From positions 3,317,001 through 3,381,000 of the forward strand of contig NZ_CP019511.1 in assembly GCF_002002925.1 (NCBI RefSeq): a stretch of 64,000 nucleotides of DNA, written 5' to 3'. This document shows positions 1 to 64,000 of this stretch, in pieces. The position numbers and the translations under genes are program-made. The notes under the pieces were generated by a model that did no database searches, was not told the origin of the DNA, and saw nothing but the letters and a program-made list of their open reading frames with translations. Origin of the DNA: Sphingomonas sp. LM7. GTDB taxonomy: Bacteria > Pseudomonadota > Alphaproteobacteria > Sphingomonadales > Sphingomonadaceae. Position 1 is the first letter of the stretch, and each line of letters starts with the position of its first letter.

Positions 1-77
1 TCTTTTTCCCCTCAGACGGCACGGGGTGATTGCTTGCGAGTGCGCCTCGCTCGACAATAGGGCAACCCAAGCCCTCA

Positions 78-894
<817 letters not shown>

Positions 895-917
895 TGCCCT
901 CTCCCCGCCCCTTCGGG

Positions 918-1412
918 TCAACAGCGCTCCGCATTGTTGACGTGCGTCGCAACAGTGCGCGGTCTCGGTGCATCGCATTGCCAGACCCTCACCTCTTCCT
1001 CGAACCGCTCTCCGCCGCTGCGGTGACTGGCGATGAAGTGGATGCGGGTGGGGACGATGCTGCCGCCCTTATATTCGGGCCGGATTTCCAGCTCGTTTTC
1101 TTCATGCCCCTGCACGAAGCGGCGGAGCCTGCCGACGATCGCGGCGTGCGCTTCGGCGGCGTCGGGCGTGACGTAGACGATGTTGCGCGGATCGTCGTCC
1201 CCGCCCAGGTTGGTGGGGAAAAGATAGATCTTTACCAGCGATCCGAAGGCTAGCAGCCTGTCGGCATGCTCCCGGGATCGTATCTGGGAGAATTTGAAGG
1301 GCATCGGCGGCGCGCCCAACAAGATGACTCTTTGCGCCAGCGTGCCGGGGGCGACGACGAGCGCGCCGGGCAGCAGCGACGCTCCGACCAACAGCCGCCA
1401 TGCCCGTGTCAT
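918..1412 (-). CDS. Secreted hypothetical protein, paralogue of the adjacent downstream gene
   Basis: A 164-residue protein. The start at 1412 follows GGGAG by eight bases and opens directly on a signal peptide (MTRAWRLLVGASLLPGALVV..., cleavage likely near TLAQ). The mature domain shares FPTNLGG, VTPDAAEAHA, LEIRPEYKGGSIVPTRI and VWQCD with the 370-894 product, so the pair arose by duplication. A periplasmic or exported location is inferred from the signal peptide. I do not recognise the family. It sits downstream of thiC on the same strand, with a strong hairpin (1541-1565) between, so it probably has its own transcript. Confidence 0.65.
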   Translation of the reverse strand: MTRAWRLLVGASLLPGALVVAPGTLAQRVILLGAPPMPFKFSQIRSREHADRLLAFGSLVKIYLFPTNLGGDDDPRNIVYVTPDAAEAHAAIVGRLRRFVQGHEENELEIRPEYKGGSIVPTRIHFIASHRSGGERFEEEVRVWQCDAPRPRTVATHVNNAERC

Positions 1413-1540
1413 TGCGTCATCTCCCGGTTGCCTTGCTGCGCAGGCTATCAGGTTTGTATCGGTTTTGGGGGCAAGCTCGTCCATTCCGGAGGTGATTCTG
1501 CACGACCATGCGCGCTCCTTCCCTTGCAGCGAATGGTCCC

Positions 1541-1565
1541 CCTCCCCGAGGCGAGCTCGGGGAGG
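1541..1565 (-). terminator. Hairpin downstream of thiC
   Basis: A perfect 10-bp stem (CCTCCCCGAG / CTCGGGGAGG) with a 5-base loop lies 12 bases after the thiC stop. There is no T-run on the minus strand after the stem, so it may be a weak or Rho-assisted terminator, or an mRNA 3'-end stabiliser. Confidence 0.4.
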
Positions 1566-1577
1566 AATTAATGGGTC

Positions 1578-3612
<2,035 letters not shown>

Positions 3613-3650
3613 GCACGCGGTCTTAGGCCGATGGGGGCGGGAGGGGAAAC

Positions 3651-3685
3651 GAAAAAGGGCGCCAGCCTGACGGCGGACGCCCTTT
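3651..3685 (-). terminator. Rho-independent terminator of the small lipoprotein gene
   Basis: On the minus strand AAAGGGCG pairs with CGCCCTTT and runs into TTTC, 18 bases after the stop at 3703. It has the stem and T-run of an intrinsic terminator. Confidence 0.75.
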
Positions 3686-3702
3686 CGTGCCTTGCCGGCG
3701 GA

Positions 3703-3990
3703 TTACATATGGTTGGCGGCCTGTTGCTCGACGCGGGCATCGTCGTCGTCATCGGCCTTGTCGGCCATCGCCTCGCCGCGGTCCTCGACATTGTCGGCCT
3801 GGGCTTCGAGCGAATCGTGGAGCTGGTCGTTGCCGGCGGCGGCGGCCGCATCGGCCTGATTCTCGAGCATGTCCGACTGGTTCTCGGCCATGGCCTCGAT
3901 ATTGTCGGCGGCCCGATCGTCGGCATTCTGGCCGCAGGCGCCGAGCGCGAACAGGCCGGCAACCGCAGTCGCCTTGAGCAGAATCTTCAT
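3703..3990 (-). CDS. Small acidic lipoprotein, hypothetical
   Basis: A 95-residue product that starts at the ATG at 3990, eight bases after AGGGG. Residues 1-17 are a lipoprotein signal peptide with lipobox LGAC (MKILLKATAVAGLFALGAC), so the mature protein should be lipid-anchored. The rest is hydrophilic, rich in Ala, Asp, Asn, Glu and Gln, with repeated short units of the type D-x-x-x-x-QAD-x-x-ED, and is likely helical. It resembles the short low-complexity lipoproteins common in sphingomonads. The function is unknown. A good terminator follows it. Confidence 0.7.
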   Translation of the reverse strand: MKILLKATAVAGLFALGACGQNADDRAADNIEAMAENQSDMLENQADAAAAAGNDQLHDSLEAQADNVEDRGEAMADKADDDDDARVEQQAANHM

Positions 3991-4094
3991 GGGCATCCCC
4001 TTATGGTTTCGCGGACCTGCCTGGCAGGCCTCGCGCACCAATCGCCGAAACCGCGCGGGGTTCCGGATGCAGGGCCGGGGCGGCCCTGCAGACC

Positions 4095-4262
4095 TTACTT
4101 GATCTTGGCTTCCTTGAACTCGACATGCTTGCGCACGACGGGATCATATTTGCGGAAGGAGAACTTCTCGGTCTGCGTGCGCGGATTCTTCTTCGTGACG
4201 TAGAAGAAACCCGTGTCCGCCGTGCTGACGAGCTTGATCTTGACAGTGGTCGGCTTAGCCAT
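4095..4262 (-). CDS. rpmG: 50S ribosomal protein L33
   Basis: A 55-residue protein starting [20 protein letters not shown], with [24 protein letters not shown] typical of L33. It lacks the CxxC pairs of the zinc-binding form, so it is the zinc-independent type. I chose the start at 4262 over an in-frame ATG 14 codons upstream because L33 begins at this point in other bacteria. It stands alone, with no other ribosomal gene nearby. Confidence 0.96.
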
Positions 4263-4379
4263 GACCCGAAACCCTTGAATCGTTCGAAAAGAAAAGAGCG
4301 GCACGCAGGGCGCACCGCTATCAGGCCGCGGCGGATGCGCGAGTCCCGCGCAAAAGTCAAGAAGCGGCGTTGCGGCCGG

Positions 4380-4958
4380 TCAGTCTTCCTTCCCGGTTTC
4401 GGCAACGACCTTGGCGGCGAAGGCATCGACACGCTGGTCCATCCCCGCCATCGCCTGGGTCATCATCATGCGCTGCGCGGCGAGCACGTCGGGATCGCCC
4501 ATCAGCGACGGCGCCTGCTCGGCATAGGCGCGGCCCGCCGGGGTATCGAAAAAGGCGTTGAGCGACTGGAGCTGGTCGAGCGTGAAGCGCCGCGCATAGG
4601 CGCGCGCCATCGCATCCATCATCGCGGGCATCGTCGCCTTCATGAGGACGATAGCCCGTTCGAACTCGGCCTTGACGAAGCCGTCGACCGCTGCCGACAG
4701 CTTGGGATCGGACTTGATGTCGCCGAACATCGCGTCGTCGAACATCGCCCCGCGCATGTTTTCGAGCATCGGCCGGAGCATCTGCTCGATCATCGCATCG
4801 CGGCGATCGCCGGGCATGAACTTCTCGATCAGCGCCTGTGCCGCGACCAGCCGCGCGGGCTCCGGCGCTGCGGCGACGGGCGGTGCGGTCTGGGCGCCGG
4901 CCCCCGCTGCAGGCACGAGCGCGGCGAGCGCCAATGCCCCGACAGACCACCGCAGCAT
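4380..4958 (-). CDS. DUF2059 domain exported protein
   Basis: A 192-residue protein with an N-terminal signal peptide (MLRWSVGALALAALVPAAGAGAQ). The mature part has the helical pattern of DUF2059: LIEKFMPGDRRDAMIEQML, then YARRFTLDQLQSLNAFFDTPAGRAY, a sequence that recurs in this family. DUF2059 proteins are exported and of unknown biochemical role. The start follows GGGGGGAG. It is upstream of rpmG on the same strand with a gap of about 115 bases, so cotranscription is possible. Confidence 0.8.
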   Translation of the reverse strand: MLRWSVGALALAALVPAAGAGAQTAPPVAAAPEPARLVAAQALIEKFMPGDRRDAMIEQMLRPMLENMRGAMFDDAMFGDIKSDPKLSAAVDGFVKAEFERAIVLMKATMPAMMDAMARAYARRFTLDQLQSLNAFFDTPAGRAYAEQAPSLMGDPDVLAAQRMMMTQAMAGMDQRVDAFAAKVVAETGKED

Positions 4959-5080
4959 CGCACTCTCCCCCCGAACCGCCGCGAGACTGCGGCGCGGCCA
5001 TGCCTAGCGTCCGCCGCGCAGCTTCGCCAGCCGTCTCCGCGGGCGTTGCCGAAGCCGGCGCGATGTGCCGATAAGGTCGG

Positions 5081-5647
5081 ATGGAAGTGCTCGTCCCCGC
5101 CTTTCTGCTCGCGCTGCTGGCACAGATCGGCGATCGGCCGGCGCTGCTGACGGCGGTCCTGGCCGACCGGTTTCGCCGGCCGCTGCTGGTAGCGCTCGCC
5201 GCGGGCATCGCGCATGCGCTCGGTAGCGGGTTCGCGGCACTTGGCGGGGCGCTGGTGGCGCCGATGCTGACTCCGGAGGCGCAATCGCTGCTGCTGGCGA
5301 TCGCATTGCTGGCGGGCGGGGTGACCGGGATAGGGCGTCCGGCGCTGCCCAGCCGGCTCGAGCGCTGGCGGCTGGGGCCGTTCCTGACCCCGATGGCGGG
5401 CATATTCGTGCTCGCGCTGGGCGAGCAGACCCAGTTCGTCACCTTCGCGCTGGCGACGTCGGGCATGCCGTGGTTCGCCGCGGCCGGCGCGACGCTGGGC
5501 GCGCTGGTGGTGGCAGTGGCCGCGGCGCTGCTCGGCGAGGCGGGGTGGGCGCGGCTGCCGCTGCGCTGGTTCCGCTACGCGGCGTCGGCGATCCTGCTGA
5601 TCGCGGGAACCATCATCGGGCTCGGTGCGCTGCGCCTGACCGGCTGA
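5081..5647 (+). CDS. GDT1/TMEM165 (UPF0016)-like membrane protein
   Basis: A 188-residue protein with about six hydrophobic segments arranged as two halves, as in the GDT1 family of Mn2+/Ca2+ exporters. Each half normally carries E-x-G-D-K/R-S/T. Here the first copy reads QIGDRP (residues about 15-20), with Glu replaced by Gln, and the second reads ALGEQT (about 110-115), with the Glu missing and Asp changed to Glu. Overall layout and position of the motifs support the family, but cation-binding residues are altered, so transport activity or ion choice may differ. It is divergent from the DUF2059 gene at 4958, with about 120 bp between. Confidence 0.75.
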   Translation: MEVLVPAFLLALLAQIGDRPALLTAVLADRFRRPLLVALAAGIAHALGSGFAALGGALVAPMLTPEAQSLLLAIALLAGGVTGIGRPALPSRLERWRLGPFLTPMAGIFVLALGEQTQFVTFALATSGMPWFAAAGATLGALVVAVAAALLGEAGWARLPLRWFRYAASAILLIAGTIIGLGALRLTG

Positions 5648-5752
5648 TCGGGCGATCCGATCGCTGGCATCGAAAATACCCCATGGCGAGGCGCGAAGCT
5701 CACCCTATATCGGCTTCGTTGGGCTCACGTATCGTTTTTCCGGAGGCAGAGA

Positions 5753-6250
5753 ATGGCAGACACCAAGGCCGCGCTGGCGACCCCCACCGACCTCAATCGC
5801 AACGACACCAAGAGCGTCGCCGAGGCGCTGAACAGCGCGCTGGCCGATAGCTTCACGCTGTATTTCAAGACCAAGAATTTCCACTGGCACGTCTCGGGCC
5901 CGCATTTCCGCGACTATCACCTGCTGCTCGACGACCAGGCGGCGCAGATCTACGGCGTGACCGACGCGATCGCCGAGCGCGTGCGCAAGACCGGCAACAC
6001 CACGATCCGTTCGATCGGCGACATTGCGCGCCGCCAGACGATCAAGGACAATGACGCCGATTTCGTCTCGCCCGGCGACATGCTCGCCGAGTTGCGCGAC
6101 GACAATCTGAAGCTGGTCGAGAGCTTCCGCGCCGTAAAGGAAGCCGCCGAGAGCGCCGGCGACAACGCGACGTCGGGCATTGTCGACGAATGGACCGACC
6201 AGGCCGAGGAGCGCGCCTGGTTCCTGTTCGAAGCCAGCCGCAAGGGCTGA
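5753..6250 (+). CDS. dps: Dps family ferritin-like DNA-protection protein
   Basis: A 165-residue protein that forms a dodecameric shell, oxidises Fe(II) with peroxide and protects DNA in stress. The ferroxidase residues align in spacing with E. coli Dps: His in FHWHVSG, His and Asp in YHLLLDD, and Asp and Glu in TDAIAE. The start follows CGGAGGC. A strong terminator lies just after the stop, so it is probably monocistronic. The N-terminal tail (MADTKAALATPTDLNRNDTK) is short with only two lysines, so direct DNA binding by the tail is uncertain. Confidence 0.95.
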   Translation: MADTKAALATPTDLNRNDTKSVAEALNSALADSFTLYFKTKNFHWHVSGPHFRDYHLLLDDQAAQIYGVTDAIAERVRKTGNTTIRSIGDIARRQTIKDNDADFVSPGDMLAELRDDNLKLVESFRAVKEAAESAGDNATSGIVDEWTDQAEERAWFLFEASRKG

Positions 6251-6255
6251 CCATC

Positions 6256-6285
6256 AAAGGGCCGGGGCGTTCCCCCGGCCCTTTT
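6256..6285 (+). terminator. Terminator between dps and the convergent gene
   Basis: AAAGGGCCGGGG pairs with CCCCGGCCCTTT over 12 bp with a short loop and continues into TTTT, five bases after the dps stop. The AAA on the other side gives a T-run for the convergent gene ending at 6290, so it probably works in both directions. Confidence 0.85.
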
Positions 6286-6289
6286 CATT

Positions 6290-6613
6290 TCACTTGATCG
6301 CGGCGAGGTCGGTCTCGACCTTCTTGAGCATCTCGTCGGTCAGCTTGCCTTGCGAGAAGGGCTGGACTGCGCGCAGGCTCATGCTCTTGAACATGCCGTA
6401 GGAGGCATGCGTCGTCGTCCCGGGGATATCGGCGTCGAGCACGGCCTTGGCCTGCGGATCGGCGACGATGACTTCGATCGGCGTGTCGAGATTGAACTTC
6501 GCGGCTGGCGCAGCCGGTGCGGCGGCGGGGGCAGCGGGCGCGGGCGCAGTCTGGGCGAACGCCCCCGGCGCAAGAATCATGAGCGCGGCCGCGACCGGAA
6601 CGATGAACTTCAT
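6290..6613 (-). CDS. Exported hypothetical protein
   Basis: A 107-residue protein beginning with a signal peptide (MKFIVPVAAALMILAPGAFAQ), followed by an Ala/Pro-rich linker (about residues 22-38) and a compact domain with FNLDTPIEVIVADPQAKAVLDADIPG and LTDEMLKKVETDLAAI. Family members with this Ala/Pro linker and a DADIPG-like core are common in sphingomonads, but I know of no function. The longer reading frame upstream has no signal peptide and overlaps the next gene, so I kept the start at 6613. It is convergent with dps and shares its terminator. Confidence 0.7.
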   Translation of the reverse strand: MKFIVPVAAALMILAPGAFAQTAPAPAAPAAAPAAPAAKFNLDTPIEVIVADPQAKAVLDADIPGTTTHASYGMFKSMSLRAVQPFSQGKLTDEMLKKVETDLAAIK

Positions 6614-6720
6614 GTGATCGGAACCCTCTTGCCAATACCGGCTTTGCTGCCGGCGGCGCGAGCTTACCCGCAACTTCATGGCAGCGCCATTGCAGCGCCC
6701 CGCGGCGCGCGCGGGCGCGG

Positions 6721-7557
6721 CTAGGCTGCGCCGAGCGTCAGCAGCCAGATATCGGGCGGCGCGCCGAGGCGGAACGGGCCGCCGCTGGTCCCCAGCCCGG
6801 CGGTGACCACCACCGTGCGGCCGCCCTCGCGTCGAACCCCGCAGCGATATCGCGCGCCATAGCGCGATACCTCGGAGATCGGCCCCAACAGCGGCAGCAC
6901 GACCTGACCGCAATGGGTGTGGCCGGCGAGCAAGAGCGCGATGTCGGACGGGAGCGCCGGCGCGATATCGGGCGAGTGCGTAAGGATCAGGCGCGCGCCG
7001 GGAAGGCGGCGCACCGCCTTGATCGTCGCGGCCAGATCGGCGCGCCCGGTGAAATCGTCGCCGGCGACGCCGAGCGCGAGCGGGCCGCGCGCGATGGCGC
7101 TGTTGTCGACGACGGTCACGCCGGCACGGCGGAGCAGCGCCCGCACCGTATCCGCCCCGGTCCAATGGTCGTGATTGCCCAGCGCCGCGACGACGCCAAG
7201 CCGCGCGCGCAACCGCGACAAGGGCGCGACCATCGGTTCACCGAGCCGCGCGGCGCTGCCCGGAGCATGGCCGAAGATGAAATCGCCGGCGATCAGCACG
7301 ATGTCCGGGCTTAACGCATTGATCTGTTCGACGATGCGCGCAAGCCGGTCGGGCCCCATCGCCGCGGTGCCGATATGCATGTCGCTCAGCAGCACCAGCC
7401 GGATCGGGGGCGCGCCTGCCGGCCAATCCGGCAGGACGATCGCAGCCTCGCGCACGACAGGATCGCGACGTGCCTCCGCGAAGCCGTAGCCTGCGAGCGC
7501 CAACACGGCGACGAACCCGCCCGCGAAGATCACCCATAGCGGATTGCGCCTGATCAT
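6721..7557 (-). CDS. Membrane-anchored metallophosphoesterase (YkuE-like)
   Basis: A 278-residue protein. Residues 8-25 are hydrophobic, an N-terminal membrane anchor or uncleaved signal. The calcineurin-like metal sites are complete: LLSDMHIG, AGDFIFG, ALGNHDHW, LTHSPD and AGHTHCGQV. This pattern is typical of the YkuE-like group thought to act on phosphate esters at the outer face of the membrane. The substrate is not known. It differs from PdeM, the phosphoesterase that usually accompanies the ligase-associated helicase and exonuclease. It is divergent from the serralysin gene, with about 200 bp between that should hold both promoters. Confidence 0.88.
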   Translation of the reverse strand: MIRRNPLWVIFAGGFVAVLALAGYGFAEARRDPVVREAAIVLPDWPAGAPPIRLVLLSDMHIGTAAMGPDRLARIVEQINALSPDIVLIAGDFIFGHAPGSAARLGEPMVAPLSRLRARLGVVAALGNHDHWTGADTVRALLRRAGVTVVDNSAIARGPLALGVAGDDFTGRADLAATIKAVRRLPGARLILTHSPDIAPALPSDIALLLAGHTHCGQVVLPLLGPISEVSRYGARYRCGVRREGGRTVVVTAGLGTSGGPFRLGAPPDIWLLTLGAA

Positions 7558-7762
7558 CCTTCCTCCCTGTCGATCCGGGGGCGCCTCCGCAACGGCGACG
7601 CAAGTGTCGGACTAACACGGCGCGCGGTGCGGGAGGTTCTTTCTGTCGTCCGCGCGGCGTTCCGGACATTTTTGTTTCACTGATGTGTCTGTTTTGCAGT
7701 GCAGCATCGTCTGATGGATTGGGGCGGACGGCATCACGCACCGCTGAAGGTCAGGAGGCATA

Positions 7763-9397
7763 ATGGCGCGTCTGAAATTCATCCAGGAACTCAAATCACT
7801 GGCGCATTTCCGGCTGGACGACGATGTCGCGGGCACGCAGGCACCGGCGAACACGCCCTATCTGCTCGAAGACCTCGACAGCTGGGCCGGCAAGCCGGTG
7901 TTCAACCAGGCGCAGGTCATCGACCAGCTCGACATGGGCGCGAAGATCCAGGGCCAGACGATAAGCTACGGTTTCCTGGACGGCACCTCGGGCAACACCG
8001 GCGGCGAATATGCGGGCTTCTCGCCGCTGAGCGAGACCCAGAAGGCCACCACGCGCGATTCGATGAAGCTGTGGGACGATCTGATCGCGGCGCGCTTCGT
8101 CGAGAAGAACGGCAGCAGCGCGGATATCGTGCTGGGCAACACGACCACCGGCCCGGCGCAGGCCTGGGCATATTACCCCACCGAGGACGGCGATCCGAGC
8201 ACGCCGCAGAGCAGCATCTGGATTGCCGATCCGGACGTCAACTGGACCAACGAGTGGGTCAGCTATGGCGGATATGGCCAGAGCACGATGGTCCACGAGA
8301 TCGGCCACTCGCTCGGGCTCAGCCATCCGGGCGACTATAATTTCGGCGCGGACGAGGATGGCGACGGCGTGGCGGATCCGATCCGCTATGGCAGCGACGC
8401 GGAATATGCGCAGGACTCGCAGGAATATACGATCATGTCGTACTTCCTGAACTGGGAAACGGGCAGCCAGGCGTTCGATCCCTCGCTGCTCGTCCCGACC
8501 AACCCGCAAACGCCGCTGCTGCACGACATCCTGACGGTCCAGGCGAAGTACGGCGCCGATCCGACGACGCGTGCGGGCAGCACGGTCTATTTCGCCAATT
8601 CGACCGCCGGCAACGCCGTCTACGATCTCGAGCATAATCCGTTTCCGTATCTGTCGGTGTACGATGCGGGCGGGATCGACACGTTCGACTTCTCGACCGC
8701 CAGCACCGGGGTGTTCCTCGATCTGCGGCCGGGCGCGTTCAGCTCGGCGTCGAGCGGCTATCTCTCGCTTGACGAGGCCGCCGCCGCGATGGCGGCATAT
8801 AATGCGCTCAAGCCCGAGGGATCGCCGACCACCGAATGGAATCCGGACTTCTACAATAGCTGGACCAGCTACCTCACGTCGAACGGCGCAGGCCGCGTCG
8901 AAGGCGATACCGGCGTGGCCGGGGTGACCGCCACCCTGCATCGCAATATCTCGATCGCGTATAATACCGTGATCGAGAATGCGATCGGCGGCGCGGCGCG
9001 CGACTATCTGGTCGGCAATGACGTCGCCAATCTGCTCAAGGGCAATGGCGGCGACGACGTGCTCAACGGCCTGGGCGGCAACGACCTGTTGTGGGGCGGC
9101 GCGGGCGCGGACGAGTTTCGCTTCTTCGCCGATAGCGGCATCGACACGATCCTCGATTTCCGCTCGGGCACCGACAAGATCGACTTGTCGGAGATCGACG
9201 CGAACACCTTTGCGGAGGGCGACCAGGCGTTCACGTTCATCGGCCGCGGCACGTTCAGCCACACGGCCGGCGAGCTGCTCAGCTATTCCATCCTCGGCGC
9301 ACGCTTCCTCGCGGGCGATTCGGATGGCGACGGCCTGGCCGATTTCGTCATCGGCATCGGCGGCTCGTCGATCCTGCAGAGCGACCTCTTTCTCTGA
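7763..9397 (+). CDS. Serralysin-like M10 metalloprotease with RTX C terminus
   Basis: A 544-residue secreted zinc protease. The catalytic site is HEIGHSLGLSH (from His178), with the Met-turn YTIMSYF about 50 residues later, as in the M10B family. The C-terminal part (about 420-544) has glycine/aspartate nonapeptide repeats (GGDDVLNGLGGNDLLWGGAGADEF region) that bind calcium, followed by the M10 C-terminal secretion domain. There is no N-terminal Sec signal, which fits type I secretion, but no ABC transporter/HlyD pair lies in the window. The start follows AGGAGG by six bases. The RTX block is short, with only a few repeats. Confidence 0.93.
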   Translation: MARLKFIQELKSLAHFRLDDDVAGTQAPANTPYLLEDLDSWAGKPVFNQAQVIDQLDMGAKIQGQTISYGFLDGTSGNTGGEYAGFSPLSETQKATTRDSMKLWDDLIAARFVEKNGSSADIVLGNTTTGPAQAWAYYPTEDGDPSTPQSSIWIADPDVNWTNEWVSYGGYGQSTMVHEIGHSLGLSHPGDYNFGADEDGDGVADPIRYGSDAEYAQDSQEYTIMSYFLNWETGSQAFDPSLLVPTNPQTPLLHDILTVQAKYGADPTTRAGSTVYFANSTAGNAVYDLEHNPFPYLSVYDAGGIDTFDFSTASTGVFLDLRPGAFSSASSGYLSLDEAAAAMAAYNALKPEGSPTTEWNPDFYNSWTSYLTSNGAGRVEGDTGVAGVTATLHRNISIAYNTVIENAIGGAARDYLVGNDVANLLKGNGGDDVLNGLGGNDLLWGGAGADEFRFFADSGIDTILDFRSGTDKIDLSEIDANTFAEGDQAFTFIGRGTFSHTAGELLSYSILGARFLAGDSDGDGLADFVIGIGGSSILQSDLFL

Positions 9398-9407
9398 ACT
9401 GCCTATC

Positions 9408-9430
9408 GCCCGGGCCGAAAGGTCCGGGCG
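9408..9430 (+). terminator. Hairpin after the serralysin gene
   Basis: A 7-bp perfect stem (CGCCCGG / CCGGGCG) lies ten bases after the stop. It has no T-run on the plus strand, so termination activity is uncertain. Confidence 0.35.
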
Positions 9431-9488
9431 AAAACCGTCGCGTCGCTCGTGACGGGAGCGCATCGGCGGCGCTGTGCGTTGCGCGGTG

Positions 9489-11072
9489 ATGCGCGCTTTC
9501 GCCGATCTGCTCGATGCCCTGATCTACACCCGTTCGCGCAACGCCAAGCTGCGGCTGATCGGCGACTATCTGGCGGGCACCCCCGATCCCGATCGCGGCT
9601 GGGCGATGGCGGCGCTGACCGGGAGCCTCGACTTGCCTGCGGTCAAGCCGGCGCTGGTGCGTGCGCTGATCGAATCGCGCGTCGATCCGGTGCTCTATGG
9701 GCTCAGCCGCGACTTCGTCGGCGATTCGGCCGAGACGATTGCGTTGCTGTGGCCCGAGCCCGTGGGGGCCTCGGTGCCCGCCGAGCCGCTGACGCTGTCC
9801 GAAGTGGTGCGGATCCTCGCCACGATCTCGAAATCCGATGCGCCCGCGATGCTGGCGTCGATGCTCGATCGGCTGGAGGCGGACGAGCGGTTCGCGCTGC
9901 TCAAGCTGGCGATGGGAGCGTTGCGCGTCGGGGTTTCGGCGCGGCTCGCCAAGACCGCGCTGGCGCAGGCGTTCGGGCTCGATGTCGATGCCGTGGAGGA
10001 AGTGTGGCACGGGCTGGTGCCGCCCTATGCGCCGCTGTTCGACTGGGCAGAGGGGCGGGGGAGCCAGCCGACTCCGGAGAATGTGCCGGTCTTCCGCCCG
10101 TTCATGCTCGCGCATCCGCTGGAGGAGGCGCAGGTCAGCCTGGACGACTATGCCGCCGAGTGGAAATGGGACGGCATCCGCGTGCAATTGGTCCATGTCG
10201 CGGGCGAGACCCGGCTGTACAGCCGCGCGGGCGACGACATCACCCACAGCTTTCCCGAAGTGGCGAAGGCGTTCGTCACGCCTGGGGTGCTCGACGGCGA
10301 ATTGCTGGTGAAGGGGACGGCGCAGGGCGGGGAAGGCGGCGCGGGGAGTTTCAATGCGCTCCAGCAGCGGCTCGGGCGCAAGGTCGTGCCGGCCAAGACG
10401 CTGGCCGAATATCCCGCGTTCGTGCGGCTGTACGACATATTGTTCGACGGGTTGGAGGATCTGCGGGCGCTGCCCTGGTCCGAACGGCGGGTCCGGCTGG
10501 AGGCGTTTGCGGCGCGGCTCGATGGCGAGCGGTTCGACGTCTCGGTGGTGATCGAGGCGGCGGACTTCGCGGCGCTGGAGGAAATCCGCGCCGGCGCGCG
10601 CGATGCCGCGATCGAAGGGGTGATGCTCAAGCGGCGCGATTCGCCCTATGTGAACGGGCGGCGCGCGGGGCTTTGGTACAAGTGGAAGCGCGATCCGCTC
10701 AACGCCGATTGCGTGCTGATGTATGCCCAGCGCGGCAGCGGCAAGCGCTCGTCCTTCTATTCGGACTTCACCTTCGGCGCGTGGACCGAGAGTGGCGAGC
10801 TGCTCCCGGTCGGCAAGGCCTATTTCGGGTTCACCGACGAGGAGCTGAAGTGGCTCGACCATTTCGTGCGCAACAACACCTTGAAGCGCTTCGGTCCGGT
10901 GCGCGAGGTCGAGAAGTCGCTGGTGCTCGAAGTGGCGTTCGATTCGGTGCACGAGTCGAAGCGCCATAAGTCCGGGCTGGCGATGCGTTTCCCGCGGATC
11001 AGCCGGATCCGGAACGACAAGCCGGCCAGCGAGGCGGATACGATCGCGGGGCTACGGAAGCTGGCGACGTAG
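9489..11072 (+). CDS. ATP-dependent DNA ligase (ligase-associated repair type)
   Basis: A 527-residue ligase that seals nicks using ATP. The N-terminal helical domain (MRAFADLLDALIYTRSRNAK) is followed by the adenylation domain with the nucleophile Lys226 in EWKWDGIR, then DGELLVKG, EGVMLKRRDSPY and the lysine motif LWYKWKRD, and an OB-fold domain to the end. There are no polymerase or nuclease domains, so it is not a full LigD. Its architecture matches the ligase usually found beside an Lhr-like helicase and a beta-CASP exonuclease, both of which lie at 21.7-25.5 kb. The start at 9489 was chosen over an ATG five codons upstream by family alignment; the ribosome site is weak. Confidence 0.92.
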   Translation: MRAFADLLDALIYTRSRNAKLRLIGDYLAGTPDPDRGWAMAALTGSLDLPAVKPALVRALIESRVDPVLYGLSRDFVGDSAETIALLWPEPVGASVPAEPLTLSEVVRILATISKSDAPAMLASMLDRLEADERFALLKLAMGALRVGVSARLAKTALAQAFGLDVDAVEEVWHGLVPPYAPLFDWAEGRGSQPTPENVPVFRPFMLAHPLEEAQVSLDDYAAEWKWDGIRVQLVHVAGETRLYSRAGDDITHSFPEVAKAFVTPGVLDGELLVKGTAQGGEGGAGSFNALQQRLGRKVVPAKTLAEYPAFVRLYDILFDGLEDLRALPWSERRVRLEAFAARLDGERFDVSVVIEAADFAALEEIRAGARDAAIEGVMLKRRDSPYVNGRRAGLWYKWKRDPLNADCVLMYAQRGSGKRSSFYSDFTFGAWTESGELLPVGKAYFGFTDEELKWLDHFVRNNTLKRFGPVREVEKSLVLEVAFDSVHESKRHKSGLAMRFPRISRIRNDKPASEADTIAGLRKLAT

Positions 11073-11080
11073 GGGAGCGT

Positions 11081-11232
11081 ACTCCCCTCCCTGCAGGGAG
11101 GGGCAGGGGGTGGGTGCGCGCGTCTGCGCGCTAAAAAGACTTTATCGCGCAGCATCGCAGCGATGGTCGAGGCATCGAGCCTCGCCCATCGCTAAACCCA
11201 CCCCCAGCCCCTCCCTTTGCAGGGAGGGGAGT
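11081..11232 (+). repeat. Paired REP-like palindromes
   Basis: Two arms (11081-11115 and 11196-11232) are inverted copies of each other, and each also contains its own short palindrome around CCCTCCCTGCAGGGAGGG. It lies between the convergent ligase and S41 peptidase genes. It is probably a REP/BIME-type element that also acts at mRNA 3' ends. Confidence 0.75.
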
Positions 11233-11251
11233 CTTTCTGCCGCGCGGCGCG

Positions 11252-12556
11252 CTACGCTTTGCTCGCCTCGACCTTGCTGCCGTCGGCGCGTTCGAGGACG
11301 AAGCCGGTGACGGTGCCGCCCGCGGTGACGAAGCGCAGGCGTGCGCGGGGGTCTTGTTCGAGTGCGAACAGGTCGCCGCCCAGCGGGATCAGCGCGGTCT
11401 TGAGCCCGCCGTCGCGCTGGTAGACGAGGCCGGCGGCGTCGATCGTGACGGTGCGCTCGCCATAGCGGCCGGCATAGGCGCTTGCCGGGAGCCCGGGCCT
11501 GGCCTGGGCGGCGCGGGCGGCGTAGCGGGCTGCCGCCCATTCGAGTTCGGTGCGCGCGGCGCCGCTGGCCTTGGGCGCGAGCCTGGCCAGCGCATCCTGG
11601 AGCGCGCGGTCGAGCGCGAGTTCCGGTGCTACCGCGAGCTTGGGTGCGACGCCCTTGCCTTCCCAGTCGCCGCCCGAGGGAAGCTCGGGGCGGCCGACCG
11701 AGGCGCTGAGCACGAAGCCGCCGGGGACCGCGAAGAAATCGTTGCGATAGGCCGCGCCCGCCGTGGTCTCGCCGACCAGCGTCGCGAAGCCGAAGCCGGC
11801 GCCGTGCGCGCTGAACTCCTCGGCTGCGGACGCAGTGCCGCCGCTGGTGAGGACATAGACGGGGATGCCGGTGATCTGCCCGCCGGGGACCGATGCCTCG
11901 GCGTGCGACACCGTCGGCGCCTCGTCGCGCATGTGGAAGGTCACCAGCTTGGCGCCGGCGGGGACGAAATAGCTGGCGATGCGGCGCACGGCGTCGGGGC
12001 TGCCGCCGCCATTCGTGCGCAGATCGATGATGATCGCGTCGCCGCCGCGCAGGAACGCCATGCCCGCGTCGATCGCGGCCTTGCTGGTGTCGCCGTTCCA
12101 GAAGAAGCCGTCATAGCGCATCAGGCGGACATTGCCGTCGAGCACGCGCAGCTCGCGCACGCCTTCGTTCTGGCGGCGCGCAATGTCGCGCCAATAGGCC
12201 GATTCGGTGGCATCGTCGCGCTGGCCGCCGGTGCCGATCTGCCGGGCGAGCTCGGGGTTGTGGCGCAGGTTGAGGTGCTTGTCGTGGGCGACTGCCTCGA
12301 GATCGGCGGTGATGCGGGCAGCGAATTCCTGCGGGTCGGTAACGGCATAGCGGCCGCCGGCCAGTCCCTTGGCCAGCGTGGCGTCGAGCGCGGCGCGGCG
12401 CTCCTTGACGACATAATTCTCGCGCAGCGCCGTGCGGACGCCCTCGACCGCCGCGCGCGAATCGAAGGTCGAGGCCGCCTGGGCGGTTGCGGCCGGTGAG
12501 CCAAAGGCCAGCGGGGCCGCGGCGGCGATCGCCCCGGCCAGAATCATACTACGCAT
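11252..12556 (-). CDS. S41 family peptidase (C-terminal processing/IRBP-like)
   Basis: A 434-residue exported serine peptidase. The signal peptide is residues 1 to about 26 (MRSMILAGAIAAAAPLAFG...). A helical N-terminal domain (REN-YVV-ER-A-LDATLAKGLAGG) is followed by the S41 core: AIIIDLRTNGGGSPDA, then VYVLTSGGTASAAEEF with the catalytic Ser, and LVGETTAGAAYR. There is no PDZ domain, so it resembles the IRBP-like subgroup more than CtpA. The start at 12556 follows GGGAGG by six bases. It is divergent from the Lrp-type regulator at 12685, which may control it; that is only inferred from position. Confidence 0.9.
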   Translation of the reverse strand: MRSMILAGAIAAAAPLAFGSPAATAQAASTFDSRAAVEGVRTALRENYVVKERRAALDATLAKGLAGGRYAVTDPQEFAARITADLEAVAHDKHLNLRHNPELARQIGTGGQRDDATESAYWRDIARRQNEGVRELRVLDGNVRLMRYDGFFWNGDTSKAAIDAGMAFLRGGDAIIIDLRTNGGGSPDAVRRIASYFVPAGAKLVTFHMRDEAPTVSHAEASVPGGQITGIPVYVLTSGGTASAAEEFSAHGAGFGFATLVGETTAGAAYRNDFFAVPGGFVLSASVGRPELPSGGDWEGKGVAPKLAVAPELALDRALQDALARLAPKASGAARTELEWAAARYAARAAQARPGLPASAYAGRYGERTVTIDAAGLVYQRDGGLKTALIPLGGDLFALEQDPRARLRFVTAGGTVTGFVLERADGSKVEASKA

Positions 12557-12684
12557 TCCAAACCTCCCATTGCGCGCGGTTACGCCCCGGCCCCAAGTCT
12601 GCGCTGGCGCGGGCGGCGTTGGGGAGGCAATGTTGGGTGCGGATGTGCACAATTCTGGCATGATACGGGGAGTTTCTGCGCATT

Positions 12685-13161
12685 ATGGGCGCGACGCGCG
12701 ACACGATGGACCTGCGCATCCTCGACTTGCTCCAGGCCAATGCGCTGCTGACGGCGGACCAGCTTGCCGGGCGACTGCCGCTCTCCGCCTCGGCGATCGC
12801 GCGGCGAATACGGCGGCTGCGCGAGAGCGGCGTGATCGCGGCGGATGTTTCGGTACTGTCCGAAGACGTCGGGCCGTTTCTGTCGGCGGTGGTGCAGGTG
12901 CAAATGGACCGGCACGCGCTCGCCGCGGTCGAGGCGCTGCTGCGCCGCCTGACCGCCAGCCCGCAGGTCCAGCTGTTCCTCGAGGTTTCGGGGACGTTCG
13001 ACCTGATGCTGCTGGTGACGGTGAAGGACATGGACGCATTCAATGCCTTTGCCGACACGATGCTGGCGTCCGATCCGGTGGTGCGGCGCTACGAGACCAG
13101 CTTCGTCAAGCGGCGGCGGAAGTTCAGCACTGCGCTGCCGCTCGATATCGAGCAGGGTTGA
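12685..13161 (+). CDS. Lrp/AsnC family transcriptional regulator
   Basis: A 158-residue regulator. Residues about 8-60 are a winged helix-turn-helix (LDLLQANALLTADQLAGRLPLSASAIARRIRRLRESGVI) and the rest is the ligand-binding RAM/AsnC domain with VSGTFDLMLLVTVKDMDAFNAFADTML. Proteins of this kind bind amino acids and form octamers. It is divergent from the S41 peptidase gene (128 bp between), a likely target. An internal ATG at codon 8 is an alternative start. It is convergent with the TetR gene, with only six bases between stops. Confidence 0.92.
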   Translation: MGATRDTMDLRILDLLQANALLTADQLAGRLPLSASAIARRIRRLRESGVIAADVSVLSEDVGPFLSAVVQVQMDRHALAAVEALLRRLTASPQVQLFLEVSGTFDLMLLVTVKDMDAFNAFADTMLASDPVVRRYETSFVKRRRKFSTALPLDIEQG

Positions 13162-13167
13162 CGGGCT

Positions 13168-13692
13168 TCAGCAGACCTCTGCGAGCAGGTGCGCGCAGGC
13201 GAGCATGCGCGGCGCCAGGTCGGCGGGAGGACAGGGCACCGCGCCGGCGATCCAGAGCCGGACCATGGTCAATTGGGCCGCAGCCGCTGCCATTGCCGCC
13301 ATCCTTGCCGGGCCCGAATCGGCCTCGCGGCGCTCCAGGACCAGCGCGGCGAGCCGGCGCTCGAGACCGGCGCCGGCCCGACCTTCGAAGAGCGGCCGCG
13401 CGAAGCCGCGCTGCTCCCAGACATGTTCGAGCATCGCGCGGACCTGGACCTTGCTCGCCCGGCCCAGCGCGGCGTTGGCGAGGGTGCGCAGCACCGGATC
13501 AAGCGCAGCGAGCAGCACCGCCTCCTTGCTGCGGAAATGCTCGTAGAAGGTCGATCGGCCGACGCCGGCAGCGGCGATGAGGTCGGCGGTGCGGATCGAA
13601 TCGTAGCGGCGGGTGAGGACCAGCGCAGTGAAGGCCTGGATGATCGCCGCTCGGGTGCGCTTCACGCGCGGATCGCTCTCGTCCTGGTCCAT
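13168..13692 (-). CDS. TetR family transcriptional regulator
   Basis: A 174-residue regulator. The N-terminal helix-turn-helix is clear: TRAAIIQAFTALVLTRRYDSIRTADLIAAAGVGRSTFYEHFRSK-type sequence at about residues 12-57. The C-terminal ligand domain is Ala-rich and not diagnostic. The likely operator is the 144 bp shared with the divergent VOC-family gene at 13837, which would make that gene its candidate target. The start follows AGGG. Confidence 0.9.
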   Translation of the reverse strand: MDQDESDPRVKRTRAAIIQAFTALVLTRRYDSIRTADLIAAAGVGRSTFYEHFRSKEAVLLAALDPVLRTLANAALGRASKVQVRAMLEHVWEQRGFARPLFEGRAGAGLERRLAALVLERREADSGPARMAAMAAAAAQLTMVRLWIAGAVPCPPADLAPRMLACAHLLAEVC

Positions 13693-13836
13693 CTTGCCCT
13701 GCCTCTAGCGCATCGATTGCGCGGGCGCGGCGGACATTTGCCGGGGTTCGTCCGGAAGCGGCGATTCGCGGCGGTTTGGCGCTCGCGCGGCGGCGCGGGC
13801 CGGTTCAGGGTGGAGCCTCGATTTCAGGAGGATTGA

Positions 13837-14193
13837 ATGAGCGAATCACACCGCGTGGTGGCGATCCTGCCGAGCGACGATCTCGATGTCAGCGAGCGCT
13901 TCTATGCGCGGCTCGGGTTCGAAGTCGTCAGCGACCATGGCCACTACCGCATCCTTGCCGACGGGCGCGGCTGGCACCTGCATCTCAATCGGATGCCGGG
14001 CTGGCCGCGTAACATCGAGGACAATCCGTTCGGGCTGTACCTCTATGTCGAGGATGTCAATGCGGTCGCCGATCGGGTGCGCGAACTGATCCTCGCGCCT
14101 GGGGCGCCGGAGCGAAAGCCGTGGGGGACATATGAATTCGCAGTGAGCGATCCCAGCGGCGCGCTGGTGCGAATCGGGCGGGTGCTGGAGTAA
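13837..14193 (+). CDS. VOC family (glyoxalase/bleomycin resistance-like) protein
   Basis: A 118-residue single VOC domain with the beta-alpha-beta-beta-beta pattern: VVAILPSDDLDVSERFYARLGFEVV, LADGRGWHLHLNR, NPFGLYLYVEDVNAVADRV, and WGTYEFAVSDPSGALVRIG. Such proteins bind metals or drugs; those of this length often sequester bleomycin-like compounds or act as dioxygenases or lyases. The exact role cannot be read from sequence. The start follows AGGAGG. It is divergent from the TetR gene, a probable repressor. Confidence 0.85.
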   Translation: MSESHRVVAILPSDDLDVSERFYARLGFEVVSDHGHYRILADGRGWHLHLNRMPGWPRNIEDNPFGLYLYVEDVNAVADRVRELILAPGAPERKPWGTYEFAVSDPSGALVRIGRVLE

Positions 14194-14276
14194 GGCGGCC
14201 ATGCCACGGGGGAGGGCTTCCCCAATCCTCCCTCGCGTTAAATCCCGACGACTTGCGCGTGAATTGCACAGTCCTC

Positions 14277-14353
14277 CCGTTCGTTTCGAGCGAAGTCGAG
14301 AAACGGGGGCGATCCGCCTGCTGCGGTTTCTCGACTTCGCTCGAAACGAACGG
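14277..14353 (+). repeat. Long perfect inverted repeat (REP-like)
   Basis: Two 28-base arms (14277-14304 and 14326-14353) are exact reverse complements around a 21-base spacer, with the core TTTCGAGCGAAGTCGAGAAA. A close relative is at 27998-28073, and a related TGAGCTTGTCGAAG type is at 19114-19193. It lies in the 260-bp gap between convergent genes. Confidence 0.85.
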
Positions 14354-14402
14354 ATCAGAGTACGTCATCCCGCGCTCTAACGGGAGAGGGACGTACACGA
14401 CG

Positions 14403-14433
14403 AAAAGGGCCGGACGTTTCCGCCCGGCCCCTT
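14403..14433 (-). terminator. Terminator of the double cold-shock protein gene
   Basis: On the minus strand GGGGCCGGGCG pairs with CGTCCGGCCC and runs into TTTTCG, 20 bases after the stop at 14453. Confidence 0.8.
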
Positions 14434-14452
14434 CGTAGTTCGGTCGCTGGGA

Positions 14453-15268
<816 letters not shown>

Positions 15269-15469
15269 GCCCTGTTCGTCTTCCCGGTTCGCCCAACTGC
15301 AATCGAAACCCAAGCGCCGGACGAAAAACGCAGGTGTTCGGGCACAAAAAACAGCGCCACGGAATCGGCCATAGCCCAAAATCATACAGCGCGCGAACGA
15401 AAATCGACTTGATTACGGCAGATTCATGGAGATCGCGGCGCTTGCGCCACAGTTCGCCGCAAGGCACAG

Positions 15470-16309
15470 GTGCCAGCCATGGAATCTATTGCCGAACTGC
15501 TCGCCAGCCCGGCCGCCTGGGCCGCACTCGTAACGCTGATCGTGATGGAGGTCGTGCTTGGCATCGACAACCTGATCTTCATTTCGATTCTGTCGAACAA
15601 GCTGCCCGAGGAACAGCGCAAGAAGGCGCGCACGATCGGCATCAGCCTGGCGCTGGTGATGCGGCTGGCGCTGCTGACGATGATTGCATGGATCGTCGGA
15701 CTGGTCGCCCCGGTGATCGACCTGGGCATTACCGGCCCGCTGGGCGCGCATGGCGAGCCCGCGTTCGAGACGCAATTCTCGTGGCGCGACCTGATCCTGA
15801 TCGCCGGCGGCATCTTCCTGATGTGGAAGGCGACGACCGAGATCCACCATTCGGTCGATGCCAATGCGCACGACACCGACGATCTGCTCGACAAGAAGAA
15901 GGTGCTGTCGATCAGCTTCACCGCGGCGATCGTCCAGATCCTGCTGCTCGACATCGTCTTCTCGATCGATTCGATCCTCACCGCGGTCGGCATGACCGAG
16001 CATGTCGAGATCATGTATGTCGCCGTGATCTTCGCGGTGATGGTGATGCTGTTCGCGGCGACGCCGCTCGCCAATTTCATCAACGGCAACCCGACGGTGG
16101 TGATGCTGGCGCTCGGCTTCCTGCTGATGATCGGCATGGTGCTGATCGCCGAGGGCTTCGGCGCGCATATCCCCAAGGGCTATATCTATACCGCCATGGC
16201 GTTCTCGGCGGGGGTGGAGCTGCTCAACATCTGGTCGCGGCGGAGCAAGGCGCGCAAGCACGCCGCCGCGGAGGCCGCAGCCGATACAGCGCCGCCCACC
16301 ACCCATTGA
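15470..16309 (+). CDS. TerC family integral membrane protein
   Basis: A 279-residue membrane protein with about seven or more hydrophobic helices and the TerC hallmarks: [20 protein letters not shown] in the first half and [16 protein letters not shown] in the second, the paired Asp sites of the family. TerC proteins are linked to tellurite resistance and to metal (Mn2+) export during exoenzyme maturation. I used the GTG at 15470 because AAGG lies five bases before it; the ATG at 15479 is an alternative. It is divergent from the cold-shock gene. I see no yybP-ykoY riboswitch in the leader. Confidence 0.92.
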
Positions 16310-16340
16310 GGTAAATGCGCAACGCGCCTATGCGCGCGGC

Positions 16341-16961
16341 ATGACCGTGCATTTTCATGAAGAAGACCTGCCCGAGGGCGTGTTCGCTCCGGGCGCGTCG
16401 ATCGCCGTAGACACCGAGACGATGGGGCTGATCACTCCGCGCGACCGGCTGTGCGTCGTCCAGCTTTCCGACGGCAGCGGCGACGAGCATCTCGTCCGCT
16501 TCGGGCCGCGCTCCACCTATGACGCGCCCAATCTGCGCGCGGTGCTCGCCGATCCCGAGCGGCTCAAGCTCTATCATTTCGCGCGCTTCGACCTTGCGGC
16601 GATTCGCTTCTATCTCGGCGTCACCGCGGCGCCGGTATATTGCACCAAGATCGCCTCGCGGCTGGTGCGCACCTATACCGACCGCCACGGCCTCAAGGAC
16701 CTGGTCCGCGAGCTGGTCGGACAGGAAATCTCGAAGCAGCAGCAATCGTCGGACTGGGGCGGCCCCGATCTTTCGGACGCGCAGAAGGACTATGCCGCGT
16801 CCGACGTTCGCTTCCTGCATGCGATGAAAGTGGAACTAGACAAGCGTCTCGAGCGTGAAGGACGCATGCCGCTCGCACAGGCCAGTTTCGACTTCCTTCC
16901 CTGGCGGGCGGAGCTGGATCTCGCCGGCTGGGCCGAGGTGGATATCTTTGCGCATATCTAG
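16341..16961 (+). CDS. nrnC: NrnC-type ribonuclease (nanoRNase C, DEDDy)
   Basis: A 206-residue 3'-5' exonuclease with the DEDDy residues: VDTETMGL (Asp-Glu), LYHFARFDLAAI (Asp), and YAASDVRFLH (Tyr, Asp). It lacks the HRDC domains of RNase D and has the length and conserved stretches (CTKIASRLVRTYTDRHGLKDL, SKQQQSSDW) of NrnC, the alphaproteobacterial enzyme that degrades diribonucleotides in place of Orn. It acts in the cytoplasm at the last step of RNA turnover. It lies 41 bases before lptC on the same strand, an arrangement that may form one transcript with the lpt genes. Confidence 0.93.
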   Translation: MTVHFHEEDLPEGVFAPGASIAVDTETMGLITPRDRLCVVQLSDGSGDEHLVRFGPRSTYDAPNLRAVLADPERLKLYHFARFDLAAIRFYLGVTAAPVYCTKIASRLVRTYTDRHGLKDLVRELVGQEISKQQQSSDWGGPDLSDAQKDYAASDVRFLHAMKVELDKRLEREGRMPLAQASFDFLPWRAELDLAGWAEVDIFAHI

Positions 16962-17002
16962 CGCCACGCCGCTTCCGCACTATCTGCCGGACATGGTTCT
17001 TC

Positions 17003-17644
17003 ATGTCTGATGTTGCCGCGCGCCTTCACGCGCAGAAGCGCGGCTGGGCGCATCCCGGCAGCAGCCATGACCGGCTGGTGCGCACCGGACTGATCGTGCT
17101 GCCGATGGGGATCGGCGTGCTCGGCGCGTTCCTGGTGGTGGCGCCGCTGCTGATGGGCGGCGATGCCAGCTTCGTGCTCGACAAGAACAAGGTCGACATC
17201 TCGCCCGAGCGGCTGCGCATCGACAGCGCCGAATATCGCGGGTCCGACGCAAAGGGGCGGCCGTTCCACCTCCATGCCGGTTCGGCGCTGCAGCGCAGTT
17301 CGGCCGAGCCGATCGTGCGGCTCAACGACCTCGCCGCCGAAATCCGGCTCGACGACGGCCCGGCTTCGATCAAGGCGGACAGCGGCCATTACAACATGAC
17401 GACCGAGCGCGTCGCAGTCGACGGGCCGCTCAAGTTCCAGACCACCGACGGCTATGTGCTCAACACGCACGACGCGACGGTGGACCTCAAGACGCGGCGG
17501 CTCGAGAGCGGCGGCGCAGTCAGCGGCAACACCCCGAGCGGGGTGTTCAGTGCCAACAAGCTGACTGCCGACCTGGAGAAGCGCACCGTCTCACTCGAAG
17601 GGAATGCGCGCTTGCGGATCCAGCCGCGGCGGGCAAATAGGTGA
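17003..17644 (+). CDS. lptC: LPS export protein LptC
   Basis: A 213-residue inner-membrane protein that receives lipopolysaccharide from LptB2FG and hands it to LptA. One hydrophobic helix lies near the N terminus (LIVLPMGIGVLGAFLVVAPLL, about residues 29-49) and the rest is the periplasmic beta-jellyroll (VDISPERLRIDSAEYRG...NTPSGVFSANKLTADLEKRTVSLEGNARLRI). Its stop overlaps the lptA start (TGATG type), so the two are translationally coupled. The neighbours lptA and lptB confirm the assignment. Confidence 0.9.
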   Translation: MSDVAARLHAQKRGWAHPGSSHDRLVRTGLIVLPMGIGVLGAFLVVAPLLMGGDASFVLDKNKVDISPERLRIDSAEYRGSDAKGRPFHLHAGSALQRSSAEPIVRLNDLAAEIRLDDGPASIKADSGHYNMTTERVAVDGPLKFQTTDGYVLNTHDATVDLKTRRLESGGAVSGNTPSGVFSANKLTADLEKRTVSLEGNARLRIQPRRANR

Positions 17645-18198
17645 TGATGATGCTACGCTTCGCCCTGGGCAGCTTCGGGCTGATGCTGACGCTGGCTGTG
17701 CCCGCGATGGCGCAGACGCGCCACAATACCGATGCGCCGATCGACGTGGCGTCCGAGCGGATCGAGCTGCAGGACCGCGCCAACCGCGCGATCCTGAGCG
17801 GCAACGTCCAGATCAAACAGGCCGAGATGACGCTCGCCGCGGCGCGGGTCACCGTCACCTATACCGGGCAGGTCAGCGAAGGATCGCCGCAGGTCTCGCG
17901 GCTCGATGCGGCCGGCGGCGTCACGGTCAACCGGCCGAACCAGAGCGCGCGTTCGCAATATGCAGTCTATGATCTCAACCGCCGGGTGATCACGATGGTC
18001 GGCGCGGTGACGCTGCGCCAGGCGGGCAACACCGTATCGGGCGGGCGCCTGTCGATCGACCTCGACACCGGCCGCGCGACGATCGACGGTTCGGGCGTGC
18101 GCAGCGGCGCCGGCGCAACGCCGGGCCAGCCGGGCGTGCAGAGCTCGGGCGGACGCGTCACCGGGCGCTTCTCGGTCCCCAAGCGCAACACGCAATAG
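17641..18198 (+). CDS. lptA: LPS transport periplasmic protein LptA
   Basis: A 185-residue periplasmic bridge protein of the Lpt system. The signal peptide is MLRFALGSFGLMLTLAVPAMAQ; the OstA/LptA domain follows: IDVASERIELQDRANRAILSGNVQIKQAEMTLAAARVTVTY and YDLNRRVITMVGAVTLRQAGNTVSGGRLSIDL. The frame opens GTG ATG ATG ATG, so any of the first four codons could be used. It overlaps lptC by four bases and precedes lptB by about 115 bases, completing an lptCAB cluster. Confidence 0.92.
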   Translation: MMMMLRFALGSFGLMLTLAVPAMAQTRHNTDAPIDVASERIELQDRANRAILSGNVQIKQAEMTLAAARVTVTYTGQVSEGSPQVSRLDAAGGVTVNRPNQSARSQYAVYDLNRRVITMVGAVTLRQAGNTVSGGRLSIDLDTGRATIDGSGVRSGAGATPGQPGVQSSGGRVTGRFSVPKRNTQ

Positions 18199-18312
18199 GC
18201 CTGCGTTTTTCAACGCACTGCCGCAGTTTCGCTTTTCATCGCCGGCAATCTCCTGCAGGAATCCTGCCAACCGCCTATATGCGGTGCGATATAGTCCGCG
18301 CAGGAAGTCCGA

Positions 18313-19089
18313 ATGAACGACGTCGCCATGATCGAGCAACCGGTCGCCGATCCGGCGCCGCTCCCCGACAAGGGGCTGGCGGTCGTCTCGATCGCCAAAT
18401 CCTATGACAAGCGCGTAGTGCTGACCGACGTCTCGGTCTCGGTGGGCCGCGGCGAAGTGATCGGCCTGCTCGGCCCCAACGGCGCGGGCAAGACGACGTG
18501 CTTCTATTCGGTGATGGGACTGGTGAAACCCGATTCGGGCCGCATCATGCTGGACGGCGAGGACATTACCCGGCTGCCGATGTACCGCCGCGCGATCCTG
18601 GGCCTGGGCTACCTGCCGCAGGAAACCTCGATCTTCCGCGGCATGACCGTCGAGAACAACATCCTCGCGGTGCTCGAACTGGCCGAGCCCAACAAGGCGG
18701 CGCGCCAGGCGCGGCTGGACCAGCTGCTCGACGAATTCGGCCTGACCCGGCTGCGCAGCTCGCCGGCGATGGCGCTGTCGGGCGGCGAGCGGCGCCGCGC
18801 CGAGATCGCCCGCGCGCTGGCGGCGGACCCGACGATCATGCTGCTCGACGAGCCGTTCGCGGGCATCGATCCGATCTCGATCTCGGACATTCGCGACCTG
18901 ATCGTCCAGCTCAAGACGCGCGGCATCGGCGTGCTGATCACCGACCACAATGTCCGCGAGACGCTCGACATCGTCGATCGCGGCTACATCATCTATGACG
19001 GCCGCGTGCTGTTCGCCGGCTCGCCCGACGATCTCGTCCGCGACGAGAATGTCCGCCGGCTGTACCTGGGCGAGAGCTTCGAGCTCTAG
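18313..19089 (+). CDS. lptB: LPS export ABC transporter ATP-binding protein LptB
   Basis: A 258-residue ATPase that powers extraction of LPS from the inner membrane with LptFG (not in this window). The motifs are complete: Walker A GPNGAGKTT, Q-loop LPQETSIFR, signature LSGGERRRAEIARAL, Walker B IMLLDEPFAGIDPIS, and switch His in TDHNVRE. It follows lptCA and precedes rpoN, the conserved proteobacterial order. The start follows AGGAAG. The N-terminal extension of about 20 residues before the ABC core is longer than in E. coli. Confidence 0.97.
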   Translation: MNDVAMIEQPVADPAPLPDKGLAVVSIAKSYDKRVVLTDVSVSVGRGEVIGLLGPNGAGKTTCFYSVMGLVKPDSGRIMLDGEDITRLPMYRRAILGLGYLPQETSIFRGMTVENNILAVLELAEPNKAARQARLDQLLDEFGLTRLRSSPAMALSGGERRRAEIARALAADPTIMLLDEPFAGIDPISISDIRDLIVQLKTRGIGVLITDHNVRETLDIVDRGYIIYDGRVLFAGSPDDLVRDENVRRLYLGESFEL

Positions 19090-19113
19090 GCACCATGGTG
19101 GCTGTAACCTCCC

Positions 19114-19193
19114 CCGTTCGTACTGAGCTTGTCGAAGCACCGTTCTTCTTTGCCCAAGGAAAAACGGCCCTTCGACAAGCTCAGGGCGAACGG
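19114..19193 (+). repeat. REP-like inverted repeat between lptB and rpoN
   Basis: Two 24-base arms (19114-19137 and 19170-19193) are inverted copies with two mismatches, with the core TGAGCTTGTCGAAG. It is the common sphingomonad intergenic palindrome class. It fills most of the lptB-rpoN gap and could attenuate or stabilise the transcript there. Confidence 0.8.
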
Positions 19194-19210
19194 AACTAGG
19201 GGCGACGGCC

Positions 19211-20728
19211 ATGTCCCTCGCGCCGCGCCTCGATCTCCGCCAGTCGCAATCGCTGGTGATGACGCCGCAGCTCCAGCAGGCGATCAAGCTGCTGGCGCTG
19301 TCGAACCTCGAGATCGAGACCTTCATCGCCGAGGAGATCGAGAAGAATCCGCTGCTCGATTCGCAAGGCGGCAGTGACGAGGCGCCCGAGCCCGCAGCGG
19401 CTGGCCCCGAACCCGAGTTCGAGCCTGCACGCGACGGCCCCGCCGACGCGAGCGAACTGATCGCCGGCGGCGGCGAAGCGGCGGGCGAGGCCGCGCTCGA
19501 CGTCGATTTCGCCGCGGAGACCTTCCACCATGACAGCGCCGCCGATTCGGCGGGTGGCGGGCTCGACGGCAGCCTCGGCATGGCCGGGACGGGCGGGGGG
19601 GGCTCCGAGGACGGGCCCGACTTCGACAATTTCAGTTCGTCCGAACTCAGCCTTGCCGATCATCTGATGGCGCAGGCGGGTACGAGCGTTGGTGGCACCG
19701 ACCTGTTCGTCGCCGCGCATCTGATCGACCAGATCGACGAGGCGGGATATCTCACTGCGTCGCTGCTCGACGTGGCCAGCCGGCTCAATGTGCCGCTTGC
19801 GCAGGTCGAGGCCGTGCTGGGGGTGATCCAGACCTTCGATCCCACCGGCGTCGGCGCGCGCAACCTTGCCGAATGCCTCGCGCTGCAGGCCCGCGAAGCC
19901 GACCGCTACGATCCGTGCATGGCGCGGCTGATCGACAATCTTGAGCTCGTCGCGCGCGGCGACCTCGCCCGGCTGAAGCGGCTGTGCAACGTCGACGACG
20001 AGGATCTGGCGGACATGATCCGCGAGCTGCGCAATTACGATCCGAAGCCGGGCTGCCGCTATGGCGGCGAGCCGACCATGACGGTGGTGCCCGACATCTT
20101 CGTCGCGCGCCGCGGCATCGGCTGGGCGGTGGAGATCAACGCCGCGACGCTGCCGCGCCTGCTGGTCAACCGCGCCTATTATGCCGAGATTTCGGCGGGC
20201 AAGCAGGACAAGGCGAGCAAGGCCTGGATGTCCGACATGCTCGCCAGCGCCAATTGGCTGGTCAAGGCGCTCGACCAGCGCCAGCGCACGATCATCAAGG
20301 TGGCGAGCGAGATCGTGAAGCAGCAGGAAGCGTTCTTCCTGAAGGGCGTTGCGCATCTCAAGCCGATGACGCTGCGCCAGGTCGCCGACGTGATCGAGAT
20401 GCACGAATCGACGGTGAGCCGCGTCACCTCCAACAAGTATCTCAGCTGCGCGCGCGGGCTGTTCGAGTTGAAGTATTTCTTCACCAGCGCGATCCAGTCG
20501 TCCGAGGGTGGTGATGCGGTGTCGGCCGAAGCCGTGAAGAGCGCGATCCGCGGGCTGATCCAGGCCGAGGATCCCAAGAAGATCCTGTCGGATGACACTT
20601 TGGTCGAATTGCTCAACGCCAAGGGCTTCGACATCGCCCGGCGGACGGTCGCCAAGTATCGCGAGGCGTTGGGGATCGGCAGTTCGGTCCAGCGGCGGCG
20701 CCAAAAAGCACTGGAAGGCGTCGGCTAA
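19211..20728 (+). CDS. rpoN: RNA polymerase sigma-54 factor RpoN
   Basis: A 505-residue sigma-54. Region I is at the N terminus (RLDLRQSQSLVMTPQLQQAIKLLALSNLE), an acidic Glu/Asp/Ala-rich linker spans about residues 55-145, then the core-binding domain, the helix-turn-helix (LRQVADVIEMHESTVSRVTSNKYL) and the C-terminal RpoN box (ARRTVAKYREAL). It directs transcription from -24/-12 promoters with activator ATPases. It follows lptB as in many proteobacteria, but the usual downstream hpf and ptsN genes are replaced by an unrelated small gene. Confidence 0.96.
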   Translation: MSLAPRLDLRQSQSLVMTPQLQQAIKLLALSNLEIETFIAEEIEKNPLLDSQGGSDEAPEPAAAGPEPEFEPARDGPADASELIAGGGEAAGEAALDVDFAAETFHHDSAADSAGGGLDGSLGMAGTGGGGSEDGPDFDNFSSSELSLADHLMAQAGTSVGGTDLFVAAHLIDQIDEAGYLTASLLDVASRLNVPLAQVEAVLGVIQTFDPTGVGARNLAECLALQAREADRYDPCMARLIDNLELVARGDLARLKRLCNVDDEDLADMIRELRNYDPKPGCRYGGEPTMTVVPDIFVARRGIGWAVEINAATLPRLLVNRAYYAEISAGKQDKASKAWMSDMLASANWLVKALDQRQRTIIKVASEIVKQQEAFFLKGVAHLKPMTLRQVADVIEMHESTVSRVTSNKYLSCARGLFELKYFFTSAIQSSEGGDAVSAEAVKSAIRGLIQAEDPKKILSDDTLVELLNAKGFDIARRTVAKYREALGIGSSVQRRRQKALEGVG

Positions 20729-20807
20729 GTTGCGGGACGGTGGATCGTTAGCGCGACGAAATGACCGACTCAGATTTCCGAAACGTATTTGTACCTATAA
20801 TGGAAAC

Positions 20808-21212
20808 ATGAGCGCGACTTTCTCCATCGAAGCCGAGCCCGAGCGCGATCTCGTTCGGATCACCATGGGTGGCCTGTTCACGCCACAGGATATCCAGGAT
20901 TTCTACAAGGCGCGGGAAGCGGCGCATGCCCGGCTTACCTGCGCCCGCAACGAGCATCTCACGATCAACGACCTGCGCGGCATGAAGATTCAGCCGCAGG
21001 AGAGCGTCGCGGGATTCCAGCAGATGCTCGGCGCACCCGAATATCGTTCACGGCGGCTGGCCTTCGTGATCGGCCGCACGCTGGCGCGCAGCCAGCTGCA
21101 GCGCGCGCTCAGCGGCCGCGGTTCGAGCACGCATTGTTTCGACAGCGTCGCCGAGGCCGAAGCCTGGCTGTTCCACGGCGCCGTGGCCGGCCAGCTGCGC
21201 GCCGCGGGCTGA
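20808..21212 (+). CDS. Hypothetical protein, SpoIIAA/STAS-like
   Basis: A 134-residue protein. The pattern FSIEAEPERDLVRITMGGLFTPQDIQDFYKAREAAHARL followed by LTINDLRGMKIQPQESVAGFQQML and RLAFVIGRTLARSQLQRAL resembles the SpoIIAA-like/STAS-fold group found in alphaproteobacteria, with alternating strands and helices. No function is established for this group. I chose the start at 20808 over a longer frame that overlaps rpoN. The ribosome site is weak (TGGAAAC). It lies 79 bases after rpoN, so it may be cotranscribed. Confidence 0.6.
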   Translation: MSATFSIEAEPERDLVRITMGGLFTPQDIQDFYKAREAAHARLTCARNEHLTINDLRGMKIQPQESVAGFQQMLGAPEYRSRRLAFVIGRTLARSQLQRALSGRGSSTHCFDSVAEAEAWLFHGAVAGQLRAAG

Positions 21213-21227
21213 CCGGCCTTACGCGAT

Positions 21228-21671
21228 CTAGTTCTTCGGCTTGGCGTTGCCGGCCAGGATCGCGTCGAACTTGGCCTTGGTCATGTTGATCATCAGCCCC
21301 TTGTTGTTCTTGGCGAGCGAGGCGAATTCCACTTCGATCTTGCCGGCCGGGCTGGCGATCACGGCGAACGCCATCCCCACGCGTTCGATCGTGCCGATCA
21401 CGACGCCTTTCGAATCGCGCACGTCGCGGCCCTGCGTGACGTCCTCCGGGCTCACCGAGACCGGGCGACTCGAGCGAGTCGGGCCGGGCACCGGCTTGGA
21501 GACTTCGTTGTTGAGCCGGTTGAAGTCGGTGACGCGATCGTCCGGACCGCGGAACTCCGGCGCTGAAGGTTGCGGTGCCTGGGCGGGCGGCGGCGGCGCC
21601 CCGGTCTGAGCATGCGCCACGCCGGCCAATGTCAGCGCGGCAGCCACTGCCGAAACTTTGAGTATACGCAT
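21228..21671 (-). CDS. Exported hypothetical protein
   Basis: A 147-residue protein with a signal peptide (MRILKVSAVAAALTLAGVAHAQ), then a Pro/Ala/Gln-rich stretch (about residues 23-40), and a C-terminal domain with VTQGRDVRDSKGVVIGTIERVGMAFAVIASPAGKIEVEFASLAKNNKGLMINMTKAKFDAIL. The DxxGxxIGTIE pattern recalls PRC-barrel-like beta structures, but I am not sure. The start at 21671 follows GGGAGAGG. It is convergent with the STAS-like gene and upstream of nothing obvious; the exonuclease gene on the same strand is 56 bases further upstream. Confidence 0.65.
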   Translation of the reverse strand: MRILKVSAVAAALTLAGVAHAQTGAPPPPAQAPQPSAPEFRGPDDRVTDFNRLNNEVSKPVPGPTRSSRPVSVSPEDVTQGRDVRDSKGVVIGTIERVGMAFAVIASPAGKIEVEFASLAKNNKGLMINMTKAKFDAILAGNAKPKN

Positions 21672-21727
21672 CCAACCTCTCCCCTTTTTCGGGAATGGTA
21701 TCGCTAACAATATCTATAGGCAAATGC

Positions 21728-22723
21728 TCAGTCGTCTTCGTCTTCGAAGCCGGCAAGTTCGAGCGCGCGCGCCTTGATCTGGTGGAGCCGGCACCAATGA
21801 ACCAGCGCATCTTCGCGGCCATGCGTCACCCACACCTCGCGCGGGGCGATTTCGCGGATCGTGGTGGTCAGCTCATCCCAATCGGCATGGTCGGACAGGA
21901 TCAGCGGCAGCTCGACATTGCGCTGGCGCGCGCGCTGGCGGACGCGCATCCAGCCTGATGCCATCGCGGTGATCGGATCGGGCAGCCGCCGCGACCAGCG
22001 ATCGTTCAGCGCGCCGGGCGGGGAGAGGATGATCCGCCCCTGCAGCTCGGCCTTGGGCACGCCGGTGGCAGGACGCAGCTCGCCCAGATCGACGCCCTGC
22101 TCGACATAGAGATCGCACAGCCGCTGGAGCGCGCCGTGGATGTAGATCGGATCGTCGAACCCCATCACCCGCAGTTCCTTGATCACCCGCTGCGCCTTGC
22201 CGAGCGCATAGGCGCCGACCAGCACGCAACGTGTGGGGTTGGCGCGCAGTGCGGCGAGCAGCTTGTCGAGCTCGTCATGCGTCTCGGGGTGGCGGAACAC
22301 TGGCAGCCCGAACGTCGCCTCGGTGATGAAGATGTCGCACGGCATCGGCTGGAAGCGCGCGCAGGTCGGGTCCTCGCGGCGCTTATAGTCGCCCGACACG
22401 ACGATGCGCTCGCCGGCATGGTCGAGCACGATCTGCGCCGAGCCCAGGACATGGCCGGCGGGGACGAAGCCGATATCGACATCGCCCATGCGCAGCGACT
22501 CGCCATAGGCCACCGGATTGCCGTTCTGCAGGCCATAGCGGCATGCCATGATCGCCAGCGTCTCGGGCGTCGCCCAGACCTCGCCATGCCCGCCCCGCGC
22601 GTGATCGGCATGGCCATGGGTGATCAGCGCGCGCGCCACCGGCTGCGACGGGTCCACCCATGCATCGGCGGCGGGAATGTAGATGCCCGTGGGTTCAGGA
22701 GTGATCCAGCTGCCGATTGCCAT
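21728..22723 (-). CDS. Ligase-associated DNA repair exonuclease (beta-CASP fold)
   Basis: A 331-residue metallo-beta-lactamase-fold nuclease. The metal motif is ITHGHADHARGG (HxHxDH), with VPAGHVLGSAQI and VVSGDYKRREDP further on and the late LSDHADWDEL, as in the mRNA 3'-end processing/SNM1-like group. In many proteobacteria this gene sits with an ATP-dependent ligase, an Lhr-like helicase and a phosphoesterase as a DNA-damage response set. Here it is divergent from the helicase region, with a small membrane protein between, while the ligase is 10.6 kb away. The only ATG after the last upstream stop that fits the family is at 22723. Confidence 0.9.
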   Translation of the reverse strand: MAIGSWITPEPTGIYIPAADAWVDPSQPVARALITHGHADHARGGHGEVWATPETLAIMACRYGLQNGNPVAYGESLRMGDVDIGFVPAGHVLGSAQIVLDHAGERIVVSGDYKRREDPTCARFQPMPCDIFITEATFGLPVFRHPETHDELDKLLAALRANPTRCVLVGAYALGKAQRVIKELRVMGFDDPIYIHGALQRLCDLYVEQGVDLGELRPATGVPKAELQGRIILSPPGALNDRWSRRLPDPITAMASGWMRVRQRARQRNVELPLILSDHADWDELTTTIREIAPREVWVTHGREDALVHWCRLHQIKARALELAGFEDEDD

Positions 22724-22816
22724 GCTGGCTATATGGTTGGCCGGGCGCAGGGTTCCCAGTGGATCGAATAGGCGCGCGGCTTCGTTGGTCCGGTGTACAG
22801 CGAAACGAGGTATATC

Positions 22817-23008
22817 ATGGACATGTCCAGCCTTCAGGGCATCCTGGTGATCGTCGCACCGATCCTGCTCGGGTTCGCGATCGCCTGGGCGATGTTCCAC
22901 AACAAGGGATCGCGCCGCGAAATCCAGGCGACCGAGGACGCAACCCGGCGGATGTACGACCAGCAGGACCTTGACGACAAGGCGCGCGACAAGGGCGGCG
23001 TCGCCTGA
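22817..23008 (+). CDS. Small single-helix membrane protein
   Basis: A 63-residue protein. One hydrophobic segment (GILVIVAPILLGFAIAWAMF, about residues 6-25) is followed by a polar, charged tail (GSRREIQATEDATRRMYDQQDLDDKARDKGGVA). I do not recognise a family. The start at 22817 follows CGAGG. It lies 40 bases before the helicase gene on the same strand, so it is probably cotranscribed. Small membrane proteins of this shape are usually annotated as hypothetical. Confidence 0.65.
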   Translation: MDMSSLQGILVIVAPILLGFAIAWAMFHNKGSRREIQATEDATRRMYDQQDLDDKARDKGGVA

Positions 23009-23048
23009 AGGACTTGCGCTGATCCGATAGCCGCGCGAACGCTGGCGA

Positions 23049-25463
23049 GTGCCCGATGCCGCGCTTCCCCCGATACTGACCGACTGGTTCGCTGCGCGCG
23101 GATGGCGCCCGCGGCGGCACCAGCTCGACATGCTCGCGGCGGCGCGGGCGGGCGAACATGCGCTGCTCGTCGCCGCGACGGGCGCGGGCAAGACGCTCGC
23201 CGGCTTCCTGCCGACGCTCGCCGACCTGATCGAGGCGCCCTCGCAGGGGCTGCACACGCTCTACATCTCGCCCTTGAAGGCGCTCGCGGTCGATGTGCAG
23301 CGCAATCTGCTCACGCCGATCGAGGAGATGGGCGTCTCGATCCGCGTCGAGACGCGCACCGGCGATACGCCGCACGAGCGGAAAGTCCGCCAGCGCGCGC
23401 GGCCGCCCGAGATCCTGCTCACCACCCCCGAATCGCTGAGCCTGTTGCTGTCCTACGAGGACAGTCTGACGATGTTCGCCGGGCTCAAGACCGTGATCAT
23501 CGACGAGGTCCACGCCTTTGCAACCGGCAAGCGGGGCGACCTGCTGGCGCTGGCGATGGCGCGGCTGCAGCGGCTCGCGCCCGGGATGCGCCGCGTCGCG
23601 CTGTCGGCGACGGTGGCCGATCCCGACGGCTATCGCGCCTGGCTGGCCCCCGACGGCGATATCGACAGGGTCACGCTGGTGAAGGGCGAGGCCGGCGCCG
23701 ATCCGGATATCGCGATCCTGCTGCCCGAGGGCCGCGTGCCCTGGGCGGGGCATTCGGGGGTCTATGCGATCCCGCAGGTGATGGCCGAGATCGAGACACA
23801 CCGCACGACGATCGTTTTCTGCAACACCCGCGGACTGGCCGAGCTGGTCTTCCAGAGCCTGTGGAAGGTCAACGAGCTCAAGCTGCCGATCGGCGTGCAT
23901 CATGGCAGCCTCAGCCTCGAAGCGCGGCGCAAGGCCGAGCAGGCGATGGCCGACGGCAAGTTGCGCGCGCTGGTCGCCACCGCCAGCCTCGATCTCGGGG
24001 TCGATTGGGGCGATGTCGATTGCGTCATCCAGATGGGGGCGCCCAAGGGGTCGTCGCGGCTGCTCCAGCGGATTGGGCGCGCCAACCACCGGCTCGACGA
24101 ATCGAGCGAGGCAGTGCTCGTGCCGGGCAATCGCTTCGAATATCTGGAAGCGCGCGCCGCGCTCGACGCGGTCGAGCAGGGCGAGCTCGATCCCGACGTG
24201 TTCCGCCCCGGCGCGCTTGATGTGCTGGCGCAGCATATCATGGCCTGCGCCTGCGCGGCGCCGTTCGATGCCGCGGATATGCTGCAGGAAGTGCGTGCAG
24301 CATTGCCCTATTCGGCGCTGGAGCAGGAGGTGTTCGATCGCGTCCTGAACTTCATCGCCGATGGCGGCTATTCGCTGCGCGCCTATGACAAGTTCAAGCG
24401 GCTGACCAAGGGGCAGGACGGGCTGTGGCGGGTGACCAAACCGGCGTTCATCGCCCAGCACCGGCTCAATGCCGGGATCATCGTCGAGGCGCCGATGCTC
24501 GACGTGCGCTTCAAGAACGGCCGCCGGCTCGGCAAGGTCGAGGAAGGGTTCGGATCGACGCTGTCGCCGGGCGACACCTTCTTCTTCGCCGGGCTCAGCC
24601 TCGAAGTCGAGCGTGTCGAGCTGACCGACCTGATCGTCCGGGCGAGCAGCAAGCAGGCGCGCTATGTCTCCTATATGGGCGCGCGGCTGGCGATCACGTC
24701 GACGCTCGCCAATCGCGTGCGCGTGTTCCTTCATGATCGCAGCCAGTGGCAGCGTTTTCCCGACGATGTGCGCGAATGGCTGGAAGTGCAGGATCGCCGC
24801 TCGGCGATTCCGGCGCCCGCGCAATTGCTGGTCGAGACTTTCCCGCACGAAGGCAAGCACCACATGGTCGCGTACAGCTTCGAAGGCTGGAACGCGCACC
24901 AGTCGCTCGGCATGCTGATCACGCGGCGGATGGAGGCGATGGGGCTCAAGCCCTTGGGCTTCGTCGCCAACGACTATGCGCTGGCGGTGTACGGGCTGGA
25001 GAAGATCACCGATCCGGCGGCGTTGTTCTCGCCCGATATCCTGGAGCATGAGTTCGTCGACTGGGTGCAGCAATCGGCGCTGCTCAAGCGTGCCTTCCGC
25101 GAAGTCGCGATCATCGGCGGGCTGGTCGAGCGCCAGCATCCGGGCAAGAAGAAGAGCGGGCGGCAAGTCACTTTCTCGACCGACCTGATCTACGACGTCC
25201 TGCGCAAATACGAGCCCGACCATCTGCTGCTCAAGGCGGCCTGGGCCGATGCGCGCGCGCGGATGACCGATGTCGGGCGGCTCGCGCATCTGCTCGATAC
25301 TGCCGCGGAAACGATGCTGCATGTCGATCTGGCGCGGGTGAGCCCGATGGCGGTGCCGGTGCTGATCATGATCGGCCGCGAGCGGACGCCGCAGGGTAGC
25401 GCGGAAGACGCGCTGCTGATCGAGGCCGAGGGTATCGCGGCGGAGGCTATGCGGCTCGATTGA
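23049..25463 (+). CDS. Ligase-associated DNA repair DEXH-box helicase (Lhr-like)
   Basis: An 804-residue superfamily 2 helicase matching the Lhr-core type. Motifs in order: Q-like RRHQLDML, Walker A ATGAGKT, IYISPLKAL (Ia), LTTPESL, DEVHAF (II), LSATVAD (III), VFCNTRG (IV), ATASLDLGVDWGDVD (V), and LLQRIGRANH (VI). The winged helix and Lhr C-terminal domain follow. It starts at a GTG at 23049. Its usual genetic partners are the ligase (9489-11072), the exonuclease (21728-22723) and PdeM; the last is not in this window. It acts on DNA in strand-break or cross-link repair. Confidence 0.93.
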   Translation: MPDAALPPILTDWFAARGWRPRRHQLDMLAAARAGEHALLVAATGAGKTLAGFLPTLADLIEAPSQGLHTLYISPLKALAVDVQRNLLTPIEEMGVSIRVETRTGDTPHERKVRQRARPPEILLTTPESLSLLLSYEDSLTMFAGLKTVIIDEVHAFATGKRGDLLALAMARLQRLAPGMRRVALSATVADPDGYRAWLAPDGDIDRVTLVKGEAGADPDIAILLPEGRVPWAGHSGVYAIPQVMAEIETHRTTIVFCNTRGLAELVFQSLWKVNELKLPIGVHHGSLSLEARRKAEQAMADGKLRALVATASLDLGVDWGDVDCVIQMGAPKGSSRLLQRIGRANHRLDESSEAVLVPGNRFEYLEARAALDAVEQGELDPDVFRPGALDVLAQHIMACACAAPFDAADMLQEVRAALPYSALEQEVFDRVLNFIADGGYSLRAYDKFKRLTKGQDGLWRVTKPAFIAQHRLNAGIIVEAPMLDVRFKNGRRLGKVEEGFGSTLSPGDTFFFAGLSLEVERVELTDLIVRASSKQARYVSYMGARLAITSTLANRVRVFLHDRSQWQRFPDDVREWLEVQDRRSAIPAPAQLLVETFPHEGKHHMVAYSFEGWNAHQSLGMLITRRMEAMGLKPLGFVANDYALAVYGLEKITDPAALFSPDILEHEFVDWVQQSALLKRAFREVAIIGGLVERQHPGKKKSGRQVTFSTDLIYDVLRKYEPDHLLLKAAWADARARMTDVGRLAHLLDTAAETMLHVDLARVSPMAVPVLIMIGRERTPQGSAEDALLIEAEGIAAEAMRLD

Positions 25464-25504
25464 ATTCGATTGCTGCGCAATATGTGCAGGTATACCGTCC
25501 TGAC

Positions 25505-26503
25505 ATGTCCGGAGTCGTTTATCCGCTCCTGCTTCTGACCCTGCCGATCGGACTTTCCGGCGGCACGCCTGTCACGCCCGCCGCGCCGGCGCAGGATCCC
25601 GAGCTGATCAGCCGCGAATCGGTGATGGAAACGACGCTGCTGATGCTCGGCGAGACCGACAAGAGGCTGACTGTGCCGGTCGCGGTCAATGCGCAGGGGC
25701 CGTACAACTTCATCATCGACACCGGCGCCGAACGTACCGTGGTGTCACGCGAGCTCGCCAATTCGCTGCGGCTGAGCGCCGGTACGCCGGTCACCTTGTT
25801 GTCGATGACGGGGCGCAGCCAGGTCGATACCGTCCTCGTCCCCGATCTGATCATCAAGTCGATCGGCGTGCAGCACAGCGTCGTCGCTCCCAAGCTCGAG
25901 GCGCGCAATCTCGGCGCGATCGGGCTGCTCGGGATCGACACGTTGCGCGATCACCAGGTCTCAATCGACTTCGATCATGGCACGATGGAAGTGCGCGCCA
26001 GCCAGAAGCGCAGCAAGTGGAAGGCGCGGGCGGACGACGAGATCGTCGTCACTGCGAAGAGCCTGTTCGGCCAGCTCATCGTCACCGATGCGTACTATGG
26101 CACCACCCGCATCCAGGTGGTGCTCGATACCGGCAGCCAGGTGAGCATGGGCAACAGCGCGCTGCGCAAGCGCCTCGGCCGCCATCGCAAGACCCAGCCG
26201 ATCGAGCTCACCAGCGTGACCGGCGACAAGACGATGGCCGATTATACCACGATGCCCAACATCAAGATCGGCGGGGTGATGTTCGCATCGATGCCGGTGG
26301 CGTTTGCCGATGTTGCGCCGTTCGCGCGCTTCGGGCTGACCAAGCGGCCGGCGCTGCTGCTCGGCATGGATGCGCTGCGCAGCTTTCGCAGCGTCGATAT
26401 CGACTTTCCCAACCGCCAGGTCCGGTTCCGCATGCCCGAAGGCGTGCCGAAGACGCGGCCCAAGTTCGGCACCGGCAGCACCAGCTCGACCAGCTATTAC
26501 TAG
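25505..26503 (+). CDS. Exported protein with two retropepsin-like aspartyl protease domains
   Basis: A 332-residue protein with a signal peptide (MSGVVYPLLLLTLPIGLSGG). Two copies of the aspartyl protease active-site motif are present: FIIDTGAERTVVS (about residue 72) and VVLDTGSQVSMGN (about residue 208), each followed by a hydrophobic ALLLGMD/GLLGID segment. Either the two halves form one pepsin-like unit or both are retropepsin-type domains. The substrate is unknown; periplasmic or outer-membrane location is inferred. The ATG at 25505 was preferred to a TTG at 25460 because it opens directly on the signal peptide. It lies 41 bases after the helicase. Confidence 0.82.
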   Translation: MSGVVYPLLLLTLPIGLSGGTPVTPAAPAQDPELISRESVMETTLLMLGETDKRLTVPVAVNAQGPYNFIIDTGAERTVVSRELANSLRLSAGTPVTLLSMTGRSQVDTVLVPDLIIKSIGVQHSVVAPKLEARNLGAIGLLGIDTLRDHQVSIDFDHGTMEVRASQKRSKWKARADDEIVVTAKSLFGQLIVTDAYYGTTRIQVVLDTGSQVSMGNSALRKRLGRHRKTQPIELTSVTGDKTMADYTTMPNIKIGGVMFASMPVAFADVAPFARFGLTKRPALLLGMDALRSFRSVDIDFPNRQVRFRMPEGVPKTRPKFGTGSTSSTSYY

Positions 26504-26546
26504 CGGCGGTTGACTTGGGCGGCGCTGCGCTGCTTGGACTGCGTGC

Positions 26547-27980
26547 ATGAATCGTCTGTCCCGCGCTTCGCTCGCTACGCTTCCCGATGCCATCCTCCGG
26601 CCGGGCCATGCGCCCGAGGGCATCCGCACCGGCATCGTCCATTTCGGCCCCGGCGCCTTCCACCGCGCGCACCAGGCGGCGTATGTCGACCGGCTGCTCG
26701 ATAGCGATCCGCGCTGGGGGATCGCCGCGGTCTCGCTGCGCAGCGGCACCACCACCGACGCGCTCAAGGCGCAGGACGGGCTCTACACGCTGGCGGTGAT
26801 CGATCGGGAGCCGTCGATGCGCGTGATCGCCGCGCATTCGGACGCGATCGGCCCTGGCGAAGGCGCGCGGCTGCGCAAGCTGCTTGCCTCGCCCGAAGTG
26901 CGGATCGCGACGAGTACAGTGACCGAGAAGGGCTATTGCCTGGCCGGCGACGGCACCCTCGATTTCGCGCATCCCGACATCGTCCATGACCTGAAGCGCC
27001 CTGCCGAGCCGGCGAGCGTGATCGGCTGGATCGTCGCCGGGCTGGACGACCGTCGCGCCGCGGGACTGCCGCCGTTCGCCATGCTGTGCTGCGACAACAT
27101 GACCGGCAACGGCGCCAAGCTCCGCGCCGCGTGCGTCGCGCTGGCGCGTGCGCAGGATGCCGGGCTGGCCGACTGGATCGCAGCGGAGGTGGCATTCCCC
27201 GATTCGATGGTCGATTCGATCACGCCGGCGAGCGACGCGGCGTTCCTTGCCAAGGTGCAAGGCGCACTCGGCGTCGAGGATCTGGCAGCGGTGCAGCGCG
27301 AAAGCTTCACCCAATGGGTGCTCCAGCGCTTCGACATGGCCGACGGGCCCGACCTCGCCGCGGCCGGGGTGACGCTGACCAGCGACGTCCGCGGCTATGA
27401 GCAGGCCAAGCTGCGCATCCTCAACGGCGCACATTCGAGCCTTGCTTATATCGGGCTCGCGCGCGGGCATGAGACGGTGTTCGAGGCGATGTCCGATGCC
27501 GCGCTCGAAGGCTTCGTCACCCGGCTGGTGCATCAGGACATTTCGGCGTCGCTCGGCGCAGTCGATGGGCTCGATGTCGCAGCCTATGCCGATGCGGTGC
27601 TGAACCGCTTCCGCAATCCCGAGATCCGGCATTTGCTGGCGCAGATCGCCTGGGATGGCTCGCAGAAGCTGCCATATCGGCTGCTCGATACGACGCGCGC
27701 GGCGCTCGCCGCCGGGCGTAGCGTCGATCGGCTGGCGGTGCCGGTGGCGGCGTGGATCGCGTTCCTGCGCCGCAAGGCCGAGGCCGGTGAGGCGATCACC
27801 GATCCGCTGGCCGACACGCTCGCGGCAGCGGCGACGAGCGGCGATCCGGTGGCGGCGATGCTGGCCGTGGCGCCGGTGTTCGGGGAGCAGCTGGCTGGCG
27901 ATGCACGGTTCGGCGACGCGGTGCGCGGGGCGTACGGGGCATTTGCGCAAGGCGATATCGAAGCGCTGCTCGGGCCTTGA
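26547..27980 (+). CDS. Mannitol dehydrogenase family (polyol/fructuronate reductase) protein
   Basis: A 477-residue NAD(P)-dependent long-chain polyol dehydrogenase. The nucleotide-binding start is GIVHFGPGAFHRAHQAAYVD, and the catalytic motif is KLRILNGAHSSLAYIG (Lys, Asn, His). It would interconvert D-mannitol/fructose or mannonate/fructuronate; the exact substrate is not clear from sequence. The gene stands alone without sugar transport or kinase genes next to it. It is followed by a REP-like repeat and is convergent with hisZ. Confidence 0.9.
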   Translation: MNRLSRASLATLPDAILRPGHAPEGIRTGIVHFGPGAFHRAHQAAYVDRLLDSDPRWGIAAVSLRSGTTTDALKAQDGLYTLAVIDREPSMRVIAAHSDAIGPGEGARLRKLLASPEVRIATSTVTEKGYCLAGDGTLDFAHPDIVHDLKRPAEPASVIGWIVAGLDDRRAAGLPPFAMLCCDNMTGNGAKLRAACVALARAQDAGLADWIAAEVAFPDSMVDSITPASDAAFLAKVQGALGVEDLAAVQRESFTQWVLQRFDMADGPDLAAAGVTLTSDVRGYEQAKLRILNGAHSSLAYIGLARGHETVFEAMSDAALEGFVTRLVHQDISASLGAVDGLDVAAYADAVLNRFRNPEIRHLLAQIAWDGSQKLPYRLLDTTRAALAAGRSVDRLAVPVAAWIAFLRRKAEAGEAITDPLADTLAAAATSGDPVAAMLAVAPVFGEQLAGDARFGDAVRGAYGAFAQGDIEALLGP

Positions 27981-27997
27981 CCGAAACCGCTAACTCT

Positions 27998-28073
27998 CCG
28001 TTCGTTTCGAGCGTGGTCGAGAAACGGAATTCAGCGAGCGCTAGCGTTTCTCGACTTCGCTCGAAACGAACGG
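27998..28073 (+). repeat. REP-like inverted repeat between convergent genes
   Basis: Arms at 27998-28025 and 28046-28073 are inverted copies with two mismatches and are the same family as 14277-14353. The right arm ends four bases before the hisZ stop codon. Confidence 0.85.
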
Positions 28074-28076
28074 GTG

Positions 28077-29171
28077 TCAGAGGGCTTCCGGCCCGTCCGC
28101 ACCCAGCACATGCGTGCACAATTGCGCCTCGGGCGTATCGTTGGCTTCCAGCGCCGCGACCGTGACCCAGCCCTCTGCGCGCAGCCTGGCGCCCGCATCC
28201 GCGGGCGTTCCGAAGGGCAGGAACAGCCGGCGGCGCTCGCCGACGCTAAGCCCGGCGTCGAGGATCGGATCGGCGAACAGCGAGAAGCCGACTGCGGGTT
28301 CCTCGCGGCCGTCGCCGTGGAGGATGGTGTAGGTGCCGCCGCGGCCGATCTCGCCGCGGACGCCCGCCGCGAAGATCGAGAAGCCCAGCCAGCTCTGATA
28401 TTCGAAGCCGTGGCGCTCGGTGGGGTCGAGCGTCAGCGCGGCCTGGCCGTCGACGCTCGCTGCGATTTGCGCGAGGCCGTCGAGCCGGCTCGCCAGCGCG
28501 TTGCCCGCATCGATCGCGCGCAGCCGCGTCATTGCGCCGTCGAACGGCCCCGCTGCCTCGATCAGCGGCAACCAGCGCGAATCGATCGCGGCGACGCCGC
28601 CGGCATCCTTGGCATCCAGCCGGTCGCGCAGCAGCGCCAGCGTGCCGGGATCCAGATCGGCGGCGAGCGTGTCGGTGAGGTCGGGAAGCGTGAAGTCGAT
28701 CGCGAGCCCGGTGACCCCCGCGGCCTGGAGCGCTTCGATCGCGACGCGAACGACTTCGATCGCCGCAGCGACGGTATCGAGCCCGATCAGCTCGGCGCCG
28801 ATCTGGCGCATCGCGCGCTGGGGGTTGAGCTCGGAGGCGCTAAGCTTGACCACCGCACCGGCATAGGAAAGCCGCACCGGACGCGGGTGATGCCCCATCC
28901 GGGTCGCGGCGATGCGGCCTACTTGCGCAGTCAGATCGGGGCGGATCGCCAGCGTGCGCTGCGAAACCGGATCGACGAAGCGCACGGCATCGCGCACCCC
29001 GCCGGCCTTGAGCCGCGAGGCGAGCTCATCGGCGAATTCGGCGAGCGGCGGATCGACCTGCTCATAGCCATAGAGCCGCGCCACCCCGAGCACGCGCGCC
29101 TCCAGCCCGGTCGCCGCATCGGCGGCGGGCGGAAGACGATCGTGAAATCCCTCGGGAAGCAGTCCGCTCAT
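28077..29171 (-). CDS. hisZ: ATP phosphoribosyltransferase regulatory subunit HisZ
   Basis: A 364-residue paralogue of histidyl-tRNA synthetase that lacks aminoacylation and activates short-form HisG in the first step of histidine synthesis. Class II features are visible: EGFHDRLPPAADAATGLEARVLGVARLYGYEQVDPP, RPDLTAQVGR (motif 2-like), and a late region GGTYTILHGDGREEPAVGFSL. hisG is not in the window. It starts 19 bases after the serA stop on the same strand and is probably the last gene of a serC-serA-hisZ operon. Its stop lies four bases from the REP repeat. Confidence 0.93.
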   Translation of the reverse strand: MSGLLPEGFHDRLPPAADAATGLEARVLGVARLYGYEQVDPPLAEFADELASRLKAGGVRDAVRFVDPVSQRTLAIRPDLTAQVGRIAATRMGHHPRPVRLSYAGAVVKLSASELNPQRAMRQIGAELIGLDTVAAAIEVVRVAIEALQAAGVTGLAIDFTLPDLTDTLAADLDPGTLALLRDRLDAKDAGGVAAIDSRWLPLIEAAGPFDGAMTRLRAIDAGNALASRLDGLAQIAASVDGQAALTLDPTERHGFEYQSWLGFSIFAAGVRGEIGRGGTYTILHGDGREEPAVGFSLFADPILDAGLSVGERRRLFLPFGTPADAGARLRAEGWVTVAALEANDTPEAQLCTHVLGADGPEAL

Positions 29172-29190
29172 CGACCCGCCGCTAGCGCAG

Positions 29191-30768
29191 TCAGAACTTC
29201 AGCGCCATCGCCGTCTTCACGCCGGGAAGCGCGCGGACCGTGGCGATGAGCTCGGGGGTGACTTCGTCATCGACCGAGAGCAGCAGCACTGCCTCGCCGC
29301 CGGTGTCGCGGCGGCCGAGATGGAAGGTGCCGATGTTTACCCCGGCCTCGCCCAAAGTGGTGCCGAGCCGGCCGATGAAGCCGGGCGCATCCTCGTTGAC
29401 GACATAGAGCATGTTGCCGATCAGATCGGCTTCGACCTTGATCCCGAACAGTTCGACGAGGCGCGGCTGGGCGTTCGAGAACAACGTGCCGGCGACCGAA
29501 CGCTCGCCCGCGTCGGTCTTGAGCGAGACGCGCAGCAGCGTGTGGTAATCGCCTTCCTTCTCGTTGCGGACTTCGCGGATTTCCATGCCGCGCTCCTTGG
29601 CGAGATAGGGCGCGTTGACCATGTTCACCGTGTCCGAATGGACGCGCAGGAAGCCGGCCAGCACGGCGCTGACGATCGGCTTCTGGTTGAGTTCGGCCGC
29701 GGCGCCCTCGCTGTGGATCGAGACGCGGGCGATCTCGCCATGCGCGAGCTGGCCGATCAGGCTGCCGAGCTTCTCGGCGAGCGCCATGTACGGCTTGAGG
29801 CGCGGGGCTTCCTCAGCCGAGAGCGACGGCACGTTGAGCGCGTTGGTGACGCCGCCCGAGACGAGGAAGTCGGCCATCTGCTCGGCGACCTGGATCGCGA
29901 CGTTGACCTGCGCTTCGTTGGTCGAGGCGCCGAGATGCGGCGTCGAGATGAAGTTGGGCGTGCCAAACAGCGGCGATTCCTTCGCCGGCTCCTGCACAAA
30001 CACGTCGAGCGCCGCGCCACCGATATGGCCGCTCTCGAGACCGGCCTTGAGCGCCGCCTCGTCGATCAGCCCGCCGCGCGCGCAATTGATGATCCGCACG
30101 CCCTTCTTGGTCTTGGCGAGATTCTCGGCCGAGAGGATGTTGCGCGTCTGGTCGGTCAGCGGCGTGTGCAGCGTGATGAAGTCGGCGCGCAGCAGCAGAT
30201 CGTCGAGGCTCATCTTCTCGACGCCCATCTCCAGCGCGCGCTCAGGCGTGAGGAAGGGATCATAGGCGATCACCTTCATCTTGAGGCCCAGCGCACGATC
30301 GGCGACGATCGAGCCGATATTGCCCGCGCCGATCAGCCCCAGCGTCTTGCCGGTGACTTCGACGCCCATGAAGCGGTTCTTCTCCCACTTGCCGGCCTGG
30401 GTCGACTTGTCGGCCTCCGGCAGGTCGCGGGCGAGCGCGAACATCAGCGCAATCGCGTGCTCGGCGGTGGTGATCGAATTGCCGAACGGGGTGTTCATGA
30501 CCACCACGCCCTTGGCCGAGGCCGACGGAATATCGACATTGTCGACCCCGATGCCGGCGCGCCCGACGACCTTGAGGTTGGTCGCGGCTTCGAGGATTTC
30601 CCTGGTCACGCGCGTCGAGCTGCGGATGGCGAGGCCGTCATACTGGCCGATGATCGCCTTGAGCTCCTCCGGCGTCTTGCCGGTAATCTCGTCCACTTCG
30701 ACTCCGCGTGCGCGGAAGATCTCGGCGGCCTTGGGGTCCATTTTGTCGCTGATGAGGACTTTTGGCAT
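29191..30768 (-). CDS. serA: D-3-phosphoglycerate dehydrogenase SerA
   Basis: A 525-residue enzyme oxidising 3-phosphoglycerate in serine synthesis. The NAD site is TLGLIGAGNIGSIVA; substrate/catalytic residues lie in INCARGGLIDEAAL, the Asp and Glu in ALDVFVQEP, and His in TPHLGAST. An intervening domain and a C-terminal ACT domain (LYVVNEDAPGFIGRLGTTLGEAGVNIGTFHLGR) make it the long form, often under serine feedback. The start MPKVLISDKMDPKA is typical. It follows serC by about 100 bp holding a paired palindrome. Confidence 0.97.
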   Translation of the reverse strand: MPKVLISDKMDPKAAEIFRARGVEVDEITGKTPEELKAIIGQYDGLAIRSSTRVTREILEAATNLKVVGRAGIGVDNVDIPSASAKGVVVMNTPFGNSITTAEHAIALMFALARDLPEADKSTQAGKWEKNRFMGVEVTGKTLGLIGAGNIGSIVADRALGLKMKVIAYDPFLTPERALEMGVEKMSLDDLLLRADFITLHTPLTDQTRNILSAENLAKTKKGVRIINCARGGLIDEAALKAGLESGHIGGAALDVFVQEPAKESPLFGTPNFISTPHLGASTNEAQVNVAIQVAEQMADFLVSGGVTNALNVPSLSAEEAPRLKPYMALAEKLGSLIGQLAHGEIARVSIHSEGAAAELNQKPIVSAVLAGFLRVHSDTVNMVNAPYLAKERGMEIREVRNEKEGDYHTLLRVSLKTDAGERSVAGTLFSNAQPRLVELFGIKVEADLIGNMLYVVNEDAPGFIGRLGTTLGEAGVNIGTFHLGRRDTGGEAVLLLSVDDEVTPELIATVRALPGVKTAMALKF

Positions 30769-30787
30769 GATTCTATCCTGAAAACCT

Positions 30788-30863
30788 GGTGCTCCGGTGA
30801 CGGCCGGAGCGCTGGAAAGGGAATGGCCGATGGCCGGCGCTCCGGGCCTTCGCCGGAGCACGC
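30788..30863 (+). repeat. Paired palindrome in the serC-serA gap
   Basis: Two facing hairpins, CTCCGGTGACGGCCGGAG (from 30792) and CTCCGGGCCTTCGCCGGAG (to about 30859), form an inverted pair. The element lies in the 100-bp gap inside the ser operon and may tune relative expression of serC and serA. Confidence 0.65.
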
Positions 30864-30868
30864 GAGGA

Positions 30869-32029
30869 TTAAGCCGCCTTGGCTTCGGCGTAGGCCCAGT
30901 CGAGCCACGGCCCGAGCGCTTCGATATCGGCGGTCTCGACGGTGGCGCCGCACCAGATTCGCAGCCCGGCGGGGGCGTCGCGATAGCCGGCGACGTCGTA
31001 CGCCGCGCCTTCCTTGTCGAGCAGCGAGGCGAACGTCTTGATGAACGCCTCATCGGCGCCCTCGACCGTCAGGCACACGCTGGTAGTCGAGCGGTTCGCT
31101 TCGTCCTGCGCCAGATTGCCGAGCCAGTCGCGCTCGGCCACGATCTTCTGCAGCGCGGCGGCATTCGCGTCGCTGCGCGCGATCAGCCCCTCGGCGCCGC
31201 CGACCGACTTGCCCCATTCGAGCGCGAAGATCGCATCCTCGACGGCGAGCATCGACGGGGTGTTGATCGTCTCGCCCTTGAACACGCCCTCCGCGAGCTT
31301 GCCCTTGGAGACGAGGCGGAAGACCTTGGGAAGCGGCCATGCGGGCGTGTAATTCTCGAGCCGCTCGACTGCGCGGGGCCCGAGGATCAGCACGCCATGG
31401 CCGCCTTCGCCGCCCAGCACCTTCTGCCACGAGAAGGTCGCGACATCGATCTTGTCCCACGGCAGGTCGTAGGCGAACACGGCCGAGGTTGCGTCCGCGA
31501 AGCTCAGACCTTCGCGATCGTCGGGGATCCAGTCGCCGTGCGGCACGCGCACGCCCGAAGTTGTCCCGTTCCAGGTGAACAGCACGTCGTTCGACCAGTC
31601 GACCTGGGTCAGATCGGGAAGCTGGCCGTAATCGGCGCGGAGCACCGTCGGATCGAGCTTCAATTGCTTGACCGCATCGGTGACCCAACCCTCACCGAAG
31701 CTCTCCCATGCCAGCGTCGTCACCGGCTTGGCGCCGAGCATCGTCCACATCGCCATCTCGAAGGCGCCCGTGTCGGAGCCCGGAACAATGCCGATGCGAT
31801 GCGTGTCGGGCAGGTTGAGCAGCTCGCGCATCAGGTCGATCGCGTATTGCAGGCGGGTCTTGCCGATCTTCGAGCGATGCGAGCGGCCGAGCGATTCGCT
31901 GGCGAGCTTCGACGCATCCCAGCCCGGAGGCTTGGCGCAGGGACCGGAGGAGAAATAGGGGCGCGCCGGCTTGGTAGCGGGCTTGGCAGTGGACGCAGTT
32001 GTGGCGTCGGGTACGGCAGAATCACTCAT
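30869..32029 (-). CDS. serC: Phosphoserine aminotransferase SerC
   Basis: A 386-residue PLP enzyme that makes phosphoserine from phosphohydroxypyruvate and glutamate. The lysine lies in ATFSWQKVLGGEGGHG, and the family segments FSSGPCAKPPGW, GSDTGAFEMAMWTMLG and NTPSMLAVEDAI are present; these fit the alphaproteobacterial/Methanosarcina type. A Ser/Thr/Ala/Lys-rich tail of about 20 residues precedes the domain. The ATG at 32029 follows a hairpin whose loop holds AAGG. It is upstream of serA on the same strand. Confidence 0.96.
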   Translation of the reverse strand: MSDSAVPDATTASTAKPATKPARPYFSSGPCAKPPGWDASKLASESLGRSHRSKIGKTRLQYAIDLMRELLNLPDTHRIGIVPGSDTGAFEMAMWTMLGAKPVTTLAWESFGEGWVTDAVKQLKLDPTVLRADYGQLPDLTQVDWSNDVLFTWNGTTSGVRVPHGDWIPDDREGLSFADATSAVFAYDLPWDKIDVATFSWQKVLGGEGGHGVLILGPRAVERLENYTPAWPLPKVFRLVSKGKLAEGVFKGETINTPSMLAVEDAIFALEWGKSVGGAEGLIARSDANAAALQKIVAERDWLGNLAQDEANRSTTSVCLTVEGADEAFIKTFASLLDKEGAAYDVAGYRDAPAGLRIWCGATVETADIEALGPWLDWAYAEAKAA

Positions 32030-32032
32030 GTA

Positions 32033-32050
32033 CTCTCTCCTTGCAGAGAG
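32033..32050 (-). promoter_or_regulatory. Hairpin around the serC ribosome binding site
   Basis: On the minus strand CTCTCT-GCAAGG-AGAGAG forms a six-base stem with GCAAGG in the loop, four bases before the serC start. The ribosome site AAGGAGAG is therefore partly in loop and partly in stem. It could gate translation. serC leader RNAs are known in other alphaproteobacteria, but I cannot match this one by eye. Confidence 0.35.
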
Positions 32051-32176
32051 CTCGCGCGGCGTTGGGACCGCGTGGCCCGCCGACGGCCCTAGCGGCGAAG
32101 TGCACGAAGTCAACCCGGGGAGGATCGCGGGGGCGGCTTAACCATTGCGCAAAGCCCGCGGGGCTAAAGCCGGACA

Positions 32177-33193
32177 ATGACCGGCGCGCTACAGAACGGA
32201 ATGGAGCGCGTGGCGGCGAGCATGTGGACGCAGTTTGGCGGCACCTTTCTCTCGCTCGGATCGACCTTTTCGATCGCCGCGCTCGCCTGCTCGCTGGCGC
32301 TTTTCGTCATCCTGGCGGTGCCGCGCGGACGCCGCAGGCCGCTGCGATTCGCGGTGCTGCGGCGCGTGCTGCTTCCCCGTCGATTGCTGGGCACGGCTTC
32401 GGGCCGCGCGGACATCGCCTATTTCGTGCTCGGATTGCTCTTTGCCGGCCTGCTGATCGGATGGGCGATCTTCTCCGCCGATCAGGTCCGGCGGCTGATC
32501 GGCGCGTGGATCGGCACGCCGCCGGCGCCGTGGCTCCCCGGATGGGCCAGCGCGGCGATCGTCACGCCGATCCTCTTCCTCGCCTATGAGTTCGCATATT
32601 GGTTCGATCACTGGCTGATGCACCGGGTGCCGCTGTTCTGGCATTTCCACAAGGTCCACCACCAGGCGGAGAGCCTGTCGCTGTTCACCAACGGCCGCGT
32701 CCATCCGGTCGAGACGATCGGTTTCTACAACATCGTCGCAATCGTGCTGGGCGTCACCGGGGCGCTGCTCGAGCAGGTGCTGGGGAGCGCGGCGCCGCTG
32801 ACGCTGGGCGGCGGCAACCTGCTGGTGATGGTCGCAGCAGTCGCAGTGACGCATCTCCAGCACTCGCATTTGTGGCTTAGCTTCGGGCCGTTCTGGGGCC
32901 GGGTGCTGCTCGGTCCGGCGCATCACCAGATCCATCATTCGGCCGACCCGCGCCATTTCAACACCAATATGGGCAGCACGCTGGCGCTGTTCGACCGGCT
33001 GTTCGGCACCTTCTACATGCCGCGGCCCGAACGCGAGCGGCTGCGCTTCGGAGTCGAGGACGGCGAGCGTGATCCGCACGGGCTTCGCGCGGCGCTCGTC
33101 GAGCCGTTCATCGCGGGGGCGCGGAGCCTTGCGCCGACGCTCCAGCCGCCGGCCAACTGGCAAGCAGCCCCCGATCCGTCATCCAGTCGGTGA
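32177..33193 (+). CDS. Sterol desaturase/fatty acid hydroxylase family membrane protein
   Basis: A 338-residue membrane di-iron enzyme with several hydrophobic segments. The histidine boxes of the family are present: HWLMH, HKVHH and HHQIHH, plus further His in VTHLQHSHLW. Family members hydroxylate or desaturate lipids, sterols or carotenoids; the substrate is not predictable here. It lies alone on the plus strand and its last 86 bases overlap the 3' end of the convergent hydrolase gene. Confidence 0.88.
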   Translation: MTGALQNGMERVAASMWTQFGGTFLSLGSTFSIAALACSLALFVILAVPRGRRRPLRFAVLRRVLLPRRLLGTASGRADIAYFVLGLLFAGLLIGWAIFSADQVRRLIGAWIGTPPAPWLPGWASAAIVTPILFLAYEFAYWFDHWLMHRVPLFWHFHKVHHQAESLSLFTNGRVHPVETIGFYNIVAIVLGVTGALLEQVLGSAAPLTLGGGNLLVMVAAVAVTHLQHSHLWLSFGPFWGRVLLGPAHHQIHHSADPRHFNTNMGSTLALFDRLFGTFYMPRPERERLRFGVEDGERDPHGLRAALVEPFIAGARSLAPTLQPPANWQAAPDPSSSR

Positions 33194-34016
33194 TCCGCGC
33201 CGGCCAGTTGCGCAGGCTCACCAGCGGCGTGGTCTCGCCCATGTTGAACGCGTGCCCGCCGGCCGCATACATGTGCAGCTCCGATGAGGCCCCCGCGGCG
33301 CGATAGGCATTGAGCAAGTCGATGATCGGTTGCGAGCAGCACTGATCGTCATTGGTGGCGACCATCAGCAGCGGCGGCGAGTCCCGCGTGATCTTCTCCT
33401 CGGCATGCAGCGGGCCGGGGAACACGAGCACGCCGAAATCGGGGCGGGCCGAGAGCCGGTCGATCGCATCGCCCTTGCCGGGAGCGGCGACCGGCGGGCT
33501 GAGCAGCGTCACGCGCGCCAGTTCGCCGCCGGCAGAGAAACCGACCACGCCGATCCTGTGCGGATCGAGCTTCCAGTCGCCGGCACGGCTGCGGATCGTG
33601 CGGATCGCGCGTTCGGCATCCTGGCGGGCATTTTCGAACTTGTAGGGTGAATCCTTGCCGCGGAAGAGCCGGTAGCGCAGCACGAATGCCGCGATGCCGC
33701 GCTCGTTGAACCAACGCGCGGCGTCATTGCCCTCGCTGTTGATGACGAGGAATTCGTGCGCGCCGCCCGGCATCAGCAGCACCGCGGCGCCGGTCTCGCG
33801 GCCGGGACGGGCAGGGAAATAGGTGATGCTGGGGTCGTTGACCGGCTTGAGCCAATAGGATTCGGCATGTTCGGGGATGGCCTTGCGCGATTCGAAGCCC
33901 GGCGCGCCGTCTGCCCAGAGTGCGATGCGCTGCGGCGTCGCGGGAGGATCCTGGGCCCGTGCCGGCGAGGCGAGCAGGGCAAGCACGCCGGCGAACAGGG
34001 CGAGCAGCTTGGTCAT
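33108..34016 (-). CDS. Exported alpha/beta hydrolase (acetyl-esterase-like)
   Basis: A 302-residue protein with a signal peptide (MTKLLALFAGVLALLASPARAQ) and an alpha/beta-hydrolase core: LMPGGAHEFL (oxyanion region), nucleophile GFSAGGELA, Asp near LLMVATNDDQCC and His in YAAGGHAF. It resembles BD-FAE/xylan-acetyl-esterase-like enzymes, but the substrate is uncertain. The start follows GGAGAGG. Its C-terminal end overlaps the sterol-desaturase-like gene on the opposite strand by 86 bp. Confidence 0.85.
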   Translation of the reverse strand: MTKLLALFAGVLALLASPARAQDPPATPQRIALWADGAPGFESRKAIPEHAESYWLKPVNDPSITYFPARPGRETGAAVLLMPGGAHEFLVINSEGNDAARWFNERGIAAFVLRYRLFRGKDSPYKFENARQDAERAIRTIRSRAGDWKLDPHRIGVVGFSAGGELARVTLLSPPVAAPGKGDAIDRLSARPDFGVLVFPGPLHAEEKITRDSPPLLMVATNDDQCCSQPIIDLLNAYRAAGASSELHMYAAGGHAFNMGETTPLVSLRNWPARITDWMTDRGLLASWPAAGASAQGSAPPR

Positions 34017-34145
34017 GGGCCTCTCCTTGGTGCCGGCTTTCGCGGCTGCCGGGCTATGGTAGCGGTAACAGTCGGGGAGTCAAACCGGGGCTGTCGTGCG
34101 TTGGGTAGAGCGGACTGTACCGTCCGGCCATGTTATGGAGCGACG

Positions 34146-34811
34146 ATGCGTTTGGCTGCCCTGTCCATCGTGCTGCTCCTCGCCAGCTGTGTCGGCGGCG
34201 ACCGCAACGACCGCCCTGCGCCGATTCGCGAGCGCCGCACCGGTCCGGTGACGGTCACCGATCCGACGCCGCGCGAGACGCAGCAATGCTTCAGCGACTT
34301 GTCACGCGAATCGGTGCGCTTCTCGCCGCTGCCCGATCGCGACTTCGGCGGCGGCTGCGTCGTCACCGGCGCCGTGCAATTGCTCGACATCGGCGTGCCG
34401 GTGACCAACCTCAAGTCGATGCGCTGTCCGCTGGCACGGACGTTCATCGCATGGGTGCGCTTCGCAGTCGCGCCGGCGGCGAAGCAGATGCTCGGCAGCG
34501 AAGTGGTCCGGGTCGAAAGCTTCGGCACCTATTCGTGCCGGGCGATCATCGGCAGTCCCACCTCGGGCAACCGCATCTCCCAGCATGGCCTGGGCAACGC
34601 CGTCGATATCGGCGGGTTCGTGCTTGCCGACGGGCGCAGGATCCGCGTCGAGACCGGCTGGAAGTCGGAGGATCCGGCGGTGCGCGAATTCTTCCGGACG
34701 ATCCACAAATCGGCGTGCAAGCGGTTCCGGACCACGCTGGGGCCGGACTATAATGCTGCGCACTATAACCACTTGCACCTCGACATGGGCCGCGGGCCGT
34801 TCTGCGCCTAG
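34146..34811 (+). CDS. Extensin-like domain lipoprotein
   Basis: A 221-residue protein with lipoprotein signal MRLAALSIVLLLASC, a linker, and the extensin-like domain: MRCPLARTFIAWVR, SYSC-like GTYSCRAIIGS, SQHGLGNAVDIGGFVL, and AHYNHLHLDMGRGPFC. The HGxGxAxD and HxNHLHLD motifs recall metal-binding DD-peptidase (M15/VanY) folds, so a cell-wall role is likely. The ATG at 34146 was chosen because it begins the lipoprotein signal. Confidence 0.88.
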   Translation: MRLAALSIVLLLASCVGGDRNDRPAPIRERRTGPVTVTDPTPRETQQCFSDLSRESVRFSPLPDRDFGGGCVVTGAVQLLDIGVPVTNLKSMRCPLARTFIAWVRFAVAPAAKQMLGSEVVRVESFGTYSCRAIIGSPTSGNRISQHGLGNAVDIGGFVLADGRRIRVETGWKSEDPAVREFFRTIHKSACKRFRTTLGPDYNAAHYNHLHLDMGRGPFCA

Positions 34812-34858
34812 GCGCCGGACCCTAGGCAAGCCCGCGCGATCGGCCTAAGCCGAACCAA

Positions 34859-35734
34859 ATGAGCAACGATACACGCGTCCCGAGCCGCGTCTTCCGCCCC
34901 GCGCAGGAAGAAGCCGAAAACGCCAACACCAACAGCGGCACGCCCCAGACCGAGCATCCGGCCTACCGCCTCGCCTTCCAGGACATGGATTTCCTGCTGC
35001 GCGAGGATCTCCGGCCGGTCCGCTTCCAGCTCGAGCTGCTCAAGCCACAGCTGATCCTCGACGAAGCCAATATCGCCTCGACCTTCGTCGTCTATGGCTC
35101 GGCGCGCATCCCGGAGCCCGAAAAGGCGCGGGCGCTGCTCGAACTCGCCGACACGCCCGAGCAGAAGAAGATCGCCGAGCGGCTGATCGCCAAGTCGCAT
35201 TATTACGATGTCGCGCGCGAGCTGGCGCAGACCGTCAGCAATTTCCCGCTCGACGAAGCGGGCAAGCGTCATTTCGTGGTGTGCTCGGGCGGCGGTCCGT
35301 CGATCATGGAAGCGGCGAACCGCGGCGCGCGCGATGTCGGCGCCGACACGGTCGCGCTCAACATCGTGTTGCCGCATGAGCAGGCGCCCAATCCCTATGT
35401 GACGCCGTCGCTGTCGATGCAGTTCCACTATTTCGCGCTGCGCAAGATGCACTTCCTGCTCCATGCGCGCGCGGTCGCGGTGTTCCCGGGCGGGTTCGGC
35501 ACGTTCGACGAGAGCTTCGAGCTGCTGACGCTGATCCAGACCGGCAAGATCGATCCGATCCCGGTGCTGTTCTACGGCAAGGAATTCTGGCAGCGCGTCG
35601 TCAATTTCGAGGCGCTGTGCGAGGAAGGCGTGATCGGCCCGCGCGACCTCAGCCTTTTCCACTTCGTCGAGACCGCGGAGGAAGGCTGGCAGATCGTCCA
35701 GGACTTCTGGCGCGACAAGCAGGCCAGGGGCTGA
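34859..35734 (+). CDS. LOG family (Rossmann-fold) protein
   Basis: A 291-residue protein of the LOG/TIGR00730 type. The nucleotide-binding residues are in VVYGSARIPEP, CSGGGPSIMEAANRGA and FPGGFGTFDESFELLTLIQTGK (PGGxGTxxE). LOG proteins cleave the ribose phosphate bond of adenosine monophosphate or cytokinin nucleotides; the longer bacterial members like this one are mostly uncharacterised. The start has a weak ribosome site. A strong terminator follows. Confidence 0.88.
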   Translation: MSNDTRVPSRVFRPAQEEAENANTNSGTPQTEHPAYRLAFQDMDFLLREDLRPVRFQLELLKPQLILDEANIASTFVVYGSARIPEPEKARALLELADTPEQKKIAERLIAKSHYYDVARELAQTVSNFPLDEAGKRHFVVCSGGGPSIMEAANRGARDVGADTVALNIVLPHEQAPNPYVTPSLSMQFHYFALRKMHFLLHARAVAVFPGGFGTFDESFELLTLIQTGKIDPIPVLFYGKEFWQRVVNFEALCEEGVIGPRDLSLFHFVETAEEGWQIVQDFWRDKQARG

Positions 35735-35751
35735 GCCCAGCCGTCCCCAAA

Positions 35752-35783
35752 AAAAAAGGCCGCCCCGAAAGGCGGCCTTTTTT
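35752..35783 (+). terminator. Bidirectional terminator
   Basis: AAAAAGGCCGCC pairs with GGCGGCCTTTTTT (13-bp stem, short loop), 17 bases after the LOG gene and 17 bases from the stop of the convergent cytochrome gene. T-runs occur on both strands. Confidence 0.9.
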
Positions 35784-35800
35784 CTGTCCGGAGAAAAGCC

Positions 35801-36475
35801 TTAGTGGCCCTTCTTTTCGGCCTGGATCGCTGCCTGCGGGTCCTTGGCCGGAGTGCCTTCCGCCGGCGTGGCCTCGTTCGAGATATTGGCCGGATCGGCG
35901 ACGTTCGCTTCGGCGGCGGCGTTGTCCGCTGCCGGCTCTTCGCCTGCGGCAGGCGCCGCCGGGAAGGGCAGGTTCGAACCCTGCGAATTGAGATAGGCGA
36001 TCACGTTCGCGCGGTCCTGCGGGTTCGCGATGCCCGCGAAGGTCATCTTGGTGCCCGGCGCGTACTTACGCGGGCTGGTCAGCCAAGCATCCAGCGCGTC
36101 GAAGGTCCAGGTGCCCGGAACGCCCTTGAGCGCGTCCGAATAGGCGAAGCCCGGGACATGGCCATGCGCCTTGCCGACCGAGGCATAGAGGTTCGGGCCG
36201 ATGCCCGATGCGCCGCCCTGGTTGATCGTGTGGCAGGCAGTGCACTGCTTGAACACGTCGGCGCCCTTGGCGACATCGGCAGCGGCGAGACGCACTGCGA
36301 TCGGCGCGACGGCGACGGCGCCGCCTTCGCCGGCGTCCTCGACGCCTTCGATTGCATAGCCCATCTTTTCAGGGCGTTCGGAGTGGAACACGATTCCGCT
36401 CACGATCGAAAGGCCGAGTGCGGCAATGCCGCCCGCCAATGCCCAGCCCGCAATCGTATTGAACCGATCGTCCAT
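35801..36475 (-). CDS. Membrane-anchored cytochrome c
   Basis: A 224-residue cytochrome c552/CycM-like protein. One hydrophobic anchor spans about residues 9-30 (TIAGWALAGGIAALGLSIVSGIV). The haem motif CTACH lies at about residues 80-84, with the distal Met in APGTKMTFAGI. It carries electrons in respiration at the periplasmic face. The C-terminal tail (about 175-224) is low complexity, rich in Ala, Glu, Pro and Asn. The ATG at 36475 is preferred to a GTG one codon upstream because AGGGG is at better spacing. It is divergent from pheA. Confidence 0.93.
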   Translation of the reverse strand: MDDRFNTIAGWALAGGIAALGLSIVSGIVFHSERPEKMGYAIEGVEDAGEGGAVAVAPIAVRLAAADVAKGADVFKQCTACHTINQGGASGIGPNLYASVGKAHGHVPGFAYSDALKGVPGTWTFDALDAWLTSPRKYAPGTKMTFAGIANPQDRANVIAYLNSQGSNLPFPAAPAAGEEPAADNAAAEANVADPANISNEATPAEGTPAKDPQAAIQAEKKGH

Positions 36476-36575
36476 CACACGCCCCTAAAGGAAAGTCGTT
36501 TGCCCTTTAGGCTGCGGTTTTTGCTATCGCAAGCCGGGGTTGCCGCGAGAAACGCGCCCCGCTAGCGCGCGTGCC

Positions 36576-37466
36576 ATGGAGAATTTCGCAGCGCCTGCGC
36601 GGCCGATCGTCGCGGACATGATCGCAAGGGCCTCGGCCGAGCCGGGGCGCACCGTTGCGTTCCAGGGCGCGCCGGGTGCCAATTCGCACATCGCGGTGCG
36701 CGAAGCCTTTCCTGAGGGGCTCGCCTTGCCGTGCTTCTCGTTCGAGGATGCGATCGATGCGGTTAAGGAAGGCCGCGCCGACCGCGCGATGATCCCGATC
36801 GAGAATTCGCTCCACGGCCGCGTCGCCGACATCCATTTCCTGCTGCCCGAATCGGGGTTGGCGATCACCGGCGAGCATTTCCTGCCGATCCGCTACGGGC
36901 TGATGGGTACGGGATCGCTCGATCAGGTGCGCCAGGCGATGAGCCATCCCCAGGCGCTCGGCCAGTGCCGCCACTGGCTCAAGGCGCGCGGGATCACGCC
37001 GGTCGCCTATCCCGACACGGCAGGTGCGGCGGCAGTGGTCGCCGAGATGGCGGATACCGCGATCGCCGCGCTCGCCCCGCCGGGCGCCGCCGAACTCTAC
37101 GGGCTCGAACTGCTCGAGACAGACCTCGCCGATGCCGAGCACAACATGACGCGCTTCGTCGTCCTTGCGCGGGACATTCTGGCCTTGCCGGTGGAAGGTC
37201 CGGTGATGACGACCTTCATCTTCGAAGTGAGGAATGTCTCTGCCGCCCTCTACAAAGCACTCGGCGGCTTCGCCACCAACGGCGTGAACATGACCAAGCT
37301 CGAAAGCTATCAGCGCGGCGGCAGCTTCGCGGCGACCGAATTCTATGCCGATATCGTCGGCGGCCCCGGCGACCCGGCGATCGACCGAGCGCTGGAGGAA
37401 TTGAAGTTCCACTCGAAATGGATGCGGGTGCTCGGCACCTATCCGCAGGCGCGCGTGCGGCCCTAG
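36576..37466 (+). CDS. pheA: Prephenate dehydratase
   Basis: A 296-residue monofunctional enzyme converting prephenate to phenylpyruvate. The catalytic domain begins RTVAFQGAPGANSH and has SFEDAIDAVKEGRADRAMIPIENS; an ACT domain follows (TTFIFEVRNVSAALYKALGGFATNGVNMTKLESYQ) for phenylalanine feedback. No fused chorismate mutase is present; a separate one is at 54142-54426. Its TAG stop overlaps the TAG of convergent nudC at a CTAG palindrome. Confidence 0.94.
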   Translation: MENFAAPARPIVADMIARASAEPGRTVAFQGAPGANSHIAVREAFPEGLALPCFSFEDAIDAVKEGRADRAMIPIENSLHGRVADIHFLLPESGLAITGEHFLPIRYGLMGTGSLDQVRQAMSHPQALGQCRHWLKARGITPVAYPDTAGAAAVVAEMADTAIAALAPPGAAELYGLELLETDLADAEHNMTRFVVLARDILALPVEGPVMTTFIFEVRNVSAALYKALGGFATNGVNMTKLESYQRGGSFAATEFYADIVGGPGDPAIDRALEELKFHSKWMRVLGTYPQARVRP

Positions 37467-38332
37467 GCCCCTTCGACCCAGGCCGTCAGCAGCGTGTGTG
37501 CGATCGCATAGGGCGGGGCGGCGCCGAACGGGGCGGCGGGATCGCGCGCCAGTGCGAGCCTAACCTCGTCGCGAGTGAACCAGCGGGCGTCCTCCAGTTC
37601 GTGCACGTCGATCGTGATCGCTTCGTCCTCGGCTTCGCCAATGCAGGCGATCATCAGCGACGAAGGAAACGGCCAGGGCTGGCTGGCGACATAGCGCACT
37701 GCACCGACGCGTACGCCGGCTTCCTCCAGCGTTTCGCGGCGCACCGCCTCCTCGATCGATTCGCCGACTTCGAGGAACCCGGCGAGCGCGGAATAGCGTC
37801 CCGCCGGCCAGGGCGGCTGGCGGCCGAGCAGGACCTTGTCGCCCAGCTCGGCGAGCATGATCACCACCGGATCGACTCGCGGGAAGTGCTCGGCGCGGCA
37901 ATTGGGGCACGCGCGTCCCCAGCCGGCGCGGAAGGTGAGGGTCGGCGTGGCGCAGACCGCGCAATAGCCGTGGCGACCATGCCAATCGACCAGGCTGCGC
38001 GCGGCGGCATAGAGCGCGGCATCCTGGGCATGGAAGCGATCGAGCATCGCGAACAGGGCCGGCGAGCGCGCGCCGGGAAAGGGCCGGCCATGCGGCGGTG
38101 CGGCGGCGAACAGGGGAACGCCCTGATCGAAGCCGAGGAACAGCCGCTCGCCCGGCGCCGCGTCGAGCGATGTCCAGACGAGGCGATCGGCTGCGTCGAG
38201 CTCGGGATCGAGCCCGTGCATCACCAGCAGCCGCGCGCGCGGATCAGCTTCGGCCGCTGCCAGCAATTCGGGTTCGTGGCGGACGCGGTCGGCACGATCG
38301 AGCGTGCCGCCGGTAAAGCCAGGCGCTCTCAC
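37463..38332 (-). CDS. nudC: NAD+ diphosphatase NudC (mRNA NAD-decapping type)
   Basis: A 289-residue Nudix hydrolase. Zinc pairs YCAVC and ACPNC precede the Nudix box GFLEVGESIEEAVRRETLEEAGV, and the NADH-specific motif SQPWPFPSSLM follows. It cleaves NAD(H) or NAD caps on RNA. The start is a GTG overlapping the stop of the upstream serine hydrolase gene (GTGA), so the two are translationally coupled. Confidence 0.93.
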   Translation of the reverse strand: MRAPGFTGGTLDRADRVRHEPELLAAAEADPRARLLVMHGLDPELDAADRLVWTSLDAAPGERLFLGFDQGVPLFAAAPPHGRPFPGARSPALFAMLDRFHAQDAALYAAARSLVDWHGRHGYCAVCATPTLTFRAGWGRACPNCRAEHFPRVDPVVIMLAELGDKVLLGRQPPWPAGRYSALAGFLEVGESIEEAVRRETLEEAGVRVGAVRYVASQPWPFPSSLMIACIGEAEDEAITIDVHELEDARWFTRDEVRLALARDPAAPFGAAPPYAIAHTLLTAWVEGA

Positions 38333-39612
38333 CGCGCGAGATCGGCGTAGATCGCCTGCGATGCCTCGCGCTTGAATCCCTGTTCAGCGAACGAGTTGAT
38401 CATCACCGTCGCGCGCAGCTTGCGTACCGGATCGACCCAGCCGATCGATCCTGCCGCCCCGGCCCAGCCGAACGTGCCCTTGCTCGGGCCGCCGGCCTTG
38501 TCGGCGAGGTAGACAGAGCCGCCTGCGCCGAAGCCCATCGGTGCGCCGCTGTCTGCGGTCATGTGCGCCAGCGTGCTGCGATCTACGCTGGGCGGCAGCA
38601 GGTCGGACATCGCCAGCTTCACCGTTTCGGGCTTTAGGATGCGGGCGCCGTCGAGTTCGCCGCCATTGGCCAGCATATGGAGGAACCGGTCATAGTCGCG
38701 CGCCGACATGACCAATCCAGCGCCGCCATAGGGAAAGCTGGGCGGCTGGAGCCAGACCGAGGTCGCGCCCGGATCGGCGGCGAGCTTGGGCGCCATGTAA
38801 TTGGTGGCGAGGAGGCGCGCCTTGTCCTGCGGCACTGTCCACCAGCTCGCCTGCATGCGGAGCGGCGCGAAGATGCGGGTGTTGACGAACTGGTCGAACG
38901 GCATGCCGCCGGCAACTTCGATAACCCGGCCGAGCACGTCGAGCCCGATCGAATAGCTCCATTTGGCCCCCGGATCGGCGATCAGCGGCAGGCCCGCGAC
39001 GCGATTGGCGAATTCTTCCAGGCTGGCAGGGCGTGCGGCGCGCATGCCGGGCTCCATCAGCGCATTGACCTGCGCCGGGTTGATGCCGAGGCGGGTATAT
39101 TCGTCGAGCAAAGGCCCCTTGGTGACAATGGTGTAGCCGAGGCCCGCAGTGTGGGTGAGCAGGTTGCGCACGGTGATGGCGCGCGCGGCGGGTCGGCTGG
39201 TCAGATCCTTGGCAGGATCGACCAGCACCTTCATGTCCTTGAATGCCGGGATGAAGTCGCTGATCGGCTGGTCGAGCTTGAGCTTGCCCTCCTCGACCAG
39301 GATCATCGCGGCGATGCCGGTGATCGGCTTGGTCATCGAATAGACGCGCCACAGGCTGTCGGCAGACGCCGCCGGGGCAGTGGCCTCGTCGGCGATGCGG
39401 CCCTGAGCGACGGTCTGCGGCAGCGCGTTGCCGATGCCGGTGACGATGACGACGCCGGGCACCTTGGCTTCGGCGACGACGCGCCGGGCCAGTTCGGTGG
39501 TCGCGGCCTGTGCGCGCGTGCTCGCCGAAGGAAGCGGGACGCTGGCTTGCGGCCAGGCGGGGCTGGCCAGCGCCAGCAGTGCAACCGATCCAAATAACCG
39601 CCAGCTACGCAT
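38329..39612 (-). CDS. Exported serine hydrolase (beta-lactamase/esterase class C-like)
   Basis: A 427-residue protein with a signal peptide (MRSWRLFGSVALLALASPAWPQ) and a penicillin-binding/class C fold: catalytic SMTK (SxxK) in RVYSMTKPI, YSI in KWSYSIGLDVL as the Y-x-N equivalent, and a late GWAGAAG as the KTG-equivalent region. The KTG replacement by GAAG points to an esterase or peptidase rather than an antibiotic beta-lactamase. Its start overlaps the mutY stop (8 bp) and its stop overlaps the nudC start (4 bp). Confidence 0.88.
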   Translation of the reverse strand: MRSWRLFGSVALLALASPAWPQASVPLPSASTRAQAATTELARRVVAEAKVPGVVIVTGIGNALPQTVAQGRIADEATAPAASADSLWRVYSMTKPITGIAAMILVEEGKLKLDQPISDFIPAFKDMKVLVDPAKDLTSRPAARAITVRNLLTHTAGLGYTIVTKGPLLDEYTRLGINPAQVNALMEPGMRAARPASLEEFANRVAGLPLIADPGAKWSYSIGLDVLGRVIEVAGGMPFDQFVNTRIFAPLRMQASWWTVPQDKARLLATNYMAPKLAADPGATSVWLQPPSFPYGGAGLVMSARDYDRFLHMLANGGELDGARILKPETVKLAMSDLLPPSVDRSTLAHMTADSGAPMGFGAGGSVYLADKAGGPSKGTFGWAGAAGSIGWVDPVRKLRATVMINSFAEQGFKREASQAIYADLAR

Positions 39613-40651
39613 GCATCCTCCCGAACATCCTTGCCGCCTTGGCGAAAACCGTGGGCAATCCCGCCGCTTCGATATCGGCGATCGGCCACCATTCGCCGTC
39701 GGCCACGTCTGTGTGCTCCGCGATTGTTGCAGCCGCAAGCGCCACGTCGAGGTCGAAATGGGTGAAGCCGTGACGGACTTGCGCGTCGAGCATCCGCCAA
39801 TCCGCCGCGATCGGTGCGTCGGCGAGGCCCGGCGGCGTGTCGGTCCACGGCCCGGTGGGCAGCGCGCGCATGCCGCCGAGCAAACCCTTGGCCGGGCGGC
39901 GGACGAGCAATACCTGCCCATCGCGCTCGATCCAGAACATCGTGCCATGGCGTTGCGGCTTGGGAAGCTTGGCGGCCTTGACCGGGAAGGTCTCGGGCGC
40001 GCCGGTGGCGAAGCCGTCGCACTCGGGGCGCAACGGGCAGAGCAGGCAGCGGGGCGCGCGGGCGGTGCAGATGCCCGAGCCCAAATCCATCATCGCCTGT
40101 GCGAAATCGCCGGTGCGCGCATCGGGGGTGATCGAATCGGTGAGCGTGCGGATCCTGGGCCGGGCGCCGGGCAGGGGCTCGCTCACCGCGAACAGCCGCG
40201 TCACCACGCGTTCGACATTGGCATCGACCACCACGGCGCGCTGGCCGAATGCGATCGCCGCAATCGCCGCGGCGGTATAGCCGCCCACGCCGGAAAGCCC
40301 GAGAAGCTCGGCTTCGGTCTCGGGAAGGCGGCCGCGCGCGGCGACTTCGCGGGCGCAGGCGAGCAGGTTGCGCGCCCGGGCATAATAGCCGAGCCCCGCC
40401 CAGGCGGCCATCAGATCGGCATCCTCGGACGCCGCCAGCGCCTCGAAGCTCGGCCAGCGCGCCGTGAACTTTTCGAAATAGGGGATGACCGTGGCGACCT
40501 GGGTCTGCTGGAGCATCACTTCGCTCAGCCACACCCGGTATGGATCGGGCGCGTTCGCTCCGGGCCGCGCGCGCCAGGGCAAATCGCGGGCATGGGCATC
40601 GTACCAGTGGAGCAGGGGCGCGGCGATTGCGCGAGGGACGTTGTCGGGCAC
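39605..40651 (-). CDS. mutY: A/G-specific adenine glycosylase MutY
   Basis: A 348-residue base-excision repair enzyme that removes A opposite 8-oxoG. It has SEVMLQQTQV (catalytic Glu), helix-hairpin-helix LLGLSGVGGYTAAAIAAIAFG, Asp in VVVDANVERV, and the [4Fe-4S] ligands C-x6-C-x2-C-x5-C in GICTARAPRCLLCPLRPEC. A Nudix-like C-terminal domain follows. The likely start is a GTG at 40651; upstream codons run into the divergent DUF721 gene only 27 bp away. It heads an overlapping mutY-hydrolase-nudC operon. Confidence 0.93.
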   Translation of the reverse strand: MPDNVPRAIAAPLLHWYDAHARDLPWRARPGANAPDPYRVWLSEVMLQQTQVATVIPYFEKFTARWPSFEALAASEDADLMAAWAGLGYYARARNLLACAREVAARGRLPETEAELLGLSGVGGYTAAAIAAIAFGQRAVVVDANVERVVTRLFAVSEPLPGARPRIRTLTDSITPDARTGDFAQAMMDLGSGICTARAPRCLLCPLRPECDGFATGAPETFPVKAAKLPKPQRHGTMFWIERDGQVLLVRRPAKGLLGGMRALPTGPWTDTPPGLADAPIAADWRMLDAQVRHGFTHFDLDVALAAATIAEHTDVADGEWWPIADIEAAGLPTVFAKAARMFGRMHA

Positions 40652-40678
40652 GCCCCGCCTATGGCATGGGAGGGGGCA

Positions 40679-41221
40679 ATGACGAAGACCCCCGACAAGC
40701 CGAAGCGCGCCACGACGCGCCAGCCCAGGATGGAGCCGCAGCGATCGAACCGCGCGCGCCCGGTTTCCGAGCTGCTGCCCGATGTCGGCCGCGCGGCATT
40801 CCGCAAGTTCGGCTTCGTCCAGCACGCGATCGTCAGCCGCTGGAGCGAGATCGTCGGTGAGCGCTATGCCCGCGTCTCGGCCCCCGAATCGATTCGCTTC
40901 GCGCAGGGCAAGCGCGCCGAAGGCGTGCTCAGCCTGATCGTCGCCGGTGCCCATGCGCCGATGATGCAGCACATCGCGCCGGAGATCATCGACAGGGTCA
41001 ATCGCTTCTTCGGCTATTCCGCGGTTGCGCGGCTCGCGATCCGCCAGGGCGAGATCAAGCGCGCGGTGAAGAATGCGCCGCCGCCCAGCCTAGCGCCGCT
41101 GTCGGAAGCGATGGGCGATAGCCTGCGCGGCATCGCCGACCCCGAATTGAAGGCGGTTCTCGAATCGCTCGCCGCCGGCGTGGCCGCTGCCGAAGGCCTC
41201 AAGCTGGGGAAGATCGACTGA
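40679..41221 (+). CDS. DUF721/DciA-like protein
   Basis: A 180-residue protein with the DUF721 pattern: FRKFGFVQHAIVSRWSEIVGERYARVSAPESIRFA and LIVAGAHAPMMQHIAPEIIDRVNRFFGYSAVARLAIRQ. DciA proteins of this family help load the DnaB helicase in bacteria lacking DnaC, so that role is likely but not proved. The start follows GGAGGGGG. Its TGA overlaps the ATG of the next gene, a DsbA-like protein, and this leads on to smc. Confidence 0.85.
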   Translation: MTKTPDKPKRATTRQPRMEPQRSNRARPVSELLPDVGRAAFRKFGFVQHAIVSRWSEIVGERYARVSAPESIRFAQGKRAEGVLSLIVAGAHAPMMQHIAPEIIDRVNRFFGYSAVARLAIRQGEIKRAVKNAPPPSLAPLSEAMGDSLRGIADPELKAVLESLAAGVAAAEGLKLGKID

Positions 41222-41922
41222 TGGCGCTGCGTTTCTTCGCCGCCGCATTGCTGCTGCTCGTCGGTGCCGCTCCCGTCACGGCGCAACAGGCGCGTCCTGC
41301 CGCCAACTGGGTCGCCGTCGTCGTCAAGACTCCCGAGGGCGGCTTTCGCCAGGGCAATCCCAATGCGCCGATCAAGCTGGTCGAATATGGTTCGCGCACC
41401 TGCCCGACCTGCGGCAGGTTCGCTGCCGATGGCGTCGAGCCGATGCGCCGCGAATGGATCGCCAGCGGCAAACTCAGCTACGAATTTCGCGACTTCCTGA
41501 TTCACGGCGCCCCCGATCTTGCGCTGGCGCTGCTCAATCAATGCGTGCCGACGCCGCGCTTCTTTCCCATTCTCGACCAGATGTTCGCCAGCCAGCAGGT
41601 CTTCGATGGCCCGCTGCACAGGCTGATCGAGACGCAGCCCAAGGTGGTCGAGGGCTGGCAGCAGCTTCCCCCGGCCCAGTCGGCGACCCGCTTCGCCGAA
41701 GCGCTGGGCATGATCCCGTTCATGAAGGCACGCGGCCTGCCCGAAGCCCAGGCGCGCCGCTGCCTTGCCAATCCTGCGCTGATCAAGGGCATCGCAGATA
41801 CCTATGCCGGCGGGGTCAAGGCCGGCATCCAGGGCACGCCCAGCTTCTTCGTCAACGGCCGCCGCGTGCGCGCCTATACCTGGGATCAGCTCCAGCCCGA
41901 GCTTCGTGCCGCGGACAGCTGA
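41221..41922 (+). CDS. DsbA-like thiol:disulfide protein 1
   Basis: A 233-residue exported thioredoxin-fold protein with signal peptide (MALRFFAAALLLLVGAAPVTAQ) and active site CPTC in SRTCPTCGRF. A helical insert follows, and the cis-Pro is in GIQGTPSFFVNG. It probably oxidises or reshuffles disulfides in the periplasm. It starts on the last base of the DUF721 stop codon and is followed by a closely related lipoprotein version, a tandem duplication. Confidence 0.9.
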   Translation: MALRFFAAALLLLVGAAPVTAQQARPAANWVAVVVKTPEGGFRQGNPNAPIKLVEYGSRTCPTCGRFAADGVEPMRREWIASGKLSYEFRDFLIHGAPDLALALLNQCVPTPRFFPILDQMFASQQVFDGPLHRLIETQPKVVEGWQQLPPAQSATRFAEALGMIPFMKARGLPEAQARRCLANPALIKGIADTYAGGVKAGIQGTPSFFVNGRRVRAYTWDQLQPELRAADS

Positions 41923-41947
41923 TCCACTCTTCCCGGAGACTACGACC

Positions 41948-42685
41948 ATGCGTTTTTCCATCGCCCTTCTCCCGCTTCTCGCGCTCGCAGCCTGTGGCGG
42001 CGGTGAAGGCAATAGCTCGGCACCCGTTTCGAGCGCGCCCGTTGCACAGACGCCGCCGCCCGCGGGCAAGCAATGGGCCGATGTCGTCGTCAAGACGCCC
42101 GAGGGCGGCTATCTCCAGGGCAATCCAAGCGCGCCGATCAAGCTGGTCGAATATGGTTCGCGCACCTGCCCGACCTGCGGCCGCTTCGGCGTCGAGGCGG
42201 CCGAGCCGCTGCGCGCAAACTATATTTCGACGGGCAAGGTCAGCTACGAGTTCCGCGATTTCCCGCTCCATGGCGCGCCCGATCTCGCGCTCGCGCTGCT
42301 CAACCGGTGCGCCGGCACCGAGGCGTTCTTCCCGATGCTCGACCAGATCTTCGCGAACCAGCCGAGCTTCTTCGAGAAGATGGAAAAGCTGCCCGAGGGC
42401 TTCCAGCAGCAGCTCCAGACAATGGCCCCGCCCCAGGCGGCTGCGGCGATGGCCGACGCAGCCGGGATGGTCGAGTTCGCCAAGCAGCGCGGCATCCCCG
42501 AGGCAAAGGCGCGCCAGTGCCTCGCCGATCAGGCCGCGATCAAGGAAGTCGCCGACAGCCTGGCCGACGGATCGAACAACAAGGGCGTGACCGGGACGCC
42601 GAGCTTCTTCATCAACGGCGACAAGATCGACGCAGCGCTCTGGTCGCAAGTCGAGACCGCGCTGAAGGCGGCGGGCGCGCGCTAG
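41948..42685 (+). CDS. DsbA-like thiol:disulfide lipoprotein 2
   Basis: A 245-residue paralogue of the preceding product. It has a lipoprotein signal (MRFSIALLPLLALAAC) instead of a cleaved signal peptide, a Ser/Pro-rich linker, the CPTC active site (SRTCPTCGRF) and cis-Pro (GVTGTPSFFING). Long identical stretches (NAPIKLVEYGSRTCPTCGRF versus SAPIKLVEYGSRTCPTCGRF) show that the pair arose by duplication. One is soluble, the other membrane-anchored, so they may act at different sites. It lies 24 bases before smc. Confidence 0.9.
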   Translation: MRFSIALLPLLALAACGGGEGNSSAPVSSAPVAQTPPPAGKQWADVVVKTPEGGYLQGNPSAPIKLVEYGSRTCPTCGRFGVEAAEPLRANYISTGKVSYEFRDFPLHGAPDLALALLNRCAGTEAFFPMLDQIFANQPSFFEKMEKLPEGFQQQLQTMAPPQAAAAMADAAGMVEFAKQRGIPEAKARQCLADQAAIKEVADSLADGSNNKGVTGTPSFFINGDKIDAALWSQVETALKAAGAR

Positions 42686-42709
42686 CGGCCTAAGCGGGGG
42701 GCCGGGGCG

Positions 42710-45700
42710 ATGCAGATCAAACGGCTGCGACTGACGGGCTTCAAGAGCTTCGTCGATCCGGCCGATCTGCGCATCGAACCCGGCCTGACCGGGATCGTCG
42801 GTCCCAATGGGTGCGGCAAGTCCAACCTGCTCGAAGCGCTGCGCTGGGCTATGGGCGAGAACAGCGCCAAGTCGATGCGCGGCGCGGGCATGGAAGACGT
42901 GATCTTCGCCGGCACCGCGACGCGGCCCGCGCGTGATTTCGCTGAAGTCTCGATCCTCGCCGAGCAAGTGGGGGACGACGACGAACTCGAAGTCGTCCGC
43001 CGGATCGAGCGCGGTGCAGGCTCGGCCTATCGGATCAACGGACGCGACGTGCGGGCGAAGGACGTCGCGCTGGTGTTTGCCGATTCGGCGACGGGCGCGC
43101 ATTCGCCCGCGCTGGTGAGCCAGGGACGGATCGGTGCGATCATCTCGGCCAAGCCCGGCGAGCGTCGGGCGATGCTGGAAGAGGCGGCGGGGATCGCCGG
43201 GCTGCACGTCCGGCGGCGAGATGCCGAGCAGAAGCTGCGCGCAACCGAGGCCAATCTCACGCGTCTCGACGAACTGATCGGCGACCAGGAGACGCGCGCC
43301 GCGGCACTCAAGCGTCAGGCGCGGCAGGCCGAGCGCTATCGCGAACTCTCCGATCGCATCCGCATCGCCGAGGCGCGGATGATCTATGCGCGTTGGCGCG
43401 ACGCGGCCGCCGCCGCCGATACCGCCAAGAAGGAAGCGGCGGCCGCCGAGACGCTGGTCGCCGAGCGGGCACAGGCACATGACGCCACCGCGGCCCGCCA
43501 GCAGGCTGCGGCAGAGACGCTTGCCGGGTTGCGCGCCGATGCACTTATGGTGCGAGACCGCGCGACGGAAGCGATGCACCGGCTGGCGACGCTGCGCAGC
43601 GAACGCGCCACCGTTGAGCGCCGCATTGTGGAGTTGCGCGATGCCGAGGCGCGGCTGGCCGACGACCGGAGCCGCGAGGGCGCGCTGGCGCATGATGCCG
43701 GCGAAGCGCTGGCGCGGCTTGGCGACGAAGCAAAGGCGCTCGATACCCGCATTGACGATGCCGGAGCGCGGATGCCGACACTGGATGGCGCATTGGCCGA
43801 GGCCGAGCGGGCGGCGCGCGATGCCGAGGTGGCGCTGGCCCAGGCGCTGGCGGCGCAGGCGAGCGAGGCTGCGGACGCGCGAGTCGCCGAGGCGGCATTG
43901 ATCGCCGCGCGGACCCGAGCCGAGCGGGCAGGGCGCGACCAGGCGCGGATCGATGCGGAGATCCGCGCTTTGGGAGACGTCCAGCCGTTACAGGCCGAGA
44001 AATTGCGCGCCGCCGAAGCGCGAGCGCAGTCGGTGCGCCAGGCGGAGACCGCGCGTTCGGGCCTGACTCGCGCCGACGCCAGCGAACGCAGCGCAATCGA
44101 CTCGCGGGATCGGGCGCAATCGACGCGGGCGGCTGCGCATGCCGAACTGGCGCAGATCGACAGCGAGTCCGCCGTGCTTGCCAAGGCGACGAGGCCCTCG
44201 GGCAAGGATCGGCTGCTCGATCGGCTCAAGGTCGATGCAGGTTATGAGCGCGCGCTTGCCGCGGCGTTGGGCGACGATCTTGAAGCGGGGCTCGACGCGA
44301 GTGCCGAGCGCTATTGGGCGGGTGCCGGAGCGCAGCCCGGCGATCCCGGCGCGCCGGCCGATACCACACCACTGGCGCAGCATGTCGAGGCGCCGGCGGC
44401 GCTGGCCCGTCGGCTGGCGCAAGTGCTGGTGGCGGAGAGCGATGCGGGGCACCCGCTCGCGGTCGGGCAGCGGCTGGTCACGGTCGCCGGGGTGCTGCGG
44501 CGCTGGGACGGCTATGTCGCCAAGTCGGGCGGGGCAGCGGCGGCGGAGCGGCTGGAACGGGTCAACCGGATGGCGGCGCTGGAGAAGGCGCGGCCCGCCG
44601 CGGTGCGCGCAGTGGATGCGGCCGACACCGAGCTGGCGCGGATCGACGAGACGATTGCCGAGGCGCGCCGTGCCGCGGCCGATTGCCGTCGCGTGCTAGA
44701 TCATGCGGAGAATGCGGGGCGCGAAGCCGGGCGTGCCGAGGACCGTGCCACTGCGCAGCTCGAACGGATCGAATCGCAGCGCGCGGACCTGGAAGCGCGC
44801 CGCACACGCGTTGCCGCCGAACAGGACGAGGCCGCCGACGAACTGGCCCGCGCCGAAGCGCTCAAGGCGGCGCTGCCCGATGGTTCGGCGACGCGTGCTC
44901 GTGTGGCTACGCTGTCGTCCGAAGCCGAGGTTCGCCGTGCGGCGGCCGCCAATGCCCGCAGCGAACGCGGCACGCTGGAACGCGAGATCGCCCAGGCGCG
45001 CGAGCGGCTTGCCGCGGCCACTGCCGAAAGCCGCAGCTGGAAGTCGCGTGCGGGCGAAGCGGCGCGGCGCTCGGCGGAAATGGACAAGCGTGCCGTGGCG
45101 TTGGCCGAGGAAAGCGAGCGCATCGCCGACCGCCCCGCCGAGCTCGATGCCGCGGTGACCGAGGCCGAGGCGGCGACCGAAGCGGCGCGCGCGCAATCCG
45201 CAGCGGCACAGGCCGCCGAACGCGAGGCCGAGACTGCGCTGCGCGCGACCGAAGGCGAGGTGCGCGCCGCCAATGAAGGGCTGGCCGAGGCGCGCGAGGC
45301 GCGCGCCGGCGCCGTGGCGCGCGTCGAGAACCAGGAGATGCGCCGGATCGAGATGGGGCGGTTGTCGGGCGAGCGCTTCGAATGTCCCCCACCGCTGCTG
45401 CCGCAGAAAGCCGGGTTCGAGGCGGAGACGGTGCGCAGCCCACAGGAGGAATCCGCCGCCCATGAAAAGCTCAATGTCGATCGCGAGCGGATTGGGCCGG
45501 TCAATCTTGTCGCCGAGACCGAACTCGCCGAGCTGGAAGCGGCGTTCACCAGCAACGCCGCCGAGCGCGACGAGCTGGCGCAGGCAGTCAACCGGCTGCG
45601 CGGCTCGATCGGGACGCTCAACCGCGAGGGACGGCAGCGGCTGCTAGCGGCGTTCGAGGCAGTCGATGTGCATTTCCGGCGGCTGTTCTCGACGTTGTTC

Positions 45701-46117
45701 AACGGCGGACAGGCGCATCTGGAACTGGTCGATTCGGACGATCCGCTCGAGGCCGGGCTCGAGATCATGGCGCAGCCGCCGGGGAAGCGGCTTCAGTCGC
45801 TGACCCTGCTTTCGGGCGGCGAACAGGCGCTGACCGCGGTGGCTCTGATCTTTGCGCTGTTCCTGACCAATCCGGCGCCGATCTGCGTGCTCGACGAAGT
45901 CGATGCGCCGCTCGACGATGCCAATATCGAGCGCTTCTGCGACTTGCTCGAGGCGATGACCCGCGAGACCGCGACGCGCTATCTGATCGTTACCCACAAT
46001 GCCGCGACGATGAGCCGGATGCACCGGCTGTTCGGCGTTACGATGGTCGAGCGCGGGGTGAGTCGTCTGGTCTCGGTGGATCTCGGCGGAGCGGAAAGTC
46101 TGCTGGCGGCAGAATAG
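42710..46117 (+). CDS. smc: Chromosome segregation protein SMC
   Basis: An 1135-residue SMC ATPase. Walker A GPNGCGKSNLLEALRW is at about residue 28-43, long Ala/Glu/Arg-rich coiled coils flank a hinge at about 485-640 (DRLLDRLKVDAGYERALAAALGDD...), and the C-terminal head holds LSGGEQALTAVALIFALF (signature) and ICVLDEVDAPLDDAN (Walker B). It organises and compacts the chromosome with ScpAB, which are not here. It follows the DUF721-DsbA-DsbA run on one strand. The IS1595-like transposon lies 71 bp after its stop. Confidence 0.96.
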   Translation: MQIKRLRLTGFKSFVDPADLRIEPGLTGIVGPNGCGKSNLLEALRWAMGENSAKSMRGAGMEDVIFAGTATRPARDFAEVSILAEQVGDDDELEVVRRIERGAGSAYRINGRDVRAKDVALVFADSATGAHSPALVSQGRIGAIISAKPGERRAMLEEAAGIAGLHVRRRDAEQKLRATEANLTRLDELIGDQETRAAALKRQARQAERYRELSDRIRIAEARMIYARWRDAAAAADTAKKEAAAAETLVAERAQAHDATAARQQAAAETLAGLRADALMVRDRATEAMHRLATLRSERATVERRIVELRDAEARLADDRSREGALAHDAGEALARLGDEAKALDTRIDDAGARMPTLDGALAEAERAARDAEVALAQALAAQASEAADARVAEAALIAARTRAERAGRDQARIDAEIRALGDVQPLQAEKLRAAEARAQSVRQAETARSGLTRADASERSAIDSRDRAQSTRAAAHAELAQIDSESAVLAKATRPSGKDRLLDRLKVDAGYERALAAALGDDLEAGLDASAERYWAGAGAQPGDPGAPADTTPLAQHVEAPAALARRLAQVLVAESDAGHPLAVGQRLVTVAGVLRRWDGYVAKSGGAAAAERLERVNRMAALEKARPAAVRAVDAADTELARIDETIAEARRAAADCRRVLDHAENAGREAGRAEDRATAQLERIESQRADLEARRTRVAAEQDEAADELARAEALKAALPDGSATRARVATLSSEAEVRRAAAANARSERGTLEREIAQARERLAAATAESRSWKSRAGEAARRSAEMDKRAVALAEESERIADRPAELDAAVTEAEAATEAARAQSAAAQAAEREAETALRATEGEVRAANEGLAEAREARAGAVARVENQEMRRIEMGRLSGERFECPPPLLPQKAGFEAETVRSPQEESAAHEKLNVDRERIGPVNLVAETELAELEAAFTSNAAERDELAQAVNRLRGSIGTLNREGRQRLLAAFEAVDVHFRRLFSTLFNGGQAHLELVDSDDPLEAGLEIMAQPPGKRLQSLTLLSGGEQALTAVALIFALFLTNPAPICVLDEVDAPLDDANIERFCDLLEAMTRETATRYLIVTHNAATMSRMHRLFGVTMVERGVSRLVSVDLGGAESLLAAE

Positions 46118-46180
46118 GATTTCGCGCCGCCAGTTTTACGATTTACACGGTGGATATGGAATTAAATTGCTTGAAGGCGA

Positions 46181-46188
46181 CAGATTGT
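46181..46188 (+). repeat. Target site duplication, left (CAGATTGT)
   Basis: The eight bases just outside the left inverted repeat read CAGATTGT and recur exactly at 49480-49487 just outside the right one. Eight-base duplications are usual for IS1595-family insertion. Confidence 0.95.
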
Positions 46189-46207
46189 GGCGATTATATA
46201 CGTGACA
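46189..46207 (+). repeat. Left terminal inverted repeat of the transposon
   Basis: GGCGATTATATACGTGACA matches the reverse complement of 49461-49479 except for two bases. Its outer edge meets the CAGATTGT duplication directly. Confidence 0.95.
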
Positions 46208-46237
46208 AATCAGCCGTGATGCGGGCATATAATCCGC

Positions 46238-47197
46238 ATGACGAACCTTACTGCACCCCGCTTCACCGACGAGACCGCAGCCCGCGAGCATCTTGAAGCT
46301 CTGCGCTGGCCGGAAGGTCCGTTCTGCCCGCACTGTGGTTCGTTCAATGCGGCACGGCTTCCTGCGCAGCGTGGCCGTCCGACCAAGGCGCACCCTGATG
46401 GCGCGATCCGCGCTGGCGTTGTCCAGTGCCGCGATTGCCGCAAGCAGTACTCTGTGACGGTCGGCACGGTGTTCGAAGGCAGCAAGGTCCCGCTCAACAA
46501 GTGGCTGCTCGCCAACTACCTGCTTGTGTCCAGCAAGAAGGGCATGAGCGTCCACCAGCTGCACCGCATGCTCGGCGTCACCTACAAGACCGCATGGTTC
46601 ATGTTCCACCGCATCCGTGAGGCAATGCGCGAAGAGGGCGGCGACAAGTTCGGCGGCGGTGGCGGCATTGTCGAGATTGACGAGACGTACATCGGCCGCG
46701 ACCGCACGAAGGAACAGAAGGCCGGTGGCGCCTCGCACAAGATGAAGGTTTTGACCCTCGTTGACCGCGAGACGGGTCGCGCTCGCTCGCTCCGCTTCGA
46801 GAACTTCCGCAAGGAGGAAATCGGCATGATCGTCCGTCACAACGTGGCGCACGAAGCCGTCCTGATGACCGACGAAGCGAACCTGTATCGCGGCCTGTCC
46901 AAGATGCATGCCGGTCACAAGGTCGTCACCCACGGCAAGGGTGAGTACGTCAACAAGGACGACGCCACGACCCATACGAACACGATCGAAGGCTTCTTTT
47001 CGATCTTCAAGCGCGGGATGATCGGTGTGTACCAGCACTGCGGCAAGCAGCACCTGAACCGCTACCTTGCCGAGTTCGATTTCCGTTATTCGAACCGCGC
47101 CGCAAATGGCGTTGACGATGCCGCCCGCGCCGATCTGGCCCTCAAAGGCATCGCTGGCCGTCGCCTGTTCTATCGGCGGCCTAGCTTCGCAGCCTAA
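46238..47197 (+). CDS. IS1595 family (ISXO2-like) transposase
   Basis: A 319-residue transposase. A zinc-ribbon-like N terminus (FCPHCGS and CRDCRKQYS) is followed by the ISXO2-like DDE core: VEIDETYIGRD (first Asp), VLMTDEANLYRG (second Asp) and HTNTIEGFFSIFKRGMIGVYQHCGKQHLNRYLAEFDFRYSNR (Asn/His and later catalytic residues). The frame is intact. The start has a weak ribosome site. It is the only transposase in the element and should act on the 19-bp ends. Confidence 0.95.
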   Translation: MTNLTAPRFTDETAAREHLEALRWPEGPFCPHCGSFNAARLPAQRGRPTKAHPDGAIRAGVVQCRDCRKQYSVTVGTVFEGSKVPLNKWLLANYLLVSSKKGMSVHQLHRMLGVTYKTAWFMFHRIREAMREEGGDKFGGGGGIVEIDETYIGRDRTKEQKAGGASHKMKVLTLVDRETGRARSLRFENFRKEEIGMIVRHNVAHEAVLMTDEANLYRGLSKMHAGHKVVTHGKGEYVNKDDATTHTNTIEGFFSIFKRGMIGVYQHCGKQHLNRYLAEFDFRYSNRAANGVDDAARADLALKGIAGRRLFYRRPSFAA

Positions 47198-47405
47198 GCT
47201 GCCCGCGCTTGGTCGCAGGCGCAGAATTCCGAGGAGGCGCGAGGATTAGGTGTCGCGCAAGTGGGCGGGGTACTGGCAGCGATAAAGTGCCGCCCACAGC
47301 ATCGATCAAATGATCAATCCGACGCCGAATCAAACCGGAACACGGGCTCTTGAATCGCGTTGATCAATCACGATATTCGCAAAACGCAAAATTCAACGGG
47401 TGTGT

Positions 47406-47434
47406 CAAACGATATCCACACTGGATATCGTTTG
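47406..47434 (+). repeat. 12-bp perfect palindrome with 5-base spacer
   Basis: CAAACGATATCC (47406-47417) and GGATATCGTTTG (47423-47434) are exact inverted copies. It could be an operator for a dimeric regulator or a recombination site. It lies 209 bases after the transposase stop. Confidence 0.8.
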
Positions 47435-47635
47435 GAGAACCGGTTTGCAAGTGGTAGAAGGCGCGGACGCCGGGGTTGACATCGTCGTCAACGGCGGTTC
47501 ACCCAGTAAGAAATGTTAACCCGCTTCTGAGAAGTAGACGGTGAATTGTGTAATACCCGGGTCCGGGAGGGCCGCTACGGCTAGCAGACGCTTTCTTCAA
47601 CGGAGATCGCGGCGCGGCTGCCAGGGGCGAAATTC

Positions 47636-47654
47636 AGGAGGGACACACCCTCCT
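47636..47654 (+). repeat. Hairpin enclosing a ribosome-site-like AGGAGGG
   Basis: AGGAGGG-ACACA-CCCTCCT forms a perfect 7-bp stem with a 5-base loop. The Shine-Dalgarno-like strand would be hidden. No good start codon follows within 15 bases, so the role is unclear. Confidence 0.6.
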
Positions 47655-47769
47655 AAAGCAATCAGGGCTAGCAGAGGGCTAGCTCGTTCTGAGCGGCTTA
47701 TGCCGACGAGACGCTCAGGAATCGCAGGGTCGGCCGCAATGCCCCATGGGCAGGCAGGAAGGTGTTTTA

Positions 47770-47979
47770 GTGAATAACGCCATCGAACGCGCCGCTGATC
47801 TGTTGTTCGGCGACGCCGGACGCAGCGTGGTTAACGTGCGTTTTCTGTGCGGCGGCCAAGACAATGTCTCTGCCGAGCGATTGGCAGAGCAAATCGTTTT
47901 GTCCGAAGCTCAGATTCGCGGTGAGCAAGCGCGCCGGATTACGAATGTGGACGAATATTTGACGTCTATCGCATCGTAA
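47770..47979 (+). CDS. Transposon passenger gene 1, small hypothetical protein
   Basis: A 69-residue protein from a GTG at 47770, preceded by GGAAGG at seven bases. It is mixed polar and hydrophobic, with no signal peptide or membrane segment, and ends TNVDEYLTSIAS. I do not recognise a family. Its position just before a larger gene, separated by a 24-28 base hairpin, is like that of small regulators or antitoxins, but that is only inference from layout. The long structured leader upstream may control it. Confidence 0.5.
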   Translation: MNNAIERAADLLFGDAGRSVVNVRFLCGGQDNVSAERLAEQIVLSEAQIRGEQARRITNVDEYLTSIAS

Positions 47980-47983
47980 GTTA

Positions 47984-48011
47984 GCGAGTGCCCCATAATT
48001 GGGGCACTCGC
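47984..48011 (+). terminator. Perfect 11-bp hairpin between passenger genes 1 and 2
   Basis: GCGAGTGCCCC and GGGGCACTCGC pair exactly around ATAATT and end directly before the ATG of the next gene. It lacks a T-run. It may terminate, attenuate, or act as an operator, and it leaves no room for a ribosome site for that ATG. Confidence 0.55.
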
Positions 48012-48608
48012 ATGAACTTCAAAGAACTATACAAAATTGCAGAGGATGCCGTCGCTTCGAAGAGTGTTCCGAAGCCGGTTACTTTTGAGTTCCTGCGAGA
48101 ACATATCACGCAGGACAAATCCCTCATCGAACAGTTAGATGTCTGGCGGGTGGTTTATCAACCGCCCATCGAAGAGGCGCGCTTTACCCTATTCGATGAG
48201 CGTGAAAGCCTCCACGATGAACCAGTATATTATGCTGAAGTTTCGTTCTGTGCGTCTTTGGAGAGCAATCCTCCGCACTTGCTATACGCACTGATCAAAG
48301 AACTGATGCACGTGTTTGACCCAATGGAAACATGGATCAATACGCGAGAAAAATTCATTCAGTTCCTCAAGGATCTCCAAAATACTCCACTGGAAATGGC
48401 GAACGGCTCAATCGAAGTGGAGCATAAGGCCAAGTGGATGGCAATTTTGGCTCTGTGCCCCCAAACCTTGCGCACCCATATTGTCACATCCGTGAACAAG
48501 AAAGGTGTTTTGAAAGAAGAGATAGCTCAAGAGCTTGGGCTTCCTCGATTGGTGATCGAGATCGCACTGGACGACTATTACGAGAAGGCTTTAGCGCTTC
48601 TCACTTAG
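48012..48608 (+). CDS. Transposon passenger gene 2, hypothetical protein
   Basis: A 198-residue, lower-GC gene with no signal peptide or membrane segment. The N terminus (MNFKELYKIAEDAVASKSVPKPVTFEFLREHITQD) and middle are mixed alpha/beta, and the C terminus (NKKGVLKEEIAQELGLPRLVIEIALDDYYEKALALLT) looks helical and could form a helix-turn-helix-like unit. I do not recognise a family. The ATG at 48012 abuts a hairpin with no ribosome site; an in-frame GTG at 47988 lies inside that hairpin and is the only other option. Confidence 0.6.
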   Translation: MNFKELYKIAEDAVASKSVPKPVTFEFLREHITQDKSLIEQLDVWRVVYQPPIEEARFTLFDERESLHDEPVYYAEVSFCASLESNPPHLLYALIKELMHVFDPMETWINTREKFIQFLKDLQNTPLEMANGSIEVEHKAKWMAILALCPQTLRTHIVTSVNKKGVLKEEIAQELGLPRLVIEIALDDYYEKALALLT

Positions 48609-48782
48609 GCGTTTGTGGATATCAGACCTGCCGCACAATCTCCCACTGTAAGCTAGCGCGGGGCTGCGTCACCCTCGTCTGGTTTCCGCGGTCGTCCCCG
48701 CCGCCGCTCTCCCGTTGACTCTGGTAGCGGTTCGTGCGGCTTTGGCGGGGTACTCAGCATCCTGCGGAGTACGTCATCTTCG

Positions 48783-49322
48783 GTGGGGGTGCTTCTGTCC
48801 ACGTTCGATCCTCATGATGAAGACATGTTGCGCGGCTACTGGCAGGCGCTTGGTCGATTCGTCTTCTACTACGCCTACCTCGAAGACGCGATGCAGCAAA
48901 CGCTACGTCGGGTAACTCGCACCCCACCTGCGGTCGGCAAGGCGATTTTTTCCGGTGTCCGAGTTTCGCAAGCGATCTCGAATATCCGTCGCACGTACGA
49001 GGCCAGAGGTGAGGCGGTGCCGGCCTTCCTTGAGGAGACGATGCAGAAGGCTGGTGCCATCAATTCTGAACGCGACCGCATACTACATCACGGCATATAC
49101 TTCCGCGCCTGGGACGAGGGCATCGTTACTGATCAAGCTCGCCAGCTTGATCGGAAGGTCCGCACCACACAGATAACGGTTCCGCTTCTGGATGATTTGA
49201 ACTGGGACACCATGGTGGTCTGGTCACGGCTGGTGGTGTTTAACCGGACCCTATCGCGAAAGATAGCAGCATCCGAATCAGGCCGAGTGGGAAAGCGCTG
49301 CGCAAAGGCCATGGCGCTATAA
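48783..49322 (+). CDS. Transposon passenger gene 3, hypothetical protein
   Basis: A 179-residue protein from a GTG at 48783; an internal ATG is at about residue 15. The first half (YWQALGRFVFYYAYLEDAMQQTLRRV) and a middle helix (ERDRILHHGIYFRAW) give a helical pattern of a kind seen in small bacterial proteins of unknown role. It includes RILHHG, which recalls the short Rx4H-like motif of HEPN proteins only loosely. There is no signal peptide. It is separated from passenger gene 2 by 174 bp in which I see no gene. It ends about 140 bp inside the right end of the transposon. Confidence 0.55.
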   Translation: MGVLLSTFDPHDEDMLRGYWQALGRFVFYYAYLEDAMQQTLRRVTRTPPAVGKAIFSGVRVSQAISNIRRTYEARGEAVPAFLEETMQKAGAINSERDRILHHGIYFRAWDEGIVTDQARQLDRKVRTTQITVPLLDDLNWDTMVVWSRLVVFNRTLSRKIAASESGRVGKRCAKAMAL

Positions 49323-49460
49323 ACCGCCAAAACCACTTCCCGCTCCGGGCTCGACTCCCCGCACCAAGCAAGCGCAAGCTCGCCGGCGGAAACCATCTTC
49401 GGGGTAATCTCGATCTCAAACGCCAGCCTGTCGCATGCCGGTATAGCGGTTTCATGGCGC
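49323..49460 (+). other. Non-coding stretch before the right transposon end
   Basis: No gene is seen. A short run, GGCTCGACTCCCCGCACCA at 49348-49366, resembles the 3' end of a tRNA or tmRNA, but the acceptor and T-stem do not fold properly, so I do not call an attachment site. Confidence 0.4.
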
Positions 49461-49479
49461 TTTCATGTATATAATCGCC
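49461..49479 (-). repeat. Right terminal inverted repeat of the transposon
   Basis: Read on the minus strand it is GGCGATTATATACATGAAA, two differences from the left repeat. The duplicated CAGATTGT follows at 49480-49487. Confidence 0.95.
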
Positions 49480-49487
49480 CAGATTGT
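49480..49487 (+). repeat. Target site duplication, right (CAGATTGT)
   Basis: Exact copy of 46181-46188 directly outside the right inverted repeat. Confidence 0.95.
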
Positions 49488-49575
49488 TGCGCTGGCTTGT
49501 TGGACGATTTTGACGCGTTCAAAGAGCGTTTCATGCAGAAATGCGCCGATAGCACAGCAGGCGAAATCCTATATT

Positions 49576-50592
49576 TCAAGCGGGTGGCTGGGCGAGGATG
49601 CGTTCGTAGAGCGCGATATAGGCGTCGGCCATCGCCTCGACCGAGAAATGCGCCTTCACCCGGGCGCGGCAGGCGGCGCGGTCGATCGCTTCGATCTGGG
49701 TAAGCGCAGTGATCGCTTCGTCCGTGGAGCGGACGAGGATGCCGGTTTCGGGCGTGATCAGCTCGGGCATGGAGCCGCGGTCGATCGCGATGACCGGGGT
49801 GCCGCACGCCATCGCCTCGATCACCGAGAGCCCGAACGGCTCGTCGAAGTTGATCAGATGGAGCAGCGCCCGGGCCTTGCCGAGCGCGCGCAGGCGCTGC
49901 TCGCCGCCGACGGGACCAAGATAGCGGATCCGCTCGCCATCGACATGCGGCATGACTTCGCGATCGAAATAGCCCTGGTCCTGGACGATGCCGTAGAGGT
50001 CGAGCCGGCGGCCGGTGGCGAGCGCGACATGGATCGCCTCTGCCGCGCCCTTGTCGGGATGCATGCGGCCGAAGAAGAGCAGGTCGTCGCTGCCCTCGGC
50101 GTCGAACGGGAATTCATCGAGGCGGATGCCGTGGTGGATCGTCGCAGCGTAGTTGAGCGACGGGTGGCGATCTACCTCGCTGATCGCGACGAAGTGCACG
50201 CGGTTCTCGAACGGCTTGTACATCGGCAGGATGCGGTCCGACGAAAAGCCGTGGATCGTGGTGACCATCGGCGTGTCGATCAGCGGAGCATAGGCATGGG
50301 CGGGGAAATCCGCCTGGTTGTGGATCAGGTCGAACTCGCTCGCACGGGCGAACAAATGCGATTGGTGGGCGTATTCCCAGACCTTCGCGTCGATCGCGGG
50401 GTCTTCCTCATAGCCGCGCGGCACCACGCCGGCGAGCGTGCCGGCGGTCTCCGAATCCTGCGTGGCGAACAGCGTCACGTCGATCCCGCGGGCGACCAAG
50501 GCCTCGGTCAGCAGGCTAGTTACCAGTTCCCACGGGCCATAATGGCGCGGCGGCGTGCGCCACGCGATCGGCGCCAGCATTGCGATCTTCAT
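49576..50592 (-). CDS. Glycosyltransferase family 4
   Basis: A 338-residue GT-B enzyme. The start MKIAMLAPIAWRTPP and the C-terminal nucleotide-sugar site EPFGLSVIEAMACGTPVIAIDRGSMPELI are typical of GT4 retaining transferases. It likely uses a nucleotide sugar donor; acceptor unknown. Its ATG overlaps the stop of the upstream GH13 gene (ATGA), so the pair is coupled. With GH13 and GH130 genes it forms a sugar-metabolism group, possibly for an oligosaccharide or storage sugar. Confidence 0.9.
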   Translation of the reverse strand: MKIAMLAPIAWRTPPRHYGPWELVTSLLTEALVARGIDVTLFATQDSETAGTLAGVVPRGYEEDPAIDAKVWEYAHQSHLFARASEFDLIHNQADFPAHAYAPLIDTPMVTTIHGFSSDRILPMYKPFENRVHFVAISEVDRHPSLNYAATIHHGIRLDEFPFDAEGSDDLLFFGRMHPDKGAAEAIHVALATGRRLDLYGIVQDQGYFDREVMPHVDGERIRYLGPVGGEQRLRALGKARALLHLINFDEPFGLSVIEAMACGTPVIAIDRGSMPELITPETGILVRSTDEAITALTQIEAIDRAACRARVKAHFSVEAMADAYIALYERILAQPPA

Positions 50593-52157
50593 CCGAGAAT
50601 ATAGCCTTCGTTCGGGCCCAGTATCGCGGGATCGTCGCCGGTCCCGGTGGTGAGCAGAACCGACAAACCCTCGGCCCATTCGGGTATCGCAAAGCTCTGC
50701 GGCGTGTCGCCGAGGTTGAGGACGACGAGGAGCCGCTGGCCATGATGGCTGCGTTCATAAGCGAGCAGAGTCCCCGCACAATCGATCGGCAGCCAGCTTC
50801 CCATCGACAAGGCGGCGTGCGATCGGCGGAGCGCGAGCAGGTCGTGGTATAGCCGCCACATCGAGCGGGGATCGTCGCGCTGGGCCGCCACATTATGCGC
50901 CTGCCAGTCGTCATGGAGCGGGAGCCAGGGCGTCGCGGCGGAGAAGCCGGCATTGGGGTTGTCGTCCCATGCCATCGGCGTGCGCACCGGATCGCGACCG
51001 AGGCCCAAGCCGGGCTCGCGCAGCTCGCGGGGATCCTGGACGAGAGGGGCGGGGATCACGACGTCCTGCATGCCGATCTCGTCGCCATAATAGATCGTCG
51101 GGGTGCCGCGCAGGGTGAGCAGCAGCATTGCAGCGACGCGCGCCTGTGCGGGGCCAAAGCGGGTGGCGGCGCGCGGGCGATCATGGTTGCCCAGCACCCA
51201 GTTCGGCCAGCCGCCGGCGGGGAGCGCGGCTTCGTAATCGGCGATCAGGCCGGCGAGGCTGCGTGCTTCCCAAGGCGCGTCGATCAGCTGGAAGTTGAAG
51301 GGCAGGTGCACGCCCGGTTTGCCTTCGCCGTAATATGCCATGAGGCGCTCGATCGGCAGGTAGATCTCGCCGATCAGCACGCGCTCGGGATAGCTATCGG
51401 CGATGCGGCGCATGTTGGCGGCGATGCCATGGACTTCGGGCTGGTCGGTCGAATGGAGCTGGAGCACGCGGTGCATCTCGCCCATTGCCGGCGCATAGGC
51501 GGGGTTCTCCGGATTGTCCGGGAAGTCGGCGTGCTTGACCATGTGCCACAGCACGTCGATCCGGAAGCCATCGACGCCGCGCGCGAACCAGAAATGCAGC
51601 ACGTCGAGCATCGCCGCGCGCAGCTCGGGATTGCGCCAGTTGAGGTCGGGCTGCTCCTTGAGGAAGGCGTGGTAGTAATATTGGCCGGTGGTTTCGTCCC
51701 ATTCCCACGCCGGACCGCCGAAATCGCTGATCCAGTTGTTGGGCGGGCCGCCGTCCGGGGCGGCGTCTCGCCAGATATACCAGTCGCGCTTTGGATTGTC
51801 GCGCGAGGAACGGCTTTCGAGGAACCAAGGATGCTGGTCCGACGAGTGGTTGGGAACGAAATCGAGGAGCAGCTTGAGCCCGCGATCGTGCGCGGCCTTC
51901 AACAGCGAGTCGAAGTCTTCGAGTGTGCCGAAGCGCGGGTCGATGCCGGTATAGTCGGCGACGTCGTAGCCGAAATCGGCCATCGGCGAGGGGTAGATCG
52001 GCGAGATCCAGATCGCGTCCACGCCGAGCGCAACGAGGTCGTCGAGGCGCGATTCGATGCCACGGAGGTCGCCGATGCCGTCGTTATTCGAGTCCTGAAA
52101 CGAGCGGGGGTAGACCTGGTAGATCGTGCCATGTTGCCACCAGAGAGGTTGGGTCAT
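50589..52157 (-). CDS. GH13 alpha-glucosidase/amylase family protein
   Basis: A 522-residue cytoplasmic GH13 enzyme, most like the oligo-1,6-glucosidase/alpha-glucosidase branch. It starts WWQHGTIYQVYPRSFQDSNNDGIGDLRGI; the nucleophile Asp is in GVDGFRIDVLWH, the acid Glu in VLIGEIYLP, and the transition-state Asp in VLGNHDRPR. No signal peptide is seen. It is translationally coupled to the GT4 gene. A paired REP-like repeat separates it from GH130 upstream. Confidence 0.93.
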   Translation of the reverse strand: MTQPLWWQHGTIYQVYPRSFQDSNNDGIGDLRGIESRLDDLVALGVDAIWISPIYPSPMADFGYDVADYTGIDPRFGTLEDFDSLLKAAHDRGLKLLLDFVPNHSSDQHPWFLESRSSRDNPKRDWYIWRDAAPDGGPPNNWISDFGGPAWEWDETTGQYYYHAFLKEQPDLNWRNPELRAAMLDVLHFWFARGVDGFRIDVLWHMVKHADFPDNPENPAYAPAMGEMHRVLQLHSTDQPEVHGIAANMRRIADSYPERVLIGEIYLPIERLMAYYGEGKPGVHLPFNFQLIDAPWEARSLAGLIADYEAALPAGGWPNWVLGNHDRPRAATRFGPAQARVAAMLLLTLRGTPTIYYGDEIGMQDVVIPAPLVQDPRELREPGLGLGRDPVRTPMAWDDNPNAGFSAATPWLPLHDDWQAHNVAAQRDDPRSMWRLYHDLLALRRSHAALSMGSWLPIDCAGTLLAYERSHHGQRLLVVLNLGDTPQSFAIPEWAEGLSVLLTTGTGDDPAILGPNEGYILG

Positions 52158-52178
52158 GTCCAGGTCTCTCCGTCTGCG

Positions 52179-52285
52179 CTCCCCTTCCGCTTGCGGGAGG
52201 GGTCGGGGGAGGGATTATCCGCAGGCAGGCAGCGGCTTCCGGTATCCAGCCGCTCCCCTAACCCCTCCCGCAAGCGGAAGGGGGA
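52179..52285 (+). repeat. Paired REP-like palindromes
   Basis: Inverted arms at 52179-52214 and 52251-52285 share the core CCCCTCCCGCAAGCGGAAGGGG. The same core occurs inside hrpB at 60871-60909. It lies between the GH13 and GH130 genes, which read leftward. Confidence 0.8.
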
Positions 52286-52302
52286 TTTTGCGGTCCCGTC
52301 GA

Positions 52303-53418
52303 TCACCGGAAGCGCTCCTTCGGGATCTGCGTGATCCGGCAGGCCAGGTCGGCTTCGCCACTTGCCACGATGTAATGGTCGCCGGCGTCAGCCACGCCGG
52401 TGGTGAACACGACGGGGGTCGGCAGATACATCTGGTGGGCGATGTCTGCGGTGAGCGTGGGGTTGGCTTCGAGCAGTGGTACTTCGTCCTCGACGCGGAG
52501 AATCTTCGACGGATCGTCCTTGTCGAGCAGCGCCCAGAAGCTGCGGTAGACGCCGACAGCGTCCTGCTTCTCGACGCCGTGATAGATCATCATCCAGCCC
52601 TCCGGCGTCAGCACCGGCTGGCTGCCGCCGCCGATCCGCTGGGTGCTCGTCGTGCCTTTGCGCGCGCGGATGCCGGGGGTGTCGAGCGGCTTCCAGTGAA
52701 GCCCATCGGGCGATTGCGCCATGTTGATCGAGGGGCCGCCGAGCCATTCGCTATCCTCGGGATAGGCGAAATAGACTTCGCCGAGCGGTCGGGTGAGCGC
52801 GATGAACTTGCCGCCGACCTTGCCTTCGAACAGCAGCATGTCCTTGTTCTGGTGATCGAGGACGACGCCGAGCAGTTCGTAGTCGAGGCCGTTGGCCGAG
52901 CGGTACATCGCGGTGCAGTGGCGCTCGGCCGAAACGCCGCAGACCGTCATCCAATATGTGTCATCGACCTTGCTGATGCGCGCATCTTCGACGCCATATT
53001 CGAGGAAACTCGCGGTGGGGGCGATCGCCTTGTCGTAGTGGATCGTGAGGATGATGCGCCCTTCGGCGTCTAGCTCGACCGGGAGCAGCCACGACAGCGA
53101 CGTCAGTCCGAGCAGCCTCGGGTTACGGTCCTTGAGCGCGAACTGGCGCGGATCGTCCATGTGGATGCCGTGCAAGGGATGGCGATCGAGATGATAGCCG
53201 TCCGCCGCCCAGCGGATCGCGCGGGCGCTGTCGCCGTGGACGGGATCCTGGAGCGCCTCGGCGACGCGGACCATCAGCAGCAGATTGCCGTTCGGCAGCC
53301 GGGTGAAGCCGGGGTTGAACGCGCCGAGCACATAGGTCGGCTCGGCGATCGACGTCCGCAGCGGCGAGCGCGACAGATCGACATCGTCGGGGCGGAAGAT
53401 CAGATAGTCGTCGGGCAT
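52303..53418 (-). CDS. Glycoside hydrolase family 130 protein
   Basis: A 371-residue five-bladed beta-propeller enzyme. It has GAFNPGFTRLPNGNLLLMVRV, EDARISKVDDTYWMTVCGVSA, and GGGSQPVLTPEGWMMIYHGVEK, the usual GH130 pattern. GH130 enzymes are mannoside phosphorylases or beta-1,2-mannosidases; which applies here is not clear. The start MPDDYLIFRPDDVDL follows AAGGGGGG. It is upstream of the GH13 and GT4 genes on the same strand. Confidence 0.9.
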   Translation of the reverse strand: MPDDYLIFRPDDVDLSRSPLRTSIAEPTYVLGAFNPGFTRLPNGNLLLMVRVAEALQDPVHGDSARAIRWAADGYHLDRHPLHGIHMDDPRQFALKDRNPRLLGLTSLSWLLPVELDAEGRIILTIHYDKAIAPTASFLEYGVEDARISKVDDTYWMTVCGVSAERHCTAMYRSANGLDYELLGVVLDHQNKDMLLFEGKVGGKFIALTRPLGEVYFAYPEDSEWLGGPSINMAQSPDGLHWKPLDTPGIRARKGTTSTQRIGGGSQPVLTPEGWMMIYHGVEKQDAVGVYRSFWALLDKDDPSKILRVEDEVPLLEANPTLTADIAHQMYLPTPVVFTTGVADAGDHYIVASGEADLACRITQIPKERFR

Positions 53419-53431
53419 CTGCCCCCCTTGG

Positions 53432-54145
53432 TCAGCAGCCGGGAACCTGGCTCTCGCCTCCCTCGATCTGGAAGCGGTCGCCACGACGAACGTATCGTTC
53501 GGCGAACGATCGGGTTCCCTGGTAGCGCACGGTGAAGCTGCGATCGCGGACGATGTCGGTGAGGCTCCCGGTGAGCGACTGGGCGCCGTTCTCCACCATT
53601 CCGCTATCATCGAAGGTCGTCGTGATGCTCGCTAGGCCGGCAGGTCCGGTGGGACGCAGCTCGACCAGGTCGGTCAGCGCGACGGTGCAACCCTGCCAGG
53701 TGCCGCCGCCTTCGACCACCAGCACGGGCAGCGCCGAGAAGTCGGCGGAGACCGACCATTTGCCGAGATCGCCGAAGCTGCCGCTGGTCACCGCTTCGGG
53801 ATAGGCCCTGGCCAGCGCGAAGCCGTCGCCGTCTGCGCGCAGATAATAGGCCGCGATGACGCCGGCTTCGGCATGGCCCGCATCCTCGACATGGCCGTGG
53901 CGCAGCAGCACCGGGCCAAAGGGCGTGTCGATCAGCTTGTCGTCGCCGTCGAAGGCGTAACGGCTATCCTTCGCGGCCGGCACTGCGCGCACTGCCTGCG
54001 CCAGCCGTGCGGCGGGCGACAGCGGCGGGGCCATCGCCTTCGCTGGTGTCGCGGCGGCGGTCGGTGCGGGCTTGGCGGGTTTCTCCGGCGTGACGTCGCA
54101 GCCGGCCAGCAGCACCAGCGCCGCGGCAATCGCGATGCGCGTCAT
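53432..54145 (-). CDS. Hypothetical lipoprotein
   Basis: A 237-residue protein with lipobox LLAGC (MTRIAIAAALVLLAGC), an Ala/Pro/Lys-rich linker, and a conserved-looking domain with YAFDGDDKLIDTPFGPVLLRHG and SFTVRYQGTRSFAERYVRRGDRFQIEGG. I do not recognise a family. The start at 54145 overlaps the chorismate mutase stop by four bases, so translation is coupled to that gene. Confidence 0.75.
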   Translation of the reverse strand: MTRIAIAAALVLLAGCDVTPEKPAKPAPTAAATPAKAMAPPLSPAARLAQAVRAVPAAKDSRYAFDGDDKLIDTPFGPVLLRHGHVEDAGHAEAGVIAAYYLRADGDGFALARAYPEAVTSGSFGDLGKWSVSADFSALPVLVVEGGGTWQGCTVALTDLVELRPTGPAGLASITTTFDDSGMVENGAQSLTGSLTDIVRDRSFTVRYQGTRSFAERYVRRGDRFQIEGGESQVPGC

Positions 54146-54426
54146 ACGGCGTCGCGCAGCCGCTCGTGGTGGCGGATCACTTCGTCGATGATGAAGCGCA
54201 GGAACTTCTCCGAGAATTCGGGATCGAGATCGGCGTCCTTGGCGAGCGCGCGCAGCCGGGCGATCTGGGCCTCCTCGCGGGTCGGGTCGGCGGGGGGCAG
54301 GCTGTGGGTAGCCTTGTAGGCGCCGACCGCCTGAGTCACCTTGAAACGCTCGGCGAGCATGTGGATCAGCGCGGCATCGATATTGTCGATGCTCTGGCGA
54401 TAGCGATTGAGCGTCTCGTCGGGCAT
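54142..54426 (-). CDS. Chorismate mutase (AroQ type)
   Basis: A 94-residue all-helical AroQ protein converting chorismate to prephenate for Phe/Tyr. The pattern TLNRYRQSIDNIDAALIHMLAERFKVTQAVGAYKATHSLPPADPTREEAQIARLRALAKDADLDPEFSEKFLRFIIDEVIRHH is typical, with Arg, Lys and Glu at active-site positions. It works with separate pheA (36576-37466). It overlaps the downstream lipoprotein gene (ATGA) and is divergent from ispB. Confidence 0.92.
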   Translation of the reverse strand: MPDETLNRYRQSIDNIDAALIHMLAERFKVTQAVGAYKATHSLPPADPTREEAQIARLRALAKDADLDPEFSEKFLRFIIDEVIRHHERLRDAV

Positions 54427-54499
54427 GTGCCCCTTTTGCGCGCGACGCGACGCTACGCAAGCCTTGCCTTTGCCGCCGTCACGCGTCAGAGCCCCGGCC

Positions 54500-55513
54500 A
54501 TGAGCGCCACCATCCATCGCCTGGGCTCGCGCCCCGAGCCTTCGCTGGAACCGATGCTGCAGTTGGTGGCGAACGACCTGAACCTGGTGAACGCGGTCAT
54601 CCTCGACCGCATGCAATCGAACATCCCGCTGATTCCAGAACTCGCCGGTCACCTGATCGCGGGCGGCGGCAAGCGGATGCGGCCGATGCTGACGCTCGCG
54701 AGCGCACAGTTGCTCGGCTATTCGGGCGCGCGGCACCACCGGCTCGCCGCAGCGGTCGAGTTCATCCACACCGCGACCCTGCTCCACGACGACGTGGTCG
54801 ATTCGTCCGACCTGCGCCGCGGGCGCCGCACTGCGAACATCATCTGGGGCAATCCGGCGAGCGTGCTGGTCGGCGACTTCCTGTTCAGCCGCAGCTTCGA
54901 GCTGATGGTCGAGGACGGTAGCCTCAAGGTGCTCAAGATCCTGAGCAACGCCAGCGCGGTGATCGCCGAGGGCGAAGTAAACCAGCTCACCGCGGTGCGC
55001 CGGCTCGACATTTCCGAAGAGCGCTATCTCGACATCATCGGCGCCAAGACCGCGGCGCTGTTTGCTGCGGCATGTCGGATCGCGGCAGTGGTGGCCGAGC
55101 GGAGCGAAGCCGAGGAGGCGGCGCTCGACGCCTATGGCCGTAATCTCGGCATCGCCTTCCAGCTGGTCGACGATGCGATCGATTACATCTCGGACGCATC
55201 GACGATGGGCAAGGACGCCGGCGACGATTTCCGCGAGGGCAAGATGACGCTGCCGGTGATCCTCGCCTACGCCCGCGGCGACGAGGCGGCGCGCGCGTTC
55301 TGGAAGGATGCGATCGGCGGTCGCCGGATCTCCGACGAGGACTTCGCCGAGGCGATCGGCCTGGTTCGCGCCAGCCGCTCGGTGGACGACACGCTGGCGC
55401 GCGCCCGGCATTACGGCCAGCGTGCGATCGATGCGCTGGGCGGGTTCGCGCCGGGCGCGGCGAAGGACGCGATGGTCGAGGCCGTCGAGTTCGCGGTCGC
55501 TCGGGCGTACTAG
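54500..55513 (+). CDS. ispB: Polyprenyl (octaprenyl-type) diphosphate synthase
   Basis: A 337-residue isoprenyl synthase that makes the long side chain of ubiquinone. The first aspartate-rich motif is LLHDDVVDSSDLRRGRRT (DDxxD) and the second is QLVDDAIDYISD; GGGKRMRPML and GKMTLPVI are also conserved. The start MSATIHRLGSRPEPS is at 54500. The chain length is inferred from similarity to long-chain forms and not from sequence alone. Confidence 0.92.
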   Translation: MSATIHRLGSRPEPSLEPMLQLVANDLNLVNAVILDRMQSNIPLIPELAGHLIAGGGKRMRPMLTLASAQLLGYSGARHHRLAAAVEFIHTATLLHDDVVDSSDLRRGRRTANIIWGNPASVLVGDFLFSRSFELMVEDGSLKVLKILSNASAVIAEGEVNQLTAVRRLDISEERYLDIIGAKTAALFAAACRIAAVVAERSEAEEAALDAYGRNLGIAFQLVDDAIDYISDASTMGKDAGDDFREGKMTLPVILAYARGDEAARAFWKDAIGGRRISDEDFAEAIGLVRASRSVDDTLARARHYGQRAIDALGGFAPGAAKDAMVEAVEFAVARAY

Positions 55514-55535
55514 GCTTTAAGGCGGTTCGACATTC

Positions 55536-55675
55536 AACTCCCCCTCCCTGCAAGGGAGGGGTTAGGGGTGAGAAAAGGTCGGGCTCGATGCGCGGCCTTT
55601 TCTTTGTTCCGGACGGCTCGTTGGGCTCGCTGGCGCTCGCACCCCCCCCGCCCCCCCCTCGCAGGGAGGGGCGAT
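55536..55675 (+). repeat. Paired REP-like palindromes between convergent genes
   Basis: Arms at about 55536-55572 and 55641-55675 share CCCTCCCTGCAAGGGAGGGG-type cores in opposite orientation. They lie between the convergent ispB and TonB-receptor genes. A run of C residues (55642-55658) is an unusually long homopolymer tract. Confidence 0.7.
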
Positions 55676-55683
55676 CGATTAGA

Positions 55684-57957
55684 TCAAAACGCGGCGCGGA
55701 GCGTCAGCTGGACCAGCGGGCCCGAATGCTCGCGCTCGATCTCATATTCGTCGAGGTCCCCGGCGGCGCGGTTTTCGAGGATCTCCTCGAGCGAATCCCC
55801 GTCGTACTTACGGAAGTCCTCGTACTTCACGCGATCGAGCAGGTTCTGCGCGGAGAGGCGGACGACGAAATTCTGGCCGAAGCGCTTTTCGACGAATGCC
55901 TCGAGATCCGGATCGTAACGCAAGCGGACGGTCTCGTCGAAGTTCGATTCGGTCGCGGCGCTGCGACCCGAGATCGTCGCGCCGAAGCTGACGCCGGCGC
56001 TGCGCAAATTCTGGATCACGCCGAAATTATAGACGTGGCGCGGCTGGTTGTTGAAGCGGCGCTTCTCTCCGGTGAACGGGTCGGTCGTCTCGCTGTCGAG
56101 ATAGGTGTAGTTGGCGAAGATGCCGGTGTCGGGCATTCCGAACAGCGTGAGCGGTGCCGACAAGTCGAACTCGACGCCCCACGCCTTGCCGTCGCCGATA
56201 TTCTGGGGGACGAACGCGCGGCCGTCCGCATTGTCGGGGTTCGCGCCCTGCGAGACCAGTTCGATCAGATCGCTGATGTCGCGGTAGAAGAAATTGACTC
56301 CGGCGATGCCGTTGCTGCCGACGCGGTGCTCATAGCCGACATCGACGCCCCAGGCGCGCTGGTTGCGCAGGCTCGGGTTGCCCGTCGTGATATCGTCGTC
56401 GCCAGGCGTTTCCTCATCGACGAACGGCGAGAGCAAATCATAATCCGGGCGGCGGATTGTCCGCGCTACCGAGGCGCGGAACTGGCCGCCGGCGGTGGCG
56501 TAGCGCAGGCTGAGCGAGGGATTGAGCAGGTCGTCGTCATAGGAGACCGTGCCGGGGATCGACGCCGCGGTGATGTTGCGGCGGGTGATCTCGTAGCGGG
56601 CACCGCCATCGATGCTGAGCGGGCCTGCATCGTAGCTCAGCCGGACATAGGGCGAATAGCGGTCTTCCTTGATCCGGAAGACGTTGCTCGAGAACGTGCC
56701 GTCGTTGAGGCCGTTGCGCGTCTTGAACAGGAAATCCGAGCCGATCTTGAGCTTGACGCCCTCTTCCGCGCCGAACGCGCCGAAAACCGTGGCGCTGAAC
56801 TCCTGGTCGGTAATCCGAATCGCGTCTTCTTCGTCGAGTTCGACATCGGTGAGATCGTCGCCATTATCGCCGACGAACACGGTGGTGTCGGTCTTGTCGC
56901 GGAACTTGTTCCAGCCGCCGGCGAGGCCGAGCTCGAACCCGCCCAGCGGAATGCGCGCGTCGCCGGTCACGGCATAGGTCTGCTGGCTGATCCGCTCCGC
57001 CTGGATTTCGACTTCGTCGAAATCGAGATCGGCGCCGTCGTACGTGAGCGAGGTTTCGTCCTCGTCACGCTTGGTATCGACGAAGAAGCCGTTGAGGCGG
57101 ATGCGGCCGCCCTCGCCGAACGAATGGCTGATCTCGGCACTGCCCGAGAAATCGGTGCCGTCGCGCGTGTCGCGCTGCGCCTCGAAATTGTCGAACTCGG
57201 GATCGGTGACGTAGTTGCTGTCGGCGGGGTTGCCGGGGAAGCGCCTGTCGTCTGTGGTCGGCTCACCGCCGAAGCGGTACGAGACCTTTTCCTTGGGATT
57301 GCGGCGCTTCTGATAGTTGAGCGCGACCCAATAGTCGGTCGCTTCGCTGATCTTGCCGGCATAAGCGAGCGCGCCGGTGGGGCGGATCACGCCGTCACGG
57401 GTGTTGAGCAGTGCGCCGGCCTTGAGGAAGCCGCCCTGGAATGCGGCCGATTCCTTGGTGACGACATTGAGCGTGCCGGCGATGCCGTCGCTCGGCTGAT
57501 CGGGACGCGGCGCGCGAACGATCTCGATCCGCTCGACCAGTTCGGCGGGAATGCGATCGACGAAGAAGCTGCCGTCGGCGGCGCCGCCGGGCGCGCGCCG
57601 GCCGTTGATCAGCACGTTGGTGAAGCCGCCGGGCAGGCCGCGGAACTGGACCTGGTCATATTCCAGCACGTCCGACGTGAACGTCGCGCCGGGGACTCGC
57701 TTGAGCATCTCGCCGACCGATACCGGTTCGAACTTCTGGAAATATTCGAGATCGTAGGAGAGCACCGGATTGGTGTCCGCAGTGCGATTGCGGAAGAAGA
57801 TCTCGCCGGTGACGATGATTTCGTTCGCGCGCTGCTCGGCCTCGGCGGGCGCTTCACTCACCGGCTGGCCGCTGTCCTGCGCCCGGGCCGGCGCGGCTGC
57901 GAGCAACGTCGCGAGCGCGGCCAGCGCGGATCCGCGCATCAGGTGCGAAACAATCAT
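55684..57957 (-). CDS. TonB-dependent outer-membrane receptor
   Basis: A 757-residue receptor with signal peptide (ending near APARAQ), an N-terminal extension with EIIVTGEIFF as TonB-box-like sequence, a plug domain (KRVPGATFTSDVLEYDQVQFRGLPGGFTNVLINGRRAP) and a 22-strand barrel ending VQLTLRAAF with C-terminal Phe. It imports a large substrate with TonB energy. It is divergent from the phytase gene, which suggests the substrate is a phytate or a related organic phosphate. Confidence 0.93.
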   Translation of the reverse strand: MIVSHLMRGSALAALATLLAAAPARAQDSGQPVSEAPAEAEQRANEIIVTGEIFFRNRTADTNPVLSYDLEYFQKFEPVSVGEMLKRVPGATFTSDVLEYDQVQFRGLPGGFTNVLINGRRAPGGAADGSFFVDRIPAELVERIEIVRAPRPDQPSDGIAGTLNVVTKESAAFQGGFLKAGALLNTRDGVIRPTGALAYAGKISEATDYWVALNYQKRRNPKEKVSYRFGGEPTTDDRRFPGNPADSNYVTDPEFDNFEAQRDTRDGTDFSGSAEISHSFGEGGRIRLNGFFVDTKRDEDETSLTYDGADLDFDEVEIQAERISQQTYAVTGDARIPLGGFELGLAGGWNKFRDKTDTTVFVGDNGDDLTDVELDEEDAIRITDQEFSATVFGAFGAEEGVKLKIGSDFLFKTRNGLNDGTFSSNVFRIKEDRYSPYVRLSYDAGPLSIDGGARYEITRRNITAASIPGTVSYDDDLLNPSLSLRYATAGGQFRASVARTIRRPDYDLLSPFVDEETPGDDDITTGNPSLRNQRAWGVDVGYEHRVGSNGIAGVNFFYRDISDLIELVSQGANPDNADGRAFVPQNIGDGKAWGVEFDLSAPLTLFGMPDTGIFANYTYLDSETTDPFTGEKRRFNNQPRHVYNFGVIQNLRSAGVSFGATISGRSAATESNFDETVRLRYDPDLEAFVEKRFGQNFVVRLSAQNLLDRVKYEDFRKYDGDSLEEILENRAAGDLDEYEIEREHSGPLVQLTLRAAF

Positions 57958-58028
57958 GTCACTTTCCCCCTACAAAGGGGGCATTGCGGCCCCCCGTTCC
58001 CGGGGCGCTCAACAGGACGGATGTGAAA

Positions 58029-59081
58029 ATGCGGGGAAGGCACGGCTACAGTTTCGTTACGGCGGCATTTCTTTTGGCCGGCTGCGCCGCCGGAACGCCA
58101 CCCCAGACCGTCGCGTCGGCGCCCACGGTTAGCGTGCCCGCATCCGCCGAGACCGTCGCGGTCGCCACCCAGATGGCCGACGCCGCCGACGATCCCGCGA
58201 TCTGGACGCGCGTGGGCGGCTTCGCCTTTGGCGGCAAGGCGCAGGACGGCATCATCCTGGGCACCGACAAGAAAGCCGGGCTGTATGTGTTCGGGCTAGA
58301 CGGGCAGTCGCTCCAGTTCCTGCCCGAGGGGCTGCTCAACAATGTCGACCTGCGCAGCGCGGGACCGGGCTTCGTGGCCGGTGCTTCGGATCGCGGGCGG
58401 ATGGGCGTGGCGCTGTATCGCTTCGCCGGCGAGGGACAGCTGAGGCCCGCAGGGTTCGTCAAGTCGGACGTCGTCGAGCCCTATGGCTTCTGCATGGGGC
58501 GGATCGACGGTGCGCTGATCGCTGTGCTGATCGCCAAGGACGGGCAGGTCCGCGAATACACGCTCGCCGAGACGGCTTCCGGGATCACCGGAACCGAGCG
58601 GCGGCGCTATGCAGTGGGCTCGCAGTCCGAGGGGTGCACGGTCGATGACGCGAGCGCGACGCTGTATATCGGCGAGGAGATGAAGGGCGTGTGGCGCTAT
58701 CCGCTTCGCGCCGCGGCGGGCACGCGAACGCTGGTTGCCGGGGTGGGCGACGGGCGGCTGGTCGCCGATGTCGAAGGCACCACGTTGATCCGCGACGGCG
58801 GGCGCACGCTGCTGCTGGTGTCGAGCCAGGGCGACAGCGCTTTTGCAGTGTGGGACGTCAGCGGCGCGGCGGGAGCCGAGCGCTATGTCGGCCGCTTCCG
58901 CGTCGCCGCGGCGGGCGGTGTCGATGCCGTGTCGGGCACCGACGGGCTCGATGCCTGGACCGGGCCGATCGGGCCCTATGGCGAGGGACTGGTCGTCGTG
59001 CAGGACGACGTCAACGAAGGCGGCGCGCAGAACTTCAAGCTGGTCGACTGGGCGCGGGTGCGCGCCGCGCTGGGGCTCTAG
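58029..59081 (+). CDS. Beta-propeller phytase, lipoprotein
   Basis: A 350-residue protein with a lipoprotein-like signal (MRGRHGYSFVTAAFLLAGC). The beta-propeller phytase pattern is present: DAADDPAIWTRVGG, GTDKKAGLYVFGLDG, VVEPYGFC, YIGEEMKGVWRYP and VSGTDGLDAW. It hydrolyses phytate using calcium, near the outer membrane. It is divergent from the TonB receptor with about 70 bp between, so both probably share one control region. Confidence 0.9.
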   Translation: MRGRHGYSFVTAAFLLAGCAAGTPPQTVASAPTVSVPASAETVAVATQMADAADDPAIWTRVGGFAFGGKAQDGIILGTDKKAGLYVFGLDGQSLQFLPEGLLNNVDLRSAGPGFVAGASDRGRMGVALYRFAGEGQLRPAGFVKSDVVEPYGFCMGRIDGALIAVLIAKDGQVREYTLAETASGITGTERRRYAVGSQSEGCTVDDASATLYIGEEMKGVWRYPLRAAAGTRTLVAGVGDGRLVADVEGTTLIRDGGRTLLLVSSQGDSAFAVWDVSGAAGAERYVGRFRVAAAGGVDAVSGTDGLDAWTGPIGPYGEGLVVVQDDVNEGGAQNFKLVDWARVRAALGL

Positions 59082-59123
59082 CAGCGTCGCGGGCCGGCGC
59101 CTCGGCGGCGCCGGCTCTCGTGC

Positions 59124-59339
59124 TCACTCTTCCGGTTCGGCTTCGTCCTCGTCGGTATCGACGCCGAGGGCATCCTCTTCGTCGGTGTCGAGCTGCTCTT
59201 CGATCGCTTCGACGATCAGGTCGAGCTGCTCGTAGCCGGCAGTGAATTCGATCGTCTCGCCGTCCTCATCCTCGAGATGCAGCGTGTAATCGCCTTGTGC
59301 GTCGGGGGTGATGGTGAACTGTGCCAGCGTGCGTGCCAT
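59124..59339 (-). CDS. Small acidic conserved hypothetical protein
   Basis: A 71-residue protein starting MARTLAQFTITPDAQGDYTLHLEDEDGETIEFTAGYEQLDLIVEAIEEQL with a very acidic tail (DTDEEDALGVDTDEDEAEPEE). The first half is beta-strand-rich. I do not know its function. It is divergent from hrpB with about 60 bp between. The start follows GGAG. Confidence 0.75.
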   Translation of the reverse strand: MARTLAQFTITPDAQGDYTLHLEDEDGETIEFTAGYEQLDLIVEAIEEQLDTDEEDALGVDTDEDEAEPEE

Positions 59340-59400
59340 GTCTCATGCTCCTTAGGCTTCGATTGCGCCAAACCCTGGTTTGGGGAATTGGTTGCGCGCG

Positions 59401-61875
59401 ATGAGCCAGACTTTGCCGATCCACGCCGTATTGCCCCAGTTGCTCGCCGCATTGCGCGACGCGAGCAACGCCGTGCTGGTCGCACCGCCGGGGGCGGGCA
59501 AGACCACCGCGGTGGCGCCGGCGCTGCTGAGCGAGCCGTGGTGCAGCGGCGAAATCCTGCTGCTGTCGCCGCGGCGGCTGGCCGCGCGGGCGGCGGCGGA
59601 GCGGATGGCGGCGCTGGCCGGCGAACCGGTCGGCCGGACCTTCGGCTACGCCACGCGGATGGACAGCAAGCGTTCGGGTGCGACGCGGGTGACCGTCGTC
59701 ACCGAGGGGATCTTCGTCAATCGCATCCAGGGCGATCCCGAGCTGGCGGGGGTTTCGGCGGTGCTGTTCGACGAAGTCCATGAGCGCAGCCTCGACAGCG
59801 ATTTCGGACTGGCGCTCGCGCTCGACGCGCAGGCAGCGCTGCGCCCGGACCTGCGGCTGGTGGCGATGTCGGCGACGCTCGACGGAGTGCGCTTTTCGGG
59901 GCTGATGGGGGACGCTCCGGTGATCGAGAGCGAGGGGCGGAGCTGGCCGCTCGAACTGCGCCATCTCGGCCGGGCGGCCGAGGCGCGGATCGAGGATTCG
60001 ATGACGGCGGCGATCCGCACGGCGCTGCGCGAAGCCGAGGGCGGGGTGCTCGCCTTCCTGCCTGGCGTCGCCGAGATCGAGCGGACTGCCGAGCGACTTA
60101 GCGATGTAGGCGGGGTGGTGCTGCACAAGCTGCACGGCAGCCTCGATCCCGGTGCCCAGCGTGCGGCGATCGCGCCGGACGCCGAGGGGCGGCGCAAGCT
60201 GGTGTTGGCGACGTCGATCGCCGAGACCTCGCTGACCCTCGACGGGATCCGCGTCGTCGTCGATTCGGGGCTGGCGCGGCGGCCGCGCTACGATCGGGCG
60301 GCGGGGATGACCCGGCTGGTGACCGAGCGGGCGAGCCAGGCTTCGGTGACCCAGCGTGCCGGGCGGGCGGCGCGGCAGGGGCCGGGGGTGGCGTATCGGC
60401 TGTGGGAGGAAGCGGCGACCGCGGGGCTGCCGCGCTTCGATCCGCCCGAGATATTGGAGGCGGACCTTTCGGCGCTGATGCTCGATTGCGCGCTTTGGGG
60501 CGTGGGGGATCCGCGCGAACTCCATTGGCTCGATCCGCCGCCCGAGGCTGCGGTCAGCGAGGCACGGCGCCGGCTGACCGGGCTGGAGGCGCTCGACCAG
60601 GACGCGCGGCCGACGGCGCATGGCAAGGCGATTGCCCGGATGCCGCTGCCGCCGCGGCTGGGGCATATGCTGGTGCGCGCCGGGGAGATGGGACTGGCGC
60701 GGACCGCGGCGGAAGTCGCGGTGCTGCTCGGCGAGCGCGGGCTGGGCGGCGGGGATGCCGATCTCGAGCTGCGACTGCGGCGCTGGCGGGGCGAGCGCGG
60801 GCAACGGGCGGAGAATGGCCGGCGGCTGGCCGAGCGGTGGAGCAAACTGGCGCCGACGTGTCGTTCTCCAGCCCTTCCCCCGACCCCTCCCGCAAGCGGA
60901 AGGGGAGCAGAGATCGCTACCTGCATCGCGCTGGCGTTTCCCGACCGGATCGCCAGGCGGCGGGATGCATCCGGCGAGACCTGGGCGTCGGCGGGCGGGC
61001 GGGGGTTCCGGCTCGACGGCACATCGCCGCTCGCCCGGGCCGAGTGGCTGGCGGTGGCCGAGACGCAGGGGATGGCGGCGGGGGCGCGGATCCTGTCGGC
61101 GGCGGCGATCGATGCCGAGGCCGTCGAGGCGCTGTTCGCCGACCGGATCGAGACGCGGCGCAGCGTGCGGTTCGATTCCGCCACCGGGCGGGTCGAGGCG
61201 CTGCGCGAGCGGCGGCTGGGGGCGATCCGGCTGTCGAGCGGGAGCGATTCGGCGGCGAGCCCGGCCGAGATCGAGGCGGCATTGCTGGAAGGGGTGCGCA
61301 CGCACGGGCTCGGCCTGCTGCCCTGGCCCGAGGCGGCGCAGGCGCTGCGCCAGCGCGCAGCCTATGCCGGGCACGACCTGCTCACCGATGCGTCGCTGCT
61401 GGGCAGCCTCGACGAATGGTTGCCTGGGCTGCTTGCCGGCAAAAGGCGGCTCGATGCGGTGGCGGGCGAGGGGCTGACCCAGGCGCTGCAGAATCTGCTC
61501 GGCTGGGAGGGGCAGAAGGCGCTCGACCGGCTGGCACCGGCGCGGCTGGAGACGCCCGCCGGATCGAGCCATGCGATCGACTATGCCGCAGAGGGCGGGC
61601 CGAGCGTCGAGGTGCGGGTCCAGGCGCTGTTCGGGCTGGGCGTCCATCCCCTGCTCGGTGACGGCACCCCGCTGGTGCTGAGCCTGACTTCGCCCGCGGG
61701 CCGCCCGATCCAGACGACGCGCGACTTGCCAGGTTTCTGGACGGGGAGCTGGGCCGCGGTCGCCAAGGAAATGCGCGGGCGCTACCCGCGGCATCCCTGG
61801 CCCGACGACCCGGCGAGTGCGTCTGCAACGCTGCGCACCAAAAAGGCTGATGCAAGAAACGCTTCGCCGCGTTAG
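59401..61875 (+). CDS. hrpB: ATP-dependent helicase HrpB
   Basis: An 824-residue DEAH-box helicase. Motifs in order: Walker A APPGAGKTT, LLLSPRRLAARAAAERMA (Ia), DEVHERSLDSD (II), MSATLDG (III), LAFLPGVAEI (IV), LATSIAETSLTLDGI (V), and QRAGRAARQGPG (VI), followed by the HA2 and HrpB C-terminal domains. Residues about 490-504 (SPALPPTPPASGRGAE) are encoded by a REP element inserted in frame (60871-60909). The start MSQTLPIHAVLPQLL follows the usual family start. Confidence 0.94.
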   Translation: MSQTLPIHAVLPQLLAALRDASNAVLVAPPGAGKTTAVAPALLSEPWCSGEILLLSPRRLAARAAAERMAALAGEPVGRTFGYATRMDSKRSGATRVTVVTEGIFVNRIQGDPELAGVSAVLFDEVHERSLDSDFGLALALDAQAALRPDLRLVAMSATLDGVRFSGLMGDAPVIESEGRSWPLELRHLGRAAEARIEDSMTAAIRTALREAEGGVLAFLPGVAEIERTAERLSDVGGVVLHKLHGSLDPGAQRAAIAPDAEGRRKLVLATSIAETSLTLDGIRVVVDSGLARRPRYDRAAGMTRLVTERASQASVTQRAGRAARQGPGVAYRLWEEAATAGLPRFDPPEILEADLSALMLDCALWGVGDPRELHWLDPPPEAAVSEARRRLTGLEALDQDARPTAHGKAIARMPLPPRLGHMLVRAGEMGLARTAAEVAVLLGERGLGGGDADLELRLRRWRGERGQRAENGRRLAERWSKLAPTCRSPALPPTPPASGRGAEIATCIALAFPDRIARRRDASGETWASAGGRGFRLDGTSPLARAEWLAVAETQGMAAGARILSAAAIDAEAVEALFADRIETRRSVRFDSATGRVEALRERRLGAIRLSSGSDSAASPAEIEAALLEGVRTHGLGLLPWPEAAQALRQRAAYAGHDLLTDASLLGSLDEWLPGLLAGKRRLDAVAGEGLTQALQNLLGWEGQKALDRLAPARLETPAGSSHAIDYAAEGGPSVEVRVQALFGLGVHPLLGDGTPLVLSLTSPAGRPIQTTRDLPGFWTGSWAAVAKEMRGRYPRHPWPDDPASASATLRTKKADARNASPR
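60871..60909 (+). repeat. REP element inside the hrpB coding sequence
   Basis: The stretch shares the CCCCTCCCGCAAGCGGAAGGGG core with the arms at 52179-52285. Here it is translated in frame as a Pro-rich loop between the helicase core and the C-terminal domains. Confidence 0.85.
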
Positions 61876-61902
61876 AGCGGTTGGAATTCATTGGAGGCCC
61901 AG

Positions 61903-62184
61903 GTGAGAACCGCCCGTATCTATCAGCGCCCGAAGAACGCGATGCAGTCGGGCCGCGCCCGCACCGACCAGTGGCTGCTCGAGCTGGAAGCGCTCACCGC
62001 GCAGCAGGCCGATCCGCTGACCGGCTGGAACGGCGGCAGCGAGACCACCAACCAGGTGCGCCTCGCCTTCCCGACGCTGGAGGCGGCGACTGCGCATGCC
62101 GAGCGGGAGGGCTATGCCTATCATGTCGTCCCCGCGCCGGCGAAGAAGCTCAAGCTGCAGGCCTACGCCGACAATTTCCGGTGA
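61903..62184 (+). CDS. Complex I accessory subunit (NDUFS4-type ETC subunit)
   Basis: A 93-residue protein with ARIYQRPKNAMQSGRARTDQWLLELE, GWNGGSETTNQVRLAFPTLEAATAHAEREGYAYHV, and a basic tail. This is the alphaproteobacterial homologue of the mitochondrial 18-kDa subunit of complex I. The start is a GTG at 61903 with GGAGG five bases before; a TTG at 61891 is an alternative. It lies 27 bases after hrpB and apart from nuo genes, as is usual. Confidence 0.9.
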   Translation: MRTARIYQRPKNAMQSGRARTDQWLLELEALTAQQADPLTGWNGGSETTNQVRLAFPTLEAATAHAEREGYAYHVVPAPAKKLKLQAYADNFR

Positions 62185-62300
62185 AGTTGACGAAGTTGAC
62201 GCAAAAGCCGGTTTTGACGGCGGGTTGACTCGGTAAGTCGTTGGTTTTGAAGGGGTGGCTTGGCGGCGGGGTTGACTCGGCGCGCGGCTTCGCGCCTGTG
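62185..62300 (+). other. Non-coding gap after the NDUFS4-type gene
   Basis: No gene is seen. It contains GTTGAC/GGTTGACTCGG repeats (about 62222-62280) and leads into the 11-bp tandem repeat. Confidence 0.5.
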
Positions 62301-62377
62301 ACGCGACATCTGCGCGACACCTGCGCGACACCTGCGCGGCACCTAGTCGACACCTACGCGACACCTACGCGACACCT
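62301..62377 (+). repeat. Tandem 11-bp repeat, seven units
   Basis: Seven consecutive 11-base units with consensus RCGCGACACCT (two units differ by one to three bases). The 11-base period is close to one helical turn. It lies in the gap before the GIY-YIG gene. Confidence 0.9.
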
Positions 62378-62485
62378 AGTTGGCGCTGGCGGGCGATCGA
62401 TTGCACGGTCTCAAAGAGCGGACCCGGAGCGAGTCGCCTCGGGCGTATCAGGCGAAGTCCTACATTGGTAGCCGCGGGGCTGCTT

Positions 62486-62515
62486 CGTCACCCTGGCCTT
62501 GTGCCGGGGTCCACC
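62486..62515 (+). repeat. REP-like palindrome left of the GIY-YIG gene
   Basis: CGTCACCCTGGCCTTGTGCC followed by GGGGTCCACC is the common alphaproteobacterial REP class. Inverted copies lie at 62861-62889 and, as a direct copy, at 62925-62953. Confidence 0.85.
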
Positions 62516-62536
62516 GGGCGGCAGGCTGCGCAGCCG

Positions 62537-62887
62537 ATGATCGAGCGCATCCCCTGCGTCTACATTCTCGCCAGCGGCTATAACGGTCGGCTCTATACCG
62601 GCGCGACCTCGAACCTGGTCGGGCGCGTCCAGCAGCACCGTGCCGGCACGTTCGACGGGCATACCAAGAAGTACGGCATCAAGCGGCTGGTCTATTACGA
62701 AGTCGGCGACACGATGGAGGCGGTGTTCCTGCGCGAGAAGCAGATCAAGCGCTATCCCCGCGACTGGAGGCGTAACCTGATTGAGCGGCAGAACCCGGCG
62801 TGGAATGACCTTGCGGTGGGGCTGGGGTTGGAGCCGCTGGTGGTCTCGCGTGGCGGCGCAGTGGACCCCGGCACAAGGCCGGGGTGA
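62537..62887 (+). CDS. GIY-YIG nuclease family protein
   Basis: A 116-residue UPF0213-type protein. The core is PCVYILASGYNGRLYTGATSNLVGRVQQHRAG (the VYI/YTG form of GIY-YIG), then KRLVYYEVGDTMEAVFLREKQIKRYPRDWRRNLIERQNPAW with the conserved Arg and Glu. The last residues (AVDPGTRPG) are encoded by a REP palindrome. These small nucleases are common near REPs in this group; their substrate is not known. The start ATG at 62537 suits the family better than upstream options. Confidence 0.85.
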   Translation: MIERIPCVYILASGYNGRLYTGATSNLVGRVQQHRAGTFDGHTKKYGIKRLVYYEVGDTMEAVFLREKQIKRYPRDWRRNLIERQNPAWNDLAVGLGLEPLVVSRGGAVDPGTRPG

Positions 62888-62889
62888 CG
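62861..62889 (-). repeat. REP-like palindrome overlapping the GIY-YIG stop
   Basis: GTGGACCCCGGCACAAGGCC followed by GGGGTGACG is the inverted copy of 62486-62515. It encodes the last residues and the stop codon of the GIY-YIG gene. Confidence 0.85.
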
Positions 62890-62924
62890 GTTTGGGTTCG
62901 GGCGGGCGGTTGCCTTCTTCTCGT

Positions 62925-62953
62925 CGTCACCCCGGACTTGTTCCGGGGTCCAC
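62925..62953 (+). repeat. REP-like palindrome right of the GIY-YIG gene
   Basis: CGTCACCCCGGACTTGTTCC then GGGGTCCACG, the same class as 62486-62515. Confidence 0.85.
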
Positions 62954-63000
62954 GGTGCGGCGGAAGGGATGCGGCTGGTGGAGTGCTGGGCGCGGGCGGC

Positions 63001-63110
63001 GCGACTGGAGGCGTAACCTGATCGAGCGGCAGGACCCAGCGTGAAATGACTTCGCGGTGGGGTGGTGCCGAAGCCGCTGCGGTCTTGCTCGGCGAGGCGG
63101 TCGACCCTGT
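63001..63110 (+). pseudogene. Duplicated tail of the GIY-YIG gene
   Basis: The sequence repeats 62760-62868, including GCGACTGGAGGCGTAACCTG and the following ATCGAGCGGCAG. It has changes and a premature stop (CAGCGTGA). It has no start or N-terminal domain and is a degenerate partial copy. Confidence 0.75.
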
Positions 63111-63132
63111 TGCCGGCTAACAGGGGGCCGTT

Positions 63133-63681
63133 TCAAAGTTGAAAGCTTGGATATCGGGTTGTTATCGCTCTAAGTCTCGAAAATATCTCGGAGATGTATC
63201 CCAAAGTTTCGTTGAAAGAGGGGAAATAATCTCCGGGATGGGCGCATTCATTTCTTTTCGAGAGCATCCCAAAGAGTGCCTTGGCTTCCGCTTTAGTAAA
63301 TATATTCATGGCTCCCATAGCTTCGATGAGAGCATATTCAGTGTAGAATTCTGACATCTGTTCGACCGAATTTAGGGTCCATTTCGATCGCACAGCTTTG
63401 AGTTTTGTGAACCCATCGCTCGCAATGAGAGTCTGTAGGCAATCAACCATTCCTGCCCAAGCCATCACGTGCGCGGCACGGAAAAGGCCGTTTTCGACGC
63501 AACGCAGGCCTTGTCGGAAAATTTCATCTTGACGAAGAGTTAGGCCGGTTAGAGTTACATAACTTTCGTCAAGAGTCACTTTCCTGCTTATAGACGATTC
63601 AAGGCCGCCGAATATTCTATGAGATTCAACTTCAAATCGAGATATACGTACAGCCCATTCCTGAATTTCATTTTGAGGCAT
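63133..63681 (-). CDS. Hypothetical protein with HEPN-like RxxxxH motif
   Basis: A 182-residue, low-GC gene. The protein is mostly helical and carries RNECAH (residues 143-148), which fits the RxxxxH of HEPN RNases and other HEPN proteins, in SKRNECAHPGDYFPSF. This resembles uncharacterised HEPN-like proteins linked to defence or toxin systems, but I cannot assign it firmly. Its start overlaps the 3' end of the upstream gene by 14 bp, so the two are probably cotranscribed. Confidence 0.6.
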   Translation of the reverse strand: MPQNEIQEWAVRISRFEVESHRIFGGLESSISRKVTLDESYVTLTGLTLRQDEIFRQGLRCVENGLFRAAHVMAWAGMVDCLQTLIASDGFTKLKAVRSKWTLNSVEQMSEFYTEYALIEAMGAMNIFTKAEAKALFGMLSKRNECAHPGDYFPSFNETLGYISEIFSRLRAITTRYPSFQL

Positions 63682-64000
63682 CGATGAGATGCTTTCTCAT
63701 TGCGGAAAAGAATTTTTCATAAACTTCGCCTGTGGCGTCTGTGGGGACGACCAGTTCGACGTTGAGGTTAATCGTCATGCCGTTCGCCCCACTCATTGTG
63801 TGAGATACTACGGGCGATCCGTTGCTACGAAATTCCTGCCGATCCTGATTTTCAGGCTGGGTCGGAGTCTGGCTGTCGATCTCTTCGAAATCGCCATATT
63901 GAGAAAGACTTCGGAAAGTAGAAACCATTTGCTTGACGACGGCATCGCCGACAGTAGTTTTTGCCTTAAAGAAATTCATTAATGCTTCGGCGTCTTTTCT
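63668..64000 (-). CDS. Hypothetical protein, probably runs off the right edge
   Basis: The frame has an ATG at 63979 but continues open to the edge (...RKDAEALMNFFKAKTTVGDAVVKQMVSTFRSLSQYGDF), and the upstream residues read smoothly, so the gene likely begins outside the window. The segment FFKAKTTVGDAVVKQMVSTFRSL recalls the C-terminal half of DUF5343 proteins. The rest (NGMTINLNVELVVPTDATGEVYEKFFSAMRKHLIDA) is unassigned. It is low in GC and pairs with the HEPN-like gene downstream. Confidence 0.5.
   Translation of the reverse strand, partial: RKDAEALMNFFKAKTTVGDAVVKQMVSTFRSLSQYGDFEEIDSQTPTQPENQDRQEFRSNGSPVVSHTMSGANGMTINLNVELVVPTDATGEVYEKFFSAMRKHLIDASK

Follow-up and report, generated by a model that had tools for sequence, protein, structure and literature searches.

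The inverted ends of IS1595 insertion sequences begin with GG, and the ISNha5 group of the family bears passenger genes. As given in the available text of PMC8101967, the usual content of an IS1595 element is a single transposase gene, and the related Merlin elements have inverted ends beginning with GG. Two passenger-bearing IS1595 elements, MTnSag1 of Streptococcus and tISCpe8 of Clostridium, are described in the available part of PMC5704250 as mobilisable, with 25-bp ends. Since passenger-bearing members are known, extra genes beside the transposase mark a variant and do not exclude membership of the family. Recognised TA pairs, the antitoxins of which fall into six families, are present in 39 of 190 Tn3 elements, according to the accessible part of PMC7157771.

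The window analysed here, a stretch of 64,000 nucleotides from Sphingomonas sp. LM7, contains a complete IS1595-family transposon at 46189–49479, the features of which are collected in Table 1. We consider it likely that this element has moved recently and that it belongs to an IS1595 clade that bears cargo, with a two-gene core and an exchangeable slot for toxin-like genes. Its architecture, mobility, co-inheritance of core genes and exchange of cargo are established by comparison of sequences.

Table 1. Features of the transposon and its target site, in window coordinates.
Feature	Position	Strand	Basis
Target duplication (8 bp), left copy, CAGATTGT	46181..46188		exact
Left terminal inverted repeat, GGCGATTATATACGTGACA	46189..46207	+	similar ends in relatives
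Inverted repeat ATGCGG...CCGCAT around TATAAT, between left end and transposase start	46219..46239		kept in L022, L035
IS1595 transposase, 319 aa	46238..47197	+	PF12762 5.2e-34, PF12760 4.6e-9, NF033547 2.6e-60
Post-transposase core, last part of left block common to L035 (93% identity)	47198..47248	+	alignment
Second kind of IS1595 transposase gene, 3' tail (VSRKWAGYWQR, stop)	47249..47285	+	sequence comparison
Palindrome AACGATATCCA/TGGATATCGTT	47408..47432		sequence
Decayed piece of GGLARS-type gene	~47664..47738	+	gene of this type upstream of two-gene module in L141
Cargo ORF2 (69 aa), paired with ORF3 downstream	47770..47979	+	67-69% identity in L141, L142
Cargo ORF3, 198 aa, CapP/IrrE-like predicted fold	48012..48608	+	structure model, homologue alignment
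Small core protein, type B, 49 codons, from GTG	48653..48802	-	profile search, conservation
CATG, overlapping divergent starts of small gene (-) and HEPN-like gene (+)	48824..48827		same in relatives
Cargo ORF4 (165 aa), HEPN fold predicted, R-x4-H motif RDRILH	48825..49322	+	model and motif
Right-end core	49413..49479	+	83% identity to L035; right inverted repeat in its final 19 bp
Target duplication (8 bp), right copy, CAGATTGT	49480..49487		exact

Ends and insertion site of the element

The right inverted repeat, read inward from 49479, is GGCGATTATATACATGAAA and matches the left end at 17 of 19 positions, in agreement with the 19-bp ends with two differences that the first-pass annotation had described. 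Both ends of the element start with GG, as GGCGATTATATAC, and the exact 8-bp duplication reported in that annotation was found again at both places. Among pairs of GG/CC ends with an exact 8-bp repeat in the region 45001–51000, the pair 46189/49479 matched at 17 of 20 positions and the runner-up at 10 of 20. Chance is excluded for the ends and the duplication because similar ends and 8-bp duplications occur in 48 of 80 related loci. The latter were the best 80 of 117 relatives obtained in a contig scan with the transposase, and a script was used to search around each of them for inverted ends with an 8-bp duplication.

The duplication, a feature of the IS1595 family, is exact in 47 of the 48 complete relatives and contains one mismatch in the other. 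Their median length is 2608 bp (range 1881–4234), and in all 48 the end of the transposase match is separated from the right end by 890–3228 bp, so that no bare, cargo-free element was found among them. At the remaining 32 of the 80 loci, the script found no inverted ends with an 8-bp duplication. The full set used below consists of 54 complete elements, namely these 48, the window element, L022, L024, L025, L026 and L028. Some MAG contigs among the loci examined (L040, Acidimicrobiales; L073, Verrucomicrobia) may be misbinned. By this comparison, the window element falls within a large clade of IS1595 elements that bear cargo. Its transposase contains both the DDE_Tnp_IS1595 and the zinc-ribbon domains, and the domains, the ends and the cargo-bearing relatives all agree with the earlier description of a complete IS1595-type transposon with passengers.

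The element is present in one copy in its own genome. In G051, smc and the GT4 gene are adjacent with about 147 bp between them and the element is absent, which makes this an empty locus by synteny; its intergenic letters could not be aligned with the insertion site, and a letter-perfect empty site joining the two flanks was not seen. This synteny, together with the exact duplication, supports the earlier proposal that the element entered the interval from smc to the GT4 gene recently. In Sphingomonas sp. 7/4-4 (L035), the element lies at another site with the duplication ATAAAATT, which indicates that the unit moves; the DDE transposase would move it as a whole by its ends. The same ends enclosing different cargo at another site, for which the first-pass annotation had suggested a search, were found both in L035 and in L022 (G054).

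Cargo genes and their exchange

The transposase of L035 is 96% identical to that of the window, and the two elements can be aligned in a left block at 46188–47248 (93% identity), a small-gene block at 48678–48783 (91%) and the right end at 49413–49479 (83%); apart from these blocks, no plus-strand match was found. By this alignment, the cargo has been replaced between core blocks that are otherwise 83–93% identical. The breakpoint with L035 falls exactly at 47249, where the tail of the foreign transposase gene starts. The 570-bp block regarded earlier as non-coding is not featureless, as it holds the end of the core, this foreign tail, the palindrome and the decayed piece of a third module gene. 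No palindrome of this kind was found upstream of the module relatives L141–L143, and relatives other than L022 and L035 have different repeats in place of the inverted repeat at 46219–46239.

The pair of ORF2 and ORF3 recurs beside an IS1-type transposase gene in L141 and beside a phage-type integrase gene in L142, with a more distant occurrence in L143. The structure model of ORF3, which has 60 homologues, is confident (pLDDT 91.5) and gives the protein a predicted CapP/IrrE-like fold, that of the IrrE/ImmA M78 peptidases; CapP is linked to CBASS. The ORF2–ORF3 module would be a second, separately acquired cargo, the arrival of which probably coincided with, or followed, that of a fragment from another IS1595 element.

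The HEPN superfamily has the motif R-x4-6-H, which is present in ORF4 as RDRILH. The nearest structures to the model of ORF4 (pLDDT 75) are HEPN proteins, and its start is most likely the ATG at 48825 rather than position 48783. The arginine and the histidine are invariant in all 12 aligned HEPN-like rows, which were picked for the motif. ORF4 gave no match to Pfam, NCBIfam or PADLOC profiles, and no HEPN family of Pfam was matched by seven other HEPN-like proteins, five from the aligned set and two orphan. Many elements with type B of the small protein (described below) carry a helical protein with a motif of the R-N-x-x-x-H type in otherwise very unlike sequences. The HEPN-fold cargo may act as a toxin of the RNase type or in abortive infection, and would in this way benefit the element or the host. 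Of the three passenger genes initially listed as unknown, two now have a predicted fold; the list itself was one ORF short, since there are four.

A Pfam scan of 121 cargo ORFs, which were called by a greedy longest-ORF rule and contain some false ORFs, gave PIN 11 times, DUF3800 6 times, DUF1828 5 times, and SocA/Panacea and Schlafen AlbA_2 twice each, with single matches to M78, FRG, Cas2, GIY-YIG and others. Cargo classes were assigned partly by eye from the listed sequences, with these tallies and ten single scans, HEPN-like proteins being recognised by the motif; on this basis, PIN, HEPN-like, DUF3800 or AlbA cargo is present in 35 of the 54 elements.

The small gene of the core

The gene missed in the first-pass annotation is the conserved minus-strand ORF at 48653–48802, which belongs to the conserved core. 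Profile searches seeded from the related loci gave two types of the small protein, type A (QLDRFKEAARELETDDDEERFNEKLGKLVKQKP-like) and type B (EDDVLRRMLSTPPKPHEP-like), which are probably related to each other (hhalign 73%, E 3e-5). One of these types is present inside 52 of the 54 complete elements, and in all 54 when variant C is counted, which occurs in the complete elements L025 and L026 and also in L027 and L096; L087, with type A only at E 0.001, was grouped with it. Type A or B is also present in 25 of the 32 loci for which no ends were found, and types A, B and C are all absent from the IS1595 loci of another clade (L030–L032). In the loci with complete elements, a single type-A match lies outside the element at E<=1 (E 0.69). 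Neither type has a convincing match in Pfam, nor type B any in NCBIfam, and among the 120 listed of the 509 type-A homologues found by profile, the names say no more than "hypothetical".

The frame of the small gene in the window runs on to the CATG but contains a TGA at 48812–48814, so the gene starts at the GTG at 48802 or is impaired. The CATG overlap, in which the small gene stands head to head with the next plus-strand gene, was found in 11 of 16 complete type-B elements when the window is counted by its interrupted frame, and in 10 of 15 without it; the starts in L035 and the window were set at the CATG by hand. A broader tally of the CATG, with 23 cases in 40, counts one place more than once and includes at least two cases that are doubtful (L039, L123). 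In type A, 21 of 36 small genes have a same-strand ORF upstream whose end is −20 to +25 nt away, with four of these contacts being doubtful or involving the transposase itself as the neighbour. Variant C lies directly behind the transposase (L025, L026, L027, L087, L096). These contacts indicate that the cargo genes change while the small gene mostly stays in touch with a neighbour. Because the gene is locked to a neighbour in this way, either by the CATG or by tight coupling downstream of the cargo or by its place behind the transposase in one sub-clade, the small protein may be an element-encoded control protein that assists the transposase, regulates the cargo, or does both.

An explanation that we regard as possible, though rather unlikely, is that the small protein serves the toxin-like cargo as antitoxin or adaptor, and that the mobile unit is this pair, which an IS1595 element would carry by chance. 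The frequent abutment of the small gene on cargo, a few type-A contacts being doubtful, favours this explanation, as do two pairs of a small gene and a HEPN-like gene that persist without a transposase or recognisable ends (G008, G117). However, the type of the small protein follows the transposase, and in type A the protein does not follow cargo class. On a quick tree of the 54 transposases, in which 18 of 51 inner branches are open, the small type changes twice, compared with a mean of 16.8 and a minimum of 12 in 200 shuffles. The distances of the small protein are correlated with those of the transposase (r 0.77 for 35 type A and 0.58 for 16 type B, p 0.001), while their relation to cargo class is r −0.15 for type A and weak for type B (r 0.28, p 0.014). 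Type A stands beside PIN, DUF3800, DUF1828 and AlbA cargo and once beside HEPN-like cargo, and the position of variant C directly behind the transposase also argues against this explanation.

In genomes selected without regard to the transposase, 41 of 58 small-protein matches have a PF12762 match no more than 4 kb away, as do 27 of 33 at E<=1e-8, where the window is counted in both samples and PF12762 positions were taken only for genomes with small-protein matches. Of the six strong misses, which include G388 and G570, four were inspected, namely the two pairs without transposase, G012, which lies at the edge of a contig and has an IS1595-like end, and G143, where no IS1595-like end was seen. 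As judged from the tree, the distances and this co-location, the small gene is co-inherited with the transposase.

That the element is an ordinary passenger-carrying IS1595 element, with the small ORF as a neutral hitchhiker and random accessory genes as cargo, is very improbable. In its favour, passenger-bearing elements are known in the family (available text of PMC5704250), and the distribution of cargo classes over the A/C part of the transposase tree is random (13 changes in 28 rows; shuffled mean 12.8, range 10–14). On the whole tree, cargo class changes 16 times in 42 labelled rows (shuffled mean 23.0, range 18–26), these counts excluding the 12 of the 54 elements in the class "other". 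On the other hand, the presence of the small gene in all 54 elements, the conserved motifs of 29 type-B and 48 type-A sequences, and the third-position bias of the differences between the window and L035 (2/0/8 by codon position over 34 codons) point to selection on this gene, and a tally of the cargo, made without matched background, often shows families with a predicted RNase or defence-like character.

A more general reading, for and against which we see the balance as even, is that the whole clade is a plug-in platform. The transposase and an obligatory, hitherto unnamed small protein would form its core, and HEPN-like, PIN, DUF3800 and other hypervariable nuclease-type toxins would dock at the small gene, through a shared CATG or coupled at its tail, and be freely replaced, with one protein serving transposition, the control of unlike toxins, or both. 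If this is right, elements filed as simple IS1595 would be a widespread alphaproteobacterial delivery system for toxin- or defence-like genes, and a second core gene would be hidden under the annotation "hypothetical". The small gene would then serve as a handle for locating such elements and their cargo in any genome. The repeated exchange of cargo beside a constant gene makes it possible to test a general question, namely how small transposons acquire and tolerate toxins.

Relation to described systems

The predicted cargo proteins of the window differ from their nearest described relatives. Compared with the CapP and IrrE/PprI metallopeptidases, ORF3 has no Pfam match, and the zinc motif HExxH is replaced by K96-E97-L98-M99-H100, invariant in 61 of 61 sequences, in which the first histidine is absent. 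Compared with the HEPN proteins (sacsin HEPN, AF_0298, HepT), ORF4 is set apart by a word-limited search among 5.8 billion proteins, in which nothing but ORF4 itself was found at E<=1e-3, and the small protein encoded head to head with it matched no known antitoxin family.

The element shares its DDE_Tnp_IS1595 and zinc-ribbon domains and its 8-bp duplication with the IS1595 insertion sequences, the family features of which are given in the available text of PMC8101967. It is a member of this family, and is unusual in that the single transposase gene is accompanied by another, small gene that is inherited along with it and by an exchangeable slot for toxin-like cargo. In the TA passenger modules of the Tn3 family, as far as the accessible part of PMC7157771 describes them, PIN and HEPN toxins are likewise among the passengers that have been acquired repeatedly, and the position of these passengers within the transposition module is fixed. 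The difference from those elements is that cargo is present in all 48 complete relatives found here, and that cargoes of different kinds are accompanied by a single family of small proteins, which belongs to no known class.

Gene pairs in other surroundings

As shown in the table, the ORF2-ORF3 module, which is a two-gene part of the cargo of the window element, also occurs in two loci of different genomes, and the module may move by additional routes because its neighbours there are an IS1-type transposase gene (L141) and a phage-type integrase gene (L142). A counterpart of the palindrome in the window element was sought upstream of the module in L141–L143 and was not found. The transposase-free pairs of the small gene and the HEPN-like gene may be relics or self-standing pairs.

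Locations of the gene pairs and the palindrome
Feature	Location	Context
Small gene and HEPN-like gene	L034 2208-2949	no transposase, no recognisable ends
Small gene and HEPN-like gene	L119 1384-2217	no transposase, no recognisable ends
ORF2-ORF3 module	L141 1226-2982	adjoins IS1-type transposase gene
ORF2-ORF3 module	L142 317-2332	adjoins phage-type integrase gene
Perfect palindrome, 11-bp arms	window 47408-47432	non-coding block of window element

Further cargo and other transposases

Small ORFs judged by eye to be Cas2/SinR-like were seen repeatedly as extra cargo (L037, L048, L058, L072, L108, L114); the Pfam support was one Cas2 match among the 121 cargo ORFs scanned.

The same genome contains a second IS1595-type transposase outside the window (G000 C1:2169268-2169690; frame of 388 aa), which gave no match when the DNA of the window element was searched against its own genome. 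The transposase genes of another IS1595 clade in L030 and L031 have neighbours that appear, by eye, SocA/Panacea-like and XRE-like.

Inverted repeat behind the left end

In L082, L088, L095, and L039, the left end is followed, as judged by eye, by an inverted repeat and then by the transposase start. The repeat contains GGAG or AAGG, as if it would mask the ribosome site from read-through transcripts.
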